The notes beneath the pieces were generated by a model. The model was not told where the DNA came from and made no database searches. It was given only the letters and a program-made list of their open reading frames with translations. Position numbers and translations under genes: made by a program. From Halorhabdus rudnickae (GTDB lineage Archaea > Halobacteriota > Halobacteria > Halobacteriales > Haloarculaceae), in assembly GCF_900880625.1 (NCBI RefSeq), contig NZ_CAAHFB010000001.1, forward strand, positions 1,364,001-1,428,000: 64,000 nt of DNA, written 5' to 3'. Within the stretch, counting starts at the first letter, position 1, and each line of letters starts with the position of its first letter. Of the stretch, positions 1 to 64,000 are shown piece by piece.

Positions 1-1
1 A

Positions 2-1039
2 GAACGCGGCGTCGACGTCCAGGTACTGCTCGAAGGTGGCCCGGTCGGGGGGATGTCCACAGCTCAGGCAGAACTGCTCGATCGGCTCGCGGCCAACGGC
101 GTCACCGTCCGGATTGTCGACGGGCCGTACGCTCGCGTCGATCACCACCACGCAAAATACGCCGTCGTCGACGATCGAGCGCTGGTACTGACGGAGAACT
201 GGAAACCCGCGGGGACGGGGGGAGCCTCCAGCCGCGGCTGGGGCGTTTTGCTCACCCAGCGGAACCTCGTCGCTGACCTCGCGGCGACGTTCCAGGCCGA
301 TTTCGGGTGGCGTGACGCCGTTTCCTGGGAGCGGTTTCGCGAGGGAGAGAAGTTCAGCGAAGGAGGGCGAACAGATGGAGAGTTCGGTCAGCACTATCGA
401 CCGGAGACCCATCGGGCGACCGGCGCGGCGTTGCTCGTCGCCCCCGATAACGCAGAATCATCCGTTATCGACCGTCTCGACGCCGCCGAGGCGTCGATCC
501 ACGTCATCCAGGTCGGCGTCGGCGGTCCCGACCAGGCCTTCGTACGGGCGCTGAAACGGGCCGCCGAGCGTGGTGTCGATGTCAGACTCCTGCTCTCGCG
601 GGCGTGGTACGCCGCGGAAGAGAACCGGGCAGTGGCCGAGGACCTCGAACGCTGGGCCGACCGCGCTGACGCATCACTCTCGGTCAGGCTGGCCCGGCCC
701 CGCGATCGCTTCGAGAAGATCCACGCGAAGGGCGTCGTCATCGACGGCGAAGAAGTGTTAGTGGGCAGCCTCAACTGGAACGACCACTCCGCACGGGAGA
801 ATCGGGAAGTCGTCGTCGCCCTGGAGGGGCGGGGGCCGGCCGGATACTACGAGCGGGTGTTCCGTGGCGACTGGCGGGCCGCAGTCTGGCGACTCTCGAT
901 CGGACTCGCCGCGACCGTCCTCGTGGCAATCGTGGTCGCGACGCTGGTCGGCCGGCGAATCGAGTTCAACGGGAGTGTCGGGGTCAGTGCCGCGAGAGAA
1001 GACGACCCCGTCGACGCGGCGATCGAGGAAGGATTTTGA
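2..1039 (+). CDS. Phospholipase D-like protein, 5' end outside the window
   Basis: The reading frame is already open at base 2, so the start lies upstream and 345 residues are visible. Two HKD-type motifs (H-x-K-x4-D) are present, one near base 149 (HHAKYAVVDD) and one near base 719 (HAKGVVIDG followed by GSLNWND). This is the two-motif arrangement of the phospholipase D superfamily, which hydrolyses phosphodiester bonds in lipids or nucleic acids. A hydrophobic segment at about bases 890-955 should be a C-terminal membrane anchor, with a short acidic tail after it. The substrate cannot be told; a surface nuclease or a phospholipase are both possible. The gene is convergent with the RecJ-like gene, 20 bases away. 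Confidence 0.8.
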   Translation, partial: ERGVDVQVLLEGGPVGGMSTAQAELLDRLAANGVTVRIVDGPYARVDHHHAKYAVVDDRALVLTENWKPAGTGGASSRGWGVLLTQRNLVADLAATFQADFGWRDAVSWERFREGEKFSEGGRTDGEFGQHYRPETHRATGAALLVAPDNAESSVIDRLDAAEASIHVIQVGVGGPDQAFVRALKRAAERGVDVRLLLSRAWYAAEENRAVAEDLERWADRADASLSVRLARPRDRFEKIHAKGVVIDGEEVLVGSLNWNDHSARENREVVVALEGRGPAGYYERVFRGDWRAAVWRLSIGLAATVLVAIVVATLVGRRIEFNGSVGVSAAREDDPVDAAIEEGF

Positions 1040-1059
1040 CGACTCGGGCTCGCCGGTAG

Positions 1060-2976
1060 TCAGACCTCGTCGGCGAAGGCCGCCGAACTGTGCAGTTCTT
1101 CGTCGATCTCGGCGGCAGCCATCTTCCCGACGAGGGCGTCGATGACGTCTTCGCGCCGTCCTTCGACGAACTTGATAGAGCCGACGACGAGATGACCGCC
1201 GCCGCTGACGCCGCCACCGGGGATCTCCTCGCGCAACTGTTCGACCATCTCGGGGATGTCGAGTCGGACGCCGTCGCTTCGGAGGACGGCGAAGTCCGGG
1301 CCGTACCCGATCGTGATGACGGGATCGCCCGTCTCCTCGACTTTCCGATCGTGGATCGTACCCGTCGTCTTGCCCGGTGCAGGATAGGTAAAGCGTCGGG
1401 CCGCGTTCTCGACGTCGATCCGATAGAGCTGGGCGCCGTTCTCCAAGGATTCGTGTTCGACGTGATCCATCGCGGCGTCGAGTTGCTCTTCGACATCGCG
1501 CTCGGCCCGACTTGCGAGGAAGTCGACGATCTCCGCGTGGCGGTCGAGGTCCTCGCAGTCGACGTTCAGCACGTCCCTGATGAAGGGCTCGCCGGCGTCG
1601 TAGCGCAGCCAGTGGGTGGCGTAATCGAGCGCCTCGCCGACCTCTTCGAGACGCTGGCGGTCGTACCCGGCCTCGGCTGCGAGATCGAGGTACTCGGCCA
1701 TCGCGTCGGCCTCCGATCGGTCCGAGAGGCCGGCGACCGCCGGCACGTGTTCGAGGTCCTCGGTGATCGACGGATCGAGCATTCGCGCCAGTTCCACACA
1801 GAGCATCCCCGTCGTGATCCGGTAGTCCTCGCCGTGGAGATAGGGGTTGACGTGCTCGGCGACCAGATCGTCGACGGCCTCGGGATCCGGGTGGTGGTGG
1901 TCGACGACGACGATCGGGACATCGTAGTGAGCCAGGTTGCGGTAGGCCGGAGTGTCCTCTTCGGTCGAGCCGTTGTCCAGCATCAACAGGAGCGGGAGCT
2001 TCTGGCCGTGGCGTTCGCGGCTCTCCAGGGCGTGGTTGAGGTCGCGGGTGACGTCCTCCATCTCGTAGTAGGGCGCCTTCGAGGGGAGTCGTTTGAGGAG
2101 GTGTCGCGTGGCGTCGCCGCCAGCGTGGACGTCCTCGATGACGTTCTCCAGTGCGATCGACAGCGGGACGCTCGCACAGATCCCGTCGCCGTCGGCGTGG
2201 TGACGCATTCGGATCGGTCGGCCCTCGATGACTGCTTCGCGGAGGCGACGCGCGACGTCTTCGAGGTCCGAAAGCAACGGCTCAAGGGCCGGCCATTCGA
2301 CGAGCGGGTCGACATCGTGGGGCTCGGCGGCCTCACGCTTGGCGGATGCAAGGCGCTCGCGGACATCGTCGGCGGTCTCGCCCTCGAGCACTTCGAGGGA
2401 CTCGACCTCGATCTGGTAGGCGTCATCGCGTTCCTCGACGCGGCCCCGGACGGTCACCAAGTCCTCGACATCGATGTCGGGATAGGCTCTGACACCGGCC
2501 TGTTCGAAGGCGGCACAGGGAACGATTCGGGCGCCGTCGCGGACCTGAAAGATGGTCGGACCGCCAGTCTGGCGGACCTGGACGACCTCTCCCTCGAGGC
2601 TGACGGACTCGCCGACCGACGCCGCGAGGTCGTCGCCGTTGACGCTGTCGTCGAACTCGACGGCGACCGTCCGGTAGTCGTCGGGTCGGCGCTCGGCGAA
2701 CGCGAGATCGCCGTCCTCGCGGACGGTCTCGAGTTCGACGATCAGTTTATCGCCGGTCGAATACGAGGCCTGCAGGTTCGACTCGTGAACCAGTCCGGAA
2801 ACCTCCTCCGAGAGGTCGACGAAAACACCGTACTCGACGACGCCGTTGACTGTCGCGTGGTACATCGCACCCTCTTCGACATCGTCGAAGGGACAGCGCG
2901 GATCGAGGTCATAGACGACCGGACGGTCGTCGTCCGACCCCTTGGCCTCGTCTTCGGAATTAGACGAAATCGACAT
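1060..2976 (-). CDS. RecJ-like DHH-family exonuclease with N-terminal S1 domain
   Basis: A 638-residue protein. An S1-type OB fold lies at about residues 30-85 (GAMYHATVNGVVEYGVFVDL), a second OB-like segment at about 110-210, then a DHH phosphoesterase core (HHADGDGICA, MLDNGS, VVVDHHHPD) and a C-terminal DHHA1 domain ending in GGGVSGGGH. This is the layout of the haloarchaeal RecJ/GAN-like single-strand nucleases, which act in DNA repair or replication with Mg2+ or Mn2+. The frame stays open to 3372, but the upstream part crosses the promoter region of the divergent JAMM gene and is low-complexity. The ATG at 2976 (MSISSNSED) gives the acidic N-terminus usual in haloarchaea. Confidence 0.88.
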   Translation of the reverse strand: MSISSNSEDEAKGSDDDRPVVYDLDPRCPFDDVEEGAMYHATVNGVVEYGVFVDLSEEVSGLVHESNLQASYSTGDKLIVELETVREDGDLAFAERRPDDYRTVAVEFDDSVNGDDLAASVGESVSLEGEVVQVRQTGGPTIFQVRDGARIVPCAAFEQAGVRAYPDIDVEDLVTVRGRVEERDDAYQIEVESLEVLEGETADDVRERLASAKREAAEPHDVDPLVEWPALEPLLSDLEDVARRLREAVIEGRPIRMRHHADGDGICASVPLSIALENVIEDVHAGGDATRHLLKRLPSKAPYYEMEDVTRDLNHALESRERHGQKLPLLLMLDNGSTEEDTPAYRNLAHYDVPIVVVDHHHPDPEAVDDLVAEHVNPYLHGEDYRITTGMLCVELARMLDPSITEDLEHVPAVAGLSDRSEADAMAEYLDLAAEAGYDRQRLEEVGEALDYATHWLRYDAGEPFIRDVLNVDCEDLDRHAEIVDFLASRAERDVEEQLDAAMDHVEHESLENGAQLYRIDVENAARRFTYPAPGKTTGTIHDRKVEETGDPVITIGYGPDFAVLRSDGVRLDIPEMVEQLREEIPGGGVSGGGHLVVGSIKFVEGRREDVIDALVGKMAAAEIDEELHSSAAFADEV

Positions 2977-3100
2977 TATAGGTCCCTTTCGGCGTCGTCG
3001 GGGTTTCAAGCTTTGGAAACGCCAGTCGGCGTCGTCGGTCGTCGGCGTCCGTTCCGTCCGCATCGGAACCCTTAGAAGGCGTCCGACCGGACCCTGGCCC

Positions 3101-3610
3101 ATGCGGCTGTTTCGCTCTGAAGGCGTGATCGGCATCGCCGAGGCGGCGCTGTCGTTCGCCATGGCGGCGAGCCGGGACAGCCATCCCCACGAGTACATGG
3201 GCATGCTGCGGGGCGAAGACGCCCGTTCGCTCGGTCTCGACCGCGACGGGACGGTCGTCACGGATGTACTGATTATCCCGGGCACCGAATCCAATCCCGT
3301 CAGCGCGACCGTCAAGACGAGCATGATCCCCAACGACATCCAGAGCGTGGGATCGATCCACTCCCACCCCAACGGTGTCCTCAGACCCAGCGACGCCGAT
3401 TTGGCGAGTTTTCAGCGCGGTGACGTCCACATCATCGTCGGCGCCCCCTACGAACGCGACGACTGGCAGGCCTTCGACAGTCAGGGCGAGCCCATCGACC
3501 TGGACGTTGTCGACATCGACCCGCCCGAGGAGTCCTTCTTCGACTTCACTCAGGCGGACATCGACGAGGAACTCCGCGAGGAGAGCGAAAGCCGGGAGGG
3601 CTGGCGATGA
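3101..3610 (+). CDS. JAMM/MPN-domain metalloprotease-like protein
   Basis: A 169-residue protein with the JAMM zinc signature: H-S-H-P-N-G followed by S-D-A-D (about residues 87-102) and an acidic residue near 43 in the first helix-strand region. In Haloferax, JAMM proteases remove ubiquitin-like SAMP proteins from conjugates; whether this copy does so cannot be shown from sequence. The C-terminus is strongly acidic. It is divergent from the RecJ-like gene, with about 125 bases between the two starts that must hold both promoters. RibL follows 43 bases downstream on the same strand. Confidence 0.82.
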   Translation: MRLFRSEGVIGIAEAALSFAMAASRDSHPHEYMGMLRGEDARSLGLDRDGTVVTDVLIIPGTESNPVSATVKTSMIPNDIQSVGSIHSHPNGVLRPSDADLASFQRGDVHIIVGAPYERDDWQAFDSQGEPIDLDVVDIDPPEESFFDFTQADIDEELREESESREGWR

Positions 3611-3653
3611 TCCCACGGTGCGGGTGGACCACCCGCGGTGAGGTGACTGCTCG

Positions 3654-4082
3654 ATGACCGACGTGCTCGCCCAGGGCACCTTCGATCTGTTGCACCCCGG
3701 CCACTTGCACTATCTCCAGGAAGCGGCCGGCAGAGGCGATCGACTGCACGTCATCGTCGCCCGTGGCGAGAACGTCACGCACAAGCAACCGCCGATCCTG
3801 CCGGACCGCCAGCGCCGAGAGATGGTCGCCGCGTTGGAGCCCGTCGACGCGGCACACCTCGGCCATCCGGATGACATCTTCGTCCCCGTCGAGCGGATCG
3901 ACCCCGACGTGCTGGTATTGGGCTACGATCAGCATCACGACCGCAAGGACATCGCTGATGCGCTCGCCGAGCGCGAGATCGACTGTACAGTCCGCCGTGC
4001 CAGCGCGTACGAACCCGACTACGAGGGTGCGGTGCTCTCGACGGGCCGAATCGTCGAACGAATTCTCGCGAGACACGAGTGA
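3654..4082 (+). CDS. ribL: Archaeal FAD synthase RibL
   Basis: A 142-residue nucleotidyltransferase with the [14 protein letters not shown] block at residues 8-21, the class-defining HxGH motif, and the downstream [11 protein letters not shown] segment. Length and motifs fit archaeal RibL, which transfers AMP from ATP to FMN to make FAD in the cytosol. It is related to glycerol-3-phosphate cytidylyltransferases, which is the main alternative assignment. The ATG at 3654 follows a 43-base gap after the JAMM gene, so the two could share a transcript. Confidence 0.85.
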
Positions 4083-4157
4083 GGCGAGTCCCAATCACTC
4101 GAACACGCAATAGCAGGCCACAACGTTTAGGTAGCGTGCTCATGCAGTCAGCCACAT

Positions 4158-4613
4158 ATGTCAATGCAGACAGGGTATTCCAGTGGGCGATTCGATGCCG
4201 GAACGGGACTGATCGGAGTCGGTGCGCTGGTTGCGGTGGTCGGGGCCGTCCTTCCCTGGCTCACGATCACCGGCGGCTTCGGTGACGGGCAGAGTGCGAA
4301 CGGTTTCGACATGATTTCGGACGCGGTACTCCCACTCTTCAGCCCGATCCTGACGATCGGGCTGGCGGTCGTGGCCGTCGTGTTGACCCTCGGCGTGCCG
4401 GACAACGACCTCGCTCGTATCGGTGAGATCGTGGCCGGCGTCGTGATCGCATTGGTCGCCGTGATCTTCGTCGTCTCGCCTGGAGCCGTCTTCGGCGGTG
4501 GCATGGAAGGGGAACTCGTCGGGGCGTTCACGGATCCGGGCATCGGGATCCTCGTCACGCTTGGGGCAGGTAGCGCTATCGCTGCCGGCGGGGTCGTGAA
4601 GCTGGTCGGCTGA
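4158..4613 (+). CDS. Small membrane protein with four predicted helices
   Basis: A 151-residue hydrophobic protein of unknown function. Helices are visible at about residues 15-36, 55-76, 85-106 and 128-148, with glycine-rich connections and a short soluble N-terminus. I do not recognise a family beyond generic haloarchaeal membrane proteins. An ATG at 4164 is also possible. The gene is convergent with the aminotransferase, whose stop lies 7 bases past its own stop, so the two probably share a terminator region. Confidence 0.65.
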   Translation: MSMQTGYSSGRFDAGTGLIGVGALVAVVGAVLPWLTITGGFGDGQSANGFDMISDAVLPLFSPILTIGLAVVAVVLTLGVPDNDLARIGEIVAGVVIALVAVIFVVSPGAVFGGGMEGELVGAFTDPGIGILVTLGAGSAIAAGGVVKLVG

Positions 4614-4620
4614 GAGAGAA

Positions 4621-5820
4621 CTACAAGAGGTCCGCCTCGGCCAGTCGCTCGACGCCCTCCCGAAGCCGTTCTCGACTCGCAGCGTAGGAGAGTCGAACGT
4701 ACCCCGGCGTCCCGAACGGGCTGCCGGGCACAGTCGCGACATGAGCCTCCTCGACAGCTTCCTCGGCCCATGCTTGATCGTCTTCGCCGACGGGGAGCAT
4801 CATGTAGAACGCACCTTCCGGCTCGGGGACATCCTTCCCGTACTCGGCAAAGAGCTCAACCAGCATGTCCCGGCGCGCTTCGAACGCCGAACGCATCTCA
4901 TCGATACTCTCGTCGGTGTTGTTCAGGGCCTCGACCCCGGCATGCTGGACGAAGTTGACTGCACACGTCACCGAATGAGAGTGGAGTTTTCCGGCCTGCT
5001 CGACGAGTTCCGCTGGGCCGGCGAAATAGCCCAGCCGCCACCCCGTCATCGCGTAGGCCTTCGAGAACCCATTGAGCGTGATCGTTCGGTCTTCCATCCC
5101 GTCGAGGGTGCCTAGACTGGTCGCCTCGTGGCCGTCGTAGGTGATCTCCTTGTAGATCTCATCAGAGATGACCGTGATGTCGTGCTCGACAGCCAGGTCC
5201 CGGACGCCCTCCAGGGCAACGTCGGTGTAGATCGAGCCATGGGGGTTGCCGGGCGAGTTGACCACGAGCAGTTCGGTTTCGTCGGAGACAGTCGCTTCCA
5301 GGTCGTCCAGTGCGGGTTCGAGATCGAAACCGTGAGCGGCAGTGTCGACGCGCGCAAGCGATCCACCGGCGAGTTTGACCATCGCTTCGTAGGAAACCCA
5401 CGCGGGATCGAGGAGACAAACCTCGTCGCCAGAGCGGGACGAAGTCCCGCTAGCTGACGGGCCACGCCCGTCAGCACCGTCGATCAGCGTCTGGAAGACT
5501 TCGTAAAGCGCCTGCTTGCCGCCGGGCGTCACGAGGACGTTCTCCGTGCCGTACTGCGTGAGACCGTCGGCGTGCAGTTTCTCGACGATGGCATCCTTGA
5601 GTTCGGGGATGCCATCAGAGGGCGTATAACCCGTCGCTCCCGCGTCCATCGCCGTCTTTGCGGCGTCTTTGATATTCTCGGGCGTATCGAAGTCCGGTTC
5701 GCCGACGCTCAGGTCGACAACGTCGACGCCCTCGCTCTCGAGTTCGGCGGCGAGGTTGCTGATCGCGATGGTCGCGCTCGGTTCGACTCGTGTGACGCGC
5801 TCGGCGAAGTCCATGTGCAT
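4621..5820 (-). CDS. Class I/II pyridoxal-phosphate aminotransferase with an internal palindromic insertion
   Basis: A 399-residue fold-type I aminotransferase of the aspartate/aromatic aminotransferase kind. The N-terminal SVGEPDFDTP block, VNSPGNPHGS, SDEIYKEITYDG and the PLP lysine in NGFSKAYAMTGWRLGYF are all present. It moves amino groups between amino acids and 2-oxo acids in the cytosol; the exact substrate is not clear. Between the LID of YEVFQTLID and GDEVCLLDPAW lie about 15 extra residues rich in G, S and R, encoded by two tight palindromes at 5433-5475. The insertion keeps the frame, so the gene is probably still functional. A second ATG at 5814 is an equally good start. Confidence 0.88.
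   Translation of the reverse strand: MHMDFAERVTRVEPSATIAISNLAAELESEGVDVVDLSVGEPDFDTPENIKDAAKTAMDAGATGYTPSDGIPELKDAIVEKLHADGLTQYGTENVLVTPGGKQALYEVFQTLIDGADGRGPSASGTSSRSGDEVCLLDPAWVSYEAMVKLAGGSLARVDTAAHGFDLEPALDDLEATVSDETELLVVNSPGNPHGSIYTDVALEGVRDLAVEHDITVISDEIYKEITYDGHEATSLGTLDGMEDRTITLNGFSKAYAMTGWRLGYFAGPAELVEQAGKLHSHSVTCAVNFVQHAGVEALNNTDESIDEMRSAFEARRDMLVELFAEYGKDVPEPEGAFYMMLPVGEDDQAWAEEAVEEAHVATVPGSPFGTPGYVRLSYAASRERLREGVERLAEADLL
5433..5475. repeat. Two adjacent palindromes inside the aminotransferase gene
   Basis: Positions 5433-5451 form a hairpin with 8-bp arms around GAA. Positions 5453-5475 form a second with 10-bp arms around CAC. The first resembles a palindrome at 15096-15116, which has the same arm sequence plus one extra pair. 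These look like members of a short palindromic repeat family scattered in this genome; here they sit in frame within a protein-coding gene. Confidence 0.8.
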
Positions 5821-6005
5821 AGTGTCTCCCTGCGGGGTCGCCGATCACGCTCGGGGGACCGGCACACCCGTGGTCGTGCTCTGTCCTGGCTCCGCGGCGC
5901 TAATAGATGTACCGCTCCGATGGGCGGCCACACCTCGAACGGGTCCGTTTTTCGAGAAGCGCGATACCAGAAGGATTCTAATCCCCCGGCGCACAGCAAG
6001 CCAAT

Positions 6006-7835
6006 ATGTCTGAGTCTGCAGACGCCGCCGACGCCCCCGCTCCTGGCGGCGCCGTCGGTCGGATCACTGCGTTCGTCCGCGCACGTCCGGTCGTCGTCGC
6101 CGTCGTCGCGCTGACGATCGCCGGACTGCTCGCCCGCTTTGCCTTCCTGGGGTTTCGCGTCGCCCACTGGGACGAGGCTCGCGTGGCCCACTGGGTGGAT
6201 TACACCCGCGAGACCGGTCACTTCACCTATCGGTACATCATCCACGGCCCGTTCATTCAACACGCTGGTCGCGTGCTGTTTGATCTCCTCGGAACGAACG
6301 ACTTCGCCACGCGCGTCCCGGTTGCCATCGTCGGGGGACTGCTCCCGCTTACCGCCTTGCTGTACCGCGACCACCTCGACGACATCGAGACGGTCGTCCT
6401 GGCTGCATTCTTCTCGGCGAACCCCGTCCTGCTGTACTACTCGCGGTTCATGCGCAGCGACCTGCTGGTCGCGACGTTCATGTTCGCCACGTTCGGCTTC
6501 CTCCTGCGCCTCCAGGCCTCGCGAAAGCCGCGGTACCTCTATGCGGCGATAGTCACCCTGGCGCTCGGCGTCGCCTCGAAGGAGAACGCGATCCTGTATG
6601 TCCTCACGTGGCTCGGGGCCAGCGCGTTGCTGTTGGACGCAACGATGTTCCGACCGCGGAACTACCGGAGTGGGTTCGGATTCGCGGCGAGCAAGGTGGC
6701 AGCGGCACGCGAACGAGTCGCCGCCCTGAACCGTCCGACTGTCGCGCGATACGTCGGCCACACCATCGCGCTCGCGGTGGTCTTCGTCGGGTTGTTCGTG
6801 CTCTTTTTCGCACCGCGTGGTGCCGGACTCGACGGACTCACCTATCCGCCCACTGATCCGAGTTCGAACGTTGGGCTGTGGGACGCTGTCGGAGATCCGA
6901 CGAAGCTCCCCGAGCTAGTCGGGCACACACTCACTTACGCCGTCCCCGAATACGTTTCCTGGGGCGGCGGCGTCCAAGAACTCACGGTCGGCGACTATCT
7001 GACGCGGATCGGCGGGATGGCCCGGGGGATGGCCCTCAAGGCGGCCCCGCTCGTTGGGTTCGCAATCGTCGGCTTCCTTCGAGAACGATACGCCGTCACC
7101 GAGAGCCGGCCGCTGGTGTTGTTCATGTTCTATGCCGGCGGGGCGTCGATGGTCGGGTATCCCCTGGCGCTGTCGATCGATACCGGCTGGGCGTGGGGGA
7201 TGACCCACGTACTGGTTCCGCTGGCAATCCCGGCCGCGGTCGGTCTTGGGATGGTCAGTCACTGGGGACTCGACGCCGTTCGGTCGAGAGATCGAGTCGA
7301 CGCCAGCCTCGCGGTGATGGTCGTCGGACTCGTTGGACTGGTGGTCGTCTCGACGGCACTGACTACGGCTTACGCACCGAACAACCGCGCCGAGGACAAC
7401 CCGATCGTTCAGTACGCCCAGCCAGGGGACAATCTTCGGCCAGCCTTAGAGCAGCTCCAGACGATCGCTGCCGAGCACAACGGGACGGACGTACTCATCT
7501 ACGACGGGAGTACAGACGACGGTGGCTATCTCAGAGACGATCCCGAGAGTGCCGACTTCAATTTCAGGCCGGTCTGTACCGAATGGGGCAACACGCTCCC
7601 GCTGAACTGGTACCTCGTAGCCTACGACGCCGAAAGCGACTGCGTCAACGACACCGGAACGCTCTTCGAGCGGACGGGCGGCGAAGATCCCGTCCCCGTC
7701 GTGATCACCCGCGACGCCGATAGCACTCTCTCGGACGACGCGCTGGCGGAGGACTATCGCGATCTCACGTACCGGCTCCGGACGCACGGCTCGGAAGCCA
7801 CGTTCTGGATCCACGAGGACTGGCAGTCGGACTGA
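6006..7835 (+). CDS. Agl23-like (TIGR03663 family) polytopic membrane protein
   Basis: A 609-residue membrane protein with roughly ten hydrophobic segments over residues 27-465 and an extracellular-type C-terminal domain rich in acidic residues and cysteines. The early HWDEARVAHW stretch after the first helix is the acidic loop motif of dolichyl-phosphate-mannose mannosyltransferase-like (GT-C fold) enzymes. Proteins of this layout are annotated as flippase activity-associated Agl23 in haloarchaea, linked to N-glycan assembly at the cell membrane. No other glycosylation gene is adjacent, so the pathway link is from family membership only. It is divergent from the aminotransferase, with 185 bases between the starts. 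Confidence 0.75.
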   Translation: MSESADAADAPAPGGAVGRITAFVRARPVVVAVVALTIAGLLARFAFLGFRVAHWDEARVAHWVDYTRETGHFTYRYIIHGPFIQHAGRVLFDLLGTNDFATRVPVAIVGGLLPLTALLYRDHLDDIETVVLAAFFSANPVLLYYSRFMRSDLLVATFMFATFGFLLRLQASRKPRYLYAAIVTLALGVASKENAILYVLTWLGASALLLDATMFRPRNYRSGFGFAASKVAAARERVAALNRPTVARYVGHTIALAVVFVGLFVLFFAPRGAGLDGLTYPPTDPSSNVGLWDAVGDPTKLPELVGHTLTYAVPEYVSWGGGVQELTVGDYLTRIGGMARGMALKAAPLVGFAIVGFLRERYAVTESRPLVLFMFYAGGASMVGYPLALSIDTGWAWGMTHVLVPLAIPAAVGLGMVSHWGLDAVRSRDRVDASLAVMVVGLVGLVVVSTALTTAYAPNNRAEDNPIVQYAQPGDNLRPALEQLQTIAAEHNGTDVLIYDGSTDDGGYLRDDPESADFNFRPVCTEWGNTLPLNWYLVAYDAESDCVNDTGTLFERTGGEDPVPVVITRDADSTLSDDALAEDYRDLTYRLRTHGSEATFWIHEDWQSD

Positions 7836-7917
7836 TCCGGCGTCGCCGCCGCGGATCGAAAACCGTCGTTCACCCGGTTTTGAAACGCTTAACCGTCACC
7901 GCTTGAATCCCTCGCAC

Positions 7918-9111
7918 ATGCAAACGACCCTGCCCGGCCCGACCGTCGGCGTCGTCGGCGGCGGCCAACTCGGACGGATGCTCGGAGAGGCGGCCCCACC
8001 ACTGGGGATGGATCTGATCGTAATCGATCCGACACCCGAGGCCCCGGCCGCGCCCGTCGCCCGCGAGCAACTCGTCGCCGACTTCGACGACCGGGAGGCA
8101 CTCCGTGAACTCGCCGAACGCGTCGACTACCTTACCTACGAGATCGAACTCGCCGGGACGGGCGTTCTGGAAGCGGTGAGCGAGGAAACGGGGACGCCGG
8201 TCCATCCCCATCCCGACACGCTCCGGACCATCGAAGACAAACTCGTCCAGAAGCGTCGCCTCGAGGACGCGGGAGTTCCGGTCCCGCGGTTCCGGGGCGT
8301 CGACTCCCTCGAGGAACTCCGGGACGCACTCGGGGAGTTGGGCTATCCGGCGATGTTGAAGGCCCGCGAGGGCGGGTACGACGGCCGCGGGAACGTCCCG
8401 ATCGAGTCACCGGACGACGTAGCGGGCGCCTTCGAGACGATCGTCGAGGCCGCTCCCGACGCGAGCCCGGCGGATCCGTCTGGCGCGGCGATGGTCGAGG
8501 CCTTCGTCGATTTCGAGCGTGAGCTCGCCGTTATGGGGGTCCAGGGCGACGGCGAGCGCGATACGTTTCCCGTCACCGAGACAATCCACCGCGAGGAGAT
8601 CCTCCGGGAGACGGTTTCGCCGGCCCGGGCCGATCCCGCGGTTCGTCAACGCGCCCGGGAAGTCGCCCTGGACGTCCTGGATGTGATGGACGGCCGGGGA
8701 GTTTTCGGGATCGAGTTGTTCGAGACGGCGGACGGTGACGTCCTGCTCAACGAGATCGCTCCGCGACCGCACAATTCGGGACACTGGACGATCGAAGGCT
8801 CGCTGACCTCACAGTTCCAACAGCACCTTCGGGCGGTCGCTGGCTGGCCCCTGGGGGCGACCGACCGCCGCTCGCCGACGGTGACTGCGAACGTCCTGGG
8901 CGACGTCGAACAGCGCCAGGACGCGACGCTCCGGAACGTCGATGTCGTTCTCGAAGCCGACGGCGCGGCAATGCATTATTACGGCAAGCGGGAAGTTCAT
9001 CGCCTGCGGAAGATGGGGCATATCACGGCTGTCGGAGACGACGACGCTCCAGACGAGCTACTCGCACGGACGCGGGATATTCGAGACAAGTTGACATTTC
9101 GGTCGGACTGA
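7918..9111 (+). CDS. purK: N5-carboxyaminoimidazole ribonucleotide synthase
   Basis: An ATP-grasp enzyme of 397 residues. It opens with the VGVVGGGQLGRML nucleotide-binding loop, has the YPAMLKAREGGYDGRG central block and ends with the ATP-grasp metal site (LLNEIAPRPHNSGHWT). It carboxylates AIR to N5-CAIR with ATP and bicarbonate in purine synthesis. A TTG five codons upstream also keeps the frame, but the ATG at 7918 matches the usual short N-terminus. The stop overlaps an ATG (ATGA) for an upstream in-frame start of purE, so the two genes form an operon for consecutive pathway steps. Confidence 0.93.
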   Translation: MQTTLPGPTVGVVGGGQLGRMLGEAAPPLGMDLIVIDPTPEAPAAPVAREQLVADFDDREALRELAERVDYLTYEIELAGTGVLEAVSEETGTPVHPHPDTLRTIEDKLVQKRRLEDAGVPVPRFRGVDSLEELRDALGELGYPAMLKAREGGYDGRGNVPIESPDDVAGAFETIVEAAPDASPADPSGAAMVEAFVDFERELAVMGVQGDGERDTFPVTETIHREEILRETVSPARADPAVRQRAREVALDVLDVMDGRGVFGIELFETADGDVLLNEIAPRPHNSGHWTIEGSLTSQFQQHLRAVAGWPLGATDRRSPTVTANVLGDVEQRQDATLRNVDVVLEADGAAMHYYGKREVHRLRKMGHITAVGDDDAPDELLARTRDIRDKLTFRSD

Positions 9112-9173
9112 TGTCTCAGGTGCGGTCGACTGATCCCGACAGAGTTAGGCACCGTCCACGAACAGACTCCCGC

Positions 9174-9815
9174 ATGACGACCGCCCAGAGCGTCCACTCG
9201 TTGATCGACCAACTCGAAGCAGAGGCCAGGATGGACCGCCCGACAGAGGAAACACCGGAGATCGGGATCATCATGGGGTCGGACTCGGACCTCGACGTTA
9301 TGGCCGGTTCCGAGGCCGGCCGGCCGGGAGCCCACGATGTGTTGACCGAAAAACTGGGCTTCGAGGAACAGACCGATTACGAAGCGCCGCCGGAGGCGCG
9401 GTTCAGCTTCGAGACGTTCGTCGTCTCGGCTCATCGGACGCCCGAACTCATGTACGCCTACGCCGAGACCGCCGAGGATCGTGGGCTGGACGTGATCATC
9501 GCAGGCGCGGGCGGGAAGAGCGCGGACCTGCCGAACATGACAGCCTCGATCGCCTATCCGCTGCCAGTGATCGGCGTGCCGGTCCAGGAGAAATCCGTCG
9601 ATTCGGTGATCGGGATGCCACAGGGCGCGCCGCTCGTGGCCGTCGACGCGGGCAAGTCATTCAACGCTGCCCTCTCGGCCGTCCAGTTGCTCGCTCGAAA
9701 GCACCCCGAACTTCGGGATCGTCTCCTCGACTATCACGACGGTCTCCAGCAGGACGTCGGCGAGGTTTCGCGGACTCTCCACGAGAACGGGACGCCGGAC
9801 TTCAGAGACGAGTGA
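9174..9815 (+). CDS. purE: N5-carboxyaminoimidazole ribonucleotide mutase
   Basis: A 213-residue protein containing the PurE signature: GSDSDL for substrate binding, VVSAHRTPELM, and AGAGGKSADLPNM with TASIAYPLPVIGVPV. It converts N5-CAIR made by PurK into CAIR. The haloarchaeal form has a longer segment between GSDSDLDVMAG and the SAHRTP motif than bacterial PurE; here that segment carries a few extra Gly/Arg/Ala residues (SEAGRPGAH) encoded by a GGCCGGCCGG-rich stretch. The frame is open from 9111, overlapping the purK stop; the ATG at 9174 (MTTAQSVHSL) gives the usual N-terminus. Confidence 0.92.
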   Translation: MTTAQSVHSLIDQLEAEARMDRPTEETPEIGIIMGSDSDLDVMAGSEAGRPGAHDVLTEKLGFEEQTDYEAPPEARFSFETFVVSAHRTPELMYAYAETAEDRGLDVIIAGAGGKSADLPNMTASIAYPLPVIGVPVQEKSVDSVIGMPQGAPLVAVDAGKSFNAALSAVQLLARKHPELRDRLLDYHDGLQQDVGEVSRTLHENGTPDFRDE

Positions 9816-9890
9816 CTCCACCGTAGTGTGGTTTTCGGCAAGGGGTAGCGACCACAAGGCACTTTCTGCCGGTGGCCCCAGACGCGTCCA

Positions 9891-10313
9891 ATGCCCTCCA
9901 AGCACTCCCGGCGGGCGATCCTCCAGGGGACGGCGGCCGCCGTCCCGGCCGCGCTCGCCGGCTGTTCGGTCCTCGACTCCGAGTCGAACACCCTCTCGGT
10001 CTCCGTGGGAAACGCCGACGATCGGGAACATCTGATCGCCGTCTCGCTGCTCAGACGCGATCGCAGGGAGTTCGTGGACGCCCGGGTCAAATGGTGGCAC
10101 CACCAGCTTGCACCCGGCGAGCAAGCCGAACACGACAACGCCGTCCCCGCGCGTCGCTACATCGTTCGCGTTGCAGTCAACGGAAACTCCCTCGATCACT
10201 ACCACTACTATCCGTCCGGCTGTGCAGACGACGTCGAGAACCTCACCGTGTGGGTCGATCGACCGAGTGGCGACGACGCACTCGCGGCCGACTTTGTGCA
10301 AAGTTGGTGTTAG
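9891..10313 (+). CDS. Tat-exported lipoprotein, function unknown
   Basis: A 140-residue protein starting with a twin-arginine signal (SRRAILQGTAAA) and a lipobox (LAGC) at residues 22-25, so it should be exported folded by Tat and lipid-anchored at Cys25. The mature part looks beta-rich, with WWHHQLAPGE and YIVRVAVNG segments and two further cysteines near the C-terminus that could form a disulfide. Small proteins of this design are common in haloarchaea and have no known role. It ends about 130 bases before nuoA on the same strand. Confidence 0.72.
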   Translation: MPSKHSRRAILQGTAAAVPAALAGCSVLDSESNTLSVSVGNADDREHLIAVSLLRRDRREFVDARVKWWHHQLAPGEQAEHDNAVPARRYIVRVAVNGNSLDHYHYYPSGCADDVENLTVWVDRPSGDDALAADFVQSWC

Positions 10314-10440
10314 GTTGACCCGACAGTTCGATCCATCCAACATCCCGAAAACGGCAACATAGCCCGCTACTGCGGGCGATTCCCGCTGAAACACTGAACC
10401 CTTATGTGGGACCGCTCCCAAACCGATCCAGAGAGACCGA

Positions 10441-10845
10441 ATGAGCAATCCCTGGATCGCGATCGGGGCCCTGGCGGTGGTCGGCCTGGCCATCCCACTG
10501 GCGATGATGGCCGTCTCGGCCCTGCTCCGCCCGAGCGTCCCCGAACAGAGCAAACGAGCCACCTACGAGAGCGGCGAGGTGCCCACCGGCGACACGCGGA
10601 TCCGGTTCAACATCCAGTACTACATGGTCGCGTTGCTGTTCGTCGTCTTCGACATCGAGACTGTCCTCATCTTCCCCTGGACGGTCATCTACAGTGACGC
10701 GGTCGACGCCGTCGGCCTCGGCCCCGCCCTGCTACCGATGGTGGTATTCATCGGTATTCTGGCCGTCGGCCTCGCCTGGGCGTGGCGTAACGGCGCAGTC
10801 AGGTGGGTGCGCAGTCCGCGCGCACAGCGACAGTACAGCGAGTGA
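10441..10845 (+). CDS. nuoA: NADH-quinone oxidoreductase-like subunit A
   Basis: A 134-residue membrane subunit with three helices and the conserved YESGEVPTGDTRIRFNIQYY loop after the first helix, followed by FVVFDIETVLIFPW. NuoA helps form the quinone-site loop at the junction of the membrane and peripheral arms. It is the first gene of the nuo block, with nuoB beginning 3 bases after its stop. An AT-richer stretch 30-40 bases upstream is compatible with an archaeal promoter. Confidence 0.95.
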   Translation: MSNPWIAIGALAVVGLAIPLAMMAVSALLRPSVPEQSKRATYESGEVPTGDTRIRFNIQYYMVALLFVVFDIETVLIFPWTVIYSDAVDAVGLGPALLPMVVFIGILAVGLAWAWRNGAVRWVRSPRAQRQYSE

Positions 10846-10848
10846 CAC

Positions 10849-11547
10849 ATGAGTAGCGAGCATACACCGCCGGCCGACAGCATCGAGACGAAATCGACTC
10901 GTGAGGCCCGTATGGGCGAGGGGGTCGACGACCGCTTTAACTCCCGGCTTCGGGAGGCCTTTGGCTCCTCGCCGTTCATCCTCACGAAGTTCGACCAGTT
11001 CATGAACTGGGTCCGGGGCTCGTCGATGTTCATGTTGCAGTTCGGGATCGCCTGCTGCTCGATCGAGATGATGCACACCTACGCGGTCAAACACGACCTC
11101 GATCGCTTCCACGCGGGCGTCCCCCGTGCCTCGCCCCGGCAGGCGGACGTGATGATCGTCCCAGGGACGATCGTCTCGAAGTTCGCTCCGCGGATGAAGC
11201 GTGTCTACGACCAAGTGCCCGAACCGAAGTTCGTCATTGGCATGGGGTCGTGTACCATCTCCGGAGGTCCCTTCCAGGAAGGGTACAACGTCGTGAAGGG
11301 CGCCGAGGAGGTCATTCCGGTCGACATTCACGTCCCGGGCTGTCCACCCCGTCCCGAGGCGCTGGTCTACGGCGTCGCGAAACTACAAGAGCGCATCGCC
11401 AACGGCGAGTCCTCGCCTGTCGTGGTCAAGCCCTACGAACTCGAGGAGTTCGGCGATCTCGAGGAGGACGAACTCGTCGAGCACCTCGCCGATCAGATCG
11501 ACGAAGACGATCTAGTGATGCGGTACAACTGGGTTGATTCGCCATGA
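10849..11547 (+). CDS. nuoB: NADH-quinone oxidoreductase-like subunit B
   Basis: A 232-residue peripheral-arm subunit that carries the last iron-sulfur cluster (N2) next to the quinone pocket. The four ligands are visible as the adjacent pair in IACCSIEMM, then GSCTISGG and GCPPRPEAL. Haloarchaeal features are an acidic N-terminal extension of about 45 residues and an acidic C-terminus. The stop overlaps the start of nuoCD by 4 bases (ATGA), which points to coupled translation. Confidence 0.96.
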   Translation: MSSEHTPPADSIETKSTREARMGEGVDDRFNSRLREAFGSSPFILTKFDQFMNWVRGSSMFMLQFGIACCSIEMMHTYAVKHDLDRFHAGVPRASPRQADVMIVPGTIVSKFAPRMKRVYDQVPEPKFVIGMGSCTISGGPFQEGYNVVKGAEEVIPVDIHVPGCPPRPEALVYGVAKLQERIANGESSPVVVKPYELEEFGDLEEDELVEHLADQIDEDDLVMRYNWVDSP

Positions 11548-13226
11548 GTTTGCAGGATCGTTCCCCCACAGAGCCCGATGTCGGCGTCGACGAGGACGGG
11601 CTGGACTACGACGAACTCGAGACACTACTGGACGGGCACGTCCTCGACCGTGAGACCCACGAAAACGCCGAGGGGTTCGTGATCCGGCCGGACGAAGTCC
11701 AGGCAGTCCTCTCGACGCTGAAGGAGGAGGCCGGCTTCGATCACTGTTCGGCGGTGACGGCCCAGGAGTACGACGATCGCTTCGAGTCGATCTACCACCT
11801 CAAGAAGTTCGAGGATCCGACCCAGGAACTCAGCGTCGTCGTCCCGACCAGCAAGGACAACCCGGTCAGCGAATCGGCTGCCTCGGTCTACGACACCGCG
11901 GACTGGCACGAGCGGGAGGCCTACGACCTCGTCGGCATAAACTACGAGGGCCACCCGGATCTGCGACGGATCCTCCTGCCCGAAACCTGGCAGGGACACC
12001 CCCTCTCGGAACGCTACAACCAGACCCAGCCACAGGTCGTCCCGCTGCGAGAACACGCTAACCCACTTGAGGAAGACCATCGCGGAGACGGCGAGGACGC
12101 GGACACGATGTTCGTCAACATCGGTCCACACCATCCGGCTACTCACGGTGTCCTGCACGTAAAGACGGTCCTGGACGGCGAGCAGATCGTCGACCTGGAT
12201 CCCGACATCGGCTACCTCCATCGCTCTGAAGAGCAGATGTGCGAGCAGGGCACCTACCGCCACCAGATCATGCCCTACCCCGACCGGTGGGACTACACGC
12301 CCGGCGGATTGCTCAACGAGTGGGCCTACGCGCGGGCCGCCGAGGACCTCGCGGACATCGACGTCCCCGAGTACGCCCAGGTACTGCGGACGATGGGCGC
12401 CGAACTCACGCGGATCGCCGCGCATATGCTCGCCGTCGGGACGTTCGGCCTGGATCTGTACGGCGACTTCACGGTCATCTTCATGTACGCCATCCGCGAC
12501 CGGGAAGTCGTCCAGAACCTACTGGAGGACCTGACCGGCCAGCGGCTCATGTTCAACTACTTCCGGTTAGGCGGAGTCGCCTGGGACCTGCCGGAACCCC
12601 GCGAGGAGTACCTGGATAAAGTCCGGGAGTTCACGGCAGAGATTCCGGACCGCCTTGAGGAGTATCACAACCTCATCTCGGGCAACGAGATCTTCCAGAT
12701 GCGCTGCGTGGACACGGGGATCCTCCCGCCCGAGACCGCCAAATCCTACGGCGCGACGGGGCCGGTCGCCCGCGGATCAGGGATCGATTACGACCTCCGG
12801 CGGGACGACCCCTACGGTTATTACGACGAACTCGACTGGGACGTCATCACGGAGGACGGCTGTGACAACTACGCTCGACTGCTCGTCCGTCTCAAGGAAG
12901 TCGAGGAGTCGGCGAAGATCATCAGGCAGTGTGCCGACCTGCTGGAAGACTGGCCCGAAGACGACCGAACGATCCAGTCGAACGTCCCCCGGACGCTCCG
13001 ACCCGACCCGGACAAAGAGATCTACCGGGCCGTCGAGGGTGCGAAAGGTGAACTCGGTATCTACATCCGCAGCGACGGCACCGACAAACCCGCGCGCTTC
13101 AAGATCCGCAGTCCCTGCTTCTCGAACCTCCAGACGCTGCCGGTCATGTCCGAAGGCGAGTACATCCCGGACATGGTCGCCTCGCTGGGGAGCCTCGACA
13201 TCGTGCTCGGGGAGGTTGACCGATGA
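11544..13226 (+). CDS. nuoCD: Fused NADH-quinone oxidoreductase-like subunits C and D
   Basis: A 560-residue fusion. Residues 1-165 are NuoC-like (30 kDa subunit, ending in the DLRRILLPETWQGHPL block) and residues 190-560 are NuoD-like (49 kDa subunit, with NIGPHHPATHGVLH, YLHRSEEQ and the C-terminal DIVLGEVDR). NuoD forms the quinone-binding cavity together with NuoB. The fusion is usual in haloarchaea. Overlaps of 4 bases with nuoB and nuoH place it firmly in the operon. Confidence 0.96.
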   Translation: MSLQDRSPTEPDVGVDEDGLDYDELETLLDGHVLDRETHENAEGFVIRPDEVQAVLSTLKEEAGFDHCSAVTAQEYDDRFESIYHLKKFEDPTQELSVVVPTSKDNPVSESAASVYDTADWHEREAYDLVGINYEGHPDLRRILLPETWQGHPLSERYNQTQPQVVPLREHANPLEEDHRGDGEDADTMFVNIGPHHPATHGVLHVKTVLDGEQIVDLDPDIGYLHRSEEQMCEQGTYRHQIMPYPDRWDYTPGGLLNEWAYARAAEDLADIDVPEYAQVLRTMGAELTRIAAHMLAVGTFGLDLYGDFTVIFMYAIRDREVVQNLLEDLTGQRLMFNYFRLGGVAWDLPEPREEYLDKVREFTAEIPDRLEEYHNLISGNEIFQMRCVDTGILPPETAKSYGATGPVARGSGIDYDLRRDDPYGYYDELDWDVITEDGCDNYARLLVRLKEVEESAKIIRQCADLLEDWPEDDRTIQSNVPRTLRPDPDKEIYRAVEGAKGELGIYIRSDGTDKPARFKIRSPCFSNLQTLPVMSEGEYIPDMVASLGSLDIVLGEVDR

Positions 13227-14284
13227 TCCCGTTGCAGGCCTTCACGTTGACCGACCGCATCCTCGACCTGCTCGGCCTGGGGACCGGCAATCCCCTCGTT
13301 GTTTTCGGTATATCGATCCTCGCGGCAGGACTGGTCGGTACGTTCGTCCTGTTGAACACAGCAGTCGCCGGTCCCTACGCCAAGCGAAAGATCACTGCCG
13401 CCTTCACCGACCGGATTTCAGTCAACCGGATCGGGCCAGCCGGCATCGGGACGATCGTTGTCGACTCGGTCCGGTTGCTCTCGAAGGAACTCATCATCCC
13501 GGAGAACGCTGACCGCCCGGCCTACGATCTGGCCCCGATCGTCCTCGCGGGATCTGCGTTGCTCGGCTTCGCCGTGATCCCGATGGGCTCGGGCATCCAG
13601 GTAGCCGATCCCGAGATCGGACTGGCGTACGTCTTCGCAGTCGCCTCGATCGCCTCGCTGGGTCTGTTGATGGCGGGATACGCCTCGAACAACAAGTACT
13701 CGTTTCTGGGCGGACTGCGCGCCGTCGCCCAGAACATCGCCTACGAGATTCCCCTCGTGTTGACGGGGGCCTCGGTCGTTCTCTTTGCGGGATCGCTCCG
13801 ACTCAGCGAGATCGTCGCCGCCCAGGAAGGGACGCTGTTGGCCCTCGGGCCCGTCGCGATTCCCAACTGGTTCGCGTTCGTCAACCCCTTCGCGTTCGCG
13901 CTGTTCATGGCTGCGAACCTCGCTGAAGTGGGCCGGAATCCCTTCGACATCCCCGAAGCGCCGACCGAGATCGTCGCCGGATACCAGACGGAATATTCCA
14001 GCGTCTACTTCGTGTTGTTCTACCTGGGGGAGTTCATCCATATCTTCCTCGGTGGGGCGATCATCGCCACGCTGTTCCTCGGCGGGCCGGCCGGGCCGGT
14101 CCTGCCGGGCATCGTCTGGTTCACGATCAAGATCTGGTCGGTATTCCTGTTCACCCAGTGGGCCCGCTCGGCGGTGCCCCGGGTGCGCATCGATCAACTG
14201 ATCGAAATCGGCTGGAAGGGCCTGCTCGTGCTCTCGCTGCTCAACCTGGTGTTGACGGCCGTTATCGTCGGGGTGATCGCCTGA
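13223..14284 (+). CDS. nuoH: NADH-quinone oxidoreductase-like subunit H
   Basis: A 353-residue membrane subunit with about eight helices. Conserved loops are seen at SVNRIGPAG, GYASNNKYSFLGGLRAVAQ and AEVGRNPFDIPEAPTEIVAGY, the last lining the quinone entry. It joins the peripheral arm to the proton-pumping arm. Its TGA overlaps an ATG at 14284 that opens a 21-codon frame, which in turn overlaps nuoI. Confidence 0.96.
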   Translation: MIPLQAFTLTDRILDLLGLGTGNPLVVFGISILAAGLVGTFVLLNTAVAGPYAKRKITAAFTDRISVNRIGPAGIGTIVVDSVRLLSKELIIPENADRPAYDLAPIVLAGSALLGFAVIPMGSGIQVADPEIGLAYVFAVASIASLGLLMAGYASNNKYSFLGGLRAVAQNIAYEIPLVLTGASVVLFAGSLRLSEIVAAQEGTLLALGPVAIPNWFAFVNPFAFALFMAANLAEVGRNPFDIPEAPTEIVAGYQTEYSSVYFVLFYLGEFIHIFLGGAIIATLFLGGPAGPVLPGIVWFTIKIWSVFLFTQWARSAVPRVRIDQLIEIGWKGLLVLSLLNLVLTAVIVGVIA

Positions 14285-14349
14285 TGGCACCCCCGACGGT
14301 CCCTCTCGGTTGGACGACCACCGACGCCATCAGAGGTGATACGCAATGA
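14284..14349 (+). CDS. 21-codon mini-ORF linking nuoH and nuoI
   Basis: The frame starts at an ATG overlapping the nuoH stop and ends in a TGA at 14347-14349 that overlaps the nuoI ATG at 14346. The 21-residue peptide begins MAPPTVPLGW and has no recognisable domain. Both junctions are the ATGA type used for translational coupling throughout this operon, so it could serve to carry ribosomes across a 61-base gap rather than to make a functional peptide. It may also be chance. Confidence 0.4.
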   Translation: MAPPTVPLGWTTTDAIRGDTQ

Positions 14350-14807
14350 TCGGCATTCTCAAAGGACTCGCGACGACGATGAAACACGCCCTGGACGGCA
14401 AGACCTTCACGGTGAAATATCCCGAGACTGCGCCGGAGGTCAGCCCCCGGTTCCGGGGCGTCCACAAGTACAGTCAGGAGCGGTGTATCTGGTGTCGCCA
14501 GTGTGAGAACGTCTGTCCGAACGACACCATCCAGATCGTCATGGATGACCAGCGCAACGGCGAGCAGTACAACCTCCACGTCGGCCAGTGTATCTACTGC
14601 CGGCTCTGTGAGGAAGTCTGCCCGACCGATGCCATTCTGCTGACCCAGAACTTCGAGTTCACCGGCGACACCAAGGACGATCTGGCCTACAACAAAGAAC
14701 AACTCAAGAACGTCCCCTGGTACAAGGATATCGACCCGCTGGAATCGCGGGAACCGGACCGTGGTAGCTGGGTCGGCGAGGGCGAAGGCGAAGTGGATTA
14801 CCAGTAG
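14346..14807 (+). CDS. nuoI: NADH-quinone oxidoreductase-like subunit I
   Basis: A 153-residue ferredoxin-like subunit with two 4Fe-4S motifs, CIWCRQCENVCPND (about residues 41-54) and CIYCRLCEEVCPTD (about 80-93). These carry clusters N6a and N6b, which pass electrons towards NuoB. Haloarchaeal complexes lack the NuoEFG module, so the electron donor to NuoI is unsettled. The acidic tail (GEGEGEVDYQ) is duplicated in decayed form about 208 bases downstream. The next nuo gene is displaced by nearly 5 kb. Confidence 0.95.
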   Translation: MIGILKGLATTMKHALDGKTFTVKYPETAPEVSPRFRGVHKYSQERCIWCRQCENVCPNDTIQIVMDDQRNGEQYNLHVGQCIYCRLCEEVCPTDAILLTQNFEFTGDTKDDLAYNKEQLKNVPWYKDIDPLESREPDRGSWVGEGEGEVDYQ

Positions 14808-15256
14808 AAAGCGTACGCGGCCGAAGGCCGCGTTTCTCAGTCCCGAACGGACGTGAGGGACTGTCATTTTTGGTCCAGATTTTTGCCGCGAGAGGTTCGC
14901 GCTTCGCGCGAACCCGAGCGGGAAAAAGGTGGAGGGTGTCGACTCGCTGGAATCGCAAGAACCGGATCGCGGGGCCTGGATTGGCGAGGAGAAGGCGAAG
15001 TCGACTATCAATGGCATCCGCGGCGCGAAGCGCCGCGGTTCACTGGCACGAACGGAGTGAGTGCCAGGGGTTTTTGGCCCACGTTTTTCAAGTCGAGCGG
15101 GACCGAAGGTCCCGCTGACCATGCGAATAGCGTGGAAGCTTCGCTTCCACGTACATGCGAGCGGGCCATCGGCCCGCGAGCATACGGCGGCTTCGCCGCC
15201 GTGAGCAGAGAGAGGTTCACGCTCCGCGCGAACCCGACGCAGAAAAAGGTGGTGGC
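14808..15256. repeat. Cluster of palindromic repeats behind nuoI
   Basis: About 450 bases without an intact gene, filled with short GC-rich palindromes centred on GAAG, GAAC or TTCGC. Examples are 15096-15116 and the run near 15130-15215. A block at 14890-14930 (GAGAGGTTCGCGC through GGGAAAAAGGTGG) recurs in diverged form at 15208-15252, so the cluster contains an old tandem duplication that also takes in the nuoI tail. Such palindromes can act as RNA processing or termination points at operon breaks. Confidence 0.7.
14939..15011 (+). pseudogene. Decayed second copy of the nuoI 3' end
   Basis: These 73 bases align with 14731-14804, the last part of nuoI. Many changes fall at third codon positions (GAC/GAT, CGT/CGC, GGT/GGG) or give mild replacements (V to I, S to A), and one base is missing near the end. 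That pattern suggests this was once a working nuoI tail that evolved under coding constraint and was later displaced. No start or cluster-binding part remains. Confidence 0.65.
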
Positions 15257-15259
15257 CGA

Positions 15260-15688
15260 TCAGCTGAACGGGTCGGCCGCTGTTTCGAGACGTGTAATGT
15301 GCTCGACGACATCGAAGTCGTCATCGAAGGAGTACAGGTACTCGATCCCCTCACGTTGCATGTACGCGGCGATAGTTGCGTCTCCGAACGACAGTCCTGT
15401 GTGGGTTCCGAAGAGGTTCAAAGCGCTGGTGAAGTCCTTCTGTGCCGCGTGGAGTACCTCGAATCCAGCAGACTGGTTCAGGCGTTCGTACGTCTCTACG
15501 GCCTTTCCGTGGCGTTTCCGTGAGTGGATCCAGTTCAATGTTTCGAGCGCAACGTAGTTCGTCACCCGGCCGGTTGGGAGGTCACCACGATCCATTCCAC
15601 GGACGATCTCCATGGCGACGTCGTGGTGTTCGTCGTCGGCGTCCGCCATTGCGACGAGAATACCTGTATCGACGACTGTGGCTGCCAT
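15260..15688 (-). CDS. VapC-like PIN-domain toxin
   Basis: A 142-residue PIN-domain protein. The acidic catalytic residues are visible: Asp in VVDTGILVAMAD near the N-terminus, Glu in YVALETLNW, and the Asp pairs in LSFGDATIAAY and YSFDDDFDVV. VapC toxins are Mg2+-dependent ribonucleases that cut tRNA or rRNA. Its ATG overlaps the stop of the AbrB-type antitoxin upstream (ATGA), the usual toxin-antitoxin arrangement. The pair lies in the accessory stretch that splits the nuo operon. Confidence 0.85.
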   Translation of the reverse strand: MAATVVDTGILVAMADADDEHHDVAMEIVRGMDRGDLPTGRVTNYVALETLNWIHSRKRHGKAVETYERLNQSAGFEVLHAAQKDFTSALNLFGTHTGLSFGDATIAAYMQREGIEYLYSFDDDFDVVEHITRLETAADPFS

Positions 15689-15957
15689 CAGTTCGTCTCC
15701 GAAAACGCCGGTTCGTCTTCGTGACCGGCGAGATCGTGCGTTTCAGACCCGCCTCCACCCATTGATACCGGCTCGAAATCGTCGAACGCGCCGTAGCACT
15801 GTTTCACGACTTCGACGGAAAGATTTCCTTTTTCATCGGTGTCCCATCGGAGTTTGTCACCCGGTTCGATGTCGAGTCGGCGTCGGAGATCCGCCGGGAT
15901 CGTGACCATACCCCGGTCGCTGACCGTGGTTTCCTCGGGGACGCTTTCGGTTGCCAT
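15688..15957 (-). CDS. AbrB/SpoVT-type antitoxin (VapB-like)
   Basis: An 89-residue protein with a swapped-hairpin AbrB DNA-binding domain at residues 10-50 (VSDRGMVTIPADLRRRLDIEPGDKLRW) and an acidic C-terminal tail that would bind and block the PIN toxin. Such antitoxins also repress their own operon. It overlaps the toxin gene by one ATGA unit and is transcribed first. Confidence 0.85.
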   Translation of the reverse strand: MATESVPEETTVSDRGMVTIPADLRRRLDIEPGDKLRWDTDEKGNLSVEVVKQCYGAFDDFEPVSMGGGGSETHDLAGHEDEPAFSETN

Positions 15958-16020
15958 ACGCGATAGTACAGATGCTCGCGTTATACATGTTGCGCCACAT
16001 GTGAGTGTCTTCCCGTGCCA

Positions 16021-16506
16021 TCAGATGACGAGAACAACGAGAAACGCCACCAGCATCGACAGCGTTAGCACGAATTGCATCACGCTTGAGCCGAGCGTTC
16101 CGATCAAGGCGTACCCGGCCGCCCGCAGGCTCTCGTTGCTGGCCCGTCCCCGGTAGAGTTCGAGTGCGAACACCGTGGCGGTGATGCCGAGGACGATCCC
16201 CACCGGCCCGAGGACAAAGAACAACAGGAACCCGACGACGGCACCGGCCAGACTACTCAGTGTCGAGGCACCGCCGGCCTTGGCGGCCATCGCGCCCGCC
16301 AAGTAGTCGACAGCGACGACGACCAACCCGACGGCGACGAACCCGACGAGCACGAGCGGTCCGGGGGTCACGTAGCCCGTGCTCCACCAGTACACGACGA
16401 TTCCGCCGATCGAGAGCAGGCCTGCGGGAACCATCGGAACGAAACTCCCTATGACGCCGCCGAGAAGCAACGCCAGCGCGATCAGGAGGAAGAGGGTGAT
16501 TTCCAT
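16021..16506 (-). CDS. DUF456-family membrane protein
   Basis: A 161-residue, glycine-rich protein with four to five membrane helices. It opens with ALLLGGVIGSFVPMVPAGLL, typical of the DUF456 family, and has the GPVGIVLGITATVFALELYRG segment after the central glycine-rich region. No biochemical function is known for the family. It lies 63 bases past the antitoxin start on the same strand but is read towards it, so it may be its own unit. Confidence 0.75.
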   Translation of the reverse strand: MEITLFLLIALALLLGGVIGSFVPMVPAGLLSIGGIVVYWWSTGYVTPGPLVLVGFVAVGLVVVAVDYLAGAMAAKAGGASTLSSLAGAVVGFLLFFVLGPVGIVLGITATVFALELYRGRASNESLRAAGYALIGTLGSSVMQFVLTLSMLVAFLVVLVI

Positions 16507-16660
16507 ACGTCACGTCGTCGCCGGGCAGGGAAATCTCCACCGACGGGCCGTGAACGTGACGACAGTCCCGTGGTGACGTTTCGTCGCCGTGCAACAGCAC
16601 CCTGTAGCAGTGTGGCACACCATGTGAGCCCTTTTCACGCTGGGACACCAACTCTCGGGT

Positions 16661-16834
16661 ATGTCCGATCAACAATACGTCTACACAATCCACGAGACGG
16701 AGACGACCAGGGAGGCGATGGGCGACCTGGATGCGATCATCAACGAGTACGCCAGAGAGGGCTGGCAACTCACCGAGACGATCGCACGCGAAGGGACGAC
16801 GGTCGGCCTCATTTTCGAACGCGGGGTTTCCTGA
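16661..16834 (+). CDS. Small 57-residue protein, DUF4177-like
   Basis: The ATG at 16661 opens a 57-residue frame beginning MSDQQYVYTIHETETT. The AREGWQLTETIA block followed by a short strand (TTVGLIFERG) resembles the DUF4177 type of small beta-alpha protein, where a GW-E/Q-L motif is typical. Composition is acidic like genuine haloarchaeal proteins. Function is unknown. It sits in the divergent gap upstream of the DUF456 gene. Confidence 0.6.
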   Translation: MSDQQYVYTIHETETTREAMGDLDAIINEYAREGWQLTETIAREGTTVGLIFERGVS

Positions 16835-16870
16835 CGACCACGACGGGATCCTGGCGGATCGACTCGCGTG

Positions 16871-17566
16871 TCACTCCTGTTGTACCACCATCCGCTGGAC
16901 TTCGACGGGGTACGTGTGGGTAAGCGAGTGCTCGCCGATGTCGATCGTCATAGTCACGTTCGTCGGCGTGACTGTCTGTACCCGGTCGAACGTCACGTCC
17001 GGGCTCGCGAGTATCTCGCCGTCCCGGGACAACAGCGTCCGGGTCGCCACGGTGACCCTTGTCCCGTTGTCCGTCGCGGAGACGCCGGTCGAGAGACTGT
17101 GAGTGCCCTCGAGTCGGGACGTGACCCGCTCGTGGACGGCGTCCGCGCCGGCGTAGGGCGCTTGCACCGCCAGCCACTCCTCGACGGGGACGAACTCGTA
17201 GACCGGCTCACGATCGGGCGTCTCCGTCCCGTTGGGGACCTCCTCGTGGTTGGTATGGCGGTAGGCAGCCACATACCGGATCGTGTCGTTGTCGGGGTAG
17301 TACGTAATCTCGCTCCGGTCGAGCGTGTCGTTCGTCGCAATCGGGTCGGCCAGACCGGGACCGGATCTAGAGTCGTTCAAATCGATCGCGGTTTCGCGTG
17401 GGCCGTCGTCGCTATCCGAGTCCGTGTCGTCTGGGGCTTGCTGTGCGAGATCGTCGGTCGCCGTCGGTGTGCCCTCACCGGCGCTTCCGATCGGACCGAG
17501 ACAGCCCCCAACGACGAGGACAGTGAAGAGTGCGAGTGGAAGGACGTGTTTACGCTCGAACGCCAT
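16871..17566 (-). CDS. Lipoprotein of unknown function
   Basis: A 231-residue protein with an N-terminal hydrophobic signal and a lipobox (VVGGC) at about residues 17-21, so it is probably lipid-anchored outside the cell. A low-complexity Asp/Thr/Ser linker follows, then a beta-rich domain with VYEFVPVEEWLAVQ and repeated strand-like segments. The ATG at 17566 places the lipobox at the right distance; an upstream in-frame ATG at 17611 would add 15 residues and is less likely. No family recognised. Confidence 0.65.
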   Translation of the reverse strand: MAFERKHVLPLALFTVLVVGGCLGPIGSAGEGTPTATDDLAQQAPDDTDSDSDDGPRETAIDLNDSRSGPGLADPIATNDTLDRSEITYYPDNDTIRYVAAYRHTNHEEVPNGTETPDREPVYEFVPVEEWLAVQAPYAGADAVHERVTSRLEGTHSLSTGVSATDNGTRVTVATRTLLSRDGEILASPDVTFDRVQTVTPTNVTMTIDIGEHSLTHTYPVEVQRMVVQQE

Positions 17567-17711
17567 ATATGCACTGAGAGCGATTTCGGAAAATACGTTC
17601 TGGAGAGCCAAGTCGTTGTTTGACCATCCACGGAGCGACGATCACGCAAACGCCTCGCCGAGATGTGAGATACATTTACCAGGACCGCTGGACAAAGCCG
17701 AAACGGAATCG

Positions 17712-18794
17712 ATGACTGGTCCCCCACAACAAGCGAGCCAGCACTCCTCTCGGGATCGTCGCTCCGGTAGTCGACCGACCCAACAGCCCCGGAGCGATGC
17801 CGAAACGCCGGCCCTTTCGGTCCAGGGACTCTCGAAGTCCTTCGGGAGCGGCGCGGACGCGGTTACCGCAGTCGAGGACGTCTCGTTCACCGTCGAGTCC
17901 GGAGACGTAGTCGGGTTGCTCGGTCCGAACGGTGCCGGGAAGACGACGACGATCAAGTCGATTTTGGGGCTCGTTCGACCTGACGCTGGTGCTGTTCGAG
18001 TCAACGGGATCGACGTCGACGAGCATCCGCGGCGTGCCTACGAGCACGTCGATGCGATGCTAGAGGGGGCACGTAACGACTACTGGCGACTCACCGTCCG
18101 TGAGAACCTTCGATACTTTGCCGCCATTCGTGGCCACGATCCAAATGCCTTGACGGAGCGCCACACCGAGCTGCTGGACGCCTTGGAGATCGCATCGAAA
18201 GCAGATACACAGGTCAGGGATCTCTCCCGGGGCATGAAACAGAAGGTTTCGCTGGCGAGTGTCCTCGCTAGTGACGTCTCGGTTGCGTTTCTCGACGAGC
18301 CGACGCTTGGGTTAGATGTCGAGAGTTCCATGACGATTCGGCAGGAACTGGTCCGTCTCGCTGGGGAACACGACCTGACGCTACTGGTTTCAAGCCACGA
18401 TATGGACGTTATCGAGGCGGTCTGTGATCGTGTGATCATCATGAACGGGGGGCGCGTCATCGTCGACGATACAGTCCCGAACTTGCTCGATGGCTTCGAA
18501 ACCACAGGGTATCGGATCAGGCTTCGTCATATCGAGGATTCACTGGTCGAGGCGCTCCGCTCGGAGTTCGACCTCACGAGCGTCGAACAGCGGGGCGATC
18601 AGGTTACTTTCGAAGTCGCGGCGGACTCGGATCGGTTCTATCGGCTGATGGAACGATTGCAGGCAAATGACGTGGTACTCGCTGGCGTCGAAACGGTGCA
18701 GCCCGACCTCGATGACGTCTTCCTCGAGATCACGAGCGACGATGACGGGACGAGTTCGTCGCCACCTGCCGTCGATCGGGGGCCCAATCCATGA
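17712..18794 (+). CDS. ABC transporter ATP-binding protein
   Basis: A 360-residue ATPase of the ABC-2 exporter type. Walker A is GPNGAGKTT, the signature is LSRGMKQK, Walker B is VAFLDEPT, followed by a SSHDMD switch histidine. A C-terminal extension of about 90 residues after the nucleotide-binding domain is common in drug/polysaccharide-type exporters. The frame is open further upstream, but the ATG at 17712 gives a haloarchaeal-type start after an AT-richer gap. The stop overlaps the permease start by 4 bases. Substrate unknown. Confidence 0.87.
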   Translation: MTGPPQQASQHSSRDRRSGSRPTQQPRSDAETPALSVQGLSKSFGSGADAVTAVEDVSFTVESGDVVGLLGPNGAGKTTTIKSILGLVRPDAGAVRVNGIDVDEHPRRAYEHVDAMLEGARNDYWRLTVRENLRYFAAIRGHDPNALTERHTELLDALEIASKADTQVRDLSRGMKQKVSLASVLASDVSVAFLDEPTLGLDVESSMTIRQELVRLAGEHDLTLLVSSHDMDVIEAVCDRVIIMNGGRVIVDDTVPNLLDGFETTGYRIRLRHIEDSLVEALRSEFDLTSVEQRGDQVTFEVAADSDRFYRLMERLQANDVVLAGVETVQPDLDDVFLEITSDDDGTSSSPPAVDRGPNP

Positions 18795-19609
18795 CAACTG
18801 CCGAACGTGACGGTCGAGAGGGTGGTCAGTCGTCCGCTGGTGGGTACTATCACCTGATGCGGGCCGTGATCTATCGGGATTTGTTGATCTGGCTCCGATA
18901 CCCGGTCAATGCTGTTCTCGGGCTCGTGATGGGCGTGTTCTTCTTCGCGCTGATGTTCTACGGCGGGCAGATGATCGCCGGACAGGCCCTGACTGATACG
19001 ATCGAGGGGCTGATCGTGGGCTATTTCCTCTGGACACTCTCACAAGGTGCCTACATGGGCGCGATGAGTGCCGTCCAGTCCGAAGCGAGTTGGGGAACCC
19101 TCGAGCGTCACTATATCACACCCTTTGGCTTCGGCCCGGTGATGGCGGCCAAGGCGGTCGCCGTCGTGTTCCGAACGTTCCTCACGTCGTCGGTGATCCT
19201 CGCGTCGATGCTGTTGATATCCGGGACGGGCCTGGATGTGAACGTCCTGACGGTGGTCGTGATCGCCGGGTGTGGGATCGCGTCTGTCCTGGGGATCGGC
19301 CTGGCGATGGGCGGGCTAGGCGTGCTGTATAAGCGCATCGGGAACGTTACGACTCTCCTGCAGTTCGCATTCATTGGACTGATCTCGGCCCCGGTGTTCG
19401 AAATATCCTGGGCCGCGTTTCTCCCGCTCGCACAATCGAGTACGATGCTCCAGCAAGCGATGACCGATAACGTCCGTCTCTGGGAGTTTGAACCGGTCGC
19501 CCTGCTGATTCTGTTCGGCACGGCAATCGGCTACCTCGCGCTTGGCTATCTCGGATTTGTCCTGACGACCCGACGGGCGCGCCGTCTGGGGGTTCTCGGG
19601 GACTATTGA
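18791..19609 (+). CDS. ABC-2 type permease
   Basis: A 272-residue membrane protein with six helices, the ABC-2 permease layout. The first helix follows a short cytoplasmic N-terminus with RAVIYRDLLIWLRYPVN, the amphipathic coupling segment. It pairs with the overlapping ATPase gene to form an exporter of unknown substrate. It ends 135 bases before nuoJ, so readthrough into the second nuo block is possible. Confidence 0.85.
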   Translation: MTTAERDGREGGQSSAGGYYHLMRAVIYRDLLIWLRYPVNAVLGLVMGVFFFALMFYGGQMIAGQALTDTIEGLIVGYFLWTLSQGAYMGAMSAVQSEASWGTLERHYITPFGFGPVMAAKAVAVVFRTFLTSSVILASMLLISGTGLDVNVLTVVVIAGCGIASVLGIGLAMGGLGVLYKRIGNVTTLLQFAFIGLISAPVFEISWAAFLPLAQSSTMLQQAMTDNVRLWEFEPVALLILFGTAIGYLALGYLGFVLTTRRARRLGVLGDY

Positions 19610-19744
19610 ACAGGTGCCCCCGGCGGGTTGGGACGGAGATTCGGCCGTATCACGGGCCAGCACGCCAGAAGCCGGCCTCATTTGCCGGATTATTTACGGG
19701 ATAAAGAAATCTTCAAAGGGCGGGCGGGCGCAAAGAGACCTAGC

Positions 19745-20029
19745 ATGGGAGTACTCGAGACAGTCACGTTTGGGCTTTTTGCGCTGACGACCGTCGGGGC
19801 AAGCCTCGGCGTCGTCCTCGCCCGGGACGTCTGGCACTCGGCGCTGTTGCTCGGCGTGGCGCTGCTCAGTGTTGCCGTCCACTACGTCATGGCCCAGGCG
19901 CCGTTCGTCGCGGCGATGCAGGTCCTGGTGTACGTCGGCGGCGTCCTCATCCTGATAACCTTCGCCGTCATGTTGACGCGAGGGAGTGATGACGATCCGG
20001 AGATGGATCAACGTGGGGTGAGACAGTGA
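19745..20029 (+). CDS. nuoJ1: NADH-quinone oxidoreductase-like subunit J, first part
   Basis: A 94-residue protein with three helices, matching the N-terminal half of NuoJ (LARDVWHSALLLGVALLSVAVHY and VYVGGVLILITFAVMLT). NuoJ is split into two genes in haloarchaea, and the second half follows with a 4-base overlap. The frame is open upstream to 19628, but only the ATG at 19745 gives the family start. This is the first gene of the displaced second nuo block. Confidence 0.9.
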   Translation: MGVLETVTFGLFALTTVGASLGVVLARDVWHSALLLGVALLSVAVHYVMAQAPFVAAMQVLVYVGGVLILITFAVMLTRGSDDDPEMDQRGVRQ

Positions 20030-20349
20030 GCCGCCCGCGGATGGTCCGTGATCTGAACCCGGTGGGCGCGGTGGCCGCGCTCGCGTTGTTCGGCGTTCTC
20101 GCGGCAGTGTTCGTCAGCGCGACGTTCCCCGACGCGGCCGGCTTCGAGGCCGGGGTCAGCATCACGGCGGGGATCGGCTACGCGCTGTTCGACATGGCCG
20201 GGCAGTCCCCGATCGTGACTGAGGGCTTTCTCGTCTCGTTCGTCCTGATCGCGATCGCACTGGACGCCGCCCTCGACGGCGCGATCCTGCTGGCCCGTCG
20301 GGAGGATGGCTCGGTGCTGGATCGCGTCCGTGAGGGGGGTGAGAAGTGA
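20026..20349 (+). CDS. nuoJ2: NADH-quinone oxidoreductase-like subunit J, second part
   Basis: A 107-residue protein with helices at about 12-35 and 62-88, corresponding to the C-terminal half of NuoJ. It starts with GTG at 20026, overlapping the nuoJ1 stop, and overlaps nuoK by 4 bases. Sequence conservation in this half is low, so the assignment rests on position, length and helix pattern. Confidence 0.85.
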
Positions 20350-20651
20350 TGGTCGGCATCCTCGGCTATCTCCTGCTGTCGGCGGCCGTTTTCGCCATCG
20401 GTGTCTTTGGCATCTTGACCCGCAAGAACGCCCTCATGTTCTTGATGTCGGTCGAACTGATGCTCAACGCCGCGAACATCAACTTCGTCGCGTTCTCGTT
20501 GCATTACGGCAATCTCACCGGACAGGTCTTTGCCCTGTTCGTGATGGCACTGGCAGCCGCCGAGGTGGCGATCGGATTGGGGATCATCCTTGTCTTGGAC
20601 CGGAACTTCGGTGGCATCGACGTGACGGTGCCGACGACGATGCGGAGGTAA
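20346..20651 (+). CDS. nuoK: NADH-quinone oxidoreductase-like subunit K
   Basis: A 101-residue, three-helix proton-channel subunit. The helix-2 glutamate in [18 protein letters not shown] and the helix-3 glutamate in [13 protein letters not shown], both needed for proton transfer in the family, are present. It is MrpC-like in size. nuoL starts 1 base after its stop. Confidence 0.95.
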
Positions 20652-20652
20652 T

Positions 20653-22686
20653 ATGACAGGAGCATTCGATCTCGCGCCGGCGATCGCACTGTTACCGCTT
20701 GCAGCGTTCGTGGTTGCGCTGTTTGGCGGGAACTACCTCCCGAAACGTGGCGCCCTGGCCGGCATCACCGCCCTGGCCGGCTCGCTCGTTCTCTCGATTT
20801 GGGCGCTGGTGACCGTCGCGGGTGGGGAGACGTATCACGCCGATCTCTATACCTTCGTCACGGGACAGGACACACTCTCGCTACATCTGGGCATTCTCAT
20901 CGACCCGCTGTCAGCGTTGATGCTCGTGATCGTCTCGCTGATCGCCCTGCTGGTCTTTGTCTTCTCGCTGGGGTACATGAACGACGAGGGCGAGACCGGG
21001 CTCCCGCGGTACTACGCCGAACTCGGCCTGTTCTCCTTTAGCATGCTCGCGTTCGTCTTCGCGGACAACCTCCTGATGGCGTTCATGTTCTTCGAGCTGG
21101 TCGGTCTCTGTTCGTATCTGCTGATCGGCTTCTGGTTCCGCGAGGAAGGGCCATCCTCCGCGGCGAAGAAAGCCTTCCTCGTCACCCGTTTCGGGGACTA
21201 CTTCTTCCTCGTCGGGACTGTCGGGATCTTCGCGACCTTCGGTACCGGCCTCTTCGCCGGGGCCGAGAGCTTCCCGCACATGGCCGAGCAAGCCCTGGCA
21301 GGCGAGCACAGCGTGACGACGTACTTCGGCCTGGGTGAACAGGCCTGGTTCACGGTGCTCGGATTGCTCGTGTTGGGCGGCGTGATCGGCAAGTCCGCCC
21401 AGTTCCCCTTACACACGTGGCTGCCCGACGCGATGGAAGGTCCGACCCCCGTCTCGGCGCTCATCCACGCCGCGACGATGGTCGCCGCCGGGGTTTACCT
21501 CGTCGCGCGGATGTACGGCTTCTACCTGCTCAGCCCAACGGCGCTGGGCGTGATCGCGCTGGTCGGCGGCTTCACCGCGCTGTTTGCGGCGTCGATGGCG
21601 CTGGTCAAACAGGAACTCAAGCAGGTGCTGGCGTACTCGACGATCAGCCAGTACGGCTACATGATGCTCGCGCTGGGTGGCGGCGGATACGTCGCTGCGG
21701 TCTTCCACCTCACGACACACGCGATCTTCAAGGCCCTGCTGTTCCTGGGGGCCGGTGCAGTCATCATCGCCATGCATCACAACGAGAACATGTGGGACAT
21801 GGGTGGGCTGAAAGACCGGATGCCCGTCACCTACTATGCGTTCCTCTCGGGCTCGCTCGCGCTGGCGGGCATCTTCCCCTTCGCCGGCTTCTGGTCGAAA
21901 GACGAGGTGCTCTACGAGACCCTGATCCACGGGCTGGGCGGCTCGCCGCTGTTGCTCGCTGGCTACGCGATGGGTCTGCTCGCCGTCGCCTTCACCGGCT
22001 TCTACACCTTCCGGATGGTCTTTCTCACCTTCCACGGTGAACCCCGGACCGAAACCGCCGAGGACCCCCACGGCGTCCGCTGGAACGTCAAGCTCCCGCT
22101 CGCTGTGCTTGGAATCCTGGCGGCTGTCGCGGGCGTGATCAACCTCGCACCGGTCGAGAAGGTCACGGGCATCCACCTGACGTTCCTGCACGACTGGCTG
22201 GACATGGCCCCCGATTCGTTCGGAACGTCCGTCCACCACTACGGAGACCTCCTCCATCACTACGCGGGCTACACGGCCACGAATCCCCTGGGAGAAACCG
22301 GAACTGTCCTCGCGGGCGCCGCGGTCTCGCTCGGATTGGCCTTGCTCGGCGCCGGGATCGCTTACCGTCTGTACGCCGTCCCGGACCCCGAGGAACACAC
22401 GGACAAACTCGGCTCGCTGAAGACGTTGCTCATGAACAACTACTACCAGGACGAGTATCAGGTCTGGCTCGCACGTGACGTGACGCTCCCGCTTTCGCGG
22501 GCGGCGGACACGTTCGATCAGAGCGTTATCGACGGCATCGTCGACGCGGTCAGCAGCGTGAGTCTCTTCGGCGGCGAACGCATCCGCCGGATCCAGACGG
22601 GGCTCGTGACTCACTACGCGACGCTGATCACCCTCTCGCTGGTCGCGTTGCTGGTCGCCTTCGGACTCCTCGAGGGGTGGTTCTGA
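20653..22686 (+). CDS. nuoL: NADH-quinone oxidoreductase-like subunit L
   Basis: A 677-residue antiporter-like subunit. Hallmarks include FFELVGLCSYLLIGFW (lateral Glu), KSAQFPLHTWLPDAMEGPTPVSALIHAATMV, and KQELKQVLAYSTISQYGYMM with the channel lysines. The C-terminal region ends in the long lateral helix and a final membrane helix. It forms the outermost proton channel of the membrane arm. nuoM begins at the next base after its stop. Confidence 0.96.
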   Translation: MTGAFDLAPAIALLPLAAFVVALFGGNYLPKRGALAGITALAGSLVLSIWALVTVAGGETYHADLYTFVTGQDTLSLHLGILIDPLSALMLVIVSLIALLVFVFSLGYMNDEGETGLPRYYAELGLFSFSMLAFVFADNLLMAFMFFELVGLCSYLLIGFWFREEGPSSAAKKAFLVTRFGDYFFLVGTVGIFATFGTGLFAGAESFPHMAEQALAGEHSVTTYFGLGEQAWFTVLGLLVLGGVIGKSAQFPLHTWLPDAMEGPTPVSALIHAATMVAAGVYLVARMYGFYLLSPTALGVIALVGGFTALFAASMALVKQELKQVLAYSTISQYGYMMLALGGGGYVAAVFHLTTHAIFKALLFLGAGAVIIAMHHNENMWDMGGLKDRMPVTYYAFLSGSLALAGIFPFAGFWSKDEVLYETLIHGLGGSPLLLAGYAMGLLAVAFTGFYTFRMVFLTFHGEPRTETAEDPHGVRWNVKLPLAVLGILAAVAGVINLAPVEKVTGIHLTFLHDWLDMAPDSFGTSVHHYGDLLHHYAGYTATNPLGETGTVLAGAAVSLGLALLGAGIAYRLYAVPDPEEHTDKLGSLKTLLMNNYYQDEYQVWLARDVTLPLSRAADTFDQSVIDGIVDAVSSVSLFGGERIRRIQTGLVTHYATLITLSLVALLVAFGLLEGWF

Positions 22687-24219
22687 ATGCTACTGGAAGC
22701 ACTCCTCGCAAGTGTTCTGGTCGGTTCCGGGATCGTCGCGCTAGCGCCGAATCGCTACGCCGGGAAACTCGCCGCTCTCCTCAGTCTCGTGCCACTCCTT
22801 GGGAGTCTCTACCTGTGGTCGGCCTTCGACGGGGTCGCCAATGCGTTGCTCTCGGGTGGCGAACCAGCCTTCGAGACCACGATGGGATGGATCGATCTGG
22901 CGGGCTATCAGCTACAGTGGCACGTCGGCCTGGACGGCGTGAGCATGCCGCTGGTAATCCTGACGACGATTCTGACCACGGCGGCGATCGTCTCGGCCTG
23001 GACGCCGATCGACGAGCGTCAGTCGCAGTTTTACGCACTCGTGCTCTTGCTCGAGGCGGGACTGCTCGGCGTGTTCGGGGCGCTTGACTTCTTCCTGTGG
23101 TTCGTCTTCTGGGAAGTCGTCCTCGTCCCGATGTACTTCCTGATCGCCATCTGGGGCGGTCCGCGCCGGAAGTACGCCGCGATCAAGTTCTTCGTCTACA
23201 CCAACGTCGCCAGCCTGGCGATGTTCATCGGCTTCATCGCGCTGGTCTTCGGGCTGGGCGATAGCGTCACGACGCTGGGCCTCCCGGAGATCGCCCAGGC
23301 ACTCAACGCCGGTGCACTCGGCGAGTTCGCGGGTCTCGGGCCGGGCGCGTTGAAGGGCGCGGCCTTCATCGCCATGTTCGCCGGTTTCGCAGTGAAGGTC
23401 CCGATGGTGCCGTTTCACACCTGGCTGCCGGACGCCCACGTCGAGGCGCCGACGCCGGTGTCGGTCCTGTTGGCGGGGGTCCTCCTGAAGATGGGGACCT
23501 ACGCACTGCTGCGATTCAACTTCACCATGCTGCCAGAGGTCGCGAAAGCCAACGCAGAGATCATCGCGATCTTCGCGGTGGTGAGCGTGATTTACGGCGC
23601 GCTGCTCGCGCTGGCCCAGCGCGATCTCAAGCGGATCGTCGCGTACTCCTCGATCTCGTCGATGGGGTACGTCCTGCTGGGATTGATCGCCTACACCGTC
23701 CACGGGCTGGGCGGGGCGACCTTCCAGATGGTCAGCCACGGGTTCATCTCGGGGCTGATGTTCATGGTCGTCGGCGTGATCTACAACCAGACCCACACGC
23801 GGATGGTCGGGGACATGTCCGGACTCGCGGATCGAATGCCCGTGGCGGCCGGTATCTTCGTCGCCGCCGCGTTCGGGTACATGGGCCTGCCCCTCATGAG
23901 CGGGTTCGCCGCCGAGGTGCTGATCTTCCTCGGGGCGTTCCCCTCGACGGTGCTGCCGGGTGCGCCGATCTTCACCGCTCTCGCGATGTTCGGGATCGTG
24001 ATCGTGGCGGGCTACCTGCTTCTCGCGATGCAGCGGACGCTGTTCGGACCGTTCTCCCTGGAGACCGACTATGAACTCGGGCGGGCGCCCGTCCACGACG
24101 TGGCGCCGCTCGTGGTCCTGTTGGCCTGCGTGATCGCCCTGGGGGTCGCTCCTGACCTCTTCTACGGGATGATCCAAGACGCGATTGGTCCGATCCTCGA
24201 ACTCGGAGGTGGTGTCTAA
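22687..24219 (+). CDS. nuoM: NADH-quinone oxidoreductase-like subunit M
   Basis: A 510-residue antiporter-like subunit with FWEVVLVPMYFLIAIWGG, KVPMVPFHTWLPDAHVEAPTPVSV and the RDLKRIVAYSSISSMGYV discontinuous helix. These contain the Glu and Lys residues of the proton path. It overlaps nuoN by one base. Length fits the family. Confidence 0.96.
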   Translation: MLLEALLASVLVGSGIVALAPNRYAGKLAALLSLVPLLGSLYLWSAFDGVANALLSGGEPAFETTMGWIDLAGYQLQWHVGLDGVSMPLVILTTILTTAAIVSAWTPIDERQSQFYALVLLLEAGLLGVFGALDFFLWFVFWEVVLVPMYFLIAIWGGPRRKYAAIKFFVYTNVASLAMFIGFIALVFGLGDSVTTLGLPEIAQALNAGALGEFAGLGPGALKGAAFIAMFAGFAVKVPMVPFHTWLPDAHVEAPTPVSVLLAGVLLKMGTYALLRFNFTMLPEVAKANAEIIAIFAVVSVIYGALLALAQRDLKRIVAYSSISSMGYVLLGLIAYTVHGLGGATFQMVSHGFISGLMFMVVGVIYNQTHTRMVGDMSGLADRMPVAAGIFVAAAFGYMGLPLMSGFAAEVLIFLGAFPSTVLPGAPIFTALAMFGIVIVAGYLLLAMQRTLFGPFSLETDYELGRAPVHDVAPLVVLLACVIALGVAPDLFYGMIQDAIGPILELGGGV

Positions 24220-25712
24220 TGGCTGTGATCGATCTCCCGACCTGGGCCGCGCTGGCACCCGCTCTCGTGTTGGGGGCGACGGCGCTGGCTCTGTTCGTGA
24301 TCGACAGTATCGAACCGGAACCCGACACGACGAGTCCGGCGTTGCTGACCGGCGTCGGCCTGCTCGGGGCGCTTTCCGCCCTCGGGTTCAACGTCTGGTA
24401 CCTGCTTGCGGGAACGGGTCAGACTACGCCGATCGACCTGTTTGGCGGCCAGTTGCTGGTCGACGGCATGACGCTGGTGCTCGGGACGATTGTCGCCAGC
24501 GTCCTCGCCTTGGTCGTGCTCGCGAGCTACGACTACATCGACGGCGAGCCCTACCAGGCGGAGTACTTCTCGTTGCTCTTCCTTGCGGCGACCGGCATGA
24601 CGCTGCTTGGCTCGGTCGATAGCTTCGCGACGGCCTTCATCGCGCTGGAGCTGTCGAGTCTGCCCTCCTACGCGTTGGTCGCCTACCTCAAGGACAACCG
24701 CGGCAGCGTCGAGGGCGGACTGAAGTACTTCCTCGTCGGGGCGCTCTCGTCAGCGATCTTCGCCTACGGGATCAGTCTGGTATACGGCGCGACCGGGTCA
24801 CTGCAGTTCGACGCCGTCGCAGGCGCGGTCGATCCGACCGCACTGCCGGGGATTCTCGGCGTCGGAATCGTGATGGTCGTCGGTGGCGTCGCGTTCAAGA
24901 CCGCCAGCGTCCCGTTCCACTTCTGGGCGCCCGAGGCCTACGAGGGCGCGCCGACGCCCATCTCGGCGTTCATCTCCTCGGCGTCGAAGGCCGCCGGATT
25001 CGTCCTGGCCTTCCGGATCTTCACGACTGCGTTCCCGCTGGAGGCCGTCGCGAGTACCATCGACTGGCTCGTCCTATTCCAGGTGCTTGCGGTCGCCACG
25101 ATGATCCTGGGTAACTTCGCGGCCGCCACCCAGGAGTCGGTCAAGCGCATGCTCGCCTACTCGTCGGTCGGCCACGCCGGGTACGTCCTGATCGCGCTGG
25201 CGGCACTGACGCCGACGGCCAACGCCGACCTCGTGCTCGGGGCTGGCATGCTACACCTGCTGGTCTACGGCTTCATGAACACCGGCGCGTTCCTGTTCGT
25301 CGCCCTGGCGGAGTACTGGGACGTCGGCCGAACGTTCGAGGACTACGCCGGACTGGCCACGGAAGCACCGGTCGCCTCGGTGGCGATGACGGTGTTCCTG
25401 TTCAGCCTCGCCGGCCTGCCCGTCGGGGCAGGCTTCCTCTCGAAGTACGTCCTCTTTGGCGCCGCGGTCGGGGCCGGCCTGTGGTGGCTGGCCGCGGTCG
25501 GGGCGATCGCCAGCGCCCTCTCGCTGTTCTACTACTCGCGGGTCGTCAAGGCGCTGTGGGTCGAGGAACCGACCCAGGAGTTCGAGATCGAGTCCTATCC
25601 TGTCGGGCTCTATGTGGCCATCGTCGTCGCGGCGGTCGTCACGGTCCTATTGCTTCCGGCCTTCGGGCTCGCAAGCGACCAAGCGATCGCCGCTGCGGGC
25701 GCGCTGGTGTAG
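24219..25712 (+). CDS. nuoN: NADH-quinone oxidoreductase-like subunit N
   Basis: A 497-residue antiporter-like subunit with FIALELSSLPSYALVAYLK, KTASVPFHFWAPEAYEGAPTPISAF and QESVKRMLAYSSVGHAGYVL. It is the last gene of the operon. The next 223 bases to mvaD contain no gene that I can support. Confidence 0.95.
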   Translation: MAVIDLPTWAALAPALVLGATALALFVIDSIEPEPDTTSPALLTGVGLLGALSALGFNVWYLLAGTGQTTPIDLFGGQLLVDGMTLVLGTIVASVLALVVLASYDYIDGEPYQAEYFSLLFLAATGMTLLGSVDSFATAFIALELSSLPSYALVAYLKDNRGSVEGGLKYFLVGALSSAIFAYGISLVYGATGSLQFDAVAGAVDPTALPGILGVGIVMVVGGVAFKTASVPFHFWAPEAYEGAPTPISAFISSASKAAGFVLAFRIFTTAFPLEAVASTIDWLVLFQVLAVATMILGNFAAATQESVKRMLAYSSVGHAGYVLIALAALTPTANADLVLGAGMLHLLVYGFMNTGAFLFVALAEYWDVGRTFEDYAGLATEAPVASVAMTVFLFSLAGLPVGAGFLSKYVLFGAAVGAGLWWLAAVGAIASALSLFYYSRVVKALWVEEPTQEFEIESYPVGLYVAIVVAAVVTVLLLPAFGLASDQAIAAAGALV

Positions 25713-25935
25713 GGCCGACCGGATAGAACCTGCAAACCGTCATCCGCGGCACTCCACGTTCGCTGTCGGCTCCGTCGGGACGGTCGTCGAGTGGTGCTCG
25801 GCGGATCGTCGTTTGATTTCCGAGTGGAGATCGCGCTGTTCACGCAACGAATCCGAACCGGCCCCGTCGCTTTCGGAGGGCCGGACGGGTTTCCGATTAC
25901 GCGGTATCTAAGTGCCGGCAGGAACACAAGCGGGT

Positions 25936-26907
25936 ATGAAAGCGACAGCGACGGCCCACCCGATCCAGGGACTGGTGAAGTACCACGGGATACGCGATCC
26001 CGACCTGCGGACGCCGTATCACGATTCGATCAGTCTCTGTACTGCACCGAGTAACTCCACGACGACCGTCGCCTTCGAACCCGATCGCAACGAGGACACC
26101 TACGTCATCGACGGCGACCGCGTCGACGGGCGTGGCGCCGAACGCATCCGGACCGTCGTCGATCACGTCCGCGAGCGGGCCGGGATCGATCACGCCGTCC
26201 GGATGGAAAGCGAGAACAATTTCCCGACGAACGTGGGGTTTGGCTCCTCGGCGTCGGGCTTTGCCGCACTGGCGACCGCCCTGGTCGAAGCCACCGACCT
26301 TGAGCTCACGCACCCTGAAATTTCGACGATCGCTCGTCGGGGATCGACGTCCGCGGCGCGGGCGGTCACGGGCGGGTTCTCTGATCTCCGAGCGGGCAGC
26401 AACGATGCCGACTGTCGCTCGGAACGGCTCGATGTCGACTTCGAGGACGACGTGCGGATCGTCGGCGCAGTGATCCCCGCATACAAGGAGACCGAGGCGG
26501 CCCACGCAGAGGCTGAAGACAGCCACATGTTCCAGGGCCGACTCGCTCACGTTCACGAACAGCTCGCGGACATGCGCGACGCGCTCGGCCGCGGCGACTT
26601 CGAGCGGACCTTCGAGATCGCCGAGCACGATACGCTCTCGCTGGCGGCGACGACGATGACCGGCCCGAGCGGGTGGGTATACTGGCAGCCCGAGAGTCTG
26701 GCGGTCTTCGAAACCGTGCGGAACCTTCGCTCGGACGGCGTCCCGGTCTACTTCTCGGGCGACACCGGCGCGAGTATCTACATCAACACCACAGCCGAGC
26801 ACGTCGATCAGGTGGAGTCGACAATCAGCGACCTCGGGATCGAGACGCGTGTCTGGCGCGTCGGCGGGCCCGCACGCGTCCGCAATGCCGACGCAGCGCT
26901 GTTCTGA
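25936..26907 (+). CDS. mvaD: Mevalonate-pathway decarboxylase, GHMP kinase fold
   Basis: A 323-residue GHMP-fold protein. The ATP loop is NVGFGSSASGFAAL (about residues 95-108). The VKYHGIRDPDLRTPYHDSIS start and the DTGASIYINT motif near the C-terminus match diphosphomevalonate decarboxylase-like proteins. In Haloferax the corresponding enzyme was shown to act on phosphomevalonate, giving isopentenyl phosphate for lipid synthesis; that role is inferred here from relatedness. The ATG at 25936 fits the family N-terminus; the frame extends 8 codons upstream. Confidence 0.88.
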   Translation: MKATATAHPIQGLVKYHGIRDPDLRTPYHDSISLCTAPSNSTTTVAFEPDRNEDTYVIDGDRVDGRGAERIRTVVDHVRERAGIDHAVRMESENNFPTNVGFGSSASGFAALATALVEATDLELTHPEISTIARRGSTSAARAVTGGFSDLRAGSNDADCRSERLDVDFEDDVRIVGAVIPAYKETEAAHAEAEDSHMFQGRLAHVHEQLADMRDALGRGDFERTFEIAEHDTLSLAATTMTGPSGWVYWQPESLAVFETVRNLRSDGVPVYFSGDTGASIYINTTAEHVDQVESTISDLGIETRVWRVGGPARVRNADAALF

Positions 26908-27024
26908 GGGTCACCACGGACGCTTGAGTCGATTCATTCCCACGAAGCGCTGTTTCGGCGGGTTTGGTGGGGACCCGACGAAACGGGTCCGTGCCTTTAG
27001 GCTACTGGCGTGCCAATCAAGCCC

Positions 27025-28167
27025 ATGCGTGTCGCCATCTTCGGCGGAGGGTATGCCGGCGTCAGTGTCACCCGTCGGCTGGAACGATCGCTGTCGTCCG
27101 ACGACGAGTTGCTCGTCGTCGACGAATCGGGGACTCACATCGTCCGTCACCTGCTCCATCGGTCGATCCGCCGTCCCGAGGTCCTGGGGGACCTCACGCT
27201 GTCGCTGGAGGAACTGTTCGATCGGGCGACCGTCCGAGAGGCCCGAGTCACCGACCTCGATGCCGAGACCGGTGTGGCGACGCTGGCCGACGGCGAGACG
27301 ATCGAGTACGATGTCGGGGCCGTGTGTATCGGTTCCGAACCGGCGTTTTACGGACTCGACGGCGTCGCCGACCACGCCGTCACACTCCACCGGCCCGGCG
27401 ACCCACAGACAGTCAGATCGGCGTTCCTCGAGTCGCTGTCGGACGACGGACGGGTAGTGGTCGGAGGCGGCGGACTCACAGGTGTCCAGGTAGCGGGCGA
27501 ACTCGCCGCGCTGGCTGGGGAACGTGGCGCTGCCGACCGTCTCGACATCCGGCTTCTCGAAGAGGCTGATTCGGTCCCGCCAGGCTACGACGATCGTCTC
27601 CAGGACGCCGTCCGCAAAGCGCTCGTCTCGGCCGGCGTCACCGTCGAGACCGGCGTCACGATCACCGGGGCAAGTGCAGACCGGATACAGGTCGCCGAGG
27701 GCGGCTCGATCGAGTACGACTGTTTCGTCTGGACCGGCGGGATCACGGGTTCGAGCGCGCTCGGTGACGAACGGCCCGACGTGCGAGCGAACCTACGGGT
27801 GGGAGAACGCACGTTCGCGCTGGGTGACGCAGTGCGGGTGATCGACGCCGACGGACGCGTCGTGCCGGCGACCGCCCAGGCGGCGACCGGACAGGCTTCG
27901 GTTGCGGCCCGGAACGTGGCGACGATTCTCGAGCACCGCCGTTCGGGCAATGCGGACTTCGAGCCACGGCTAGAGCGCTATCGCTACGACGAGTCGGGAT
28001 GGACGATTAGCGTCGGCGACGACGCCGTCGCCAAAGTGGGGCCGAAAGTACTGACCGGGACGGCGGCAGTCGGGATGAAGACACTCGTCGGCGCCGAACA
28101 CCTCTCGCGTATCGGTGCCGTCCGTGAGGCCGTCGAACACGTCAAAGAGGCCCTCACAGAAGCGTAA
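27025..28167 (+). CDS. FAD-dependent NADH dehydrogenase-like (type II) oxidoreductase
   Basis: A 380-residue flavoprotein with two Rossmann motifs: the FAD loop at the start (VAIFGGGYAGVSV) and the NAD(P) loop at about residues 140-150 (VVVGGGGLTGVQVAGEL). FALGDAVRV is the second FAD contact. This is the type II NADH dehydrogenase layout, which passes electrons from NAD(P)H to quinone without pumping protons. The C-terminal helix is amphipathic and could touch the membrane. The ATG at 27025 precedes the FAD loop directly; an in-frame GTG/ATG upstream adds five residues. Confidence 0.82.
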   Translation: MRVAIFGGGYAGVSVTRRLERSLSSDDELLVVDESGTHIVRHLLHRSIRRPEVLGDLTLSLEELFDRATVREARVTDLDAETGVATLADGETIEYDVGAVCIGSEPAFYGLDGVADHAVTLHRPGDPQTVRSAFLESLSDDGRVVVGGGGLTGVQVAGELAALAGERGAADRLDIRLLEEADSVPPGYDDRLQDAVRKALVSAGVTVETGVTITGASADRIQVAEGGSIEYDCFVWTGGITGSSALGDERPDVRANLRVGERTFALGDAVRVIDADGRVVPATAQAATGQASVAARNVATILEHRRSGNADFEPRLERYRYDESGWTISVGDDAVAKVGPKVLTGTAAVGMKTLVGAEHLSRIGAVREAVEHVKEALTEA

Positions 28168-28180
28168 CCGACGAGGGACG

Positions 28181-29260
28181 CTACGCGTCTCCGTCGACGT
28201 CGAGTGCGAGTTCCGGCGTCGTCCAGATGACGAACTCGTCGTCGCGCTCGATGACGCCGTTGATGTACGGTTCCTGAATCGGTGACTCCTTGACCTCGCT
28301 CTCGGCGATCGGCGTCACCTGGTTGACCTCGTCGACGAGCCAGCCGATTGCGCCGTGATCGTCGAAGGTCTCCGCGTCGAAGACGACGATGAGTTGATCG
28401 TCGTCTGTGCGTTCCATCCCGATCGACGTCTTGGGATCGAGGATCGTCGTGATCTGCCCGCGAAGGTCGACCACGCCGCTGACGTAGTCCGGGGTGTTGG
28501 GGACGCGGGTAACTGTTTCCTCGCGGACGATCTCCTCGACGTACTCGATATCCAGACAGTAGAGTTCCTCACCCAGACGGAACTCCAGAACGCGAGTCTC
28601 CGCTTCAGTGGATTGGTCGACCTCCGCGTCCGCGACCGTCGCTCCGGCCGGTGTGGCTGTCTCTTCCTGTGAATCCGCGGGTGAGTCGGCCGTAGTCGTG
28701 GCGGATGCCGTCTCTGCAGCCGCGCTGTCGGCCTCCGCCGAGACATCGCCATCCCCCTCGAACTCGCTCGCAGCCGCGGCGGCCGCCTGGGCAGCGGCGA
28801 GGGCGCTGTCCTCCACGCCGTCGCCATCCGACGGGGCTACCGTCTCCGAGGGTTCGGCGTCATCATCCAGCTCCGAGTCGCCCTCCCCGGGTGCCGGTGT
28901 CCCTTGACCGGCATCTTCGGCCTCCTCACTGGTCGCGCTGTCCGGTTCGCCAGCAGCCGTCTCTCCGTCGCCGTCGTCACTGCCCTCACTCGCGTTGGTC
29001 TGTCGATCGTCTGGGTCGCGCTCGGCGGCCTCGTCGCTTGCGCTGGACGCACCAGCGTCGTCGCTCTGGACCGGCCCGTCGCCACCGTCCGCGGACGGTT
29101 CGCTCCCGTCGGAAACAGTCGCATCGGCGGAGTTACTCTCCTCGTCAGGGGCGCCGTCGGACGCGTCACGATCGTCCCCATTCCCGCGACCGCGCGTTCC
29201 CTCCCGTAAGTCTCGGATTCGGCGCGCACGATCCATCCGTTCGTCCTCGTCGTCGCTCAT
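28181..29260 (-). CDS. cheW: CheW-like chemotaxis coupling protein with long acidic N-terminus
   Basis: A 359-residue protein. Residues 1-215 are a low-complexity Asp/Glu/Ser/Ala region; residues 220-352 are a CheW domain (VLEFRLGEELYCLDIEYVEEIV, VSGVVDLRGQITTILDPKTSIG). CheW bridges transducers and the CheA kinase in polar arrays. Typical archaeal CheW proteins are about 140-180 residues, so the long tail is unusual; it may be a spacer or a docking site for the partner ParA. Its ATG overlaps the parA stop, so it is the second gene of that transcript. Confidence 0.85.
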   Translation of the reverse strand: MSDDEDERMDRARRIRDLREGTRGRGNGDDRDASDGAPDEESNSADATVSDGSEPSADGGDGPVQSDDAGASSASDEAAERDPDDRQTNASEGSDDGDGETAAGEPDSATSEEAEDAGQGTPAPGEGDSELDDDAEPSETVAPSDGDGVEDSALAAAQAAAAAASEFEGDGDVSAEADSAAAETASATTTADSPADSQEETATPAGATVADAEVDQSTEAETRVLEFRLGEELYCLDIEYVEEIVREETVTRVPNTPDYVSGVVDLRGQITTILDPKTSIGMERTDDDQLIVVFDAETFDDHGAIGWLVDEVNQVTPIAESEVKESPIQEPYINGVIERDDEFVIWTTPELALDVDGDA

Positions 29261-30168
29261 GCTGTCACCTCAGGGGCAGTCGTCTCGAAGTGTGTCTCGA
29301 AGTGCTCGGCGATGCTGAGAAAGACGTCTTCCATGTCCACGCGTTTCTCGTAGGCGAAGATAGATGTACCGGCCGAGAAAGCCCGCTGGAGGGCAACGCG
29401 CTTGCGCACTTCCCAGACAGGGTAGTCGGCGAACACCTCCTCGAGCCACGAAAGCATCGTGGCGTCCTCGTTGGTCTGTTCGACCCGGTTTGCCACCACA
29501 CCCACGGTGTCGACGGTGATGTCGAGTTGCCCCTCCAGGGCGGCGATCTGATCGATCAACAGTTCGATCGCCCGCTCGGAGGTCGCCTCCGTCAACGCTG
29601 GCACGAGAACGTTCTGAGCCGCAAAAATGGCTGTGTCGGTGAGTTTCCCGTAAAACGGGGGCGAGTCGATTATCACGAAGTCGTACTCGCCATCGAGTTC
29701 AGCCAGCGCCAGCGCGAGAGTATCAAGCGCGTGCTCGCCGGTAACCCCGTCGGGAGTGACGTTGATCGCCAGGTCGCCCAACGCGTCAGGATCGACGGCC
29801 ACCGAGTCGTCGGTCTTCGTCCAGGCCAGCAAGTCGGCGATCGTCAGTTCGTGTTCGGCCTGCAGCAGGTCGATAGAACTCGGCAGAACGTCCATCTCCT
29901 CGTGTTCGACGATCAGATCACCGACGTTCGCCCGGGCCTGGTGATCGGTCAACACGTCGAACAGCGTCGGCGGCTCGGCGTCGTAGGCGTCGAGAAGACC
30001 GAGCCCTTCCGTCGCGTTGCCCTGCGGATCCACGTCGACGAACAGGACATCGTGTCCCCGTTCGTTGAGCGCCCCCGCGACGTTGATCGCGATGGTCGTC
30101 TTGCCCGTTCCGCCCTTCGCGTTGGTCACACAAACCGTGGGCGGACGGGCCGCTGTCTCGCTGTTCAT
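29257..30168 (-). CDS. parA: ParA/MinD-type ATPase, probably positioning chemosensory arrays
   Basis: A 303-residue ATPase with the deviant Walker A KGGTGKTT (about residues 16-23), switch I in VDVDPQGNATEGLG, and Walker B in YDFVIIDSPPF. ParA proteins form ATP-dependent gradients on DNA or membranes to position cargo. Overlap with cheW suggests the cargo is a chemosensory array, as for bacterial ParC; this is inference. The frame runs to 30198, but the TATA-like box at 30201-30212 lies about 38 bases from the ATG at 30168, which supports that start. Confidence 0.82.
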   Translation of the reverse strand: MNSETAARPPTVCVTNAKGGTGKTTIAINVAGALNERGHDVLFVDVDPQGNATEGLGLLDAYDAEPPTLFDVLTDHQARANVGDLIVEHEEMDVLPSSIDLLQAEHELTIADLLAWTKTDDSVAVDPDALGDLAINVTPDGVTGEHALDTLALALAELDGEYDFVIIDSPPFYGKLTDTAIFAAQNVLVPALTEATSERAIELLIDQIAALEGQLDITVDTVGVVANRVEQTNEDATMLSWLEEVFADYPVWEVRKRVALQRAFSAGTSIFAYEKRVDMEDVFLSIAEHFETHFETTAPEVTA

Positions 30169-30200
30169 TCTCGGATGGGCGAACATCGGGTTCGACAACT

Positions 30201-30212
30201 AATAAAAATACG
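30201..30212 (-). promoter_or_regulatory. TATA-like box for parA-cheW
   Basis: The AT run AATAAAAATACG at 30201-30212 reads as a TATA-like box on the minus strand. It is about 38 bases before the chosen parA start, which would leave a leader of roughly 10 bases. It stands out from GC-rich surroundings. Confidence 0.5.
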
Positions 30213-30367
30213 CTCGCGGGTATCAAATGCTGAAATCGGGTGACGTCGGTGCGGTGGCCGGGAAACGGACAGCGGCCGGATTCGACGGCTTCGGGCCGTC
30301 AGACGTGCGTCCGACCGTACTGCAACATTTAACATAGAGTGGCCGTAACGTTTCGGTAGGGACGACT

Positions 30368-30868
30368 ATGACGATCAATCCGAAGGATTACGACCTCGAC
30401 GAACTCCGGAAGATGGCCCGCGAGCGCGGCGGCGCCACGATCCCGGTCGGCGACGAGGACGTCGAGGCGGAGACGCCGACGTCCGGGCTGGAAACCGGGG
30501 GTCTCGGCGGCGACATCCTCGGCGACGATGGGTACCGGTCCCAGCTCTACCGGCAGTTGCTTCCCATGGAGAGCATGGTCGGTGGCGAACTGGAGAAGCC
30601 GTACCTGCGTGGGCTCCCAGAGAGCTATGCTGGCGAACTCGTCGTCTTCGAGTGGCTGGCCTTCCTGCTGGAGACGGCCGGGTTCCGTGGGGCCAACGAG
30701 GCCATCGACTACTACGCCGATGTCGGCTGGATCACCGACGACGTCAGCGACGACCTGGAGGACTACTTGCTCGGCCTCGACGAGAAAGCAGGAGACGGCG
30801 AGGATCTCTCGATCGACGACCATCTGTTGAGCCTGGTCCACATCGCGAAACTCACGTCGATGCAGTGA
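30368..30868 (+). CDS. Archaellum accessory protein with FlaD/FlaE (ArlD/E) domain
   Basis: A 166-residue protein whose residues 65-160 match the FlaD/E accessory domain: KPYLRGLPESYAGELVVFEWLAFLLE, then YYADVGWITDDVSDDLEDYLLGL. In archaella this domain is part of the cytosolic ring that links the motor to chemotaxis. The first 60 residues are a flexible acidic/Gly-rich segment. Here the gene is not in an archaellum operon but stands next to ParA-CheW and a salactin-like actin, which hints at polar organisation. Confidence 0.8.
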   Translation: MTINPKDYDLDELRKMARERGGATIPVGDEDVEAETPTSGLETGGLGGDILGDDGYRSQLYRQLLPMESMVGGELEKPYLRGLPESYAGELVVFEWLAFLLETAGFRGANEAIDYYADVGWITDDVSDDLEDYLLGLDEKAGDGEDLSIDDHLLSLVHIAKLTSMQ

Positions 30869-30960
30869 CTGGGACGTCGAACCGCCCAGCCCGTCAACGA
30901 ACCGTGGTCGGCCAGCCCGTCGAGGTCCGCCGATATCAGGACTGAATTTTCGACACGTAG

Positions 30961-30969
30961 TTATATACT
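30961..30969 (+). promoter_or_regulatory. TATA box of the actin-like gene
   Basis: TTATATACT at 30961-30969 is centred about 29 bases before the ATG at 30994, the spacing expected for a leaderless or nearly leaderless haloarchaeal transcript. Confidence 0.55.
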
Positions 30970-30993
30970 GCCGCGGAGACAAGCCGCCACCGT

Positions 30994-32148
30994 ATGAGTG
31001 TCGACGACGCTGAAACAGACGACGAGCGTGACCCAGCGGACGAGGAGGAAGCGGCCACGGCCGAAGAGTCTGCCGAGGAACCCAACGACACCGAGGCCGA
31101 TAGCGAGGCGGACACGGAACCGTCCGGGGATCCGATCCCGGTCGGCGTCAAGCTCGGCTCGACCAGGACCGTCCTGGCGATGCCGGGCGCGGACGGCGAC
31201 CTGGAGACCGTCCGGACGCTGACCTGTCTGGCGACCTACGAGGACGCGATCAGCGGCGAGGAGCAGGTTATCTTTGGTGAAGACGCCGCTGAACAGTACC
31301 CTGACCGCGTTCAGTTCACGCTGCGCTCGGGCCTCCCCGAGGACGAGGCGGGTGCAGATCTCACCCGTCGGTTCTTCCAGTCGGTCATCGAGGCCAACGA
31401 TGTGCCCGCGAACAGCGGCGTCGTCTACGCCATCCCGACCATCGAGAACGAGCGGGGGCTGGCCAACCTCCAGTCGGTCGTCGAGGAAAGCGGGATCGGC
31501 GAGGACTTCATCCAGAGCTATCCCGAATCGCTGTGTGGTGCGATCCCCGCGTTCGGCGACGACCTCGAGGCCATCAACGAGATTTTCCTCGCGGTAAACA
31601 TGGGCTCGACCAACCTCGAGGCCTCCGCGTACCGCCGTGGCGAACAACTCGCACCCTTCACGACTGGTGCCGTTACGGGCAACGAGATCGACCGACGGAT
31701 CGCAAACTACGTCGAGGCCGAAACGCAGGGGCGAGTCAACATCGACGCCCAGACGGCCCGCGAGTACAAGGAACAACACGCTGATTTCCAGAACTTCGAG
31801 CCGTTTACGGACGTGATCCAGCAGCCCGGCGGCGGCGCCCACGAGTTCACGATCGAACGCTCCGTTATGGACGCCGTCGACGAGTACGTCGACGAGGTCG
31901 TCGAAGAGTTCGCCAACACGTTCCTGCCCGAACTCGCCAACGACCACATGAAGGTCTACCAACTCGCCCTGGACCAACCGATCGTGCTCACCGGCGGCAT
32001 GGCCTGCATCCCGGGCATCGTCGACGAGTTTTCCGAGCGAGCCAGCGAGGCACTCAACCGTGACGTCGAAGCGATCGCCCCGCCGGAACCGGATCTGGCC
32101 GCGACGATCGGTGCCCAACGCATCGCCGCAAGATCGACCGAGAACTGA
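30994..32148 (+). CDS. Actin/MreB-fold ATPase, salactin-like
   Basis: A 384-residue protein. After 46 acidic residues comes an actin-type core: phosphate-1 loop region VGVKLGSTRTVLAMPG, phosphate-2 region VNMGSTNLEASAYRRG, and the adenosine motif LTGGMACIPGIVDEF near residue 335. Proteins of this kind in haloarchaea include salactin, a polar filament-forming actin of Halobacterium involved in chromosome partitioning. I infer relatedness from the fold and acidic N-terminus; a generic MreB/Hsp70-like ATPase is the alternative. A TATA box at 30961 fits a nearly leaderless transcript. Confidence 0.7.
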   Translation: MSVDDAETDDERDPADEEEAATAEESAEEPNDTEADSEADTEPSGDPIPVGVKLGSTRTVLAMPGADGDLETVRTLTCLATYEDAISGEEQVIFGEDAAEQYPDRVQFTLRSGLPEDEAGADLTRRFFQSVIEANDVPANSGVVYAIPTIENERGLANLQSVVEESGIGEDFIQSYPESLCGAIPAFGDDLEAINEIFLAVNMGSTNLEASAYRRGEQLAPFTTGAVTGNEIDRRIANYVEAETQGRVNIDAQTAREYKEQHADFQNFEPFTDVIQQPGGGAHEFTIERSVMDAVDEYVDEVVEEFANTFLPELANDHMKVYQLALDQPIVLTGGMACIPGIVDEFSERASEALNRDVEAIAPPEPDLAATIGAQRIAARSTEN

Positions 32149-32686
32149 GACGGATCTCCGACTGGTTTTCAGCCCCCGCAGGCGGTCGTGCGATCACTGT
32201 GATCTTACCATTATATCTCTACGCTCGTGACCACAAGATAGATCTTCCCTCTCCCATGCAGGGAACCGCCTCGGGGTCAAGCCCCGAGGCACTCGGCCTG
32301 CTCCGCCTGTAGAGCGTCCGTTCTATCGCCGGTCGGCCCCGTCCGTCCAGCACGAAAGCCACTGTTCGATCCGTGGCTGATCGTCAAGCCCGTCGTCTGG
32401 ATGTGGCCGGTCAAGTGAACGACAGTCGGCCGCCGAGTCGGTCCGGAACGCCCCGTCCGACCGGGGTGTCCGTCCGGGGCCCAGTTCCGTCGGGAGCGAC
32501 AGTACGAGCCGTGGCATTACACCCGTATTCCGACAACACCCACGTAAATGGCTGTCAGACAGCCGTCCGTCGGTCAGCCGACGTGCCGGCCTGTGCGGCA
32601 ACGAGCACCGTCCGAGTAACTGCTGAGACGGCACAATCGATGTCTTCACTGACGGAAAAGCCACCCGTAGAACCATTACACGGCAG
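32149..32686. other. 538-base gap with one strong hairpin
   Basis: No gene can be supported here: frames on either strand have no domain or typical acidic composition. The clearest structure is a hairpin at 32268-32290 with 9-bp GC-rich arms and a TCAAG loop, about 120 bases past the actin-like gene. It could be a terminator, or the end of a lost IS200/IS605-type element, whose termini often form such hairpins. The stretch around 32640-32700 becomes AT-richer and probably holds the promoter of the next gene. Confidence 0.5.
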
Positions 32687-32701
32687 ATGGAATACCTTGA
32701 T

Positions 32702-34648
32702 ATGACGGCCGACGACGGGGGCATCGTCGACGACGCGCTCCTGACGGAGACCGGAAGCGGCGGATTGCTGGGGGAGGGATACCTCGCCGAGCGACCACTG
32801 GAAACGTATCTCGACGCCGCTGAACAGCCGCGGATGGCCTTCGCAAGTGGCCATCGGGGCATCGTCCAGGAAACGGACGGGACGGAGACGGTACATAGCC
32901 CCGGCTCGGGCTACCGAGCACTCCTCGCGCTCACGGGCCGACGAGCGGTGATGGTCGTCGGTGACGGCGACGGCGACCGGTCGTTCGAGGTATCGTTCGA
33001 CGCTGTCGAAGACGTCGAATCCGAGACGGGATTCCGTCGCTCTCGAGTGACCCTCCGGACCGAAAGCGGAGTTACTTGGCACTGTTATCCGGAGACAGTC
33101 GACGCCGAAGACGTCGCGTCGTATATCGAGACGGCTGCCGACGCCTGGGCACGGTTCGAAGCCCACCTCACGAAAGCCCGAGACGCTGTTTCAGCGGCCG
33201 AGAGCGCCAGAACGACCGAGGACATCGAAACCGCAAAGGAAGCCTGCGAACGGGCCCAGACGGCCCTCTCGACCGCCCGGGACGTCCAGGAGACGTTCGA
33301 TGATTCCGTCCCGGCCATGGAACAGCGGTTGACGTCAGTACGAGAGGCATGGCTCGAGGAACAGCAAGACCTGGTCCGCGATCGCGCCAGATCACACGTC
33401 AAACGAGCCGAGCGACGCTGGCACGAAGGGGCCTACGAACAGGCGGCCGACGGCTACGAACGTGCACAGGGACTACTCGAGTCGGTACTCGAGGGAGACC
33501 TTCCGGAGAAGATGGCAACACCGGTCAGGGAGGATCTCGCCGCTATCGAACGGGACCTCGAACGGCTTGGGCAGGCACCGATCCGTCGAGCACTCGCGAC
33601 CGAGCGGGCCGCCGAACGGGCCGAGAACCCCGAAGTGGCGATCGACCACTGGCGGGACGCCCACGAGCAGTTCCGGACAGTACTCGAACTGGACTGGGGG
33701 CGCGAACAGTCTCGCTTCGACGGCGAGTCCGAGGGTATCCGAGACCACCTCGAAACGGCCGTTTCCGGATTATTGACGGCCCGAAAACACGCAGCCGACC
33801 AGCGGTGTCAAGAGGCGAACCGCCGTCTGGAGGAAGGACAGGTCGAGGCGGCACGCGCCGCGTTCGCCGACGCCGTCGACCACCTGGAGGCGGCGATTTC
33901 GACGGCACAGCAACTCGCCCCGTCGGCGGTCGACGCACTCTGCGACCGGCTCTCGGACGTCGAATCCCGAATCGACTCGCTCGGGGACGACGAACGGGAC
34001 TCGGTCGACGACCCGGAAACCGAAGACGGTGGCGGCCAGACAGACGCCGACGAAGTTTCGAAACCCGAGGCCAGTGACGGCGAGGAGGCCACCAACGAAT
34101 CGGACGCCAAGCCAGAGGACAACGCCGACGAAACAGACGTCGATGGGGCTGCAACGCTCGAAAGTTCCCATTACACCGTCGAGTCCGGGAACGGGGACCA
34201 ACCCGCCGACGAAGCGGCGGTTCGGGGACCGCCCGGTAGGACCGAAGAGACAACCAAATCCACTGTCGACGAGGCGGTGCTGGAAACGGCCGTTGACATC
34301 TGGAAGGTGCTTGGGTGGTCGGTCGAACGGATCGACGACGATACGGCCGACGGTATCGCCAGGCGGCCGGACGAATCGCGTCCGATACTCCTGTCTGTTC
34401 GGTGTCAGAACGCGCCGCTCGGGGCCAGGGACGTTCGTCGACTCGACAGCGTGGCCAAAGAGCGCAGTGACGATCCCACGCCGGTACTGGTGACGACCGA
34501 TCCGGTCGATCCGTCGGCATTCGAGACGGCGATGATCCGGCGTATCACGCTGATTGACGCCGCTCGACTCGACGAATTGGCTCGCTCGACCGGTGTAGAT
34601 TCCGCGATCGACGTCGACAGCGTCCCCGAAGGTCACTCACAAGGGTGA
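32702..34648 (+). CDS. PH-like domain/coiled-coil protein with C-terminal nuclease-like fold
   Basis: A 648-residue protein. Residues 1-135 look like a bacterial PH-type domain (YRALLALTGRRAVMVVGDGDGDR, then VTLRTESGVTWHCYPE). Residues 145-420 are long helices rich in Ala, Glu and Arg, probably coiled coils. A 100-residue acidic linker follows. The last 130 residues (VLGWSVERIDDDTADGIARR, PILLSVRCQ, PVLVTTD) resemble the Mrr/RecB-like restriction nuclease core, but the Q-x-K motif is replaced by SVRC, so catalysis may be lost. Function unknown; a scaffold or sensor is possible. An in-frame ATG at 32687 adds five residues. Confidence 0.7.
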   Translation: MTADDGGIVDDALLTETGSGGLLGEGYLAERPLETYLDAAEQPRMAFASGHRGIVQETDGTETVHSPGSGYRALLALTGRRAVMVVGDGDGDRSFEVSFDAVEDVESETGFRRSRVTLRTESGVTWHCYPETVDAEDVASYIETAADAWARFEAHLTKARDAVSAAESARTTEDIETAKEACERAQTALSTARDVQETFDDSVPAMEQRLTSVREAWLEEQQDLVRDRARSHVKRAERRWHEGAYEQAADGYERAQGLLESVLEGDLPEKMATPVREDLAAIERDLERLGQAPIRRALATERAAERAENPEVAIDHWRDAHEQFRTVLELDWGREQSRFDGESEGIRDHLETAVSGLLTARKHAADQRCQEANRRLEEGQVEAARAAFADAVDHLEAAISTAQQLAPSAVDALCDRLSDVESRIDSLGDDERDSVDDPETEDGGGQTDADEVSKPEASDGEEATNESDAKPEDNADETDVDGAATLESSHYTVESGNGDQPADEAAVRGPPGRTEETTKSTVDEAVLETAVDIWKVLGWSVERIDDDTADGIARRPDESRPILLSVRCQNAPLGARDVRRLDSVAKERSDDPTPVLVTTDPVDPSAFETAMIRRITLIDAARLDELARSTGVDSAIDVDSVPEGHSQG

Positions 34649-34680
34649 ATCTTCAAGTCCACGTCGACCGACGTCGTCGT

Positions 34681-35145
34681 ATGGAAGACACGTCCGGTAT
34701 CGTCGCTCGCGAGGTCGCGTTCCTGAACCGGGCCGTCCAACTCGGGTTCGCAAGCGGCCGCGTGATCGCCGTTTCCTTCCCCGATTCACCGCCGGCAGAC
34801 GCCGACGACGAGCACCCGCTCCTCGAGGAGATCACCGCCTACTTCGAGGGCGAGGACATCGACTTCTCCGGTTGGGAAGTAGCGCTGACGATGCCGACCG
34901 ACCGTCGGGACGTGCTGGAGACGCTCCGGTCGATCCCCTACGGCGAGGGAGTCAGCGTCGAGCAACTCACACGAATGACACCGGGTCTCGATCCCGAACG
35001 CGGAGAAGATGTCTCGCTCGTTCGAACGTCCCTGGCCGAGAATCCTGTCCCCCTGCTGGTTCCCGACCATCGCGTGGCCGACGGACCGAGCGGAGCACCG
35101 CCGGCCGTCGAACAGCAACTGTGCTCGATCGAAGGGCTGGCATAG
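34681..35145 (+). CDS. Alkylguanine transferase (MGMT)-family homologue lacking the active cysteine
   Basis: A 154-residue protein. LRSIPYGEGVSVEQLTRMTPG and NPVPLLVPDHRV follow the DNA-binding domain of O6-alkylguanine-DNA alkyltransferase, where the active site is normally PCHRV. Here Asp replaces the Cys, so it cannot accept an alkyl group. Alkyltransferase-like (ATL) proteins with such replacements bind damaged DNA and recruit nucleotide excision repair; that role is possible here. The start at 34681 is the first ATG after a short gap; the frame also extends upstream from a GTG at 34645. Confidence 0.72.
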   Translation: MEDTSGIVAREVAFLNRAVQLGFASGRVIAVSFPDSPPADADDEHPLLEEITAYFEGEDIDFSGWEVALTMPTDRRDVLETLRSIPYGEGVSVEQLTRMTPGLDPERGEDVSLVRTSLAENPVPLLVPDHRVADGPSGAPPAVEQQLCSIEGLA

Positions 35146-35149
35146 GCGA

Positions 35150-36013
35150 TCAGCCGCCGATCGGATCGACGCCCAGTCCCTCCTGGACGAGGAACTCCGT
35201 CGCGTTGAGAACGTAGTGGGCGACGATCACGACCAGCAGACTCCCCGTGGAGACGTACACACCGGCCAGCGCGAGGCCGAGGAGACCAGTGACGAGTACA
35301 CCGGCCTGTCCCTGGATCCCGTGACAGAACCCGAAGGCGACCGAAGAGACGATCGCCAGCACCCACGGCGAGGTTCCCAGCCCGGCCGCGGGAACGCCGA
35401 TCGCCGCCGCCCGGAAGAGCAACTCCTCGCTGACGGCAACGATCGGTAGAGCGAACCCTAGCAGGGCGAGCCATCCCCCGGTCGTTTCAGGGGCTAGCAG
35501 TTCCCGGAGCCCCTCGTCGGTACCGAACCCGGCCGCCTCACTCAACGCCGTCATGACCTCGCTACCAAACCAGAGTACGACACCGACGACGAGGCCCGTC
35601 AAAACAGCCCGGAGACCCACGCTGGCAGGGGCGGCAGTGACGCCGAGCGCGTCGAGCGGAACGTCGAAGTACCACGCGCCAGCCGCCACGACGACCGCGA
35701 CTGTTCCCTGCGTGAGTGCGACGTTAGCCACCAGTGCGGCGGTCGATAGCGACTCCGCTGTCCCAGTGGTGGCATCCGGACGGTCAGTCGAACCGACCAC
35801 GGTGCCGTCGTCGAGTGATGACACCCCAACAGATTCGTCTTCGCTCGGAATCGTAGGCGAGTCGTCTGCTCCCCGACCGGCGGAGCCCGTCGATTCGGCG
35901 GAGTCCCGGAATTGCGGATCGGACTCGACCAGCCGCTGTGTGAGACGTGTCAACACCAGCAAAACGGAGATGAGCAGCGCGGTCAGGCCGACGAATCCGG
36001 CCCACCGGGTCAC
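35150..36013 (-). CDS. CPBP-family intramembrane metalloprotease
   Basis: A 287-residue membrane protein. The CPBP (Abi) signature is complete: SEELLFRAA (the Glu-Glu-x3-Arg motif), FGFCHGIQG and HYVLNATEF. Members are Rce1-like glutamate proteases that act inside the membrane, in prenyl-protein processing or other unknown roles. A soluble Ser/Asp-rich loop of about 60 residues separates the first helix from the rest. It is convergent with the MGMT-like gene (4 bases apart) and starts next to the lonB stop on the same strand, so it may be co-transcribed with lonB. Confidence 0.82.
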   Translation of the reverse strand: MTRWAGFVGLTALLISVLLVLTRLTQRLVESDPQFRDSAESTGSAGRGADDSPTIPSEDESVGVSSLDDGTVVGSTDRPDATTGTAESLSTAALVANVALTQGTVAVVVAAGAWYFDVPLDALGVTAAPASVGLRAVLTGLVVGVVLWFGSEVMTALSEAAGFGTDEGLRELLAPETTGGWLALLGFALPIVAVSEELLFRAAAIGVPAAGLGTSPWVLAIVSSVAFGFCHGIQGQAGVLVTGLLGLALAGVYVSTGSLLVVIVAHYVLNATEFLVQEGLGVDPIGG

Positions 36014-36014
36014 G

Positions 36015-38099
36015 CTACTGCGGGCTCGGGTTGGTCGGGCCGACCTTCCGTTCGAGGGCCTGACCAGTGATCGACTTCAGCCGGTCCACCAGGCTGTCCT
36101 TCTCAGGTTCACCCGCGAGTGCGACCTCGAGCACCTCAGAGAGATGTGAGACCGGAATGATCTCGATCTGGTCTTTGTACTCGTCCTCGATCATGACGTC
36201 CTGCTCGTTGGCCTTGGGGATGATCACCTTGTCGAGGCCGGTCTTGGCGGCAGCCTCGATCTTGTGGGTGACACCGCCGACTGGGAGCACGTCACCACGG
36301 ACCGACAGCGAGCCGGTCATCGCGAGGTTCTGCTCGACGGGGATGTCCTCCAGCGCGGAGATGACGGCTGTCGCGACCGTCACCGAAGCGGAGTCGCCCT
36401 CGACGCCTTCGTAGGACTGGACGAACTGGATGTGAATGTCCTTCTCGCTGATGTCCTCGTCTGAGAACTTCTTGATGATTGCGCTGACGTTCTGGACGGC
36501 CTCCATCGCGATCTCCTGGAGTTTCCCGGTCGCGATGACTTCGCCCGGTCCCTGTGAGGGGGCGACTTCCGCCATGACGGGCATGACGATGCCAGAGTCT
36601 TCGCCCATAACAGCCAGGCCATTGACACGGCCGACCGCGCTGCCCTCGTTGACAGTCATCTTGTAGTCCTTGCGGCGCTCGATGTAGTTGTCCGCGAGCT
36701 GCTGCTCGATCGAGCGCGAGCGGTCCTTGGCCTGGAGGACGTCCTCGCGTTCGGTGTACTCCTTGTCTGCGGCACGCGCAATGTCGCCCGCCACGCGGAC
36801 GAGACCACCGAGGTTCCGGAGTTTCAGCGAGAGGTGTTCCTTGCGGCCGGCGCGCCGGCGCGCCTCGAGGATGACTTCCTCGACAGCTTCCTCGGTGAAG
36901 TGGGGCAGGCGACCGTCTTTCTCGACTTCCTGGGCGACGAAGCGAGCGTACTTCCGGCGCATTTCTGGCTCGTCGTCGATGGTGTCGTCCATGTACACCT
37001 CGTAACCGTAGCCCTTGATCCGGTCGCGCAGGGCCGGGTGCATGTTCTCCATCGCATCGAGGTTCCCCGCCGCGACCATGATGAAGTCCGTCGGGACGGG
37101 TTCAGTCTGGACCATCGCACCTGAAGAGCGCTCACTCTGGCCGGTGATCGAGAACGCGCCCTCCTGGATCGCGGTCATCAGCTTTTGCTGTGAGCGGATG
37201 TCCAGGGTGTTGATCTCGTCGACGAACAGCACGCCCTTGTTGGCCTTGTGGATCGCGCCAGCTTCGACGCGGTCGTGGCTGGGCGTCTCCATGCCGCCGG
37301 ACTGGAAGGGATCGTGACGGACGTCTCCCAGCAGCGCCCCAGCGTGGGCCCCCGTCGCCTCCTCGAAGGGCGCAGTCTGCTTGTCGGCGTTGTTGATCAG
37401 GAGGTTCGGAATCATCGCGTCGCTGCCCCGGGCACCGTAGCGGAACGCCAGGTAGATGACCCCTGCGGCGAGGATGCCGAGCAAGACCTGCCCGGCCAGG
37501 AACAGCGAGTAGCCGATGACAACCGCGATGATGATCCACATCAGGAACGATCGCATCTGGTTGCGCTTGCTAGCCTCTTCCTTGTGGGCGTCGACGATCT
37601 GTTCGCCTTTGCCCGCCGGGACGGTCCGGACCTTCGGTTCGTTGCCGTCGTCCGGGTTGTGATAGACGAGAACGTCCTGGAGGTCCTCCTGTGGGAGCAA
37701 CTGGCTCATCGCCTTCGCGAGCATCGACTTGCCCGTACCGGGCGAGCCGATCATCATGACGTGGCGACGCTGCTTGGCCGCCTTCTTGACGATGTCACGG
37801 GCGTGGTCCTGCCCGATAACCTGATCGACCAGCCGATCGGGAACCTCGATGTCTTCAGTGGTCTCGACGTCCAGCCCGCCGAGTATGTCCTCCTCGTCGG
37901 CAGCGACGACCGCCTCCTCGTCGACCGTGACGTCGCTGCCGAGATCGTCGATCCCGTCGTCGCCCTCGGTTGTCGGACCGGCGTCCGCCGGGGACGAGTC
38001 CTCGGTCCCGGAAGCGGGGGACTCCGAGACAGTGTCCTCGTCGTCGGGCGGCGGATCGTCGGTATCGATGTTCTCGCTCATTTTGAACGGGTCAGTCAT
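36015..38099 (-). CDS. lonB: Archaeal membrane-bound Lon protease
   Basis: A 694-residue LonB. After an acidic N-terminus comes an AAA+ domain (Walker A GSPGTGKSMLAKAM, Walker B VLFVDEINTLD) interrupted by two membrane helices at about residues 190-225, then the Lon protease domain with the Ser in VEGDSASV and the Lys in THKIEAA. It degrades unfolded and regulatory proteins at the membrane; in Haloferax Lon is essential and controls carotenoid synthesis. A TATA box at 38122-38129 is centred 26 bases before the ATG at 38099, so this start is probably leaderless; the ATG six codons later is less likely. Confidence 0.94.
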   Translation of the reverse strand: MTDPFKMSENIDTDDPPPDDEDTVSESPASGTEDSSPADAGPTTEGDDGIDDLGSDVTVDEEAVVAADEEDILGGLDVETTEDIEVPDRLVDQVIGQDHARDIVKKAAKQRRHVMMIGSPGTGKSMLAKAMSQLLPQEDLQDVLVYHNPDDGNEPKVRTVPAGKGEQIVDAHKEEASKRNQMRSFLMWIIIAVVIGYSLFLAGQVLLGILAAGVIYLAFRYGARGSDAMIPNLLINNADKQTAPFEEATGAHAGALLGDVRHDPFQSGGMETPSHDRVEAGAIHKANKGVLFVDEINTLDIRSQQKLMTAIQEGAFSITGQSERSSGAMVQTEPVPTDFIMVAAGNLDAMENMHPALRDRIKGYGYEVYMDDTIDDEPEMRRKYARFVAQEVEKDGRLPHFTEEAVEEVILEARRRAGRKEHLSLKLRNLGGLVRVAGDIARAADKEYTEREDVLQAKDRSRSIEQQLADNYIERRKDYKMTVNEGSAVGRVNGLAVMGEDSGIVMPVMAEVAPSQGPGEVIATGKLQEIAMEAVQNVSAIIKKFSDEDISEKDIHIQFVQSYEGVEGDSASVTVATAVISALEDIPVEQNLAMTGSLSVRGDVLPVGGVTHKIEAAAKTGLDKVIIPKANEQDVMIEDEYKDQIEIIPVSHLSEVLEVALAGEPEKDSLVDRLKSITGQALERKVGPTNPSPQ

Positions 38100-38121
38100 C
38101 GAAAGACAAGTGCTGTCGATT

Positions 38122-38129
38122 CATATACT
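38122..38129 (-). promoter_or_regulatory. TATA box of lonB
   Basis: CATATACT at 38122-38129 reads AGTATATG on the minus strand and is centred 26 bases before the lonB ATG. This spacing puts the transcription start on or next to the start codon and decides between two in-frame ATGs. Confidence 0.6.
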
Positions 38130-38250
38130 TTCTCCTCACGACCCGGTTTGCCAGCCGGCGAAAACCGCAAGACTGCACTGTCTCGTTCCCGATAGCCGCC
38201 CCGCACTCTGACCCGCCGGGTTTATCAAAACTCCTCGCCTGTACTTGGAT

Positions 38251-38823
38251 ATGAGCCGCGGGTTCTACATCGGCCGCTTCCAGCCCTATCACAACGGCCA
38301 CCACACGATGGTCGAACGCATCGCGGCCGATGGAGAGATCGACGAACTCGTTCTCGGTATCGGGAGCGCGGGCAACTCCCACACCGTCCACGACCCATTC
38401 ACCGCAGGCGAGCGTATCATGATGGTCAACAAGGCCGTCGCCGAGTTCGGCCTCCCGACCTACGTCGTCCCCATCGAGGACCTCGAACGGCACTCGGTAT
38501 GGGTGAGTCACGTCCAGAGCATGTGTCCGAACTTCGATCTCGCGTACTCGAACAATCCCCTGGTAATCCAATTGTTCGAGGAAGCCAACATCGAGGTGCG
38601 GCAGTCGCGGATGTTCGATCGCGAGCGCCTAGAGGGCAGCGAGATCCGCGAACGCATCATCGAGGGCGATCAGTGGCGCGACCGCGTCCCCGACGCCGTC
38701 GTCGAGGTCATCGAGGAGTGCAACGGCGTCGAGCGCCTCCGAACGATCTCCCAGTCGGACGTCGTCGAACGCTGGGAAGCGACCAACGGCAAACGCGGGG
38801 ACAGCCACCGAAACGTCGAGTAG
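38251..38823 (+). CDS. nadM: Nicotinamide-nucleotide adenylyltransferase
   Basis: A 190-residue nucleotidyltransferase with GFYIGRFQPYHNGHH at the start (HxGH motif), IGSAGNSHTVHDPFTAGER and the ISxT-like end of the fold. Archaeal NadM makes NAD+ from nicotinamide mononucleotide and ATP. An in-frame TTG two codons upstream exists, but ATG 38251 fits the family. The C-terminus is longer than in methanogen enzymes. It precedes the SAM hydrolase gene by 39 bases on the same strand. Confidence 0.92.
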   Translation: MSRGFYIGRFQPYHNGHHTMVERIAADGEIDELVLGIGSAGNSHTVHDPFTAGERIMMVNKAVAEFGLPTYVVPIEDLERHSVWVSHVQSMCPNFDLAYSNNPLVIQLFEEANIEVRQSRMFDRERLEGSEIRERIIEGDQWRDRVPDAVVEVIEECNGVERLRTISQSDVVERWEATNGKRGDSHRNVE

Positions 38824-38862
38824 CCCGGACATCTTTCCCGGACACGCGCCTATTTCCCGCCG

Positions 38863-39639
38863 ATGATCACACTCAGTTCCGACTTCGGATCACCCTATCC
38901 TGCGGCGATGAAGGGTGTCCTCGCCAGCCGGACCGACGCCAGATTGCTCGACGTCTCCCACGAGCTCCCCCGCCAGGACGTCCGGGCGGCCGCCTTCTGG
39001 CTCCGGGAAGTCCTGCCGTACTTCCCGCCCGCCGTCCACCTCGTCGTGATCGATCCCGGCGTCGGGACCGACCGGGCAGCACTGGCGATCCGCGCCGGCG
39101 GGCACGGCCTCGTCGGCCCCGACAACGGCGTTCTCCTCCCGGCCGCGCGCACACTTGCCGACGACACGGACGGACCCGGCGAGATCGAGGTATTCGAGTA
39201 TACCGACGACGATCCGGAAAGCGTCACATTCCACGGCCGAGACGTCTTCGCGCCGGCCGCGGCGACCGTCCAGGAGACTGGAATCGAGGGACTCGAACGC
39301 CACGACCGGTTTTCCCCTGTCGAGGAATACGCAGACCTGACGTTCCCCGACCCGACGATCCGCGAGGACGGCGCCGACGGCGAGGTGCTGGTCGTCGACG
39401 ACTTCGGCAATGCGATCACGAACGTCCCGGGCGAGGTGCTGGCAGATCGCTTCGGCGAGGCCGTGAGCATCAACGGCGCCTGGGCGCCCGTCCGGCGGAC
39501 CTACGCCGAAGTAGACATCGACAACCGAGTCGTCACGGTCGGCAGCCACGGGAACGTCGAACTCGCAGTCAATCAGGGCTGGGGTGACGAACGATTCAGC
39601 GTCTCGACGGGGTCCCGGGTCCGACTCCGCTGGACGTGA
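38863..39639 (+). CDS. S-adenosylmethionine hydrolase (DUF62/SAM hydroxide adenosyltransferase)
   Basis: A 258-residue protein of the DUF62 family: MITLSSDFGSPYPAAMKGV at the N-terminus, VIDPGVGTDR, HGLVGPDNGVLLPA and VDDFGNAITNV. Family members activate water with an Asp-Arg-His triad to split S-adenosylmethionine into adenosine and methionine; they are related to fluorinases but archaeal ones are hydrolases. The ATG at 38863 starts directly on the conserved strand. Confidence 0.88.
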   Translation: MITLSSDFGSPYPAAMKGVLASRTDARLLDVSHELPRQDVRAAAFWLREVLPYFPPAVHLVVIDPGVGTDRAALAIRAGGHGLVGPDNGVLLPAARTLADDTDGPGEIEVFEYTDDDPESVTFHGRDVFAPAAATVQETGIEGLERHDRFSPVEEYADLTFPDPTIREDGADGEVLVVDDFGNAITNVPGEVLADRFGEAVSINGAWAPVRRTYAEVDIDNRVVTVGSHGNVELAVNQGWGDERFSVSTGSRVRLRWT

Positions 39640-39650
39640 GGCCGACGCCG

Positions 39651-40358
39651 TTAGATAGTCCGACTGTCGTCGATGGAGATTTCGCGTCCGAACAGGATCG
39701 TTATCTCCTCGTCGATGACCGCCCCGCTACGATTTTTGGGGATCCGCAAGTGGTACTCGATCCCGTCTGACCCCGAGACGAGGTCGAACCGCCAGACTGC
39801 GTCCGCCACGTTGAGCGTCATCTCCCGGAGCGGTGGAGTGTGGTCGTGTTCGATACAGTGGAGCACTCCCACGCTGTCGGTGTCCAGGGCTCGCTCCTTG
39901 AGTTGGTTCAGGACGCTCTGGTACGTGCCGCGCCGGTCGCTCGCCTCCAGTGGAGTCATGGGATCGACGATCACGTTCGACTGCCTATCGACCGTCCGTA
40001 TCTCCTCGTAGATGGCATCGAACGGTGCCCGGGAGTCATCAAACGACATCGTGTACGATCGATCGCCGGTCAACTCAGCCACGAACTCGGTGTCCATGTT
40101 CGCGTGAGTTCCAACGTACCTGACGTCCGCGGCGTCGATGCCGCCGTTGGCACGGTCAAGGTGATCTTCGATGGCTGCCACGGGACGTAACGTCGAGAGA
40201 TACAGCGACGGCCGCTCTTGCATGAGAACGTGCAGCAGTCGCTCACTCTCGCTGTCCGGCGGCGCCACGATCGCCAAGAGGTTTCCGGGCTGGAGTCCAC
40301 CGTCGAGCCGTCGGTCCAGTCCGGTAATCCCCGTCGAAACGTTGTCCCTCATTGTCAT
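39651..40358 (-). CDS. RecA/KaiC-fold protein with degenerate Walker A
   Basis: A 235-residue protein that starts like KaiC/RadA-type ATPases (STGITGLDRRLDGGLQPGNLLAIVA) but has PPDSESERLL where a P-loop G-x4-GK-T/S is expected, so ATP binding is doubtful. NVIVDPMTPLEA holds the place of Walker B. Similar proteins in haloarchaea are named transducer-like or RAD55-family and have no proven role. It is convergent with the SAM hydrolase gene. The ATG at 40352 is an alternative start. Confidence 0.68.
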   Translation of the reverse strand: MTMRDNVSTGITGLDRRLDGGLQPGNLLAIVAPPDSESERLLHVLMQERPSLYLSTLRPVAAIEDHLDRANGGIDAADVRYVGTHANMDTEFVAELTGDRSYTMSFDDSRAPFDAIYEEIRTVDRQSNVIVDPMTPLEASDRRGTYQSVLNQLKERALDTDSVGVLHCIEHDHTPPLREMTLNVADAVWRFDLVSGSDGIEYHLRIPKNRSGAVIDEEITILFGREISIDDSRTI

Positions 40359-40771
40359 TCACCCGCTCTTTCATATGAATTATACTGTGTTTACAACACA
40401 CACGTGCAGATACCCCTATTTGATTGACATATCTGGACGTTCAGGTTCCCTCCCCTGCATACATTGAGAGACATTCACTAACAAAGTAGTGATGAAAGCG
40501 ACAATTTGTGCTGGAAAGGGACGAACGGATACCCGGCGGGAGAACGCCGAGGCGCTCATCGCGCCGAAGGTGTCCTGAGAAGGGTGAAAGACCGGTGGAG
40601 ATACGCCACAGGTCGTTGAACTGCGCAGTTAGCGGAGATCGTCCGAACGTCGGCTGTCCGGGAAAGCCGTCCGATAGGGCAGTCGATTACAGGCCCAGAA
40701 TAGCCGCCCGTCAGGATGTCGGAACGAACCGACCGGCAGAAACGAGTCTCTCTGGATGTACTCCCATCATC
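40359..40771. other. 413-base gap without a supported gene
   Basis: The first 140 bases are AT-rich (TATA-like TGAATTATACTG at about 40373) and should contain the promoter of the RecA-fold gene on the minus strand. The rest is GC-rich with short frames on both strands that show no domain. A 28-codon frame from 40492 is not supported by anything else. Confidence 0.5.
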
Positions 40772-41242
40772 TCACTGAAACGGCACCGCCAGCGCCGCCG
40801 TGGTCGAGCTGATCACGATCCAGCCGACGTAGTTCCACCATGGAACGCCACGGAATCGTGGTCCTGGGAAGTCATCAGTGTAGGTCCAGTAGCCGTCTGC
40901 GACGCCTCTGTGATCGGCGAGTAGATCGTAGCCTGCCGCGAGTGCAGCGGCGACGGCGACCGCCAGCCACTCCCCAGTCCCGAGCAGGGCCACGCGGAAG
41001 GCGACGTAAACGATTCCCGTCCAGCCAAAGAGGACGTAGACTGGCACGCCGTAGATTTTCGGGTCGACGTGGTGTTCGAGAAGTCCGAGATTGATCACGA
41101 CGGCCTCGGCGACGAACGCGACCAGTGCTCCGCCGCCGAAGAGGGCAATCACGGCTTCGGGTGGCCAGGTGAGAAACGCATGGACGAGTGCGACAAAACC
41201 CACCACGACCGTACCGAGGGCGAACGGGCGAGTTGATGACAC
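40772..41242 (-). CDS. DUF422/CruF-like membrane protein, short form
   Basis: A 156-residue membrane protein with four to five helices. GGALVAFVAEAVVINLGLLEHH and the loop ADGYWTYTDDFPGPRFRGVP-WWNYVGW resemble the carotenoid-biosynthesis DUF422 family, which includes CruF hydratases of bacterioruberin synthesis. It is much shorter than CruF (about 280), so a different activity is likely. The 3' remnant of the thermosome gene (left att) lies about 120 bases beyond its start, showing that before integration the thermosome gene was its upstream neighbour on the same strand. Confidence 0.6.
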   Translation of the reverse strand: MSSTRPFALGTVVVGFVALVHAFLTWPPEAVIALFGGGALVAFVAEAVVINLGLLEHHVDPKIYGVPVYVLFGWTGIVYVAFRVALLGTGEWLAVAVAAALAAGYDLLADHRGVADGYWTYTDDFPGPRFRGVPWWNYVGWIVISSTTAALAVPFQ

Positions 41243-41364
41243 GTTCGTTCATAGAGCGTCCGGGGCTTTCAGTCGACCGCACGGACGCTCGGAGAGGAAG
41301 AGACGACGACAATCAGGAAGCAGCCAAAGGTGCGTGTCCGTCGAAACGGAAGACTGAGTCGGCG

Positions 41365-41469
41365 TTAGCTCGCGGCGATGACGTCGTCGATGCGGACGAT
41401 CATCGTCGCGGCCTCGGTGGCGGACTCGACGGCCTCGTGCTTGACCGCGGCGGGGTCGATCACGCCGTA
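41365..41469. repeat. Left attachment repeat (thermosome 3' remnant)
   Basis: 105 bases identical to 48500-48604. It contains the thermosome stop codon at its left edge (TTA, minus strand) and encodes the last 34 residues of the gene. This copy is detached from any gene body and continues leftwards into the original chromosomal flank. Confidence 0.95.
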
Positions 41470-42532
41470 GCCGTCTTGCGATTCCCACATCACTACTGTG
41501 TGGATTCAGTCATCTATGACGTGGGGGCGTTCACCGTATGGCAATTTGCTTTATCGACGTAGTCACAAAAGTATGTTAGGGAGGCGCGTGTGGTTGGCAG
41601 TCACATTGTGATGGTACGTGCATCCCCCTTCTACGATATCAGTACCATATTGGAGTGCGTGCCGAGAAGGGTCTTGTTCCCACCAATCTACGGTTGTATA
41701 CATTACTCCACCATGTCTTGCAAAAGAATACACAAAATCCATCAAAACTGTCGTCTTAACAGCAACAGAAACGTGTATGAAAGTCGGATCCCCCCGTCAG
41801 AAACGTGAAGATAGACCCACTTAGATCCGTAATAGGCTCGGATGAGAAACGACTGTGGCGACCCGCAGAGTCGTTCGCAAGTTAGGTGGGTGTCCTTGTA
41901 CGTTTGTCCCGAAATCCGCCAGAAATCGGATTAGACCCGTGTGCGTACACGCGTGATTGTCGATCGGGAAAGAGGGTTCGACGGCCAGAATTTCTATTAG
42001 ACACGCACCTGCGCGTGTGTCTCACGCAACACCCCTCTGGCAGAATTATCAACTTCTAATAACAAAGATACAAGAACGCCTCTGTTCCGCGATCAAAGAG
42101 TCTACTGGGGGTATATGGTCCTACAATCCCAGACTGAACTTGTTATCCGCAACTGTGGTACCACGGAATTTCACCCGTCAATTCGGTTGTTGTCTTGCGA
42201 TTATACTAAAACCGTGGTGAGTAGAACCATTGGAATCACCAATATAAGTATCGAATTAAAGGGATGTAGGCGGGGGACCGTTTCATCAAATCAGCATTGG
42301 TTACAGAATCAAACCCTATACATCATTTTCCAGTAATAATATGAGGGGTCAAACGGTTCTGCCGTGTGGCGATTTCACTATTATACCAGATATATAATAT
42401 AAATGATCAGTGTATTCAGAAATATTGCCGTAGAGAGGTCCTACCTCCCTTTTATTAGGAGGAGCAATAAGTGTCAGAACTCATATATATGGCCCGCCAT
42501 TCAAATTCGCAATCCCGCCAGAAAATATGTTG
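41470..42532. other. About 1 kb at the left end of the element with no confident gene
   Basis: This AT-rich stretch has only short frames with no domain, many of them starting at TTG. It has several small inverted repeats: AACGACT and AGTCGTT arms at about 41848-41875, and ACACGC/GCGTGT arms near 42001-42020. A long run of AT (about 42380-42420) precedes a purine-rich AGGAGG near 42460. The first 35 bases continue the thermosome frame of the att repeat. It may hold recombination sites, an origin or an unrecognised RNA. Confidence 0.5.
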
Positions 42533-42868
42533 CTATCGGTGATACCGCTCTAGAACAGGCTTCTGGCTACGTAGCGTATACTCTACAGCGAATTCCTCAT
42601 ACTTCAAGTCCCGAATTTTCTTGCCCGATTCAATGAGCTGAGAAGCAATGTCATCAATCGATTCTACATTCAGACATGCCTTTTTTGTATTCAGTTCAAC
42701 TTTATCCTTCACTTTCGTCCATTGGACTTCCTGACCACATCCAGGACAACGCTCCTCTTCAATTGTCACTTCTTTCCTTCCTTCTCCACATTCACTACAC
42801 TCTACGTGCCTTTCCACACTCACTACAATTGGCATGTCTTTCACATCCTCAAGAGCTGTTTGGGGCAT
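42533..42868 (-). CDS. Small zinc-ribbon protein of the element
   Basis: A 111-residue protein with two CxxC knuckles, CSEC (about residues 24-27) and CPGC (about 41-44), separated by 13 residues: a zinc ribbon. The rest is helical and charged. Such proteins often bind DNA, RNA or a polymerase; no specific family is recognised. Two TATA-like runs at 42873-42883 and 42891-42903 lie 10 and 29 bases before the ATG at 42868. The second has leaderless spacing, which is why I prefer this start; a further in-frame ATG at 42895 would add nine residues. Confidence 0.7.
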   Translation of the reverse strand: MPQTALEDVKDMPIVVSVERHVECSECGEGRKEVTIEEERCPGCGQEVQWTKVKDKVELNTKKACLNVESIDDIASQLIESGKKIRDLKYEEFAVEYTLRSQKPVLERYHR

Positions 42869-42922
42869 ACATTTATATATTAGTCTTTTATTCATATATA
42901 AATCTTTCCCCCCAATGATGTC

Positions 42923-43186
42923 CTATTGGCTATTACGTATAATGCGTAGTTTCATTGACCGTGACCTATGCCGATTGGAAACATCAATATCGGTGTGGAA
43001 ATCAATTGCTGCAGCCACATCTGACATGAACACGTTGCCCCCCGTGTCAAGTCCATCCTGAATCAACATCGTGGTGGCATAGACAGAATTACCCCCGACA
43101 TCTGGATGTTCATCTGCTTTCTCAACCAACTCACGTACTGCGGTTTCATCGCATAGAGTATCTCGTGAAATTGGTTCTTGATTCAT
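42923..43186 (-). CDS. Unknown 87-residue protein of the element
   Basis: Begins MNQEPISRDTLC. I recognise no family. The N-terminal half is acidic; the C-terminus is basic (SNRHRSRSMKLRIIRNS), a composition often seen in small DNA-binding or DNA-mimic partner proteins. Its ATG directly follows the TGA of the 193-residue gene with no base between, so they are one transcript and probably translationally coupled. Confidence 0.62.
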   Translation of the reverse strand: MNQEPISRDTLCDETAVRELVEKADEHPDVGGNSVYATTMLIQDGLDTGGNVFMSDVAAAIDFHTDIDVSNRHRSRSMKLRIIRNSQ

Positions 43187-43768
43187 TCACAGAAGATTAT
43201 ACGACTTTGCAGCACTACGAACGTCCGACTCGGTAACGTTCGTGTCGAGTCGGTCACTCAGGTATCTGGCAGTCTCTTTCACGCTAAGTCCGTCACTCGC
43301 AAGCAATTGAGTCAGCACACGAGGATCTTCATGAACGGGGGTCGTTAGGAGACTCAATTTCCAACTCTCGCCACTCGGGAACGTTAGCTCAGTCGGTGAA
43401 CGATCGTCCCTCCCGTCATCACCCCCCTCAGAAATCTCTATGTCGTGAATCTCACACGCTTGACGTATGGCAGATTCGTCTGTTCTAATCTCGTTCGATG
43501 CGTCTTCAAGCGAGTTGATTTGCTCACTGTTGAACAGATTAGTGAGAAAGTCGTGCGCTTCGGGTCGGAATAAGTCGCTCCTCGTTAGATAGTCTTCATA
43601 ACAGGGATCGACTTCCCCGTCGAGAGGCACCTTATCAAAGGACTCTACTGCGGGGGATCCTTCTTTGAAGCCAACACGTCGCCGCAGGTAAAGGTCATCA
43701 CTCCTATCGGGGCGATCGTCACGCTTGTCCCCCGTGCAATTTTCTACCTGTTTTGCCGAGAGGTTCAT
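43187..43768 (-). CDS. Unknown 193-residue protein with a C-terminal helix-turn-helix-like region
   Basis: No family recognised for the first 100 residues. Two helix-turn-helix-like segments are suggested: NSLEDASNEIRTDESAIRQA (about residues 89-108) and SVKETARYLSDRLDTNVTES (about 159-178), each a short helix, turn and second helix. The protein could be a regulator or replication-associated DNA-binding factor. It overlaps the upstream frameshifted gene by an ATGA unit and abuts the 87-residue gene, forming a compact operon. Confidence 0.65.
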   Translation of the reverse strand: MNLSAKQVENCTGDKRDDRPDRSDDLYLRRRVGFKEGSPAVESFDKVPLDGEVDPCYEDYLTRSDLFRPEAHDFLTNLFNSEQINSLEDASNEIRTDESAIRQACEIHDIEISEGGDDGRDDRSPTELTFPSGESWKLSLLTTPVHEDPRVLTQLLASDGLSVKETARYLSDRLDTNVTESDVRSAAKSYNLL

Positions 43769-44044
43769 TGAGAATCACCGTAAACAGACTTCGGCAGTGC
43801 ATACCAGAGGGTTTCTGACATGACGCCTTGACCCGAGACGAATCCAAGTATAACAGCATTTTCGTGCAAATCGATTTCGTCTTGGTCAGGTGCGTTAGTC
43901 TCGGTAAGGAGGACGTGTTTTTTTTTCCTCTCCCTCAGAGATTGCTCGCAAACTTGTACCGTGTCCTGATTCGAGCTTTACGTGACTCAGCTTGCCAAAC
44001 TCGATTACGTCGCCAACATCAATGCCAGTTTGCATTACTCTCAT
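43765..44044 (-). CDS. Unknown gene split by a frame shift at nine A residues
   Basis: From the ATG at 44044 (or 44035) a frame runs MQTGIDVGDVIEFGKLSHV to a stop soon after a run of nine A (43918-43926 on the plus strand). In the +1 frame, directly after the run, a convincing protein continues (HVLLTETNAPDQDEIDLHE) to a TGA that overlaps the next gene's ATG. The second frame has no start codon of its own before the run. With eight A residues the gene would be intact and about 92 residues long. Sequencing error, a mutation, or productive polymerase/ribosome slippage are all possible. No family recognised. Confidence 0.6.
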
Positions 44045-44275
44045 CTTCTATTTAATAAACTACTATTGTTGTATTTATACTTTAAATAGGGCAATAAGAG
44101 TATACGTAATGCAGGAGCCTCTCCGCTTCTGCATACGTGTTTGGTTCAATTCGAGTCTTCTGTTCGGGGCTGTGAACCGACCGTATCGGCCTTCTACAGG
44201 TCGTTAATGTCGATATTGAAGTCTGGTCATGCGGGTGAGAGTCCCGCCTTTGCAGTTGCATTCAGTACAGTCTGC

Positions 44276-44304
44276 TTGGGGTGACACTTGTTTTGTCACC
44301 CCAA
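44276..44304 (-). terminator. Hairpin behind the 236-residue gene
   Basis: Perfect 11-bp arms (44276-44286 and 44294-44304) around a 7-base loop, starting 11 bases past the stop of the 236-residue gene on the minus strand. A likely terminator or RNA-end structure separating the two gene groups of the element. The rest of the gap to 44044 has only a second small hairpin with 5-bp arms at 44231-44247. Confidence 0.55.
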
Positions 44305-44315
44305 TCTCATACCCA

Positions 44316-45026
44316 TTAGAGGTGGGTCTGTCGTTCGCTAATGGCATTGAACGCCTTGCGAACGGATTTGAGTACCTCACCGTCCGACATACCGAGTCCG
44401 TCAAAAACGTCGTCATTGACTTCATCTAAGAGCGTCTGAGTGGCGTCAGTAACATCATCACCAACAGCATATCCACAATATCCGACTACCATGGCTTTGT
44501 GCCCCCCGTCTGGGTTCCAAGACTTCTTTTCGGATTCGGGAGCATTACTCACGTCATAAATAACGTCATCGGCAAGAGCGCCATTACCCAAAATAGCTGA
44601 CACCACTGCCTCAATTTCCTTATCGCCGTTTATTTTACTGGTTCTCATTTCCTTGCCCGTTGCCCCACGAACGTCCAACCCCATTTGGAAACGATACTTG
44701 TTTCCGTTTTTCTCCTGGCCCTTTCCTTTCTTATCATAGTCCCAACCCTTCTCTGGGTCAATTACCTCTCCCGCTTTCCAGTCTGTTCGAGCAGGAGAAC
44801 TTTGCGGCGTTCGTGCGAGCGGGGAATCACTGTCTTGCTCTTCCCATTGACGTTTACTTGAGATTGAACGACCTTGTGACGCATAGGAATCATCAATCTT
44901 CGGGTCACCACTACCGACTTCATAACAGTCGTCTACTGACTCAGACTCACCGACATCAAGGTAGTCGCTATCAACGTCCACTCCCGTGTCGGTAGGATCG
45001 TCTTGAAACTTCCAATGTTCTACCAT
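44316..45026 (-). CDS. Unknown 236-residue acidic protein of the element
   Basis: The first 90 residues are acidic and Ser-rich and look disordered; the rest (from about WKAGEVIDPEKGWDYDKK) appears folded, with a Gly-rich AVVSAILGNGALADDVIYDV stretch and a GGHKAMVVGYCGYAVGDDV segment followed by helices. I recognise no family. It starts 8 bases after the 87-residue gene stop, so the two share a transcript. Confidence 0.65.
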   Translation of the reverse strand: MVEHWKFQDDPTDTGVDVDSDYLDVGESESVDDCYEVGSGDPKIDDSYASQGRSISSKRQWEEQDSDSPLARTPQSSPARTDWKAGEVIDPEKGWDYDKKGKGQEKNGNKYRFQMGLDVRGATGKEMRTSKINGDKEIEAVVSAILGNGALADDVIYDVSNAPESEKKSWNPDGGHKAMVVGYCGYAVGDDVTDATQTLLDEVNDDVFDGLGMSDGEVLKSVRKAFNAISERQTHL

Positions 45027-45034
45027 CGTTCACC

Positions 45035-45298
45035 TCAAACAAGAACCTCAATTACGTCACCGAGAGAACGCTTATGAGGATTTAGAAAAATATCGGATTT
45101 TAATTTTTCTATGACAACACGACATTCTTCTGACACGGTGACAGTCGTGTTATTTCTGTGATTTAATACGCGCCCCCTAATGCGATTATCTCCCTGCCAC
45201 TCACCTGCGATGCGGGCAATTGCATGGCTGTACTTCGTATCAGGAAATTGACTATTCAACTCTTCAAGCGTCGCTCGTGAAATTCGTACAGTCTGCAT
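45035..45298 (-). CDS. Unknown 87-residue protein of the element
   Basis: Begins MQTVRISRATLEELN, which looks like the opening strand and helix of a ribbon-helix-helix DNA-binding protein, although the rest does not fit the family clearly. A purine-rich GAGGAG lies 15-20 bases before the ATG. One 28-nt repeat lies inside the gene and another immediately upstream, so it may regulate its own transcript through these sites; this is inference. Confidence 0.6.
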   Translation of the reverse strand: MQTVRISRATLEELNSQFPDTKYSHAIARIAGEWQGDNRIRGRVLNHRNNTTVTVSEECRVVIEKLKSDIFLNPHKRSLGDVIEVLV

Positions 45299-45358
45299 AA
45301 ATTTAATACGCTCCTCTTACTGCGATTATAATTTAATACGTGTTCCGTACAGCGATTA
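45161..45358. repeat. Three 28-nt interspersed repeats
   Basis: Copies at 45161-45188, 45301-45328 and 45331-45358 share ATTTAATACG, ten variable bases, one base, then GCGATTA. A weaker copy lies near 45543-45565. The last two are in tandem 2 bases apart, between the 50- and 87-residue genes; the first is within the 87-residue gene. Read on the minus strand each ends in TATTAAAT, which resembles a TATA box, so they could be promoters, operators or iteron-like origin sites. Confidence 0.7.
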
Positions 45359-45508
45359 GAGATTATTCTCTCTGTAGAAGTCGATCAATTCAACAAGCAT
45401 GGTATTGTGGCTCACTTCCGTTTCTGAGCCATATACCGCCCGTTCAAGTTCGTTCAACTCATTCAACTGTGCTTCCAAAACTCGAATACGAGATTCGTTC
45501 GATGACAT
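45356..45508 (-). CDS. Small 50-residue coiled-coil protein of the element
   Basis: An ATG at 45508 opens a 50-residue frame (MSSNESRIRVLEAQLNELNE) with leucine spacing typical of a short coiled coil. A strong Shine-Dalgarno (AGGAGGT, minus strand) lies about 10 bases upstream, unusual in this mostly leaderless genome and good support for translation. Function unknown; a small dimerising regulator is possible. The stop lies inside the third 28-nt repeat. Confidence 0.62.
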   Translation of the reverse strand: MSSNESRIRVLEAQLNELNELERAVYGSETEVSHNTMLVELIDFYRENNL

Positions 45509-45696
45509 CTCTGTTACCTCCTACTTACAAGTATTAATGATAATAGCGCCCTCTGGCGATTACGTATGTAGAGGGTAGAAAGATATACATCCCTTATAAA
45601 CTATTTAAGGACAGTAGTAGTGTATATAGTGCGGGGACGGAGAAGAGTGATAGGTAAGATACTTTCTGTTAAATATTTGTGATGTTGTTGGAAAGA

Positions 45697-45843
45697 CCTC
45701 TCTTCTTTCGGCAATCACGTCACCCCATCGCTCCGCATTCGATTCAAACAGCAAATCGAATGCGGACCGAGGGGCGACGTTCAGACAGCATGGGAAAGAA
45801 GAAGAGGTGTGTGAACTGGCTGCGGCATAGATCACTTTGACCC
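45697..45843 (-). other. Hairpin unit A, homologous to unit B
   Basis: A structured unit: outer arms at 45697-45709 and 45794-45807, inner perfect 13-bp arms at 45732-45744 and 45754-45766 around a 9-base loop, with a further pairing region (ACGTC-CCCC with GGGG-GACGT) that is complete if G-U pairs on the minus strand are allowed. The flank to 45843 also aligns with unit B. Overlapping frames give no recognisable protein. Could be a structured RNA or part of a replication origin. Confidence 0.6.
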
Positions 45844-46020
45844 GCAGAGAATTGTTTGTGTTAGACATCCTCGTATCATGGATATTTGAGTGAAGAATTA
45901 TCCCTCACTCGGTGGAGTAAGAAGAGACGTGCCTGTCACCAACGTTCAAAACAAATCGTCTCTCACCCGTCTCACGACTCTTTGAACGGGGGAGAGACGT
46001 TCCTTGCAGACGTTTGTGAT

Positions 46021-46173
46021 GGGGGCAAGGTGATTTTTGTCGTTGTCAAATATACACTCTCCTCTCTATCCCAACTGCTGTCGGGGAGCGAAATTGCTCG
46101 CGTGAGCATTTTGATTTGCGGTTTGAATCAAAATGCGAACCGAGTGATGAGCGACCCGCGGGATAGAGGAGAG
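46021..46173 (+). other. Hairpin unit B, homologous to unit A in opposite orientation
   Basis: Outer arms at 46057-46072 and 46160-46173, inner perfect 11-bp arms at 46106-46116 and 46126-46136. The 9-base loop differs from that of unit A (reverse complement) in one base. The inner stems differ by paired changes that keep pairing. A GACAGCA segment is also shared. The 45844-46020 spacer between the units has no supported gene. Confidence 0.6.
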
Positions 46174-46469
46174 TTCTGTGTATAAGTACAATTGTATCAC
46201 CGAAATATTCGTTGATAGAATATTTCAAAAAATAATTCTTCTCTGTTTAGAGATAACTGTAGCGATTCTAAGAGTTTTTCATCGTTCCCATGCTCACCAC
46301 GCATGTGTCAAACAAACCGACTGTGGCGACTGTCAGGCGGGTTAGAATGGAAATGAGGGTGTCGCAATACACGTCTGCAGGGGAGAATCAGAGTAAGCTT
46401 GCTTCGGGAATATGCCTTCTCTCTCGATAGGTATGAGACAGATATACATCAATATATTTAATGTATCTA

Positions 46470-47210
46470 TCACCTACCAATATATTGGTATGACACGAAA
46501 AGTATGATCCCTCCCCCGACAGTCCAAAAGAAAAAGAATTGGACAAATTCTGGACTGGCATCCTGTGGATAGATGTTTATAATAGCGTGCGAAAATAATA
46601 AAATAATTCCCAACAGGAGAATTGAAGGAAGGACAAGAACCACAAACAGCTTAATGATGTTTGTATTCTGGATATCACTAACATTCTCCAAAGATTCAAT
46701 TTCTTCTCCCGTGTCCGTTACTTCCCGATCGCTCTGTGAATTCAGGTGGTTAGATGGTACAGACGGAGCGTCTGATAGCAGATTATAGTTCGATAAGATA
46801 TCTTCATTGTCGTTCTGGACAATCATTTGAGCAAGCGATTGTCCATCCACTGTTTTGACATCTAAATCACGGGCCAGTCTCTTCGCCTGTGTACTAAAAT
46901 CCCCCGTGGTAACGATCACGACCGTATCAACGTCACTCACCTGTTGATACAGGGTAGCGTATTTCCTCACTTCTTCGCTACCAATTGTATTCGAGTCAGC
47001 ATACCGTTTGACCTGGATCAGGACTTTCTGTTGAAACGGTTGTTCTTTAATCGCTTCCACGTCAATGCCCCGATCCCCACTCTTTTGGCGAACAGTCGTA
47101 TCATAGCCTTCTGCTTCCCATACGTCGGCTACCAACTTCTCAAAGTCGTATGGATCAATCTGTTGGAGCCGATGTTGAATCTCCCGAGCGGATAGTTCTG
47201 TCGCAGTCAC
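46470..47210 (-). CDS. Mrr-type restriction nuclease with two C-terminal membrane helices
   Basis: A 246-residue protein. Residues 15-135 form an Mrr-like (PD-(D/E)xK) nuclease domain: FEKLVADVWEAEGYD, the metal Asp in GDRGIDVEA (about residue 50) and the QVKRY motif (about 66-70). After a 45-residue linker come two membrane helices at about 186-207 and 222-243. Mrr domains cut modified or foreign DNA; the anchor would place the nuclease at the membrane. On a mobile element it may act in defence against other elements. It starts with GTG at 47210, and about 150 bases separate it from the integrase stop. Confidence 0.82.
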   Translation of the reverse strand: MTATELSAREIQHRLQQIDPYDFEKLVADVWEAEGYDTTVRQKSGDRGIDVEAIKEQPFQQKVLIQVKRYADSNTIGSEEVRKYATLYQQVSDVDTVVIVTTGDFSTQAKRLARDLDVKTVDGQSLAQMIVQNDNEDILSNYNLLSDAPSVPSNHLNSQSDREVTDTGEEIESLENVSDIQNTNIIKLFVVLVLPSILLLGIILLFSHAIINIYPQDASPEFVQFFFFWTVGGGIILFVSYQYIGR

Positions 47211-47362
47211 TTGTTTTGCTATTCAAATTCATTCGTGTTGAATGTTCCTCCCCACCCATGCGGTCACTGTCGCATCACACCCGTCTGAAATACGGTAATG
47301 GTAACGCCGATCGGGGGAGGCGCGTATCTCCCACTCACCTCCTTGGATGTGCCTCTAATTGC

Positions 47363-48379
47363 CTACTCAAAGAATTGCCGTCGAGATTCAGTTTTCTCAG
47401 ACTCGGAACGAACGTCATAGTGTTTATCAAGAATATCTTTACTCACGTTTGCCCTGTCGGATATCGCTCTAACGGGAATGTCCTTTGTCAGTAGATACGA
47501 AATTGCCCCCCGTCGAACATCGTGTGGTGATTGGGTCGATGGACATTGAGAGGCGAGTGAAACGATCTGCTTTGCATCACAGTCGTCGGGGTCACGGTCA
47601 TGTGGACAGACATCACCCCGTTGGCAAGGACGTGTCCATCGGTACACGGCTCGTCGTAACGTCGATATCCCAGCACGCCCGTGTTTCGTCGTCAATAGTG
47701 GGTCACGCCCGTGTTCATCAGTTGTCTTCACACGGGCGTGTTCAATGTAATCGTCAAGTGTCTCTGTTGTTCGGTCGTCAAGTGCTAACAACCGTTCACC
47801 CCGTTTGCCGTTTTTCAACGATGTCCCTGTTTCGGGGCGATGGCGGACAGCAAGAGTCTCTGCGTCTGGGTCAAAGTCGTCCACGTCGAAGGATCGTACT
47901 GTCCCAACGCGGATCGCCGTGACCCACAGCAATCGGAGAAGTGTGTGATCCCGCGAGGCGTACTGGAATTTTCGAAGGTGTTCGAGTATGGTGTCAGCTA
48001 CGTCAGTCTCAAGGCGAGTCTCACGAGTTTGTTTCTCCACCTGTGGCAAGACTATTCGCTCTGCAAGGCCAACTGAGGCGGCTTCAATCGACTCTGCAAA
48101 GCGAATATATTGTCGTAGAACGCCGAGTTGTGACCGAAGAGTATTCCCGTTCACTTCTTCTCGCCGTTCTTTGCGAAAGTCGTGGATGTCACGCCCATCC
48201 AAATCTGCCGTCGCTGTTACATTATTGTCATCACACCACACAAGGAACCGTTCAAGAACGTATCTGTGGGAGCGACGTGTACGGTCGGCTAAGTCCGTTT
48301 CCCTCTCAGAAAGGTATAGTTCCAGAACGGAGTGTGGGTCGATTCGATCCAAGTCCGTTTTCGGGTGTGTCGTTTCCAT
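47363..48379 (-). CDS. Tyrosine recombinase (integrase) of the element
   Basis: A 338-residue recombinase. Residues 15-110 look like a SAM-like core-binding domain (VLELYLSERETDLADRTRRS, then TLRSQLGVLRQYIRFAE). The catalytic domain shows the first Arg in WVTAIRVGTVRS, the H-x-x-R box in SPHDVRRGAISYLL and the Tyr in KHYDVRSE. It should recombine the 105-bp thermosome att sites. A cysteine/histidine-rich insert (CQRGDVCPHDRDPDDC) sits in the catalytic domain, as seen in some haloarchaeal integrases. The ATG at 48379 fits best; frames open to 48418. Confidence 0.9.
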   Translation of the reverse strand: METTHPKTDLDRIDPHSVLELYLSERETDLADRTRRSHRYVLERFLVWCDDNNVTATADLDGRDIHDFRKERREEVNGNTLRSQLGVLRQYIRFAESIEAASVGLAERIVLPQVEKQTRETRLETDVADTILEHLRKFQYASRDHTLLRLLWVTAIRVGTVRSFDVDDFDPDAETLAVRHRPETGTSLKNGKRGERLLALDDRTTETLDDYIEHARVKTTDEHGRDPLLTTKHGRAGISTLRRAVYRWTRPCQRGDVCPHDRDPDDCDAKQIVSLASQCPSTQSPHDVRRGAISYLLTKDIPVRAISDRANVSKDILDKHYDVRSESEKTESRRQFFE

Positions 48380-48449
48380 TATTGTCACCGCCATACGGCG
48401 GCGACCCGCAGTCATCAACGACTGAATCCCATCACGGGTATCGGACCGA

Positions 48450-48476
48450 GTTTGACCCGATTACCGTGGGTCAAAC
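48450..48476. promoter_or_regulatory. 9-bp inverted repeat between integrase and right att site
   Basis: GTTTGACCC at 48450-48458 and its exact inverse at 48468-48476, with a 9-base spacer. Lying between the integrase promoter and attR, it may bind the integrase arm domain or a repressor. The GGGTCAAA half also occurs near 42345 and, in reverse, at 45836-45843. Confidence 0.45.
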
Positions 48477-48499
48477 CGCCCGATTGTGGACGAATCTCC

Positions 48500-48604
48500 T
48501 TAGCTCGCGGCGATGACGTCGTCGATGCGGACGATCATCGTCGCGGCCTCGGTGGCGGACTCGACGGCCTCGTGCTTGACCGCGGCGGGGTCGATCACGC
48601 CGTA
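48500..48604. repeat. Right attachment repeat, inside the intact thermosome gene
   Basis: Identical to the left repeat. Because it is fused to the thermosome gene body it restores the full 3' end, so insertion did not destroy the gene. Identity stops exactly at base 48604 versus 41469, where the following bases differ. Confidence 0.95.
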
Positions 48605-50074
48605 CTCGAGGGGATCGGCGATGACGCCGGTCTGGCCCTCACTGATGACGCCTGAGAGGTCGTCGTCCTCGTAGGCCGACCGGAGGTCGACCAGAGCGTC
48701 GATCGGGTCCATGCCCGTGTTCGTCGCAAGCGTCCGCGGGACCACATCGACGGCGTCGGCGAAGGCTTCGACAGCGAGCTGCTTGCGGCCCTCGATGGTG
48801 GCGGCGTGGGAACGGACGTAGTCGGCGACGGCAATCTCGGTGGCGGCCGCGCCGGGAACGACGCCGCCGCGTTCGAGGGCGGCAGTCACGACGTCCAGGG
48901 CGTCCATGATGGCGCGTTCGAGTTCGTTGACGACGTGTTCAGTGCCGCCGCGGGCGAAGATCGTTACTGCCTCGGCAGCCGCGCCGCCCTCGACGAAGGT
49001 GAGATCCTCCTCGCCGTAGGCACGGACGCTGACCGAGTCCGCTTCACCGAGTTCGTCAGCTTCGAGATCCTGAACGGAGGTGACCCGGCTCGCGCCGGTC
49101 GCACCGGCGATGGCCTCGAGGTCGTCAACGCCGTCCAGAGCCAGCACGTCCTCTTTCGCGAGGTAGGCGGCGACGCGGTCCTCGACATCGCCGGAGACGA
49201 AGACCACGTCGACACCGAGATCTGCGAGCCGTTCGGCGTACCCGCGAAGTTCCTCCTCCTCGGCCTCGATGGCAGCGTTGAGCTGGTCGACGTTGTTGAC
49301 GTTGTACTCGGCGTCGATGTTGCTCTCCTTGAGGTCGACATCGCCGTCGACGACGGCAATATCGGCGTCCTCAGCCGTCCGGGGCATGTTGTCGTGGACG
49401 GGCTCCTCGTCGACGATGACGCCCTCGACGAGTTCGGTCGCGCTCGAGGAAGAACCGACCTGCGTGTGGATCGTGATGTTCTCGCGCTCGACGCGCCCGT
49501 CACGGACGTGACGGATCGCCTCGACGACTGTCTCGGCCAGGGGCTCTGCAGCGACGTCGCCGGTCCCCTTGCCGGTCATGCTCGACTCGGCGACTTCGAC
49601 CAGTGACTCGTCGTCCAGGTCCCCGTCAACGACGAGGTCGTCGATGGCCTCGCGGGCGAGGCGCGCGGCCTCGTGATACCCCTCGACGATCGTCGTCGCG
49701 TGGACATCGTCCTCGAGGAGATCTTCGGCCTTCGCGAGCAGTTCGCCCGTGAGGATCGAAGCGGTGGTCGTCCCGTCGCCGACCTCTTCCTCCTGAGTCT
49801 CGGCGACTTCGACGATCATGTTCGCCGCGGGATGCTCGATGTCCATCTCGTCTAAGATGGTGGCGCCGTCGTTCGTGATCACGACGTCGCCGTCGTCGGA
49901 GACGAGCATCTTGTCCATCCCGCGGGGCCCGAGCGTCGTTCGTACCGCCTCGCTGACTGCTTTCCCCGCCGAGATGTTCGAACTCTGTGCATCTTTCCCC
50001 TGTGTCCGCTGGGAGTCCTCGCTGAGAATAAACATCGGCTGACCGCCCATGCGCTGCTGTCCAGACTGTGACAT
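48500..50074 (-). CDS. Thermosome (group II chaperonin) subunit
   Basis: A 524-residue chaperonin. [29 protein letters not shown] and [16 protein letters not shown] are the ATP-binding blocks; the apical domain follows around residues 205-365 and the C-terminal equatorial part ends [20 protein letters not shown]. Subunits form a double-ring ATP-driven folding chamber. It lacks the Gly-Gly-Met tail of the main haloarchaeal subunits, like CCT3-type paralogues. The last 105 bases are the integration site of the adjacent element, which preserved the frame and the stop. Confidence 0.94.
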
Positions 50075-50108
50075 AATTGGATCCTCGTATGAATGGTCGA
50101 TTGCGGTT

Positions 50109-50120
50109 CTATATAAAAAT
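50109..50120 (-). promoter_or_regulatory. TATA box of the thermosome gene
   Basis: CTATATAAAAAT at 50109-50120 reads as ATTTTTATATAG on the minus strand, about 40 bases before the ATG at 50074. The surrounding bases to 50160 are AT-rich with a partial inverted repeat, fitting a regulated (heat-shock) promoter. Confidence 0.55.
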
Positions 50121-50262
50121 TGCTATTCAGTGGTATTCGGCCGTGCCACCGAATCGACCACGACTTGCTTGCCCTCACAGTGTGGGTCGAGAAGCAGTTT
50201 TCAATAAATGACATATTTTTCCGTTTACGACCGATACTTACGGCCGGGCCGTGGCGTACTAG

Positions 50263-50421
50263 ATGATGGTCCACACTCACGACGCGACGGGTGAGCCGGT
50301 CGGGGTGCGCGCCACGTACGAGTGCCCGGAGTGCGGTGCAGTCGTCACAGCCGAGACACATCCGGGCGAGTGCGCGATGTGTGGGAAACCGTTCCGGACG
50401 CGGTCAGGTACCGTTGAGTGA
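50263..50421 (+). CDS. Small rubrerythrin-like zinc-ribbon protein
   Basis: A 52-residue frame from ATG 50263 (or 50266). Two knuckles, CPEC and CAMC, spaced 13 residues apart, form a rubrerythrin-type zinc ribbon/rubredoxin-like fold. Small stand-alone proteins of this type are common in haloarchaea; they may bind zinc or iron. It is divergent from the thermosome gene and lies 78 bases ahead of the RnfC-like gene. Confidence 0.72.
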   Translation: MMVHTHDATGEPVGVRATYECPECGAVVTAETHPGECAMCGKPFRTRSGTVE

Positions 50422-50499
50422 CTCATTGGACTCTATGGTCACCACAGGCCACCCCGGGTTCGGACACCCAGGTCGACATCACTCCGCGACGGGAGATGT

Positions 50500-51612
50500 A
50501 TGAGCGAAGACAACCCACAGCCATCGGCGGACCGGGGATCGTTCGCACTGGCGGAACAGCCGCTCGCGGATCGCATCAGGCGTGCAGGCATAGCCGGTGC
50601 CGGTGGTGCCGGATTCCCCGCCTACGCCAAGTGGGAGCGAGTCGACGAGGTCGACTCGTTACTTATCAACCACCAGGAAAGCGAACCGGACTTCAGCAAG
50701 GATCGCTGGATCGGGCGGACCCAGGCCGGGACGCTGGCCGCGTTCTGTGAGGCGCTGCTGGAGACTGTCCTGGACCGCGTCGTGATCGGAACCAAACAGC
50801 ACTACCGGGGTGTGTGGCTGGGCGCCTTGGAAGAAGCCACTGACGCGACGGTTTACGAACCCGACGAGCTACCGATCGACGACAGGGAGACCGGCGTGAT
50901 CGTCGCCTGTACCGACGACCGCTACGAGTACGGGATGGAGAGCGTCCTGTTGCGGACGGTCAACGATACCGTCATCGGTCGGGACCTGCCGATGGATCAC
51001 GGGTGGATCGTCCAGAACACCGAGACGCTGTATAACATCGCGCTGGCACTGAGCGAGGACCGGCCGGTGACACACAAGTTCGTCCACGTTGATGGCGACA
51101 CCCCCCGCCACCGGTTCCTCAGAGTCCCGGTGGGGACGCTGGCGACGGACCTCCTCGCAGTCGCAGGACGACCCGGGGGCCCCGGATCACACGAGATTCT
51201 CGCCGACGGCGGGCCGGGTTGGAGTTTCGAAATCGAGCGAGACCCTGACATGTTCGGCGTCACCAAGCGGACGAACTGTCTGTTGATCATCGACGAGGCG
51301 CTTGCCGAGGACAACCGGATCGCCAACGGCCGCATCAATATTCTCGGTCCCCAGGCCTGGAAAGGCCGCAGTCTCGAGGACGAGCCGACTGATCTGGAGC
51401 CAGACCGGGTTCGGATCCCGCTGTTGAGCAATGCGGACTACGAGGGCATCGCCGACTACGCGGACCCGACCGTCTCACCCGGCGAGGACGTGACGGTCGG
51501 CGATCGGGTCGCCAAACCCACCGCAGACGCGATCAGCAACGCCCACCACGCCTCCATCGACGGGGAGGTCACGGCCGTCACGGAACACCACGTCACGATC
51601 GAACGCCAGTAA
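50500..51612 (+). CDS. RnfC/PduS-like flavoprotein without iron-sulfur domain
   Basis: A 370-residue protein whose start (RRAGIAGAGGAGFPAYAKW, then LLINHQESEPDFSKDRW) matches the FMN/NADH-binding fold shared by NuoF, RnfC and PduS. The SLBB-like segment follows. It has no CxxCxxC cluster motif. NuoE/F/G are missing in haloarchaea, so a soluble NuoF-like protein could be an electron input to the Nuo complex or to another quinone reductase; this is inference only. Starts with ATG at 50500. Confidence 0.7.
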   Translation: MSEDNPQPSADRGSFALAEQPLADRIRRAGIAGAGGAGFPAYAKWERVDEVDSLLINHQESEPDFSKDRWIGRTQAGTLAAFCEALLETVLDRVVIGTKQHYRGVWLGALEEATDATVYEPDELPIDDRETGVIVACTDDRYEYGMESVLLRTVNDTVIGRDLPMDHGWIVQNTETLYNIALALSEDRPVTHKFVHVDGDTPRHRFLRVPVGTLATDLLAVAGRPGGPGSHEILADGGPGWSFEIERDPDMFGVTKRTNCLLIIDEALAEDNRIANGRINILGPQAWKGRSLEDEPTDLEPDRVRIPLLSNADYEGIADYADPTVSPGEDVTVGDRVAKPTADAISNAHHASIDGEVTAVTEHHVTIERQ

Positions 51613-51711
51613 GCAGCGTCGTCGAGTTGGCCGAGATCACCGTCCCGTCGCCACGGAACACCACATGAACATCGAAGGTCGGTGAGCACCTGCACGCGTT
51701 GCAATCACGTC

Positions 51712-52734
51712 TCACTCGCGTTCGAGAACGTGGACGTGCCTGTCCAGGGACCGGTGGACACGGCGTTGGAAGTGCGCCCCGACCGTCCACCCGGCGTCGG
51801 TCGCCACGTCAGCCCACGGGCGGTCACCGACGACGACCGCCCGGGGGGCGAGTCGCCGTGCCTCCGCGAGTGCGTCGGCAAGCAACGGCGCGAGGTCGTC
51901 GCCGGTGATTTTCGTCTGTCGCCCGTAGGGCGCATCGAAGACCACCGCGTCGACGGCGTCGTCCCGGAACGGGAGTCGTCGCGCGTCACCTCGACAGACG
52001 CCGAATCGCTCCCCGACGAGCGCAGTCAGGTTCTCACGGGTCCCCCGCACCATCTTCGGGAGAACGTCGACGCCCATGACGTCGGCCCCGACCAATCCCG
52101 CCTCGATCAACAGCCCGCCGGTCCCGCACATCGGATCGAGGAGCGTCGTGCCGGGGCGGCCACCGGCGACGTTGACCAGCGCGCGGGCGAGCACCGGATC
52201 CATGCTCCCGGGCTGGAAGAACGGACGATCAGTCGGCGCGCGATCGGTGAACGCTCGGTCGGGCTCACTCGCGAGCCAGCCCAGTGCACAGACACCCTCG
52301 TCCCCATGGGGAGCGACTGCAACAGCCTTGCTGTCCCCGACCGATGGTGATCCGGCGAAGACGACACGGAGCTCGTGATCGGGGTCCTCTAGGTCCACCG
52401 TGAACCCCCGATCGACGAGCACCGAACCGAGTTCTCGCTCGACAGCCTGGGTACTGATCCCCGTCGCACCACGAACGTCGCGTGCCCGTACTGCGACTGA
52501 TCCAGTCCGATCGAACGACATCTCCCCGAGGTGTTGACGAGCACGTTCGATCGTTGGGTCCGTCGTCCCCACGAGTTCGCTGACGCGGTGGGTCAACGCG
52601 AGCTTGGTGACGCGGCCGGTGATCGCGCCCGCAGTCGCCAGGCCACCGCCGACGACGGAGACGTCACTGGCGGCGCTCGACGCCTCGTAGGCCGCGAACG
52701 CGTCGTCGGTGCCCGCCAGCTCCAGCAGATACAC
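51712..52734 (-). CDS. tRNA (guanine10-N2) methyltransferase, TrmG10 type
   Basis: A 340-residue protein. Residues 1-150 include a THUMP-type RNA-binding domain; residues 165-340 are a Rossmann methyltransferase with LLDPMCGTGGLLIEAGLVGADVMGVD (SAM site) and VFDAPYGRQ in place of the usual D/N-PP-Y motif. This is the layout of archaeal Trm-G10, which makes N2-dimethylguanosine at position 10 of tRNA. It is convergent with the RnfC-like gene, about 100 bases away. Confidence 0.85.
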   Translation of the reverse strand: MYLLELAGTDDAFAAYEASSAASDVSVVGGGLATAGAITGRVTKLALTHRVSELVGTTDPTIERARQHLGEMSFDRTGSVAVRARDVRGATGISTQAVERELGSVLVDRGFTVDLEDPDHELRVVFAGSPSVGDSKAVAVAPHGDEGVCALGWLASEPDRAFTDRAPTDRPFFQPGSMDPVLARALVNVAGGRPGTTLLDPMCGTGGLLIEAGLVGADVMGVDVLPKMVRGTRENLTALVGERFGVCRGDARRLPFRDDAVDAVVFDAPYGRQTKITGDDLAPLLADALAEARRLAPRAVVVGDRPWADVATDAGWTVGAHFQRRVHRSLDRHVHVLERE

Positions 52735-52881
52735 ACCCGTAGGGAGTGTCCGTCGGCGCTTGTCTCTGGCGGTTGCCTGCCAAGCAAGGGACGTGTCGAT
52801 CCGAAGAGTCCGAAGGGAGTGCGACGGACGATTCCTGCCCGTGGGACCCTGAAATGGCCCATACCCTGAATAATGGGGTGC

Positions 52882-52921
52882 TTATAAATCTTAAATACCA
52901 ACCTTTATAAGACTTAAATAC
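52882..52921 (+). promoter_or_regulatory. Tandem TATA/BRE-like elements before tbp
   Basis: Two related 17-bp blocks, 52882-52898 and 52905-52921, each TTATAA followed by (A/G)(T/A)CTTAAATAC, offset by 23 bases. The nearer TTATAA is centred about 31 bases before the tbp ATG, the proper distance for a nearly leaderless transcript. The second could be an alternative start or a binding site for TBP/TFB self-regulation. Confidence 0.65.
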
Positions 52922-52938
52922 GATCTCCTATTCGAATC

Positions 52939-53499
52939 ATGGCTGACCCCAAGGAAACGATCAACATCGAGAACGTGGTTGCTTCGACCGGGATCGGTCA
53001 GGAGCTCGACCTACAGAGCGTCGCGATGGACTTAGAGGGTGCCGACTACGACCCCGAGCAGTTCCCCGGGCTGGTCTATCGCACGCAGGAACCGAAGTCG
53101 GCGGCGCTGATCTTCCGGTCGGGGAAGATCGTCTGCACCGGCGCAAAGAGCACTGACGATGTCCATCAGAGCCTGCGGATCGTCTTCGACAAACTGCGGG
53201 ACCTGGAGATCCAAGTCGACGAGGATCCCGAAATCGTCGTCCAAAACATCGTCACGTCGGCCGATCTGGGTCGCAACCTCAACCTTAACGCGATCGCGAT
53301 CGGCCTCGGTCTGGAGAACATCGAGTACGAGCCCGAGCAATTCCCCGGGCTGGTCTACCGGCTCGAAAACCCCGACGTCGTCGCGCTGCTCTTTGGCTCG
53401 GGTAAACTCGTCATCACTGGCGGCAAAGAGCCAGACGACGCCCGCGAGGCCGTCGACAAGATCGTCTCCCGGCTCGAAGAACTCGGCCTGCTGGAATAA
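52939..53499 (+). CDS. tbp: TATA-binding protein
   Basis: A 186-residue general transcription factor made of two similar repeats. Each has NxxxSTxxG/NIVTSADLG-type openings, the YDPEQFPGLVYR / YEPEQFPGLVYR block and the GSGKIVCTGAK / GSGKLVITGGK strand. It binds the TATA box with TFB to recruit RNA polymerase. Length and symmetry are complete. Its own promoter carries a duplicated TATA-like element. Confidence 0.97.
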   Translation: MADPKETINIENVVASTGIGQELDLQSVAMDLEGADYDPEQFPGLVYRTQEPKSAALIFRSGKIVCTGAKSTDDVHQSLRIVFDKLRDLEIQVDEDPEIVVQNIVTSADLGRNLNLNAIAIGLGLENIEYEPEQFPGLVYRLENPDVVALLFGSGKLVITGGKEPDDAREAVDKIVSRLEELGLLE

Positions 53500-53533
53500 C
53501 AACCGACAAGCGCCTGCCCGCCGAAGGCCGCAT

Positions 53534-54043
53534 ATGCTCTCACTCGCGTCTTCTCATCTCCTGTTACTCCCGAGCGCTCCCACCGGAGCGACGGCGTTGC
53601 GGACGGCAACGGCTGCGGGCGATACGGCCCTGCGGACCGCAGCAACCGGGAGGCATACAGTCCTGCAGACTGGCCCGATCGGCGGGGGACTCGCTGCCCT
53701 CATCGGCGTGTTTCTGGCCGTCTCGCTGTTCTACGCCGTCACACTGCATCTGGCGGCGACGTTTTTCCTGGGCGACGTCCCCAGTCAGCGGGCCGCCTAC
53801 GTCGGTCCTGTCCCCGCGGCCGTCTCGATCCTGCTGGGCCGCTACGGACTGGAAAGTGTTGGCGTCTTCTCACGGGAACTTGGCGTGCTGGTCGTCCTCG
53901 TGACGACACTGCTCGCCGACGCAATGGCGGTCGCGAAAGTCTATGGCCTCTCCCGACGGGCGACGACGGTACTGACGCTGTTGCACTTCGCGTTCGCGAC
54001 CGTGCTCGGGATCGCGCTCGCCAATCTGTTCGGCTTCATCTGA
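53534..54043 (+). CDS. Membrane protein, probably four helices
   Basis: A 169-residue protein of unknown function. The first 50 residues are Ala/Thr-rich and may be a signal or flexible region; then helices at about 52-80, 92-106, 113-132 and 138-166. I recognise no family. It follows tbp by 34 bases on the same strand and may be partly co-transcribed. ATG 53534 is preferred because the upstream in-frame part overlaps tbp. Confidence 0.6.
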   Translation: MLSLASSHLLLLPSAPTGATALRTATAAGDTALRTAATGRHTVLQTGPIGGGLAALIGVFLAVSLFYAVTLHLAATFFLGDVPSQRAAYVGPVPAAVSILLGRYGLESVGVFSRELGVLVVLVTTLLADAMAVAKVYGLSRRATTVLTLLHFAFATVLGIALANLFGFI

Positions 54044-54124
54044 AATGGGGTCTGGAACGAGGGAGACCACGACGGTCATGGGAATATCGGAGCCGAAGCT
54101 TCACGGAGAGTGATCGCAAGAAGA

Positions 54125-54145
54125 GCCTAGGCCGGGATTTGAACA
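54125..54145. repeat. Copy of the tRNA-Thr 3' end
   Basis: Twenty bases (54125-54144) identical to 54239-54258, the 3' part of tRNA-Thr, followed after about 65 bases by an inverted fragment of the same sequence (CTCAAATCCCGG). Such a partial tRNA copy is what remains when an element that used the tRNA gene as attachment site has been lost. Confidence 0.65.
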
Positions 54146-54237
54146 GCGCAAGACGGTCGCTCACTTTGTTCGCGCTGCGACTTGCTGGCTCAAATCCCGG
54201 ATGTTGCTCTCGCTCCCCACGTCTGTTCGTCGCAGAA

Positions 54238-54309
54238 AGCCTAGGCCGGGATTTGAACCCGGGCTCTCGTCCTTACCAAGGACGCGCTTTACCGCTAAGC
54301 TACCCAGGC
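54238..54309 (-). tRNA. tRNA-Thr (anticodon GGU)
   Basis: On the minus strand the sequence folds into a full cloverleaf: acceptor GCCTGGG/CCTAGGC (one G-U), D arm with GGTAA, anticodon loop TTGGTAA giving anticodon GGU, T arm CCGGG-TTCAAAT-CCCGG, and discriminator U, usual for archaeal tRNA-Thr. CCA is not encoded. No intron. Confidence 0.93.
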
Positions 54310-54354
54310 GCGTACCCCAGTCTTACCCGGAGTTAACTTTAGGCGTTTCGATTC

Positions 54355-55044
54355 TCAGTGATCAGCGGATGTCCGGACGCCGTCGCCGCCGGTCGAATCG
54401 ATCGAGACCAAAGCAGACAGCCGTTCGTCGGGGAACGTCGGCGTGTCGCCGTTGGTCAGCGTCGTATCGGCCAGCGAGGTCGCGTACTCTCTGAGTCCAG
54501 GCGAAGGCTGGCCGCCAACGGCGGTTGTCCCGGCGACGGCCGCCAGTTCGAAGACATCGGCCTCAAGGTTCCGATCCAGTGAGGGGTCTCCGGTCTCGCG
54601 GCGGACAGTCTGGTCGCGACCGAACGCCCGGACCGTCGCGACCGCCTCGTCGGAGGCTTCCGTCCGAGCCAGCAGATAGAACCCGCGACCGACGAGGATG
54701 TCTGCAATCAACACGTCGAGGTCGCCCGCCGCTTTGTGGCCGGAGAGCCACGGCGGATCCTGAGCCAGCGTCCGGGTCAGCCCGAGCCCCTCGTGGATGA
54801 GTTGGACGCCGGCGGCCCGCTTGGCCACGGCGTCAGCTAATGGATCATCAGGGTGTTCGATCACGGCGTGAGCCGATCCGGGGGAGCGATGTTCCAGGAC
54901 GGCGCGGGCACAGTCGATCGTCAACGCGCCCGCCGCCATGGAACTGCCCTCCAGGCGGGAAACGATCCGTTCGTGCAGTCGCTCGGGTTCGACGTCCTCG
55001 ACGGCGTCCGTGGCGGCACGGCGAACCACCGCGGCTTCCTGCAT
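54355..55044 (-). CDS. Uncharacterised haloarchaeal helical protein
   Basis: A 229-residue, mostly helical acidic protein. VQLIHEGLGLTRTLA near residue 83 and DLDVLIADILVGRGFYLLART near 110 resemble the helix pattern of isoprenyl synthase-like folds, but the DDxxD motifs are missing. I recognise it only as a conserved haloarchaeal type. It is upstream of and on the same strand as nadE's direction, with tRNA-Thr behind it; it ends 45 bases from the tRNA. Confidence 0.6.
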   Translation of the reverse strand: MQEAAVVRRAATDAVEDVEPERLHERIVSRLEGSSMAAGALTIDCARAVLEHRSPGSAHAVIEHPDDPLADAVAKRAAGVQLIHEGLGLTRTLAQDPPWLSGHKAAGDLDVLIADILVGRGFYLLARTEASDEAVATVRAFGRDQTVRRETGDPSLDRNLEADVFELAAVAGTTAVGGQPSPGLREYATSLADTTLTNGDTPTFPDERLSALVSIDSTGGDGVRTSADH

Positions 55045-55129
55045 TACGCCGAACTAACGGAGGCAAAGTCAAAGACCTTTGGAAAGGTCCCATCTCACTC
55101 ACCGGCGTCTCCGCACCTGAAAGAGGCCC

Positions 55130-55957
55130 CTACAGCGGTTCCGGTGCCGGAGGAGTCGCTCGTTTATGCGCGCTTCGCTGGTACAGTTCCTGAACGTGTT
55201 CGACGACCGACTGTTCGACGCCGACGATTTCCGCCGTGGCGCTAGCACCGGCACTCCCTTCGATGTGCAGCGCCAGGATCGAGTCGATCGTGTCGTACTC
55301 GACGCCCAACTCACCCTCGTCAGTCTGGTCGACCCACATCCCCGCAGTGGGCGTTCGGGAGGCGATGTCTTCCGAGACGTCGAGGTGGCGGGCCAGTTGG
55401 CGGACCTGCTGTTTGTAGAGGTTAGCGATCGGGTGACAATCGACGGCGCCATCGCCGTACTTCGTAAAGTAGCCCGTCAACGACTCAGTCCGGTTCCCGG
55501 TCCCAAGGACGAGCCCGTTCTCAGTGTTAGCGACGAGATAGTTCAAAACAGCACGGGACCGTACCCGAACGTTTCCCACAGCCATACGGTCGTCTTCGGC
55601 GTCGGGATACGCATCGAGGAACGCTTCGACGATGGGTTCGATCTCGACGACGTCGTAGTCGATGCCCAGGTCCTCGGCGACGCGTTCGGCGTCGCTCATC
55701 GTCTCCGGATCGTTGACCTCGCTTGGCATCACCAGCCCGTGGAGGTTCTGTGCACCGATCGCTTCGACGGCGAGGGCCGCCACGGTGGAACTGTCGACGC
55801 CCCCAGACAGCCCGATTACGGCCCGCTTGAGGCCGGCACCCTCGACTTGGGTGGCGATGAAATCAGTAATGTGCTCGCAGTGGGCTGTCAGTTCGTCCTC
55901 GGACAGCCGGAGATCGAGCGGCGAATCCCCTTTCGCGATCGACTGGCTTTCTGACAT
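55130..55957 (-). CDS. nadE: NH3-dependent NAD+ synthetase
   Basis: A 275-residue ATP pyrophosphatase: VIGLSGGVDSSTVAALA (P-loop SGGxDS), LVLGTGNRTESLTGYFTKYGDGAVDCHPIANLYK and the WVDQTDEGELGV end. It amidates nicotinate adenine dinucleotide to NAD+. No glutaminase domain is fused, so free ammonia is the donor. The frame runs far upstream to 56431, but the ATG at 55957 (MSESQSIAKG) is the first that fits the family. Another NAD gene (nadM) lies 17 kb away. Confidence 0.92.
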   Translation of the reverse strand: MSESQSIAKGDSPLDLRLSEDELTAHCEHITDFIATQVEGAGLKRAVIGLSGGVDSSTVAALAVEAIGAQNLHGLVMPSEVNDPETMSDAERVAEDLGIDYDVVEIEPIVEAFLDAYPDAEDDRMAVGNVRVRSRAVLNYLVANTENGLVLGTGNRTESLTGYFTKYGDGAVDCHPIANLYKQQVRQLARHLDVSEDIASRTPTAGMWVDQTDEGELGVEYDTIDSILALHIEGSAGASATAEIVGVEQSVVEHVQELYQRSAHKRATPPAPEPL

Positions 55958-56176
55958 CTGTTTCCTGAATCGGGCTCCAGGAACTAATAGGCATCCGTCC
56001 ACCCGGCACAGATAGACACGCGTCGAAGAATCGATAGCCGAACGAGCACAGACGGATCCCCCGAGACGACGTTTGTGACCCCCACTGGAACGCGTCTCGA
56101 ACGCCGGACTACGTTCAAACGGGCATACCTGTCCCGACCGTAAGTTATTTGATAGTTCCAGAGGTTTGCTGACAGC

Positions 56177-57661
56177 ATGCACGATGTTCGGCCCTCCAGG
56201 CGAGTTGCAACTGTCGTGATGGCGCTGTGTCTGAGTGCCACACTTGTGGTGGGTGGCCCTATCAGCGTCGAGGCACAGAATACCTACCTGTCGGTGACGA
56301 ACGTCTCCCACACGCCGGAGATGCCGACGGTCGGGGAGACCTTCGAAGTCGAGTTGACGCTCCAGAATCAGGGCGAATCGACCGCTCGGTCGGTCACGAT
56401 CAACGAAGTCTACGCCCAGACCCCGGGGCAAAACACGTACTTCGCAGACGATCTCGGACGGCTCGGGCCGGGCGGTTCAATGACAGTCTCGGTACCGGCG
56501 ACCATCGACGAACCCGGGACCCATAGTTTCGACGTCAAGGTCAACGGCGTCGACTCCCATGGGAACGTTGTCACTGTCCGCCATCCGGTGACAGTCCGCG
56601 TCCTCGGTGCTGAGAAGCCGCAGATTCAGGTTGATTTCGAGCGCGAGGACGGCATCGTCGGGGTCGATTCGGAGGCAAACGTCACGGTCGCGAACGGACT
56701 CCCGGACGCAGTCAGAAATCTCCGTCTCGAACTCGACGGTAACGGGATCGGCATCGACTCCCCGACGCGGGTCAGTTCCGAACTCTCTGGCGCCGGCGAG
56801 CAGACGTACGCGTTCACGTTGACGCCGACAGAGGCGGGGACGCGTAGTGTGACCGCTGAACTACGCTACACCGACGGCACGGGCGAGACCAAGACCGTCG
56901 AGACGACAGAGACCTACGACGTCGAAGAACTGACCCAGCAGTTACAACTCGACGTCAGAACGATCGAGGGGGATTCAGCCGTGGAGGTGAATGCGGTCAA
57001 CCTCGGGAATGCGCCGTTGGAAGATGTTGCCGTGACAGCCGAAAGCGACGCGGCAACGGTCTCGACCGGGCTAATCGACCGGATTCCGTCCCAACAATCG
57101 CGATCGGTTCGGCTCAACGTGACTGACATCACGGCTCCGCGTCCGGAATTACGGATCCGGGCAGCCTACGATGTCGGCGGCGACCGCCTCGAGACGGAGA
57201 CGACGGCTGCCGCAGCGCTCGTCCCGGGCGAGGTCGAACTCACGGGGATCGAGATCACTCCTGCGGGCGGCGGGACCGTCCAGTTGACAGGGACGGCCAG
57301 TAACGTCGGCGGGACGGACGTCTCGGCGGTGACCGTCCGCGTCCAATCTGATACGGGCGTCGTGCCGAGCAGTTCGGGCCAGGAGTACTTCGTCGGAGAG
57401 ATAGAGGGTAGCGACTTCGCCTCGTTCACGGTGAACGCTCGCCTCGCCGATCCCGGTAATCGGACGACGGTCCCACTCGCGGTGACCTACCTTGTCGATG
57501 GCCACCAGCGCCGGGCGACGGCCGAGGCGAGTTACGAGCCGGCCCCGACGCCGGATCCGGCACAGACAGGCGGGGGAGGTCTCCCGCTCGTCCCTATCCT
57601 CGTCGTACTCGTCGTCGTCGGCGCAGGCGTCTACGTCTGGAGGCGTCGCCGTGCTGATTGA
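56177..57661 (+). CDS. Exported CARDB/Ig-like surface protein, first gene of an exporter operon
   Basis: A 494-residue protein with an N-terminal signal (residues 1-33), then repeated beta-sandwich domains of the CARDB type: VGETFEVELTLQNQGESTARSV, EANVTVANGLPDAVRN and later GTASNVGGTDVSAVTV. A Pro/Thr linker, a C-terminal helix (about residues 468-487) and a basic tail anchor it. The following ATPase starts inside its 3' end. In MacAB-like systems a periplasmic adaptor is encoded upstream; this protein may hold that place in the archaeal version, which is inference. Confidence 0.78.
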   Translation: MHDVRPSRRVATVVMALCLSATLVVGGPISVEAQNTYLSVTNVSHTPEMPTVGETFEVELTLQNQGESTARSVTINEVYAQTPGQNTYFADDLGRLGPGGSMTVSVPATIDEPGTHSFDVKVNGVDSHGNVVTVRHPVTVRVLGAEKPQIQVDFEREDGIVGVDSEANVTVANGLPDAVRNLRLELDGNGIGIDSPTRVSSELSGAGEQTYAFTLTPTEAGTRSVTAELRYTDGTGETKTVETTETYDVEELTQQLQLDVRTIEGDSAVEVNAVNLGNAPLEDVAVTAESDAATVSTGLIDRIPSQQSRSVRLNVTDITAPRPELRIRAAYDVGGDRLETETTAAAALVPGEVELTGIEITPAGGGTVQLTGTASNVGGTDVSAVTVRVQSDTGVVPSSSGQEYFVGEIEGSDFASFTVNARLADPGNRTTVPLAVTYLVDGHQRRATAEASYEPAPTPDPAQTGGGGLPLVPILVVLVVVGAGVYVWRRRRAD

Positions 57662-58340
57662 AACCCGTGACGTCTGGCGGCGCTACACCCTCGGTGGCGA
57701 AATCGTGACCGCGCTGGCGGACGTAAACTTCGGCGTTGAGCCCGGCGAGTTCGTCGCGGTCGTTGGTCCGTCGGGATCGGGGAAGTCGACATTGCTGAAC
57801 CTCATCGGCCTTCTCGATACGCCCGACGAGGGGACGGTGCTGGTAGAGGACGTCGCGGCGGAGACGCTCACGGACGGAGAACGGACCGAACTCCGTCGGG
57901 ACACGATCGGGTTCATCTTCCAAGACTTCTATCTCATTCCGACGCTGACCGCTCGCGAAAACGTCGCCCTACCTCAGCTGTTTACGAAGCCAGCGAGCGA
58001 GCGCAACGACCGGGCTGTCGCTTTACTGGATCAATTCGGCCTGGGCGACCGGACAGAACACACACCCTCGGAACTGAGCGGCGGGCAACAACAGCGGGTC
58101 GCGATCGCCCGCTCGTTGATCAACGATCCGGCAGTCGTCCTCGCCGACGAGCCCACGGGGAACCTCGATCAAAACACCGGGACGACCATCCTCGGGGAGT
58201 TCGAGCGGATCACAGACGATGGGACGAGCGTCGTCGCCGTGACACACGACCGGCTCGTCACCGACTTCGCCGACCGGGTGGTCGAACTCGTCGACGGCCG
58301 CGTCGGCGACACCACAAAAGCAACGCAGCATGTCTCCTAG
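57651..58340 (+). CDS. MacB-type ABC transporter ATP-binding protein
   Basis: A 229-residue ATPase with Walker [10 protein letters not shown], signature LSGGQQQR and Walker [13 protein letters not shown], the LolD/MacB class. It starts with GTG at 57651, within the last codons of the upstream gene, and its stop lies 11 bases past the permease start. The group handles lipoproteins, peptides or mechanical signalling rather than import. Confidence 0.88.
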
Positions 58341-59469
58341 ATCACTCGCCGACCGGGTGCCAGTGCTATCGCTAGCACTCCGGAACCTCTCGCGGTCGAA
58401 GACCAGATCGGCGCTGGCAGCGATCGGTATCGCGATCGGCGTCATCGCGATCGTCTCGCTGGGTATGTTTGGATCGGCGTTCCAGCGATCACAGATGGAA
58501 AACATCGGCACGATCGGGAACAACGTCGGCGTCTTCCCCGGCGAGGACCTGGATCGGGCAAACTTCACCGAGACGCAACTGCAGGAGATCCGGCGTTCGG
58601 CACAGCCGGCGGATCTGATCGCCATCAAACAAGACAGCCGTGAGATGCGAACCCGTGAGGGAACAACCAGCCGGACCGTCTATGGCATCGCCGAACCGGA
58701 CCGACTCTTCGACGTCAGGGACGGGCAGATCCCGCCCAACTGGCGTAGCGGCATCGTCGTCGGCGACCAACTCGCGACGGTGGAAGGGATCGAGACTGGT
58801 GACGCCATGAATCTGGACGGCCAGACCTACCGTGTCGCGGCGGTCCTCGAAGACGCGGGTCAAGCCACACTGATCAACCCGAACAGCGCAGTCATCCTCC
58901 CACCCTCCCGGTTCGCCGAAGACACCTACACGCAGGTCATCGTCCTGTCGGATACGACCGCAGAGGCGACCCAGACAGCCGAACGGATCCGGACGGCGAT
59001 GAACGACCGGCGCGAGCGCGTCCAGGTCTTCGAGTTCAGCCAGCTCGCCCAGCAGATCGGGCAGCTGTTCCTCCAGCTCAACCTGTTTCTCATCGGGATC
59101 GGCGCAGTATCGCTGGTAGTCGCCGGGACGAGCATCCTCAACGTGATGTTGATGAGCACGGTCGAACGCCGTGGGGAGATCGGCGTTCTCCGTGCAGTCG
59201 GCTTCAAGCGCCTCGCAGTCCTGCGAATCTTCCTCACTGAGGCGGCCTTGCTCGGGCTTATCGGCGGGACCGCCGGCGTCATTGTCAGCGTGCTCATCGG
59301 GGCCGGCATCCACAGCCTCTTTCTCGGCGATCCGCTTGCGTTCGACACGCTGAGCCTGATTTACATCGGCGGCGGGTTCAGCTTCGGGATCGGATCGGGA
59401 CTGATCAGCGGGGCCTATCCGGCCTGGAAAGCGTCGCAACTCGATCCGGTTGAAGCACTTCGCGAGTGA
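58330..59469 (+). CDS. MacB/FtsX-type ABC permease
   Basis: A 379-residue protein with the MacB layout: one N-terminal helix (TRSALAAIGIAIGVIAIVSLG), a large outside domain (about residues 50-250) and three C-terminal helices, with MSTVERRGEIGVLRAVGFKR in the cytoplasmic loop and the family ending DPVEALRE. Works with the ATPase just upstream. Export of an unknown substrate or transduction of force across the membrane is expected. Confidence 0.88.
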   Translation: MSPRSLADRVPVLSLALRNLSRSKTRSALAAIGIAIGVIAIVSLGMFGSAFQRSQMENIGTIGNNVGVFPGEDLDRANFTETQLQEIRRSAQPADLIAIKQDSREMRTREGTTSRTVYGIAEPDRLFDVRDGQIPPNWRSGIVVGDQLATVEGIETGDAMNLDGQTYRVAAVLEDAGQATLINPNSAVILPPSRFAEDTYTQVIVLSDTTAEATQTAERIRTAMNDRRERVQVFEFSQLAQQIGQLFLQLNLFLIGIGAVSLVVAGTSILNVMLMSTVERRGEIGVLRAVGFKRLAVLRIFLTEAALLGLIGGTAGVIVSVLIGAGIHSLFLGDPLAFDTLSLIYIGGGFSFGIGSGLISGAYPAWKASQLDPVEALRE

Positions 59470-59689
59470 TTGTCGCGCGGCGTTTCAGGTTCTGACGGAC
59501 GCTGATAAGTAGACGAGCGCCATCGCCGAACGGTCTGTGTAGTCGAATCGCCCGCCACCGGTCTGGCGTCGGGAAGCGCTACGTTGAAGTGTTGGGGCGT
59601 TCGAAGGTATGGGTACGACGCGTCAGATATCGAAACGGACGCAGTCGATCGATACTCGGCGTGTGAACGCAATGTGCGCCGGTGTCTTG

Positions 59690-59856
59690 CCGAGCGAAGC
59701 GAGGCAAGGCTCGGAACGCGAGCCAGCGAGCGTTCCGGTAGTGAGCAAGTCCGAAGGGCTTGCGATCCTCGGTGCGCGAGGAGTGCGGGACGAGCGCCGG
59801 TGGTGAGCGGTTCCGGAGGAACCGCGATCCTCGGCGTGAACGAACGAAGTGAGTGA
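59690..59856. repeat. Palindromic repeat cluster before tRNA-Gly
   Basis: A series of short palindromes: AGCGAAGCG-type at 59694-59705, GGAACGC..GCGTTCC around 59721-59742, GCAAGTCCGAAGGGCTTGC near 59744-59762, GCGGTTCCGGAGGAACCGC at 59808-59826, and CGAACGAAGTGAGTGAGCG up to the tRNA. These resemble the palindromes behind nuoI and in the aminotransferase. The preceding 59470-59689 shows no gene. Confidence 0.65.
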
Positions 59857-59927
59857 GCGCCGGTGGTCTAGTGGTAGGACATGAGCTTCCCAAGCTCATA
59901 GCCCGGGTTCAATTCCCGGCCGGCGCA
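59857..59927 (+). tRNA. tRNA-Gly (anticodon CCC)
   Basis: Cloverleaf with acceptor GCGCCGG/CCGGCGC, D arm with GTGGTAGGAC, anticodon loop TTCCCAA (anticodon CCC), T arm CCGGG-TTCAATT-CCCGG and discriminator A. CCA is not encoded. A 12-base copy of its 3' end (TCCCGGCCGGCG) recurs at 59981-59992. Confidence 0.93.
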
Positions 59928-60156
59928 CTCCCTGCGGTCGTGCGCCGCCCGTAGTTCGCAAACGCGGTGCGTTTGCTCACTCCCGGCCGGCGAATTTTGT
60001 CGTGAACAGCCCGTGAGCGGCAAATTCGGTAGCAGGAATTGAACTCTGGAAGTCCCAGCCCCGGAACGGCCGAGCGTGCCCGAGCTGTGCAGGACCCTCC
60101 CGGGATCAGCAGTTCCGAACGAACGGTAGAGCGGGTTCTGGGTGCAGGACGACGAC

Positions 60157-60906
60157 TCACGGTGGAAACGAACCCGAGACGTCGATCCCGTGTAGTCGAT
60201 CGGCGAGCGTTCCGATTCCGTCAAGCAGGCGCGGACTCGGCTGGTTCAAAAGCGAGTCGTCGATGGCGTGCAATTGGGCGTCGAGGTCCCAACCGCGCTC
60301 GGCTAGCGGCTGAGTCGAAGACTCCGTTGTTCCGCAATGGTGGACAATCGCGTGATCTGGGGCAGCGTTCTGGATAGTCTGCCCGTCGATCTCTCGAGAG
60401 CGCTCCCCAGGTTCGACGAATGGATAGCGACCGCCGGCAACCCGGACGGCATCAGGCACCCAGTTGCCAGCCGCCATCGGTGGATCGCCCCACTCCTCAC
60501 AGTAGACCACCGATCTGTCTTCGCCGTCGGGCGTTGCCTCGTTGATCTGTTGGACATGGTCCCTGGCACGCGCCTCAAGACGGGCACCGCGCTCGGGCCG
60601 ACCGATCGACTCGCCGAGCGTCCGGAAGGTCTCAAGGACGTCTGCAAGCGTTGCTGGCTCCTCGTGGGCAACCGTGTATCCACGATCACGCAGTGTATCC
60701 CGCAGATCGGCTTGCAGCGGGTCGTTCGTGACCAGCAGATCCGGGTCAAGGTCGTCGATCGTCTCGATGTCAGGGTTCAACCATCCGCCGACGCGTGGGA
60801 CGGCTTCGACTTCGCAGTGAGCGGTGACGCCGACCAAGCGATCGGCCCCACCGAGCGCACACACGATCGACGTTGCGCTCGGAGCCAGCGAGACGATCCG
60901 GCCCAT
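60157..60906 (-). CDS. BtuF-like cobalamin-binding protein, cytosolic form
   Basis: A 249-residue protein of the class III periplasmic-binding fold: RIVSLAPSATSIVCALGGADRLVGVTAHC, then GGWLNPDIETIDDLDPDLLVTND and VYCEEWGDPPMAAGNWV. This matches BtuF/cobalamin-binding proteins, but there is no signal peptide, so it probably acts inside the cell. It may scavenge or hold corrinoid. The ATG at 60906 starts directly on the fold. Confidence 0.75.
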   Translation of the reverse strand: MGRIVSLAPSATSIVCALGGADRLVGVTAHCEVEAVPRVGGWLNPDIETIDDLDPDLLVTNDPLQADLRDTLRDRGYTVAHEEPATLADVLETFRTLGESIGRPERGARLEARARDHVQQINEATPDGEDRSVVYCEEWGDPPMAAGNWVPDAVRVAGGRYPFVEPGERSREIDGQTIQNAAPDHAIVHHCGTTESSTQPLAERGWDLDAQLHAIDDSLLNQPSPRLLDGIGTLADRLHGIDVSGSFPP

Positions 60907-61000
60907 ATTCGTTCATGATGGCTGGCCCTCAAAAAAGCCAGGACAGTCGCGGCTACCTCTGGTCGCTTCGCGTCCGGACCAGCCGACTACAGGCGGCGCT

Positions 61001-61456
61001 CTATTCCATCGAGAGCGTGATCGTGCCGTCGAAGTTCAAGATTATCTCCTGGGTGAGATCACCGAACAGCGCTTTCCCGGTGGGGGATCGGCGCTGGCCG
61101 ACGAGGAAGACGTGATCGCAGTCGTATTCCTCGGCCACGTCAAGGATGGCCCCCGCACGGTCGCCCTCTGGTTCGGCCCGGACGGCGATTTCGGAATCCA
61201 CTCCCGCGTCATCTAAAGTCTCCCGAACGAACGCCTCCGTCTCCTCCTCGAATTGGCGGTCGACGGGATCCTCGTGGCTCTGTCGATCGATGTCGCTCGT
61301 GAGTTCGACGTCCTCGACTGACTCGAGGTCTTCAGGCAGAATCAGCCGTAAGACGACGAGAGGAGCCTCCGAGCAGGAACTGACGGTAGCCGCTTCGTCC
61401 AGTAACTGTGCCTCTGTCTCGTCTGCATCAGTGACGACGAACAGCCCTCTGTTCAT
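61001..61456 (-). CDS. Universal stress protein (UspA) family
   Basis: A 151-residue protein with the Usp fold: the opening strand GLFVVTDADE, acidic middle helices and the ATP-type motif VFLVGQRRSPTGKALFGDLTQ (G-x2-G-x9-G-type with GK). Usp proteins bind ATP or AMP and aid stress survival. A TATA box (TTATAAAAGA) at 61480-61489 is centred about 28 bases before the ATG, a leaderless spacing. Confidence 0.8.
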   Translation of the reverse strand: MNRGLFVVTDADETEAQLLDEAATVSSCSEAPLVVLRLILPEDLESVEDVELTSDIDRQSHEDPVDRQFEEETEAFVRETLDDAGVDSEIAVRAEPEGDRAGAILDVAEEYDCDHVFLVGQRRSPTGKALFGDLTQEIILNFDGTITLSME

Positions 61457-61479
61457 GGCTGTTTATATACTTCTGAGGG

Positions 61480-61489
61480 TTATAAAAGA
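61480..61489 (-). promoter_or_regulatory. TATA box of the universal stress protein gene
   Basis: TTATAAAAGA at 61480-61489, minus strand TCTTTTATAA, is about 28 bases before the ATG at 61456, which supports that start codon. Confidence 0.6.
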
Positions 61490-61669
61490 AACGGGCGAAG
61501 CAGGCGGCAGCCGACAACGGACAGCTCCGGAGAGAAGGGCGCCAACACTGCCGCTACAGTCACTGGGATTCTCCACGAATCGACCGCCACCGTGACCACC
61601 GGTACGGGGGGTCGTTGGGCTCCGATCCGACCGCGGAATATTTGACCGGGCGTCGTGTATCGACTGGCG

Positions 61670-62680
61670 ATGGACGGGCCGCTGTGGACCGAGCGACACG
61701 CGCCGACGATCGAGGAGTTGCCCCAACCCGAAGTTCGCGAGCAGTTGCGCGGGGCACTCGATGACCCGATGAACCTGCTGGTCCACGGGCCGGCAGGGAG
61801 CGGCAAGACTGCCGCCATCCGGGCATTTGCCCGGGAGGCCCACGAGGATCACGATGCTGACCTCATCGAGATCAACGTCGCCGACTTCTTCGATTTGACG
61901 AAAAAAGAGCTCTCGGAGGACCCCCGTTTCGAGCGGTTCATCACGGCCAAGCGTCGGCGGGAGTCCTCGAAGGCCGACCTGATCAATCACGTCCTCAAGG
62001 AGTCGGCGAGTTACTCACCGGTCTCGGGGTCGTACAAGACGATCCTGCTGGACAACGCCGAGCGGATGCGCGAGGACTTCCAGCAGGCGCTCCGGCGAGT
62101 CATGGAACAGTACTACGAGGCGACACAGTTCGTCATCGCGACGCGGCAGTCCTCGACGCTGATCCCGCCGATCCGATCGCGATGTTTCCCCCTGACAGTC
62201 AGAGCGCCGACCCACGACGAGATCGTGACCGTGCTGGGGCGTATCGCCGAAGCGGAGACAGCCGAGTACGACGAGGAGGGCTTAGAATACGTCGCGGGCT
62301 ACGCCGACGGCGACCTCCGGAAGGCGATTCTCGGCGCGCAGACGACACACGAGGCGGCCGGCGAGATCACGATGGACGCCGCCTACGAGGCACTGGGGGA
62401 GGTCCAGACCGACGACCGCGTCGAACGCATGCTAGCCGCTGCCGACGAGGGGGAGTTCCGGGATGCCCGCTCGGAACTCGACGACTTGCTGGTCGAGGAA
62501 GGCCACAGCGGTCCTGAAGTGTTGGCGGCGATCCTCCGGGTGGGTCGCGCCCGTTACACCGGGGAAACACTGGTACGCCTCCACCGACTGGCCGGCGAGA
62601 TCGACCTGGATCTCGCAGCGGGGACCGACGACCGGATCCACCTCTCACATTTGCTGGCCGAACTCGGGGCGAGCGAGTGA
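61670..62680 (+). CDS. Replication factor C small-subunit family protein
   Basis: A 336-residue clamp-loader ATPase: WTERHAPTIEELPQPE, Walker A GPAGSGKTAA, Walker B ILLDNAERM (Asp-Asn in place of DEA), and the SRC motif in PPIRSRCFP. Clamp loaders place PCNA on DNA. Haloarchaea have paralogous small subunits; the altered Walker B suggests this is the less active paralogue (RfcC type). An in-frame GTG at 61655 is a weaker start. Confidence 0.85.
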   Translation: MDGPLWTERHAPTIEELPQPEVREQLRGALDDPMNLLVHGPAGSGKTAAIRAFAREAHEDHDADLIEINVADFFDLTKKELSEDPRFERFITAKRRRESSKADLINHVLKESASYSPVSGSYKTILLDNAERMREDFQQALRRVMEQYYEATQFVIATRQSSTLIPPIRSRCFPLTVRAPTHDEIVTVLGRIAEAETAEYDEEGLEYVAGYADGDLRKAILGAQTTHEAAGEITMDAAYEALGEVQTDDRVERMLAAADEGEFRDARSELDDLLVEEGHSGPEVLAAILRVGRARYTGETLVRLHRLAGEIDLDLAAGTDDRIHLSHLLAELGASE

Positions 62681-62806
62681 CGGGGTGGACGGCCGAAGGT
62701 GGGCGACTGAAAGCGGAGACGGAAGCGAAGACAGAATCCACCGGGCGGAAACCGTTCGCTTCGAAATCCTTATACACGTTTGCGGGGGACGTATGAGTAA
62801 CGAACT

Positions 62807-63118
62807 ATGGACATCGAGATCATCGAGGAAGAGGACAATCCGATGTTGCATCGGACGGACGTCCGCTTCGAGGTAACCCACGAGGAGGCGACGCCGTCGC
62901 GGCTCTCCGTGCGTGACTCCCTGGCGGCGATGCTCAACAAGGACGCCGAAGAAGTGGTCGTCCACGAGCTGGACACGAAGTACGGCATGCGCAAGACCGT
63001 CGGGTACGCGAAGGTGTACGACGACCCGGAGTTCGCCCGTGAGGTCGAACAGGAGCACATGCTCGAACGCAACAAGATCCTCGGCGAGGAGAGCGATGCC
63101 GAGGCAGAGGAGGCCTGA
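62807..63118 (+). CDS. rps24e: Ribosomal protein S24e
   Basis: A 103-residue small-subunit ribosomal protein beginning [16 protein letters not shown], with [17 protein letters not shown] and [16 protein letters not shown], the conserved S24e core. The C-terminus is acidic. A TATA-like TTATACAC lies about 35 bases upstream. It is followed after 2 bases by rps27ae. Confidence 0.95.
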
Positions 63119-63120
63119 CG

Positions 63121-63255
63121 ATGGCCCGGCACGAACTCTACGACGACGACGGCACCACCGAGCGTGAACAGTGCCCCCGCTGTGGCGACGCGTTCCTCGC
63201 CGAGCACGGCGACCGACAGCACTGTGGCCGGTGTGGCTACACCGAGTGGAACTAG
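63121..63255 (+). CDS. rps27ae: Ribosomal protein S27ae
   Basis: A 44-residue zinc-finger protein ([11 protein letters not shown]) with CPRCG and CGRCG knuckles and the ending GYTEWN. It is the usual neighbour of rps24e in haloarchaea. In many relatives the Kae1-Bud32 gene follows; here the next DNA is AT-rich and unrelated, so the gene order is broken. Confidence 0.94.
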
Positions 63256-63495
63256 GCGGTTGCGAAGCCGAACTGTTGTTCTTTTGATCCACCCACAGTG
63301 ATATCCTTGTCCCATTTGTGAGGGACACTACCCATCGTTCGTGACGTATCCCCAGGGATACGTGGCGTATTGGTTGTAGAAGTTGTTACCTGACGCCGCC
63401 GAACATAACCCAATTGGTACCAGTCCCCACGGCGTGAGAATGGAATTATAGTTTTTTGATTCTCAGATGGAATATTTGTCTGGAATAGTATATAA
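63256..63495. other. AT-richer gap behind rps27ae
   Basis: 240 bases with no intact gene. On the minus strand, fragments in different frames look protein-like ([13 protein letters not shown] before a TAG at 63253-63255, and NQYATYPWGYVTNDG), suggesting a decayed gene. TATA-like TATATAAG at 63488-63496 lies just before the short-chain dehydrogenase. Confidence 0.45.
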
Positions 63496-64000
63496 GAACT
63501 ACAGAATGGCGTCGCGATCGTCACAGGTGCGAGTACTGGAATCGGTGCGGCAACAGCCAAACGGTTCGGTGAGGAGGGAGCCAACATCGTGGCGGCCGAC
63601 GTCAACGTGGAAGATGGCGAGCAGACAGTCGCCGAGATCAACGACGCGGGCGGAGAAGCGACGTTCGTCGAGGTCGACGTCAGCGACCCAGCGGACGTAA
63701 CAGCACTGGTCGAGACAGCTGTCGAGACGTATGGCGGACTCGACTTCGCCGTCAACAACGCCGGCATCGAAGGAGAAAACGCAGCGACCAGTGATCAGCC
63801 ACTCGACAACTGGGAGCAAGTCATCGATGTCAACCTCAAAGGAGTGTTCCTCGGGATGCAGGCCGAAATCGATGCTATGCTGGAAGATGGCGGTGGCTCG
63901 ATCGTCAACATGTCGTCGATCGCCGGCCAAGTCGGGTTTCCGAACTCGAGTCCCTACGTCGCGAGCAAACATGGCGTCATCGGATTGACAAAGACAGCCG
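63496..64000 (+). CDS. Short-chain dehydrogenase/reductase, start not visible, runs off the window
   Basis: A Rossmann-fold SDR: GVAIVTGASTGIGAATAKRF (nucleotide loop TGxxxGxG), VNNAGIEG, NMSSIAG and the active-site SPYVASKHG (Y-x3-K). The frame opens after a TAA at 63493-63495 and has no ATG, GTG or TTG before the conserved strand. The homologous N-terminus needs only two or three more residues, so the start was lost by mutation, deletion at the adjoining break, or uses an unusual codon. An ATG at 63506 is in another frame. Substrate unknown. Confidence 0.75.

Follow-up and report, generated by a model that had tools for sequence, protein, structure and literature searches.

Two long hairpins, here called units A and B, lie in opposite orientations within an integrated mobile element, and hairpins resembling unit B are found at the same place in related elements of four other haloarchaeal genomes (L020, L021, L022 and L044). 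These relatives keep the fold while the letters change, indicating that the fold itself is under selection. The window analyzed here is a 64,000-nucleotide part of a haloarchaeal chromosome, that of Halorhabdus rudnickae (G000:C1:1364001-1428000). We tentatively favor the proposal that the units are cis-acting stem-loop sites lying where replication of a small, plasmid-like integrative element is controlled; structured RNAs are nearly as likely.

Two inverted hairpins in a 7.1-kb integrated element

The hairpin of unit A occupies positions 45697-45808 and folds on the minus strand (-69 kcal/mol, z -8.2), and that of unit B occupies 46056-46174 and folds on the plus strand (-63.8 kcal/mol, z -7.9; model-matched core at 46084-46156). 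These hairpins are 112-119 nt long, and for each of them 0 of 200 dinucleotide shuffles folded as well. Each is preceded on its folded strand by a 5´ flank common to both units, at 45809-45843 (minus) for A, where the flank is itself a small hairpin, and at 46021-46055 (plus) for B. The original prediction, which placed A at 45697-45843 (minus) and B at 46021-46173 (plus), had the coordinates and strands right. The homology that it described for the loop, the arms, a GACAGCA segment (equivalent to TGCTGTC) and the flank is also real. Specifically, the units align colinearly over about 155 nt in the order GGGTCAAAGTGAT / GGGGCAAGGTGAT, pyrimidine arm, TGCTGTC, apical hairpin and purine arm, with a local alignment score of 82 versus a best score of 38 among 2000 dinucleotide shuffles. 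The 5´ part without the apical hairpin is significant alone (score 43, best shuffle 32), and the 9-nt loops (TGCTGTTTG at 45745-45753, minus, in A; TGCGGTTTG at 46117-46125, plus, in B) are identical at eight of nine positions. Across the whole 3.36-Mb genome, GATTTGCNGTTTGAATC occurs with zero or one mismatch only at the A and B places. Pairing-preserving changes in the stems had likewise been claimed. Among the 22 base pairs common to the alignment, 16 are unchanged, two are changed on one side and four on both, so the claim is true and the effect within this pair is modest; the strong covariation comes from the relatives.

The enclosing element, which the original prediction did not include, measures 7.1 kb and is bounded by exact 105-bp direct repeats in a thermosome gene. 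The left att repeat (41365-41469) is an exact copy of the right one (48500-48604), which forms the 3´ end of the thermosome gene at 48500-50074. In a congener (L063), the left flank, an att copy that is 97% identical, and the right flank all fall within about 1.8 kb, and the element sequence is absent; two further loci (L064 and L065) are similar in appearance. Between the repeats lie a tyrosine integrase gene (47363-48418, minus; Pfam Phage_integrase 4.9e-08, PHROG integrase 7.5e-29), cargo in the form of an Mrr-type endonuclease gene (46470-47210, minus; Pfam Mrr_cat 8.5e-26) and several small minus-strand genes. Thus, the direct repeats, the genes between them and the empty sites of the congeners together place the hairpins in an integrated mobile element. 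Units A and B themselves occupy a non-coding stretch of roughly 1 kb, with the Mrr gene on one side and the first small genes on the other.

The small genes, all on the minus strand, encode an 87-amino-acid protein whose alignment shows that it is kept in relatives (45035-45298), a 236-amino-acid protein that is conserved in the element family and has no known domain (44316-45026), a 193-amino-acid protein that is the best conserved of the family (43187-43768), a second conserved protein of 87 amino acids (42923-43186), and a 120-amino-acid protein with zinc-ribbon-like cysteines and weak Pfam matches (42533-42895). The first of these possibly binds DNA, given a distant VapB-type antitoxin match in Pfam for two of four members (best E 0.013). 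Iteron-like direct repeats are present at 45161-45189, 45301-45329 and 45331-45359 (consensus approximately TAATCGCNNTAN6CGTGTAGTMA, or CGTATTAA in the window), and related repeats are found beside the same genes in relatives. Searches of Pfam and PHROGs recognized no replication protein, primase or HUH nuclease among the element proteins, and PDB profile searches gave no significant match. AlphaFold models of two element proteins from single sequences were poor (pLDDT 40 and 49). A distant Rep may be hidden in the 193- or 236-amino-acid protein.

Two further observations concern the gene content. A 50-amino-acid open reading frame at 45356-45508 (minus) resembles, by eye, one at 7874-8029 of L020 (RIRVL...LNELERAVYGSETEVSHNTML), and it likely encodes a small, conserved element protein that binds DNA. 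The slot between the integrase gene and the hairpins holds different cargo in each element, here the Mrr nuclease and in the G236 element a HEPN-like protein plus a membrane protein (L020:5483-6826), which suggests that it is a site for defense cargo.

Conservation of the fold in related elements

Syntenic relatives were found through the 236- and 193-amino-acid proteins in other haloarchaea, namely G236 (L020), G004 (L021), G003 (L022) and G274 (L044), with more distant ones in G130 and G379. All of these surfaced only in whole-genome protein searches. BLASTN against plasmids and 59 relatives returned the query itself and chance-level short matches only, and protein searches of viral contigs, genome contigs, plasmids and phages returned no relatives.

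In L020, L021 and L022, a B-related hairpin is located in a non-coding region of about 1 kb ahead of the small-gene operon. The L044 element, of another family, carries two inverted copies at 437-502 (minus) and 2248-2313 (plus) that are 96% complementary over a 56-nt core and 89% complementary over a further 62 nt of 3´ flank. Taken at greater length (355-504 and 2248-2392), these copies are near-identical inverted units of about 150 nt in which the outermost stem alone differs, on both sides. The two outermost stems, TTGCC/GGCAA versus GGAC/GTCC, are almost wholly different, each pairing with itself, which is the same pattern that the original prediction saw in the window. A second copy is therefore present in two of the five elements with a B-type hairpin (the window and L044), and the other three have one copy. 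Orientation relative to the operon also differs: B runs against it, the units of L020-L022 run with it, and the two L044 copies point one each way.

Because MAFFT could not align the units across elements, the sequences were padded with N and placed by hand to give the training alignment. When five units are aligned with the structure as a guide, 92.6% of cells are paired and 22 of 26 pairs show two-sided changes; sliding the partner by one column lowers pairing to 36-44%. When the L020 unit is added and the set realigned, 91.6% of cells are paired, two-sided changes again affect 22 of 26 pairs, and 0 of 500 shuffles are as good. A hand-set alignment of this kind leans towards structure, and unbiased checks are provided by model R1 and by the left-out L020 unit.

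Model R1 was trained on the G274 copies only, and within the window's element it ranks A first (15.1 bits, 45716-45780) and B third (12.7 bits, 46102-46140). Model R2, trained without L020 and with B in the training set, recovers the left-out L020 unit with a score of 34.1 bits (E 2e-6 for 265 kb searched). This is the covariance-model search of haloarchaeal elements that the original prediction proposed as a check, and together with the covariation it bears out the claim of a conserved structure. The pattern named beforehand as counter-evidence was protein sequence kept in homologues with the pairing lost, and the relatives show the opposite. R2 scores its training member B at 57.4 bits and, searching the window's element, does not find A. 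Across seven whole genomes, where a limited number of candidates was scored, R2 finds only element-borne units and misses the known L020 unit; in the RNA-model search of 392 genomes, 13 candidates per genome were scored and known members were missed, so that negatives mean little. One R2 match at 20 bits (L050) lacks most of the apical part and was treated as chance. Above its cut-off, Rfam identifies only tRNAs in the window, and no family fits the hairpins; the A and B hairpins, and likewise the relatives, give weak miRNA-type matches far under the gathering cut-off.

Neither the tandem GA motifs nor the membership of the pair in an element-wide family had been anticipated. The common core runs in the order outer stem, GA/GA, a helix of 8-13 nt per side, GA/GA, apical stem and loop. 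In the fold of B (plus strand), the inner tandem GA/GA is a 2x2 loop formed by GA at 46104-46105 opposite GA at 46137-46138, and it is kept in all six R2 hits. The outer GA/GA (46090-46091 opposite 46149-46150) is kept in relatives except for G236, which has GG/GA. A further GA/GA step lies two pairs outward in B (46086-46087 opposite 46153-46154), and L020 and L021 have it as well (GGGAGC/GCGACC and variants). The opposed GA dinucleotides belong to one strand and form symmetrical 2x2 loops with the flanks pyrimidine-GA-purine, the setting in which sheared tandem G.A pairs occur in RNA and DNA alike. In a double-stranded palindrome GA would face TC, whereas here GA faces GA, so that one strand folds on itself.

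The GA form comprises six units in five elements, and A is a diverged paralogue in which the loop, TGCTGTC and one opposed outer GA/GA are retained and the inner step is GU/AG. A 9-nt loop of the UUGCNG type is common to A, B and both L044 copies and is not shared by L020-L022. By eye, five of the six B-type units have a GTACAA box after the hairpin, and the one in G236 has GTACGT.

Other structured sequences accompany these units. A second conserved block, u2 (ATTCTAAGRGCCGTGAAT...AATCGATTTsGTTC...ATCGAGTG, enclosed by a TTCTAAG/CTTAGAA stem), is present at L020:7297-7390 (plus), at L021:7040-7165 (minus), on the operon-antisense strand of L022 at about 10100-10230, and in part at 46257-46350 (plus) of the window; its orientation in L020 is opposite to that in L021 and L022. 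The G379 element has its own repeated hairpins (L043:6430-6565, minus; 10300-10430, minus; 5850-5950) with AGTGACCT...AGGTCACT stems, then a TTCTAAG-containing hairpin. More strong hairpins are found between the 236- and 92-amino-acid genes at L021:8960-9160 and at about 8160-8290 of L022. Finally, a 4.5-kb contig (G278:C5; L047:1-4491) carries relatives of the 92- and 193-amino-acid genes and about 1.15 kb of non-coding sequence, and no replication gene was recognized on it; this contig is possibly a plasmid.

Function of the folded strand

Seven units were compared with their complements, and in each case the stated strand is more stable. A fold specific to one strand acts as RNA or as single-stranded DNA, and because the preference is seen under RNA and DNA parameters alike, it does not choose between these molecules. 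The original prediction had listed a small RNA, an origin with opposed sites and a recombination site as possibilities; the conserved structure beneath all three stands, the data do not separate RNA from single-stranded DNA, and the hairpins are unlikely to be a site for the element's own integrase, since its att sites, the 105-bp repeats, lie at least 2.3 kb away.

It is quite conceivable that the units encode structured non-coding RNAs of about 120-200 nt, transcribed divergently from between the units, with the G.A-step stem bound by protein. Acting in trans, such RNAs would for instance exert copy control, interfere with a virus in the manner of a satellite, or function as defense or antitoxin RNAs. 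RNA is favored by G.A steps conserved on one strand only, by tolerated G.U pairs where A.C mismatches are rare, by fold z values of about -8, and by the GTACAA box after the hairpin in most relatives. DNA is favored because the orientation relative to genes varies, no promoter-like AT-rich box was seen by eye ahead of the units, iteron-like repeats adjoin, and pRN1 offers a precedent. Variable orientation and position relative to genes are expected of a cis-acting DNA site and not of a leader RNA, and the lack of a fitting Rfam family also counts against the RNA explanation.

The remaining explanations are considerably less probable. It seems improbable that the hairpins are folded sites at which an integrase-like enzyme recombines or resolves DNA, or that they signal packaging of a virus satellite: two elements have inverted copies and block u2 is flipped in L020 relative to L021 and L022, as inversion would give, but the hairpins are internal whereas the integrase att repeats lie at the element borders, a second recombinase is absent from the window's element, and neither a helper virus nor a capsid gene is known here. 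Stable hairpins between genes would also be expected of intrinsic terminators or chance palindromes. However, there is no T run after these hairpins, the covariation extends over five elements, A and B are homologous over the whole unit, and the conserved internal GA loops exclude chance, making this account very hard to sustain. Least credible of all is a pair of remnant paralogous protein genes, which the original prediction raised on account of the short matching peptides KVIY and KVIF. BLASTP yields no alignment at E <= 100, the reading frames have no family matches in Pfam or PHROGs, indels between relatives are out of frame, and the changes track base pairing; the peptide similarity is a mere translation of the DNA similarity, and we reject this rival.

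In the replication stem-loop proposal, the integrase would excise the element, after which one DNA strand of each unit might become single-stranded or extruded. The exposed strand would form a long hairpin containing at least two tandem G.A steps at helical spacing, and an initiator or primase complex would read the fold and its motifs rather than the letters of the stems, thereby initiating or priming replication. A small element protein may bind the neighboring iteron-like repeats, and two inverted copies could serve the two strands, like paired single-strand initiation sites. This proposal is supported by the non-coding location in an integrated element, beside iteron-like repeats that recur in relatives, and by same-place hairpins in relatives with a conserved fold and a hold-out match in L020. 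It is weakened because no replication protein, primase or HUH nuclease was recognized in the element, because tandem G.A pairs and the tolerance of G.U pairs are no less typical of RNA, and because a second copy is present in only two of the five elements.

The start of replication in small archaeal plasmids and integrative elements is mostly unknown, and this family combines a strongly conserved fold with no recognizable Rep. We consider it possible, if doubtful, that the hairpins represent a new class of fold-conserved nucleic-acid element, whose members would be long hairpins, often in inverted pairs, that carry tandem sheared G.A steps at helical spacing and a loop of the UUGCNG type. If so, the class would act in small haloarchaeal integrative elements lacking any recognizable gene for a replication protein, and the fold with its unnamed small proteins would constitute a new system for replication initiation or RNA control. 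The motifs are precise enough for mutation and the covariance model is usable for searches; the proposal is directly testable either way. If the units act as DNA, they would offer a tractable origin with paired strand-specific sites; if as RNA, a new RNA family of archaeal mobile elements.

Comparison with known stem-loop sites

The ssiA and ssiB sites of plasmid RSF1010 are inverted relative to each other. Like the units described here, they are a pair of related hairpins near iterons (PMC4234260), and opposed homologous hairpins near repeats are found in the window and in L044, not in L020-L022. However, the RSF1010 sites are shorter and are read by the RepB' primase (PMC4234260), and searches of Pfam and PHROGs found no RepB'-like primase here.

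The sso sites of rolling-circle plasmids and of ICEBs1 are also orientation-specific sites of folded single-stranded DNA, in the latter case in an integrative element, and their fold matters (PMC4595007). Unlike the hairpins here, sso1 of ICEBs1 consists of three stem-loops with sequence similarity to known plasmid sso, and it serves conjugative single-stranded DNA (PMC4595007), whereas there is no sign of conjugation here.

Among haloarchaea, SNJ2 has a hairpin origin (PMC13107129). This SNJ2/Rep-Arvir origin of betapleolipoviruses resembles the present case in pairing a haloarchaeal integrative element with a non-coding hairpin (PMC13107129). The SNJ2 hairpin is short (22 nt), conserved in sequence and located directly behind the rep gene, which encodes a Rep-Arvir protein with a MarR-like wHTH, with an upstream inverted repeat (PMC13107129), whereas the hairpins here are far longer and conserved in fold. 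No Rep was recognized in Pfam or PHROGs, sets without a Rep-Arvir profile.

The pRN1 family of crenarchaeal plasmids has a putative origin in which replication requires a stem-loop of about 100 nt that works when displaced (PMC4234260). This stem-loop is the least conserved stretch by sequence, yet its fold is conserved (PMC4234260). The hairpins described here are similarly stem-loops of about 100 nt with low sequence identity and a conserved fold, borne by a small archaeal plasmid or integrated plasmid. In pRN1 a prim-pol/helicase protein is encoded directly upstream (PMC4234260), and none was recognized among the element proteins here. Unlike pRN1, the present family conserves tandem GA loops, sometimes has the hairpin in two inverted copies, and has iteron-like repeats close by.
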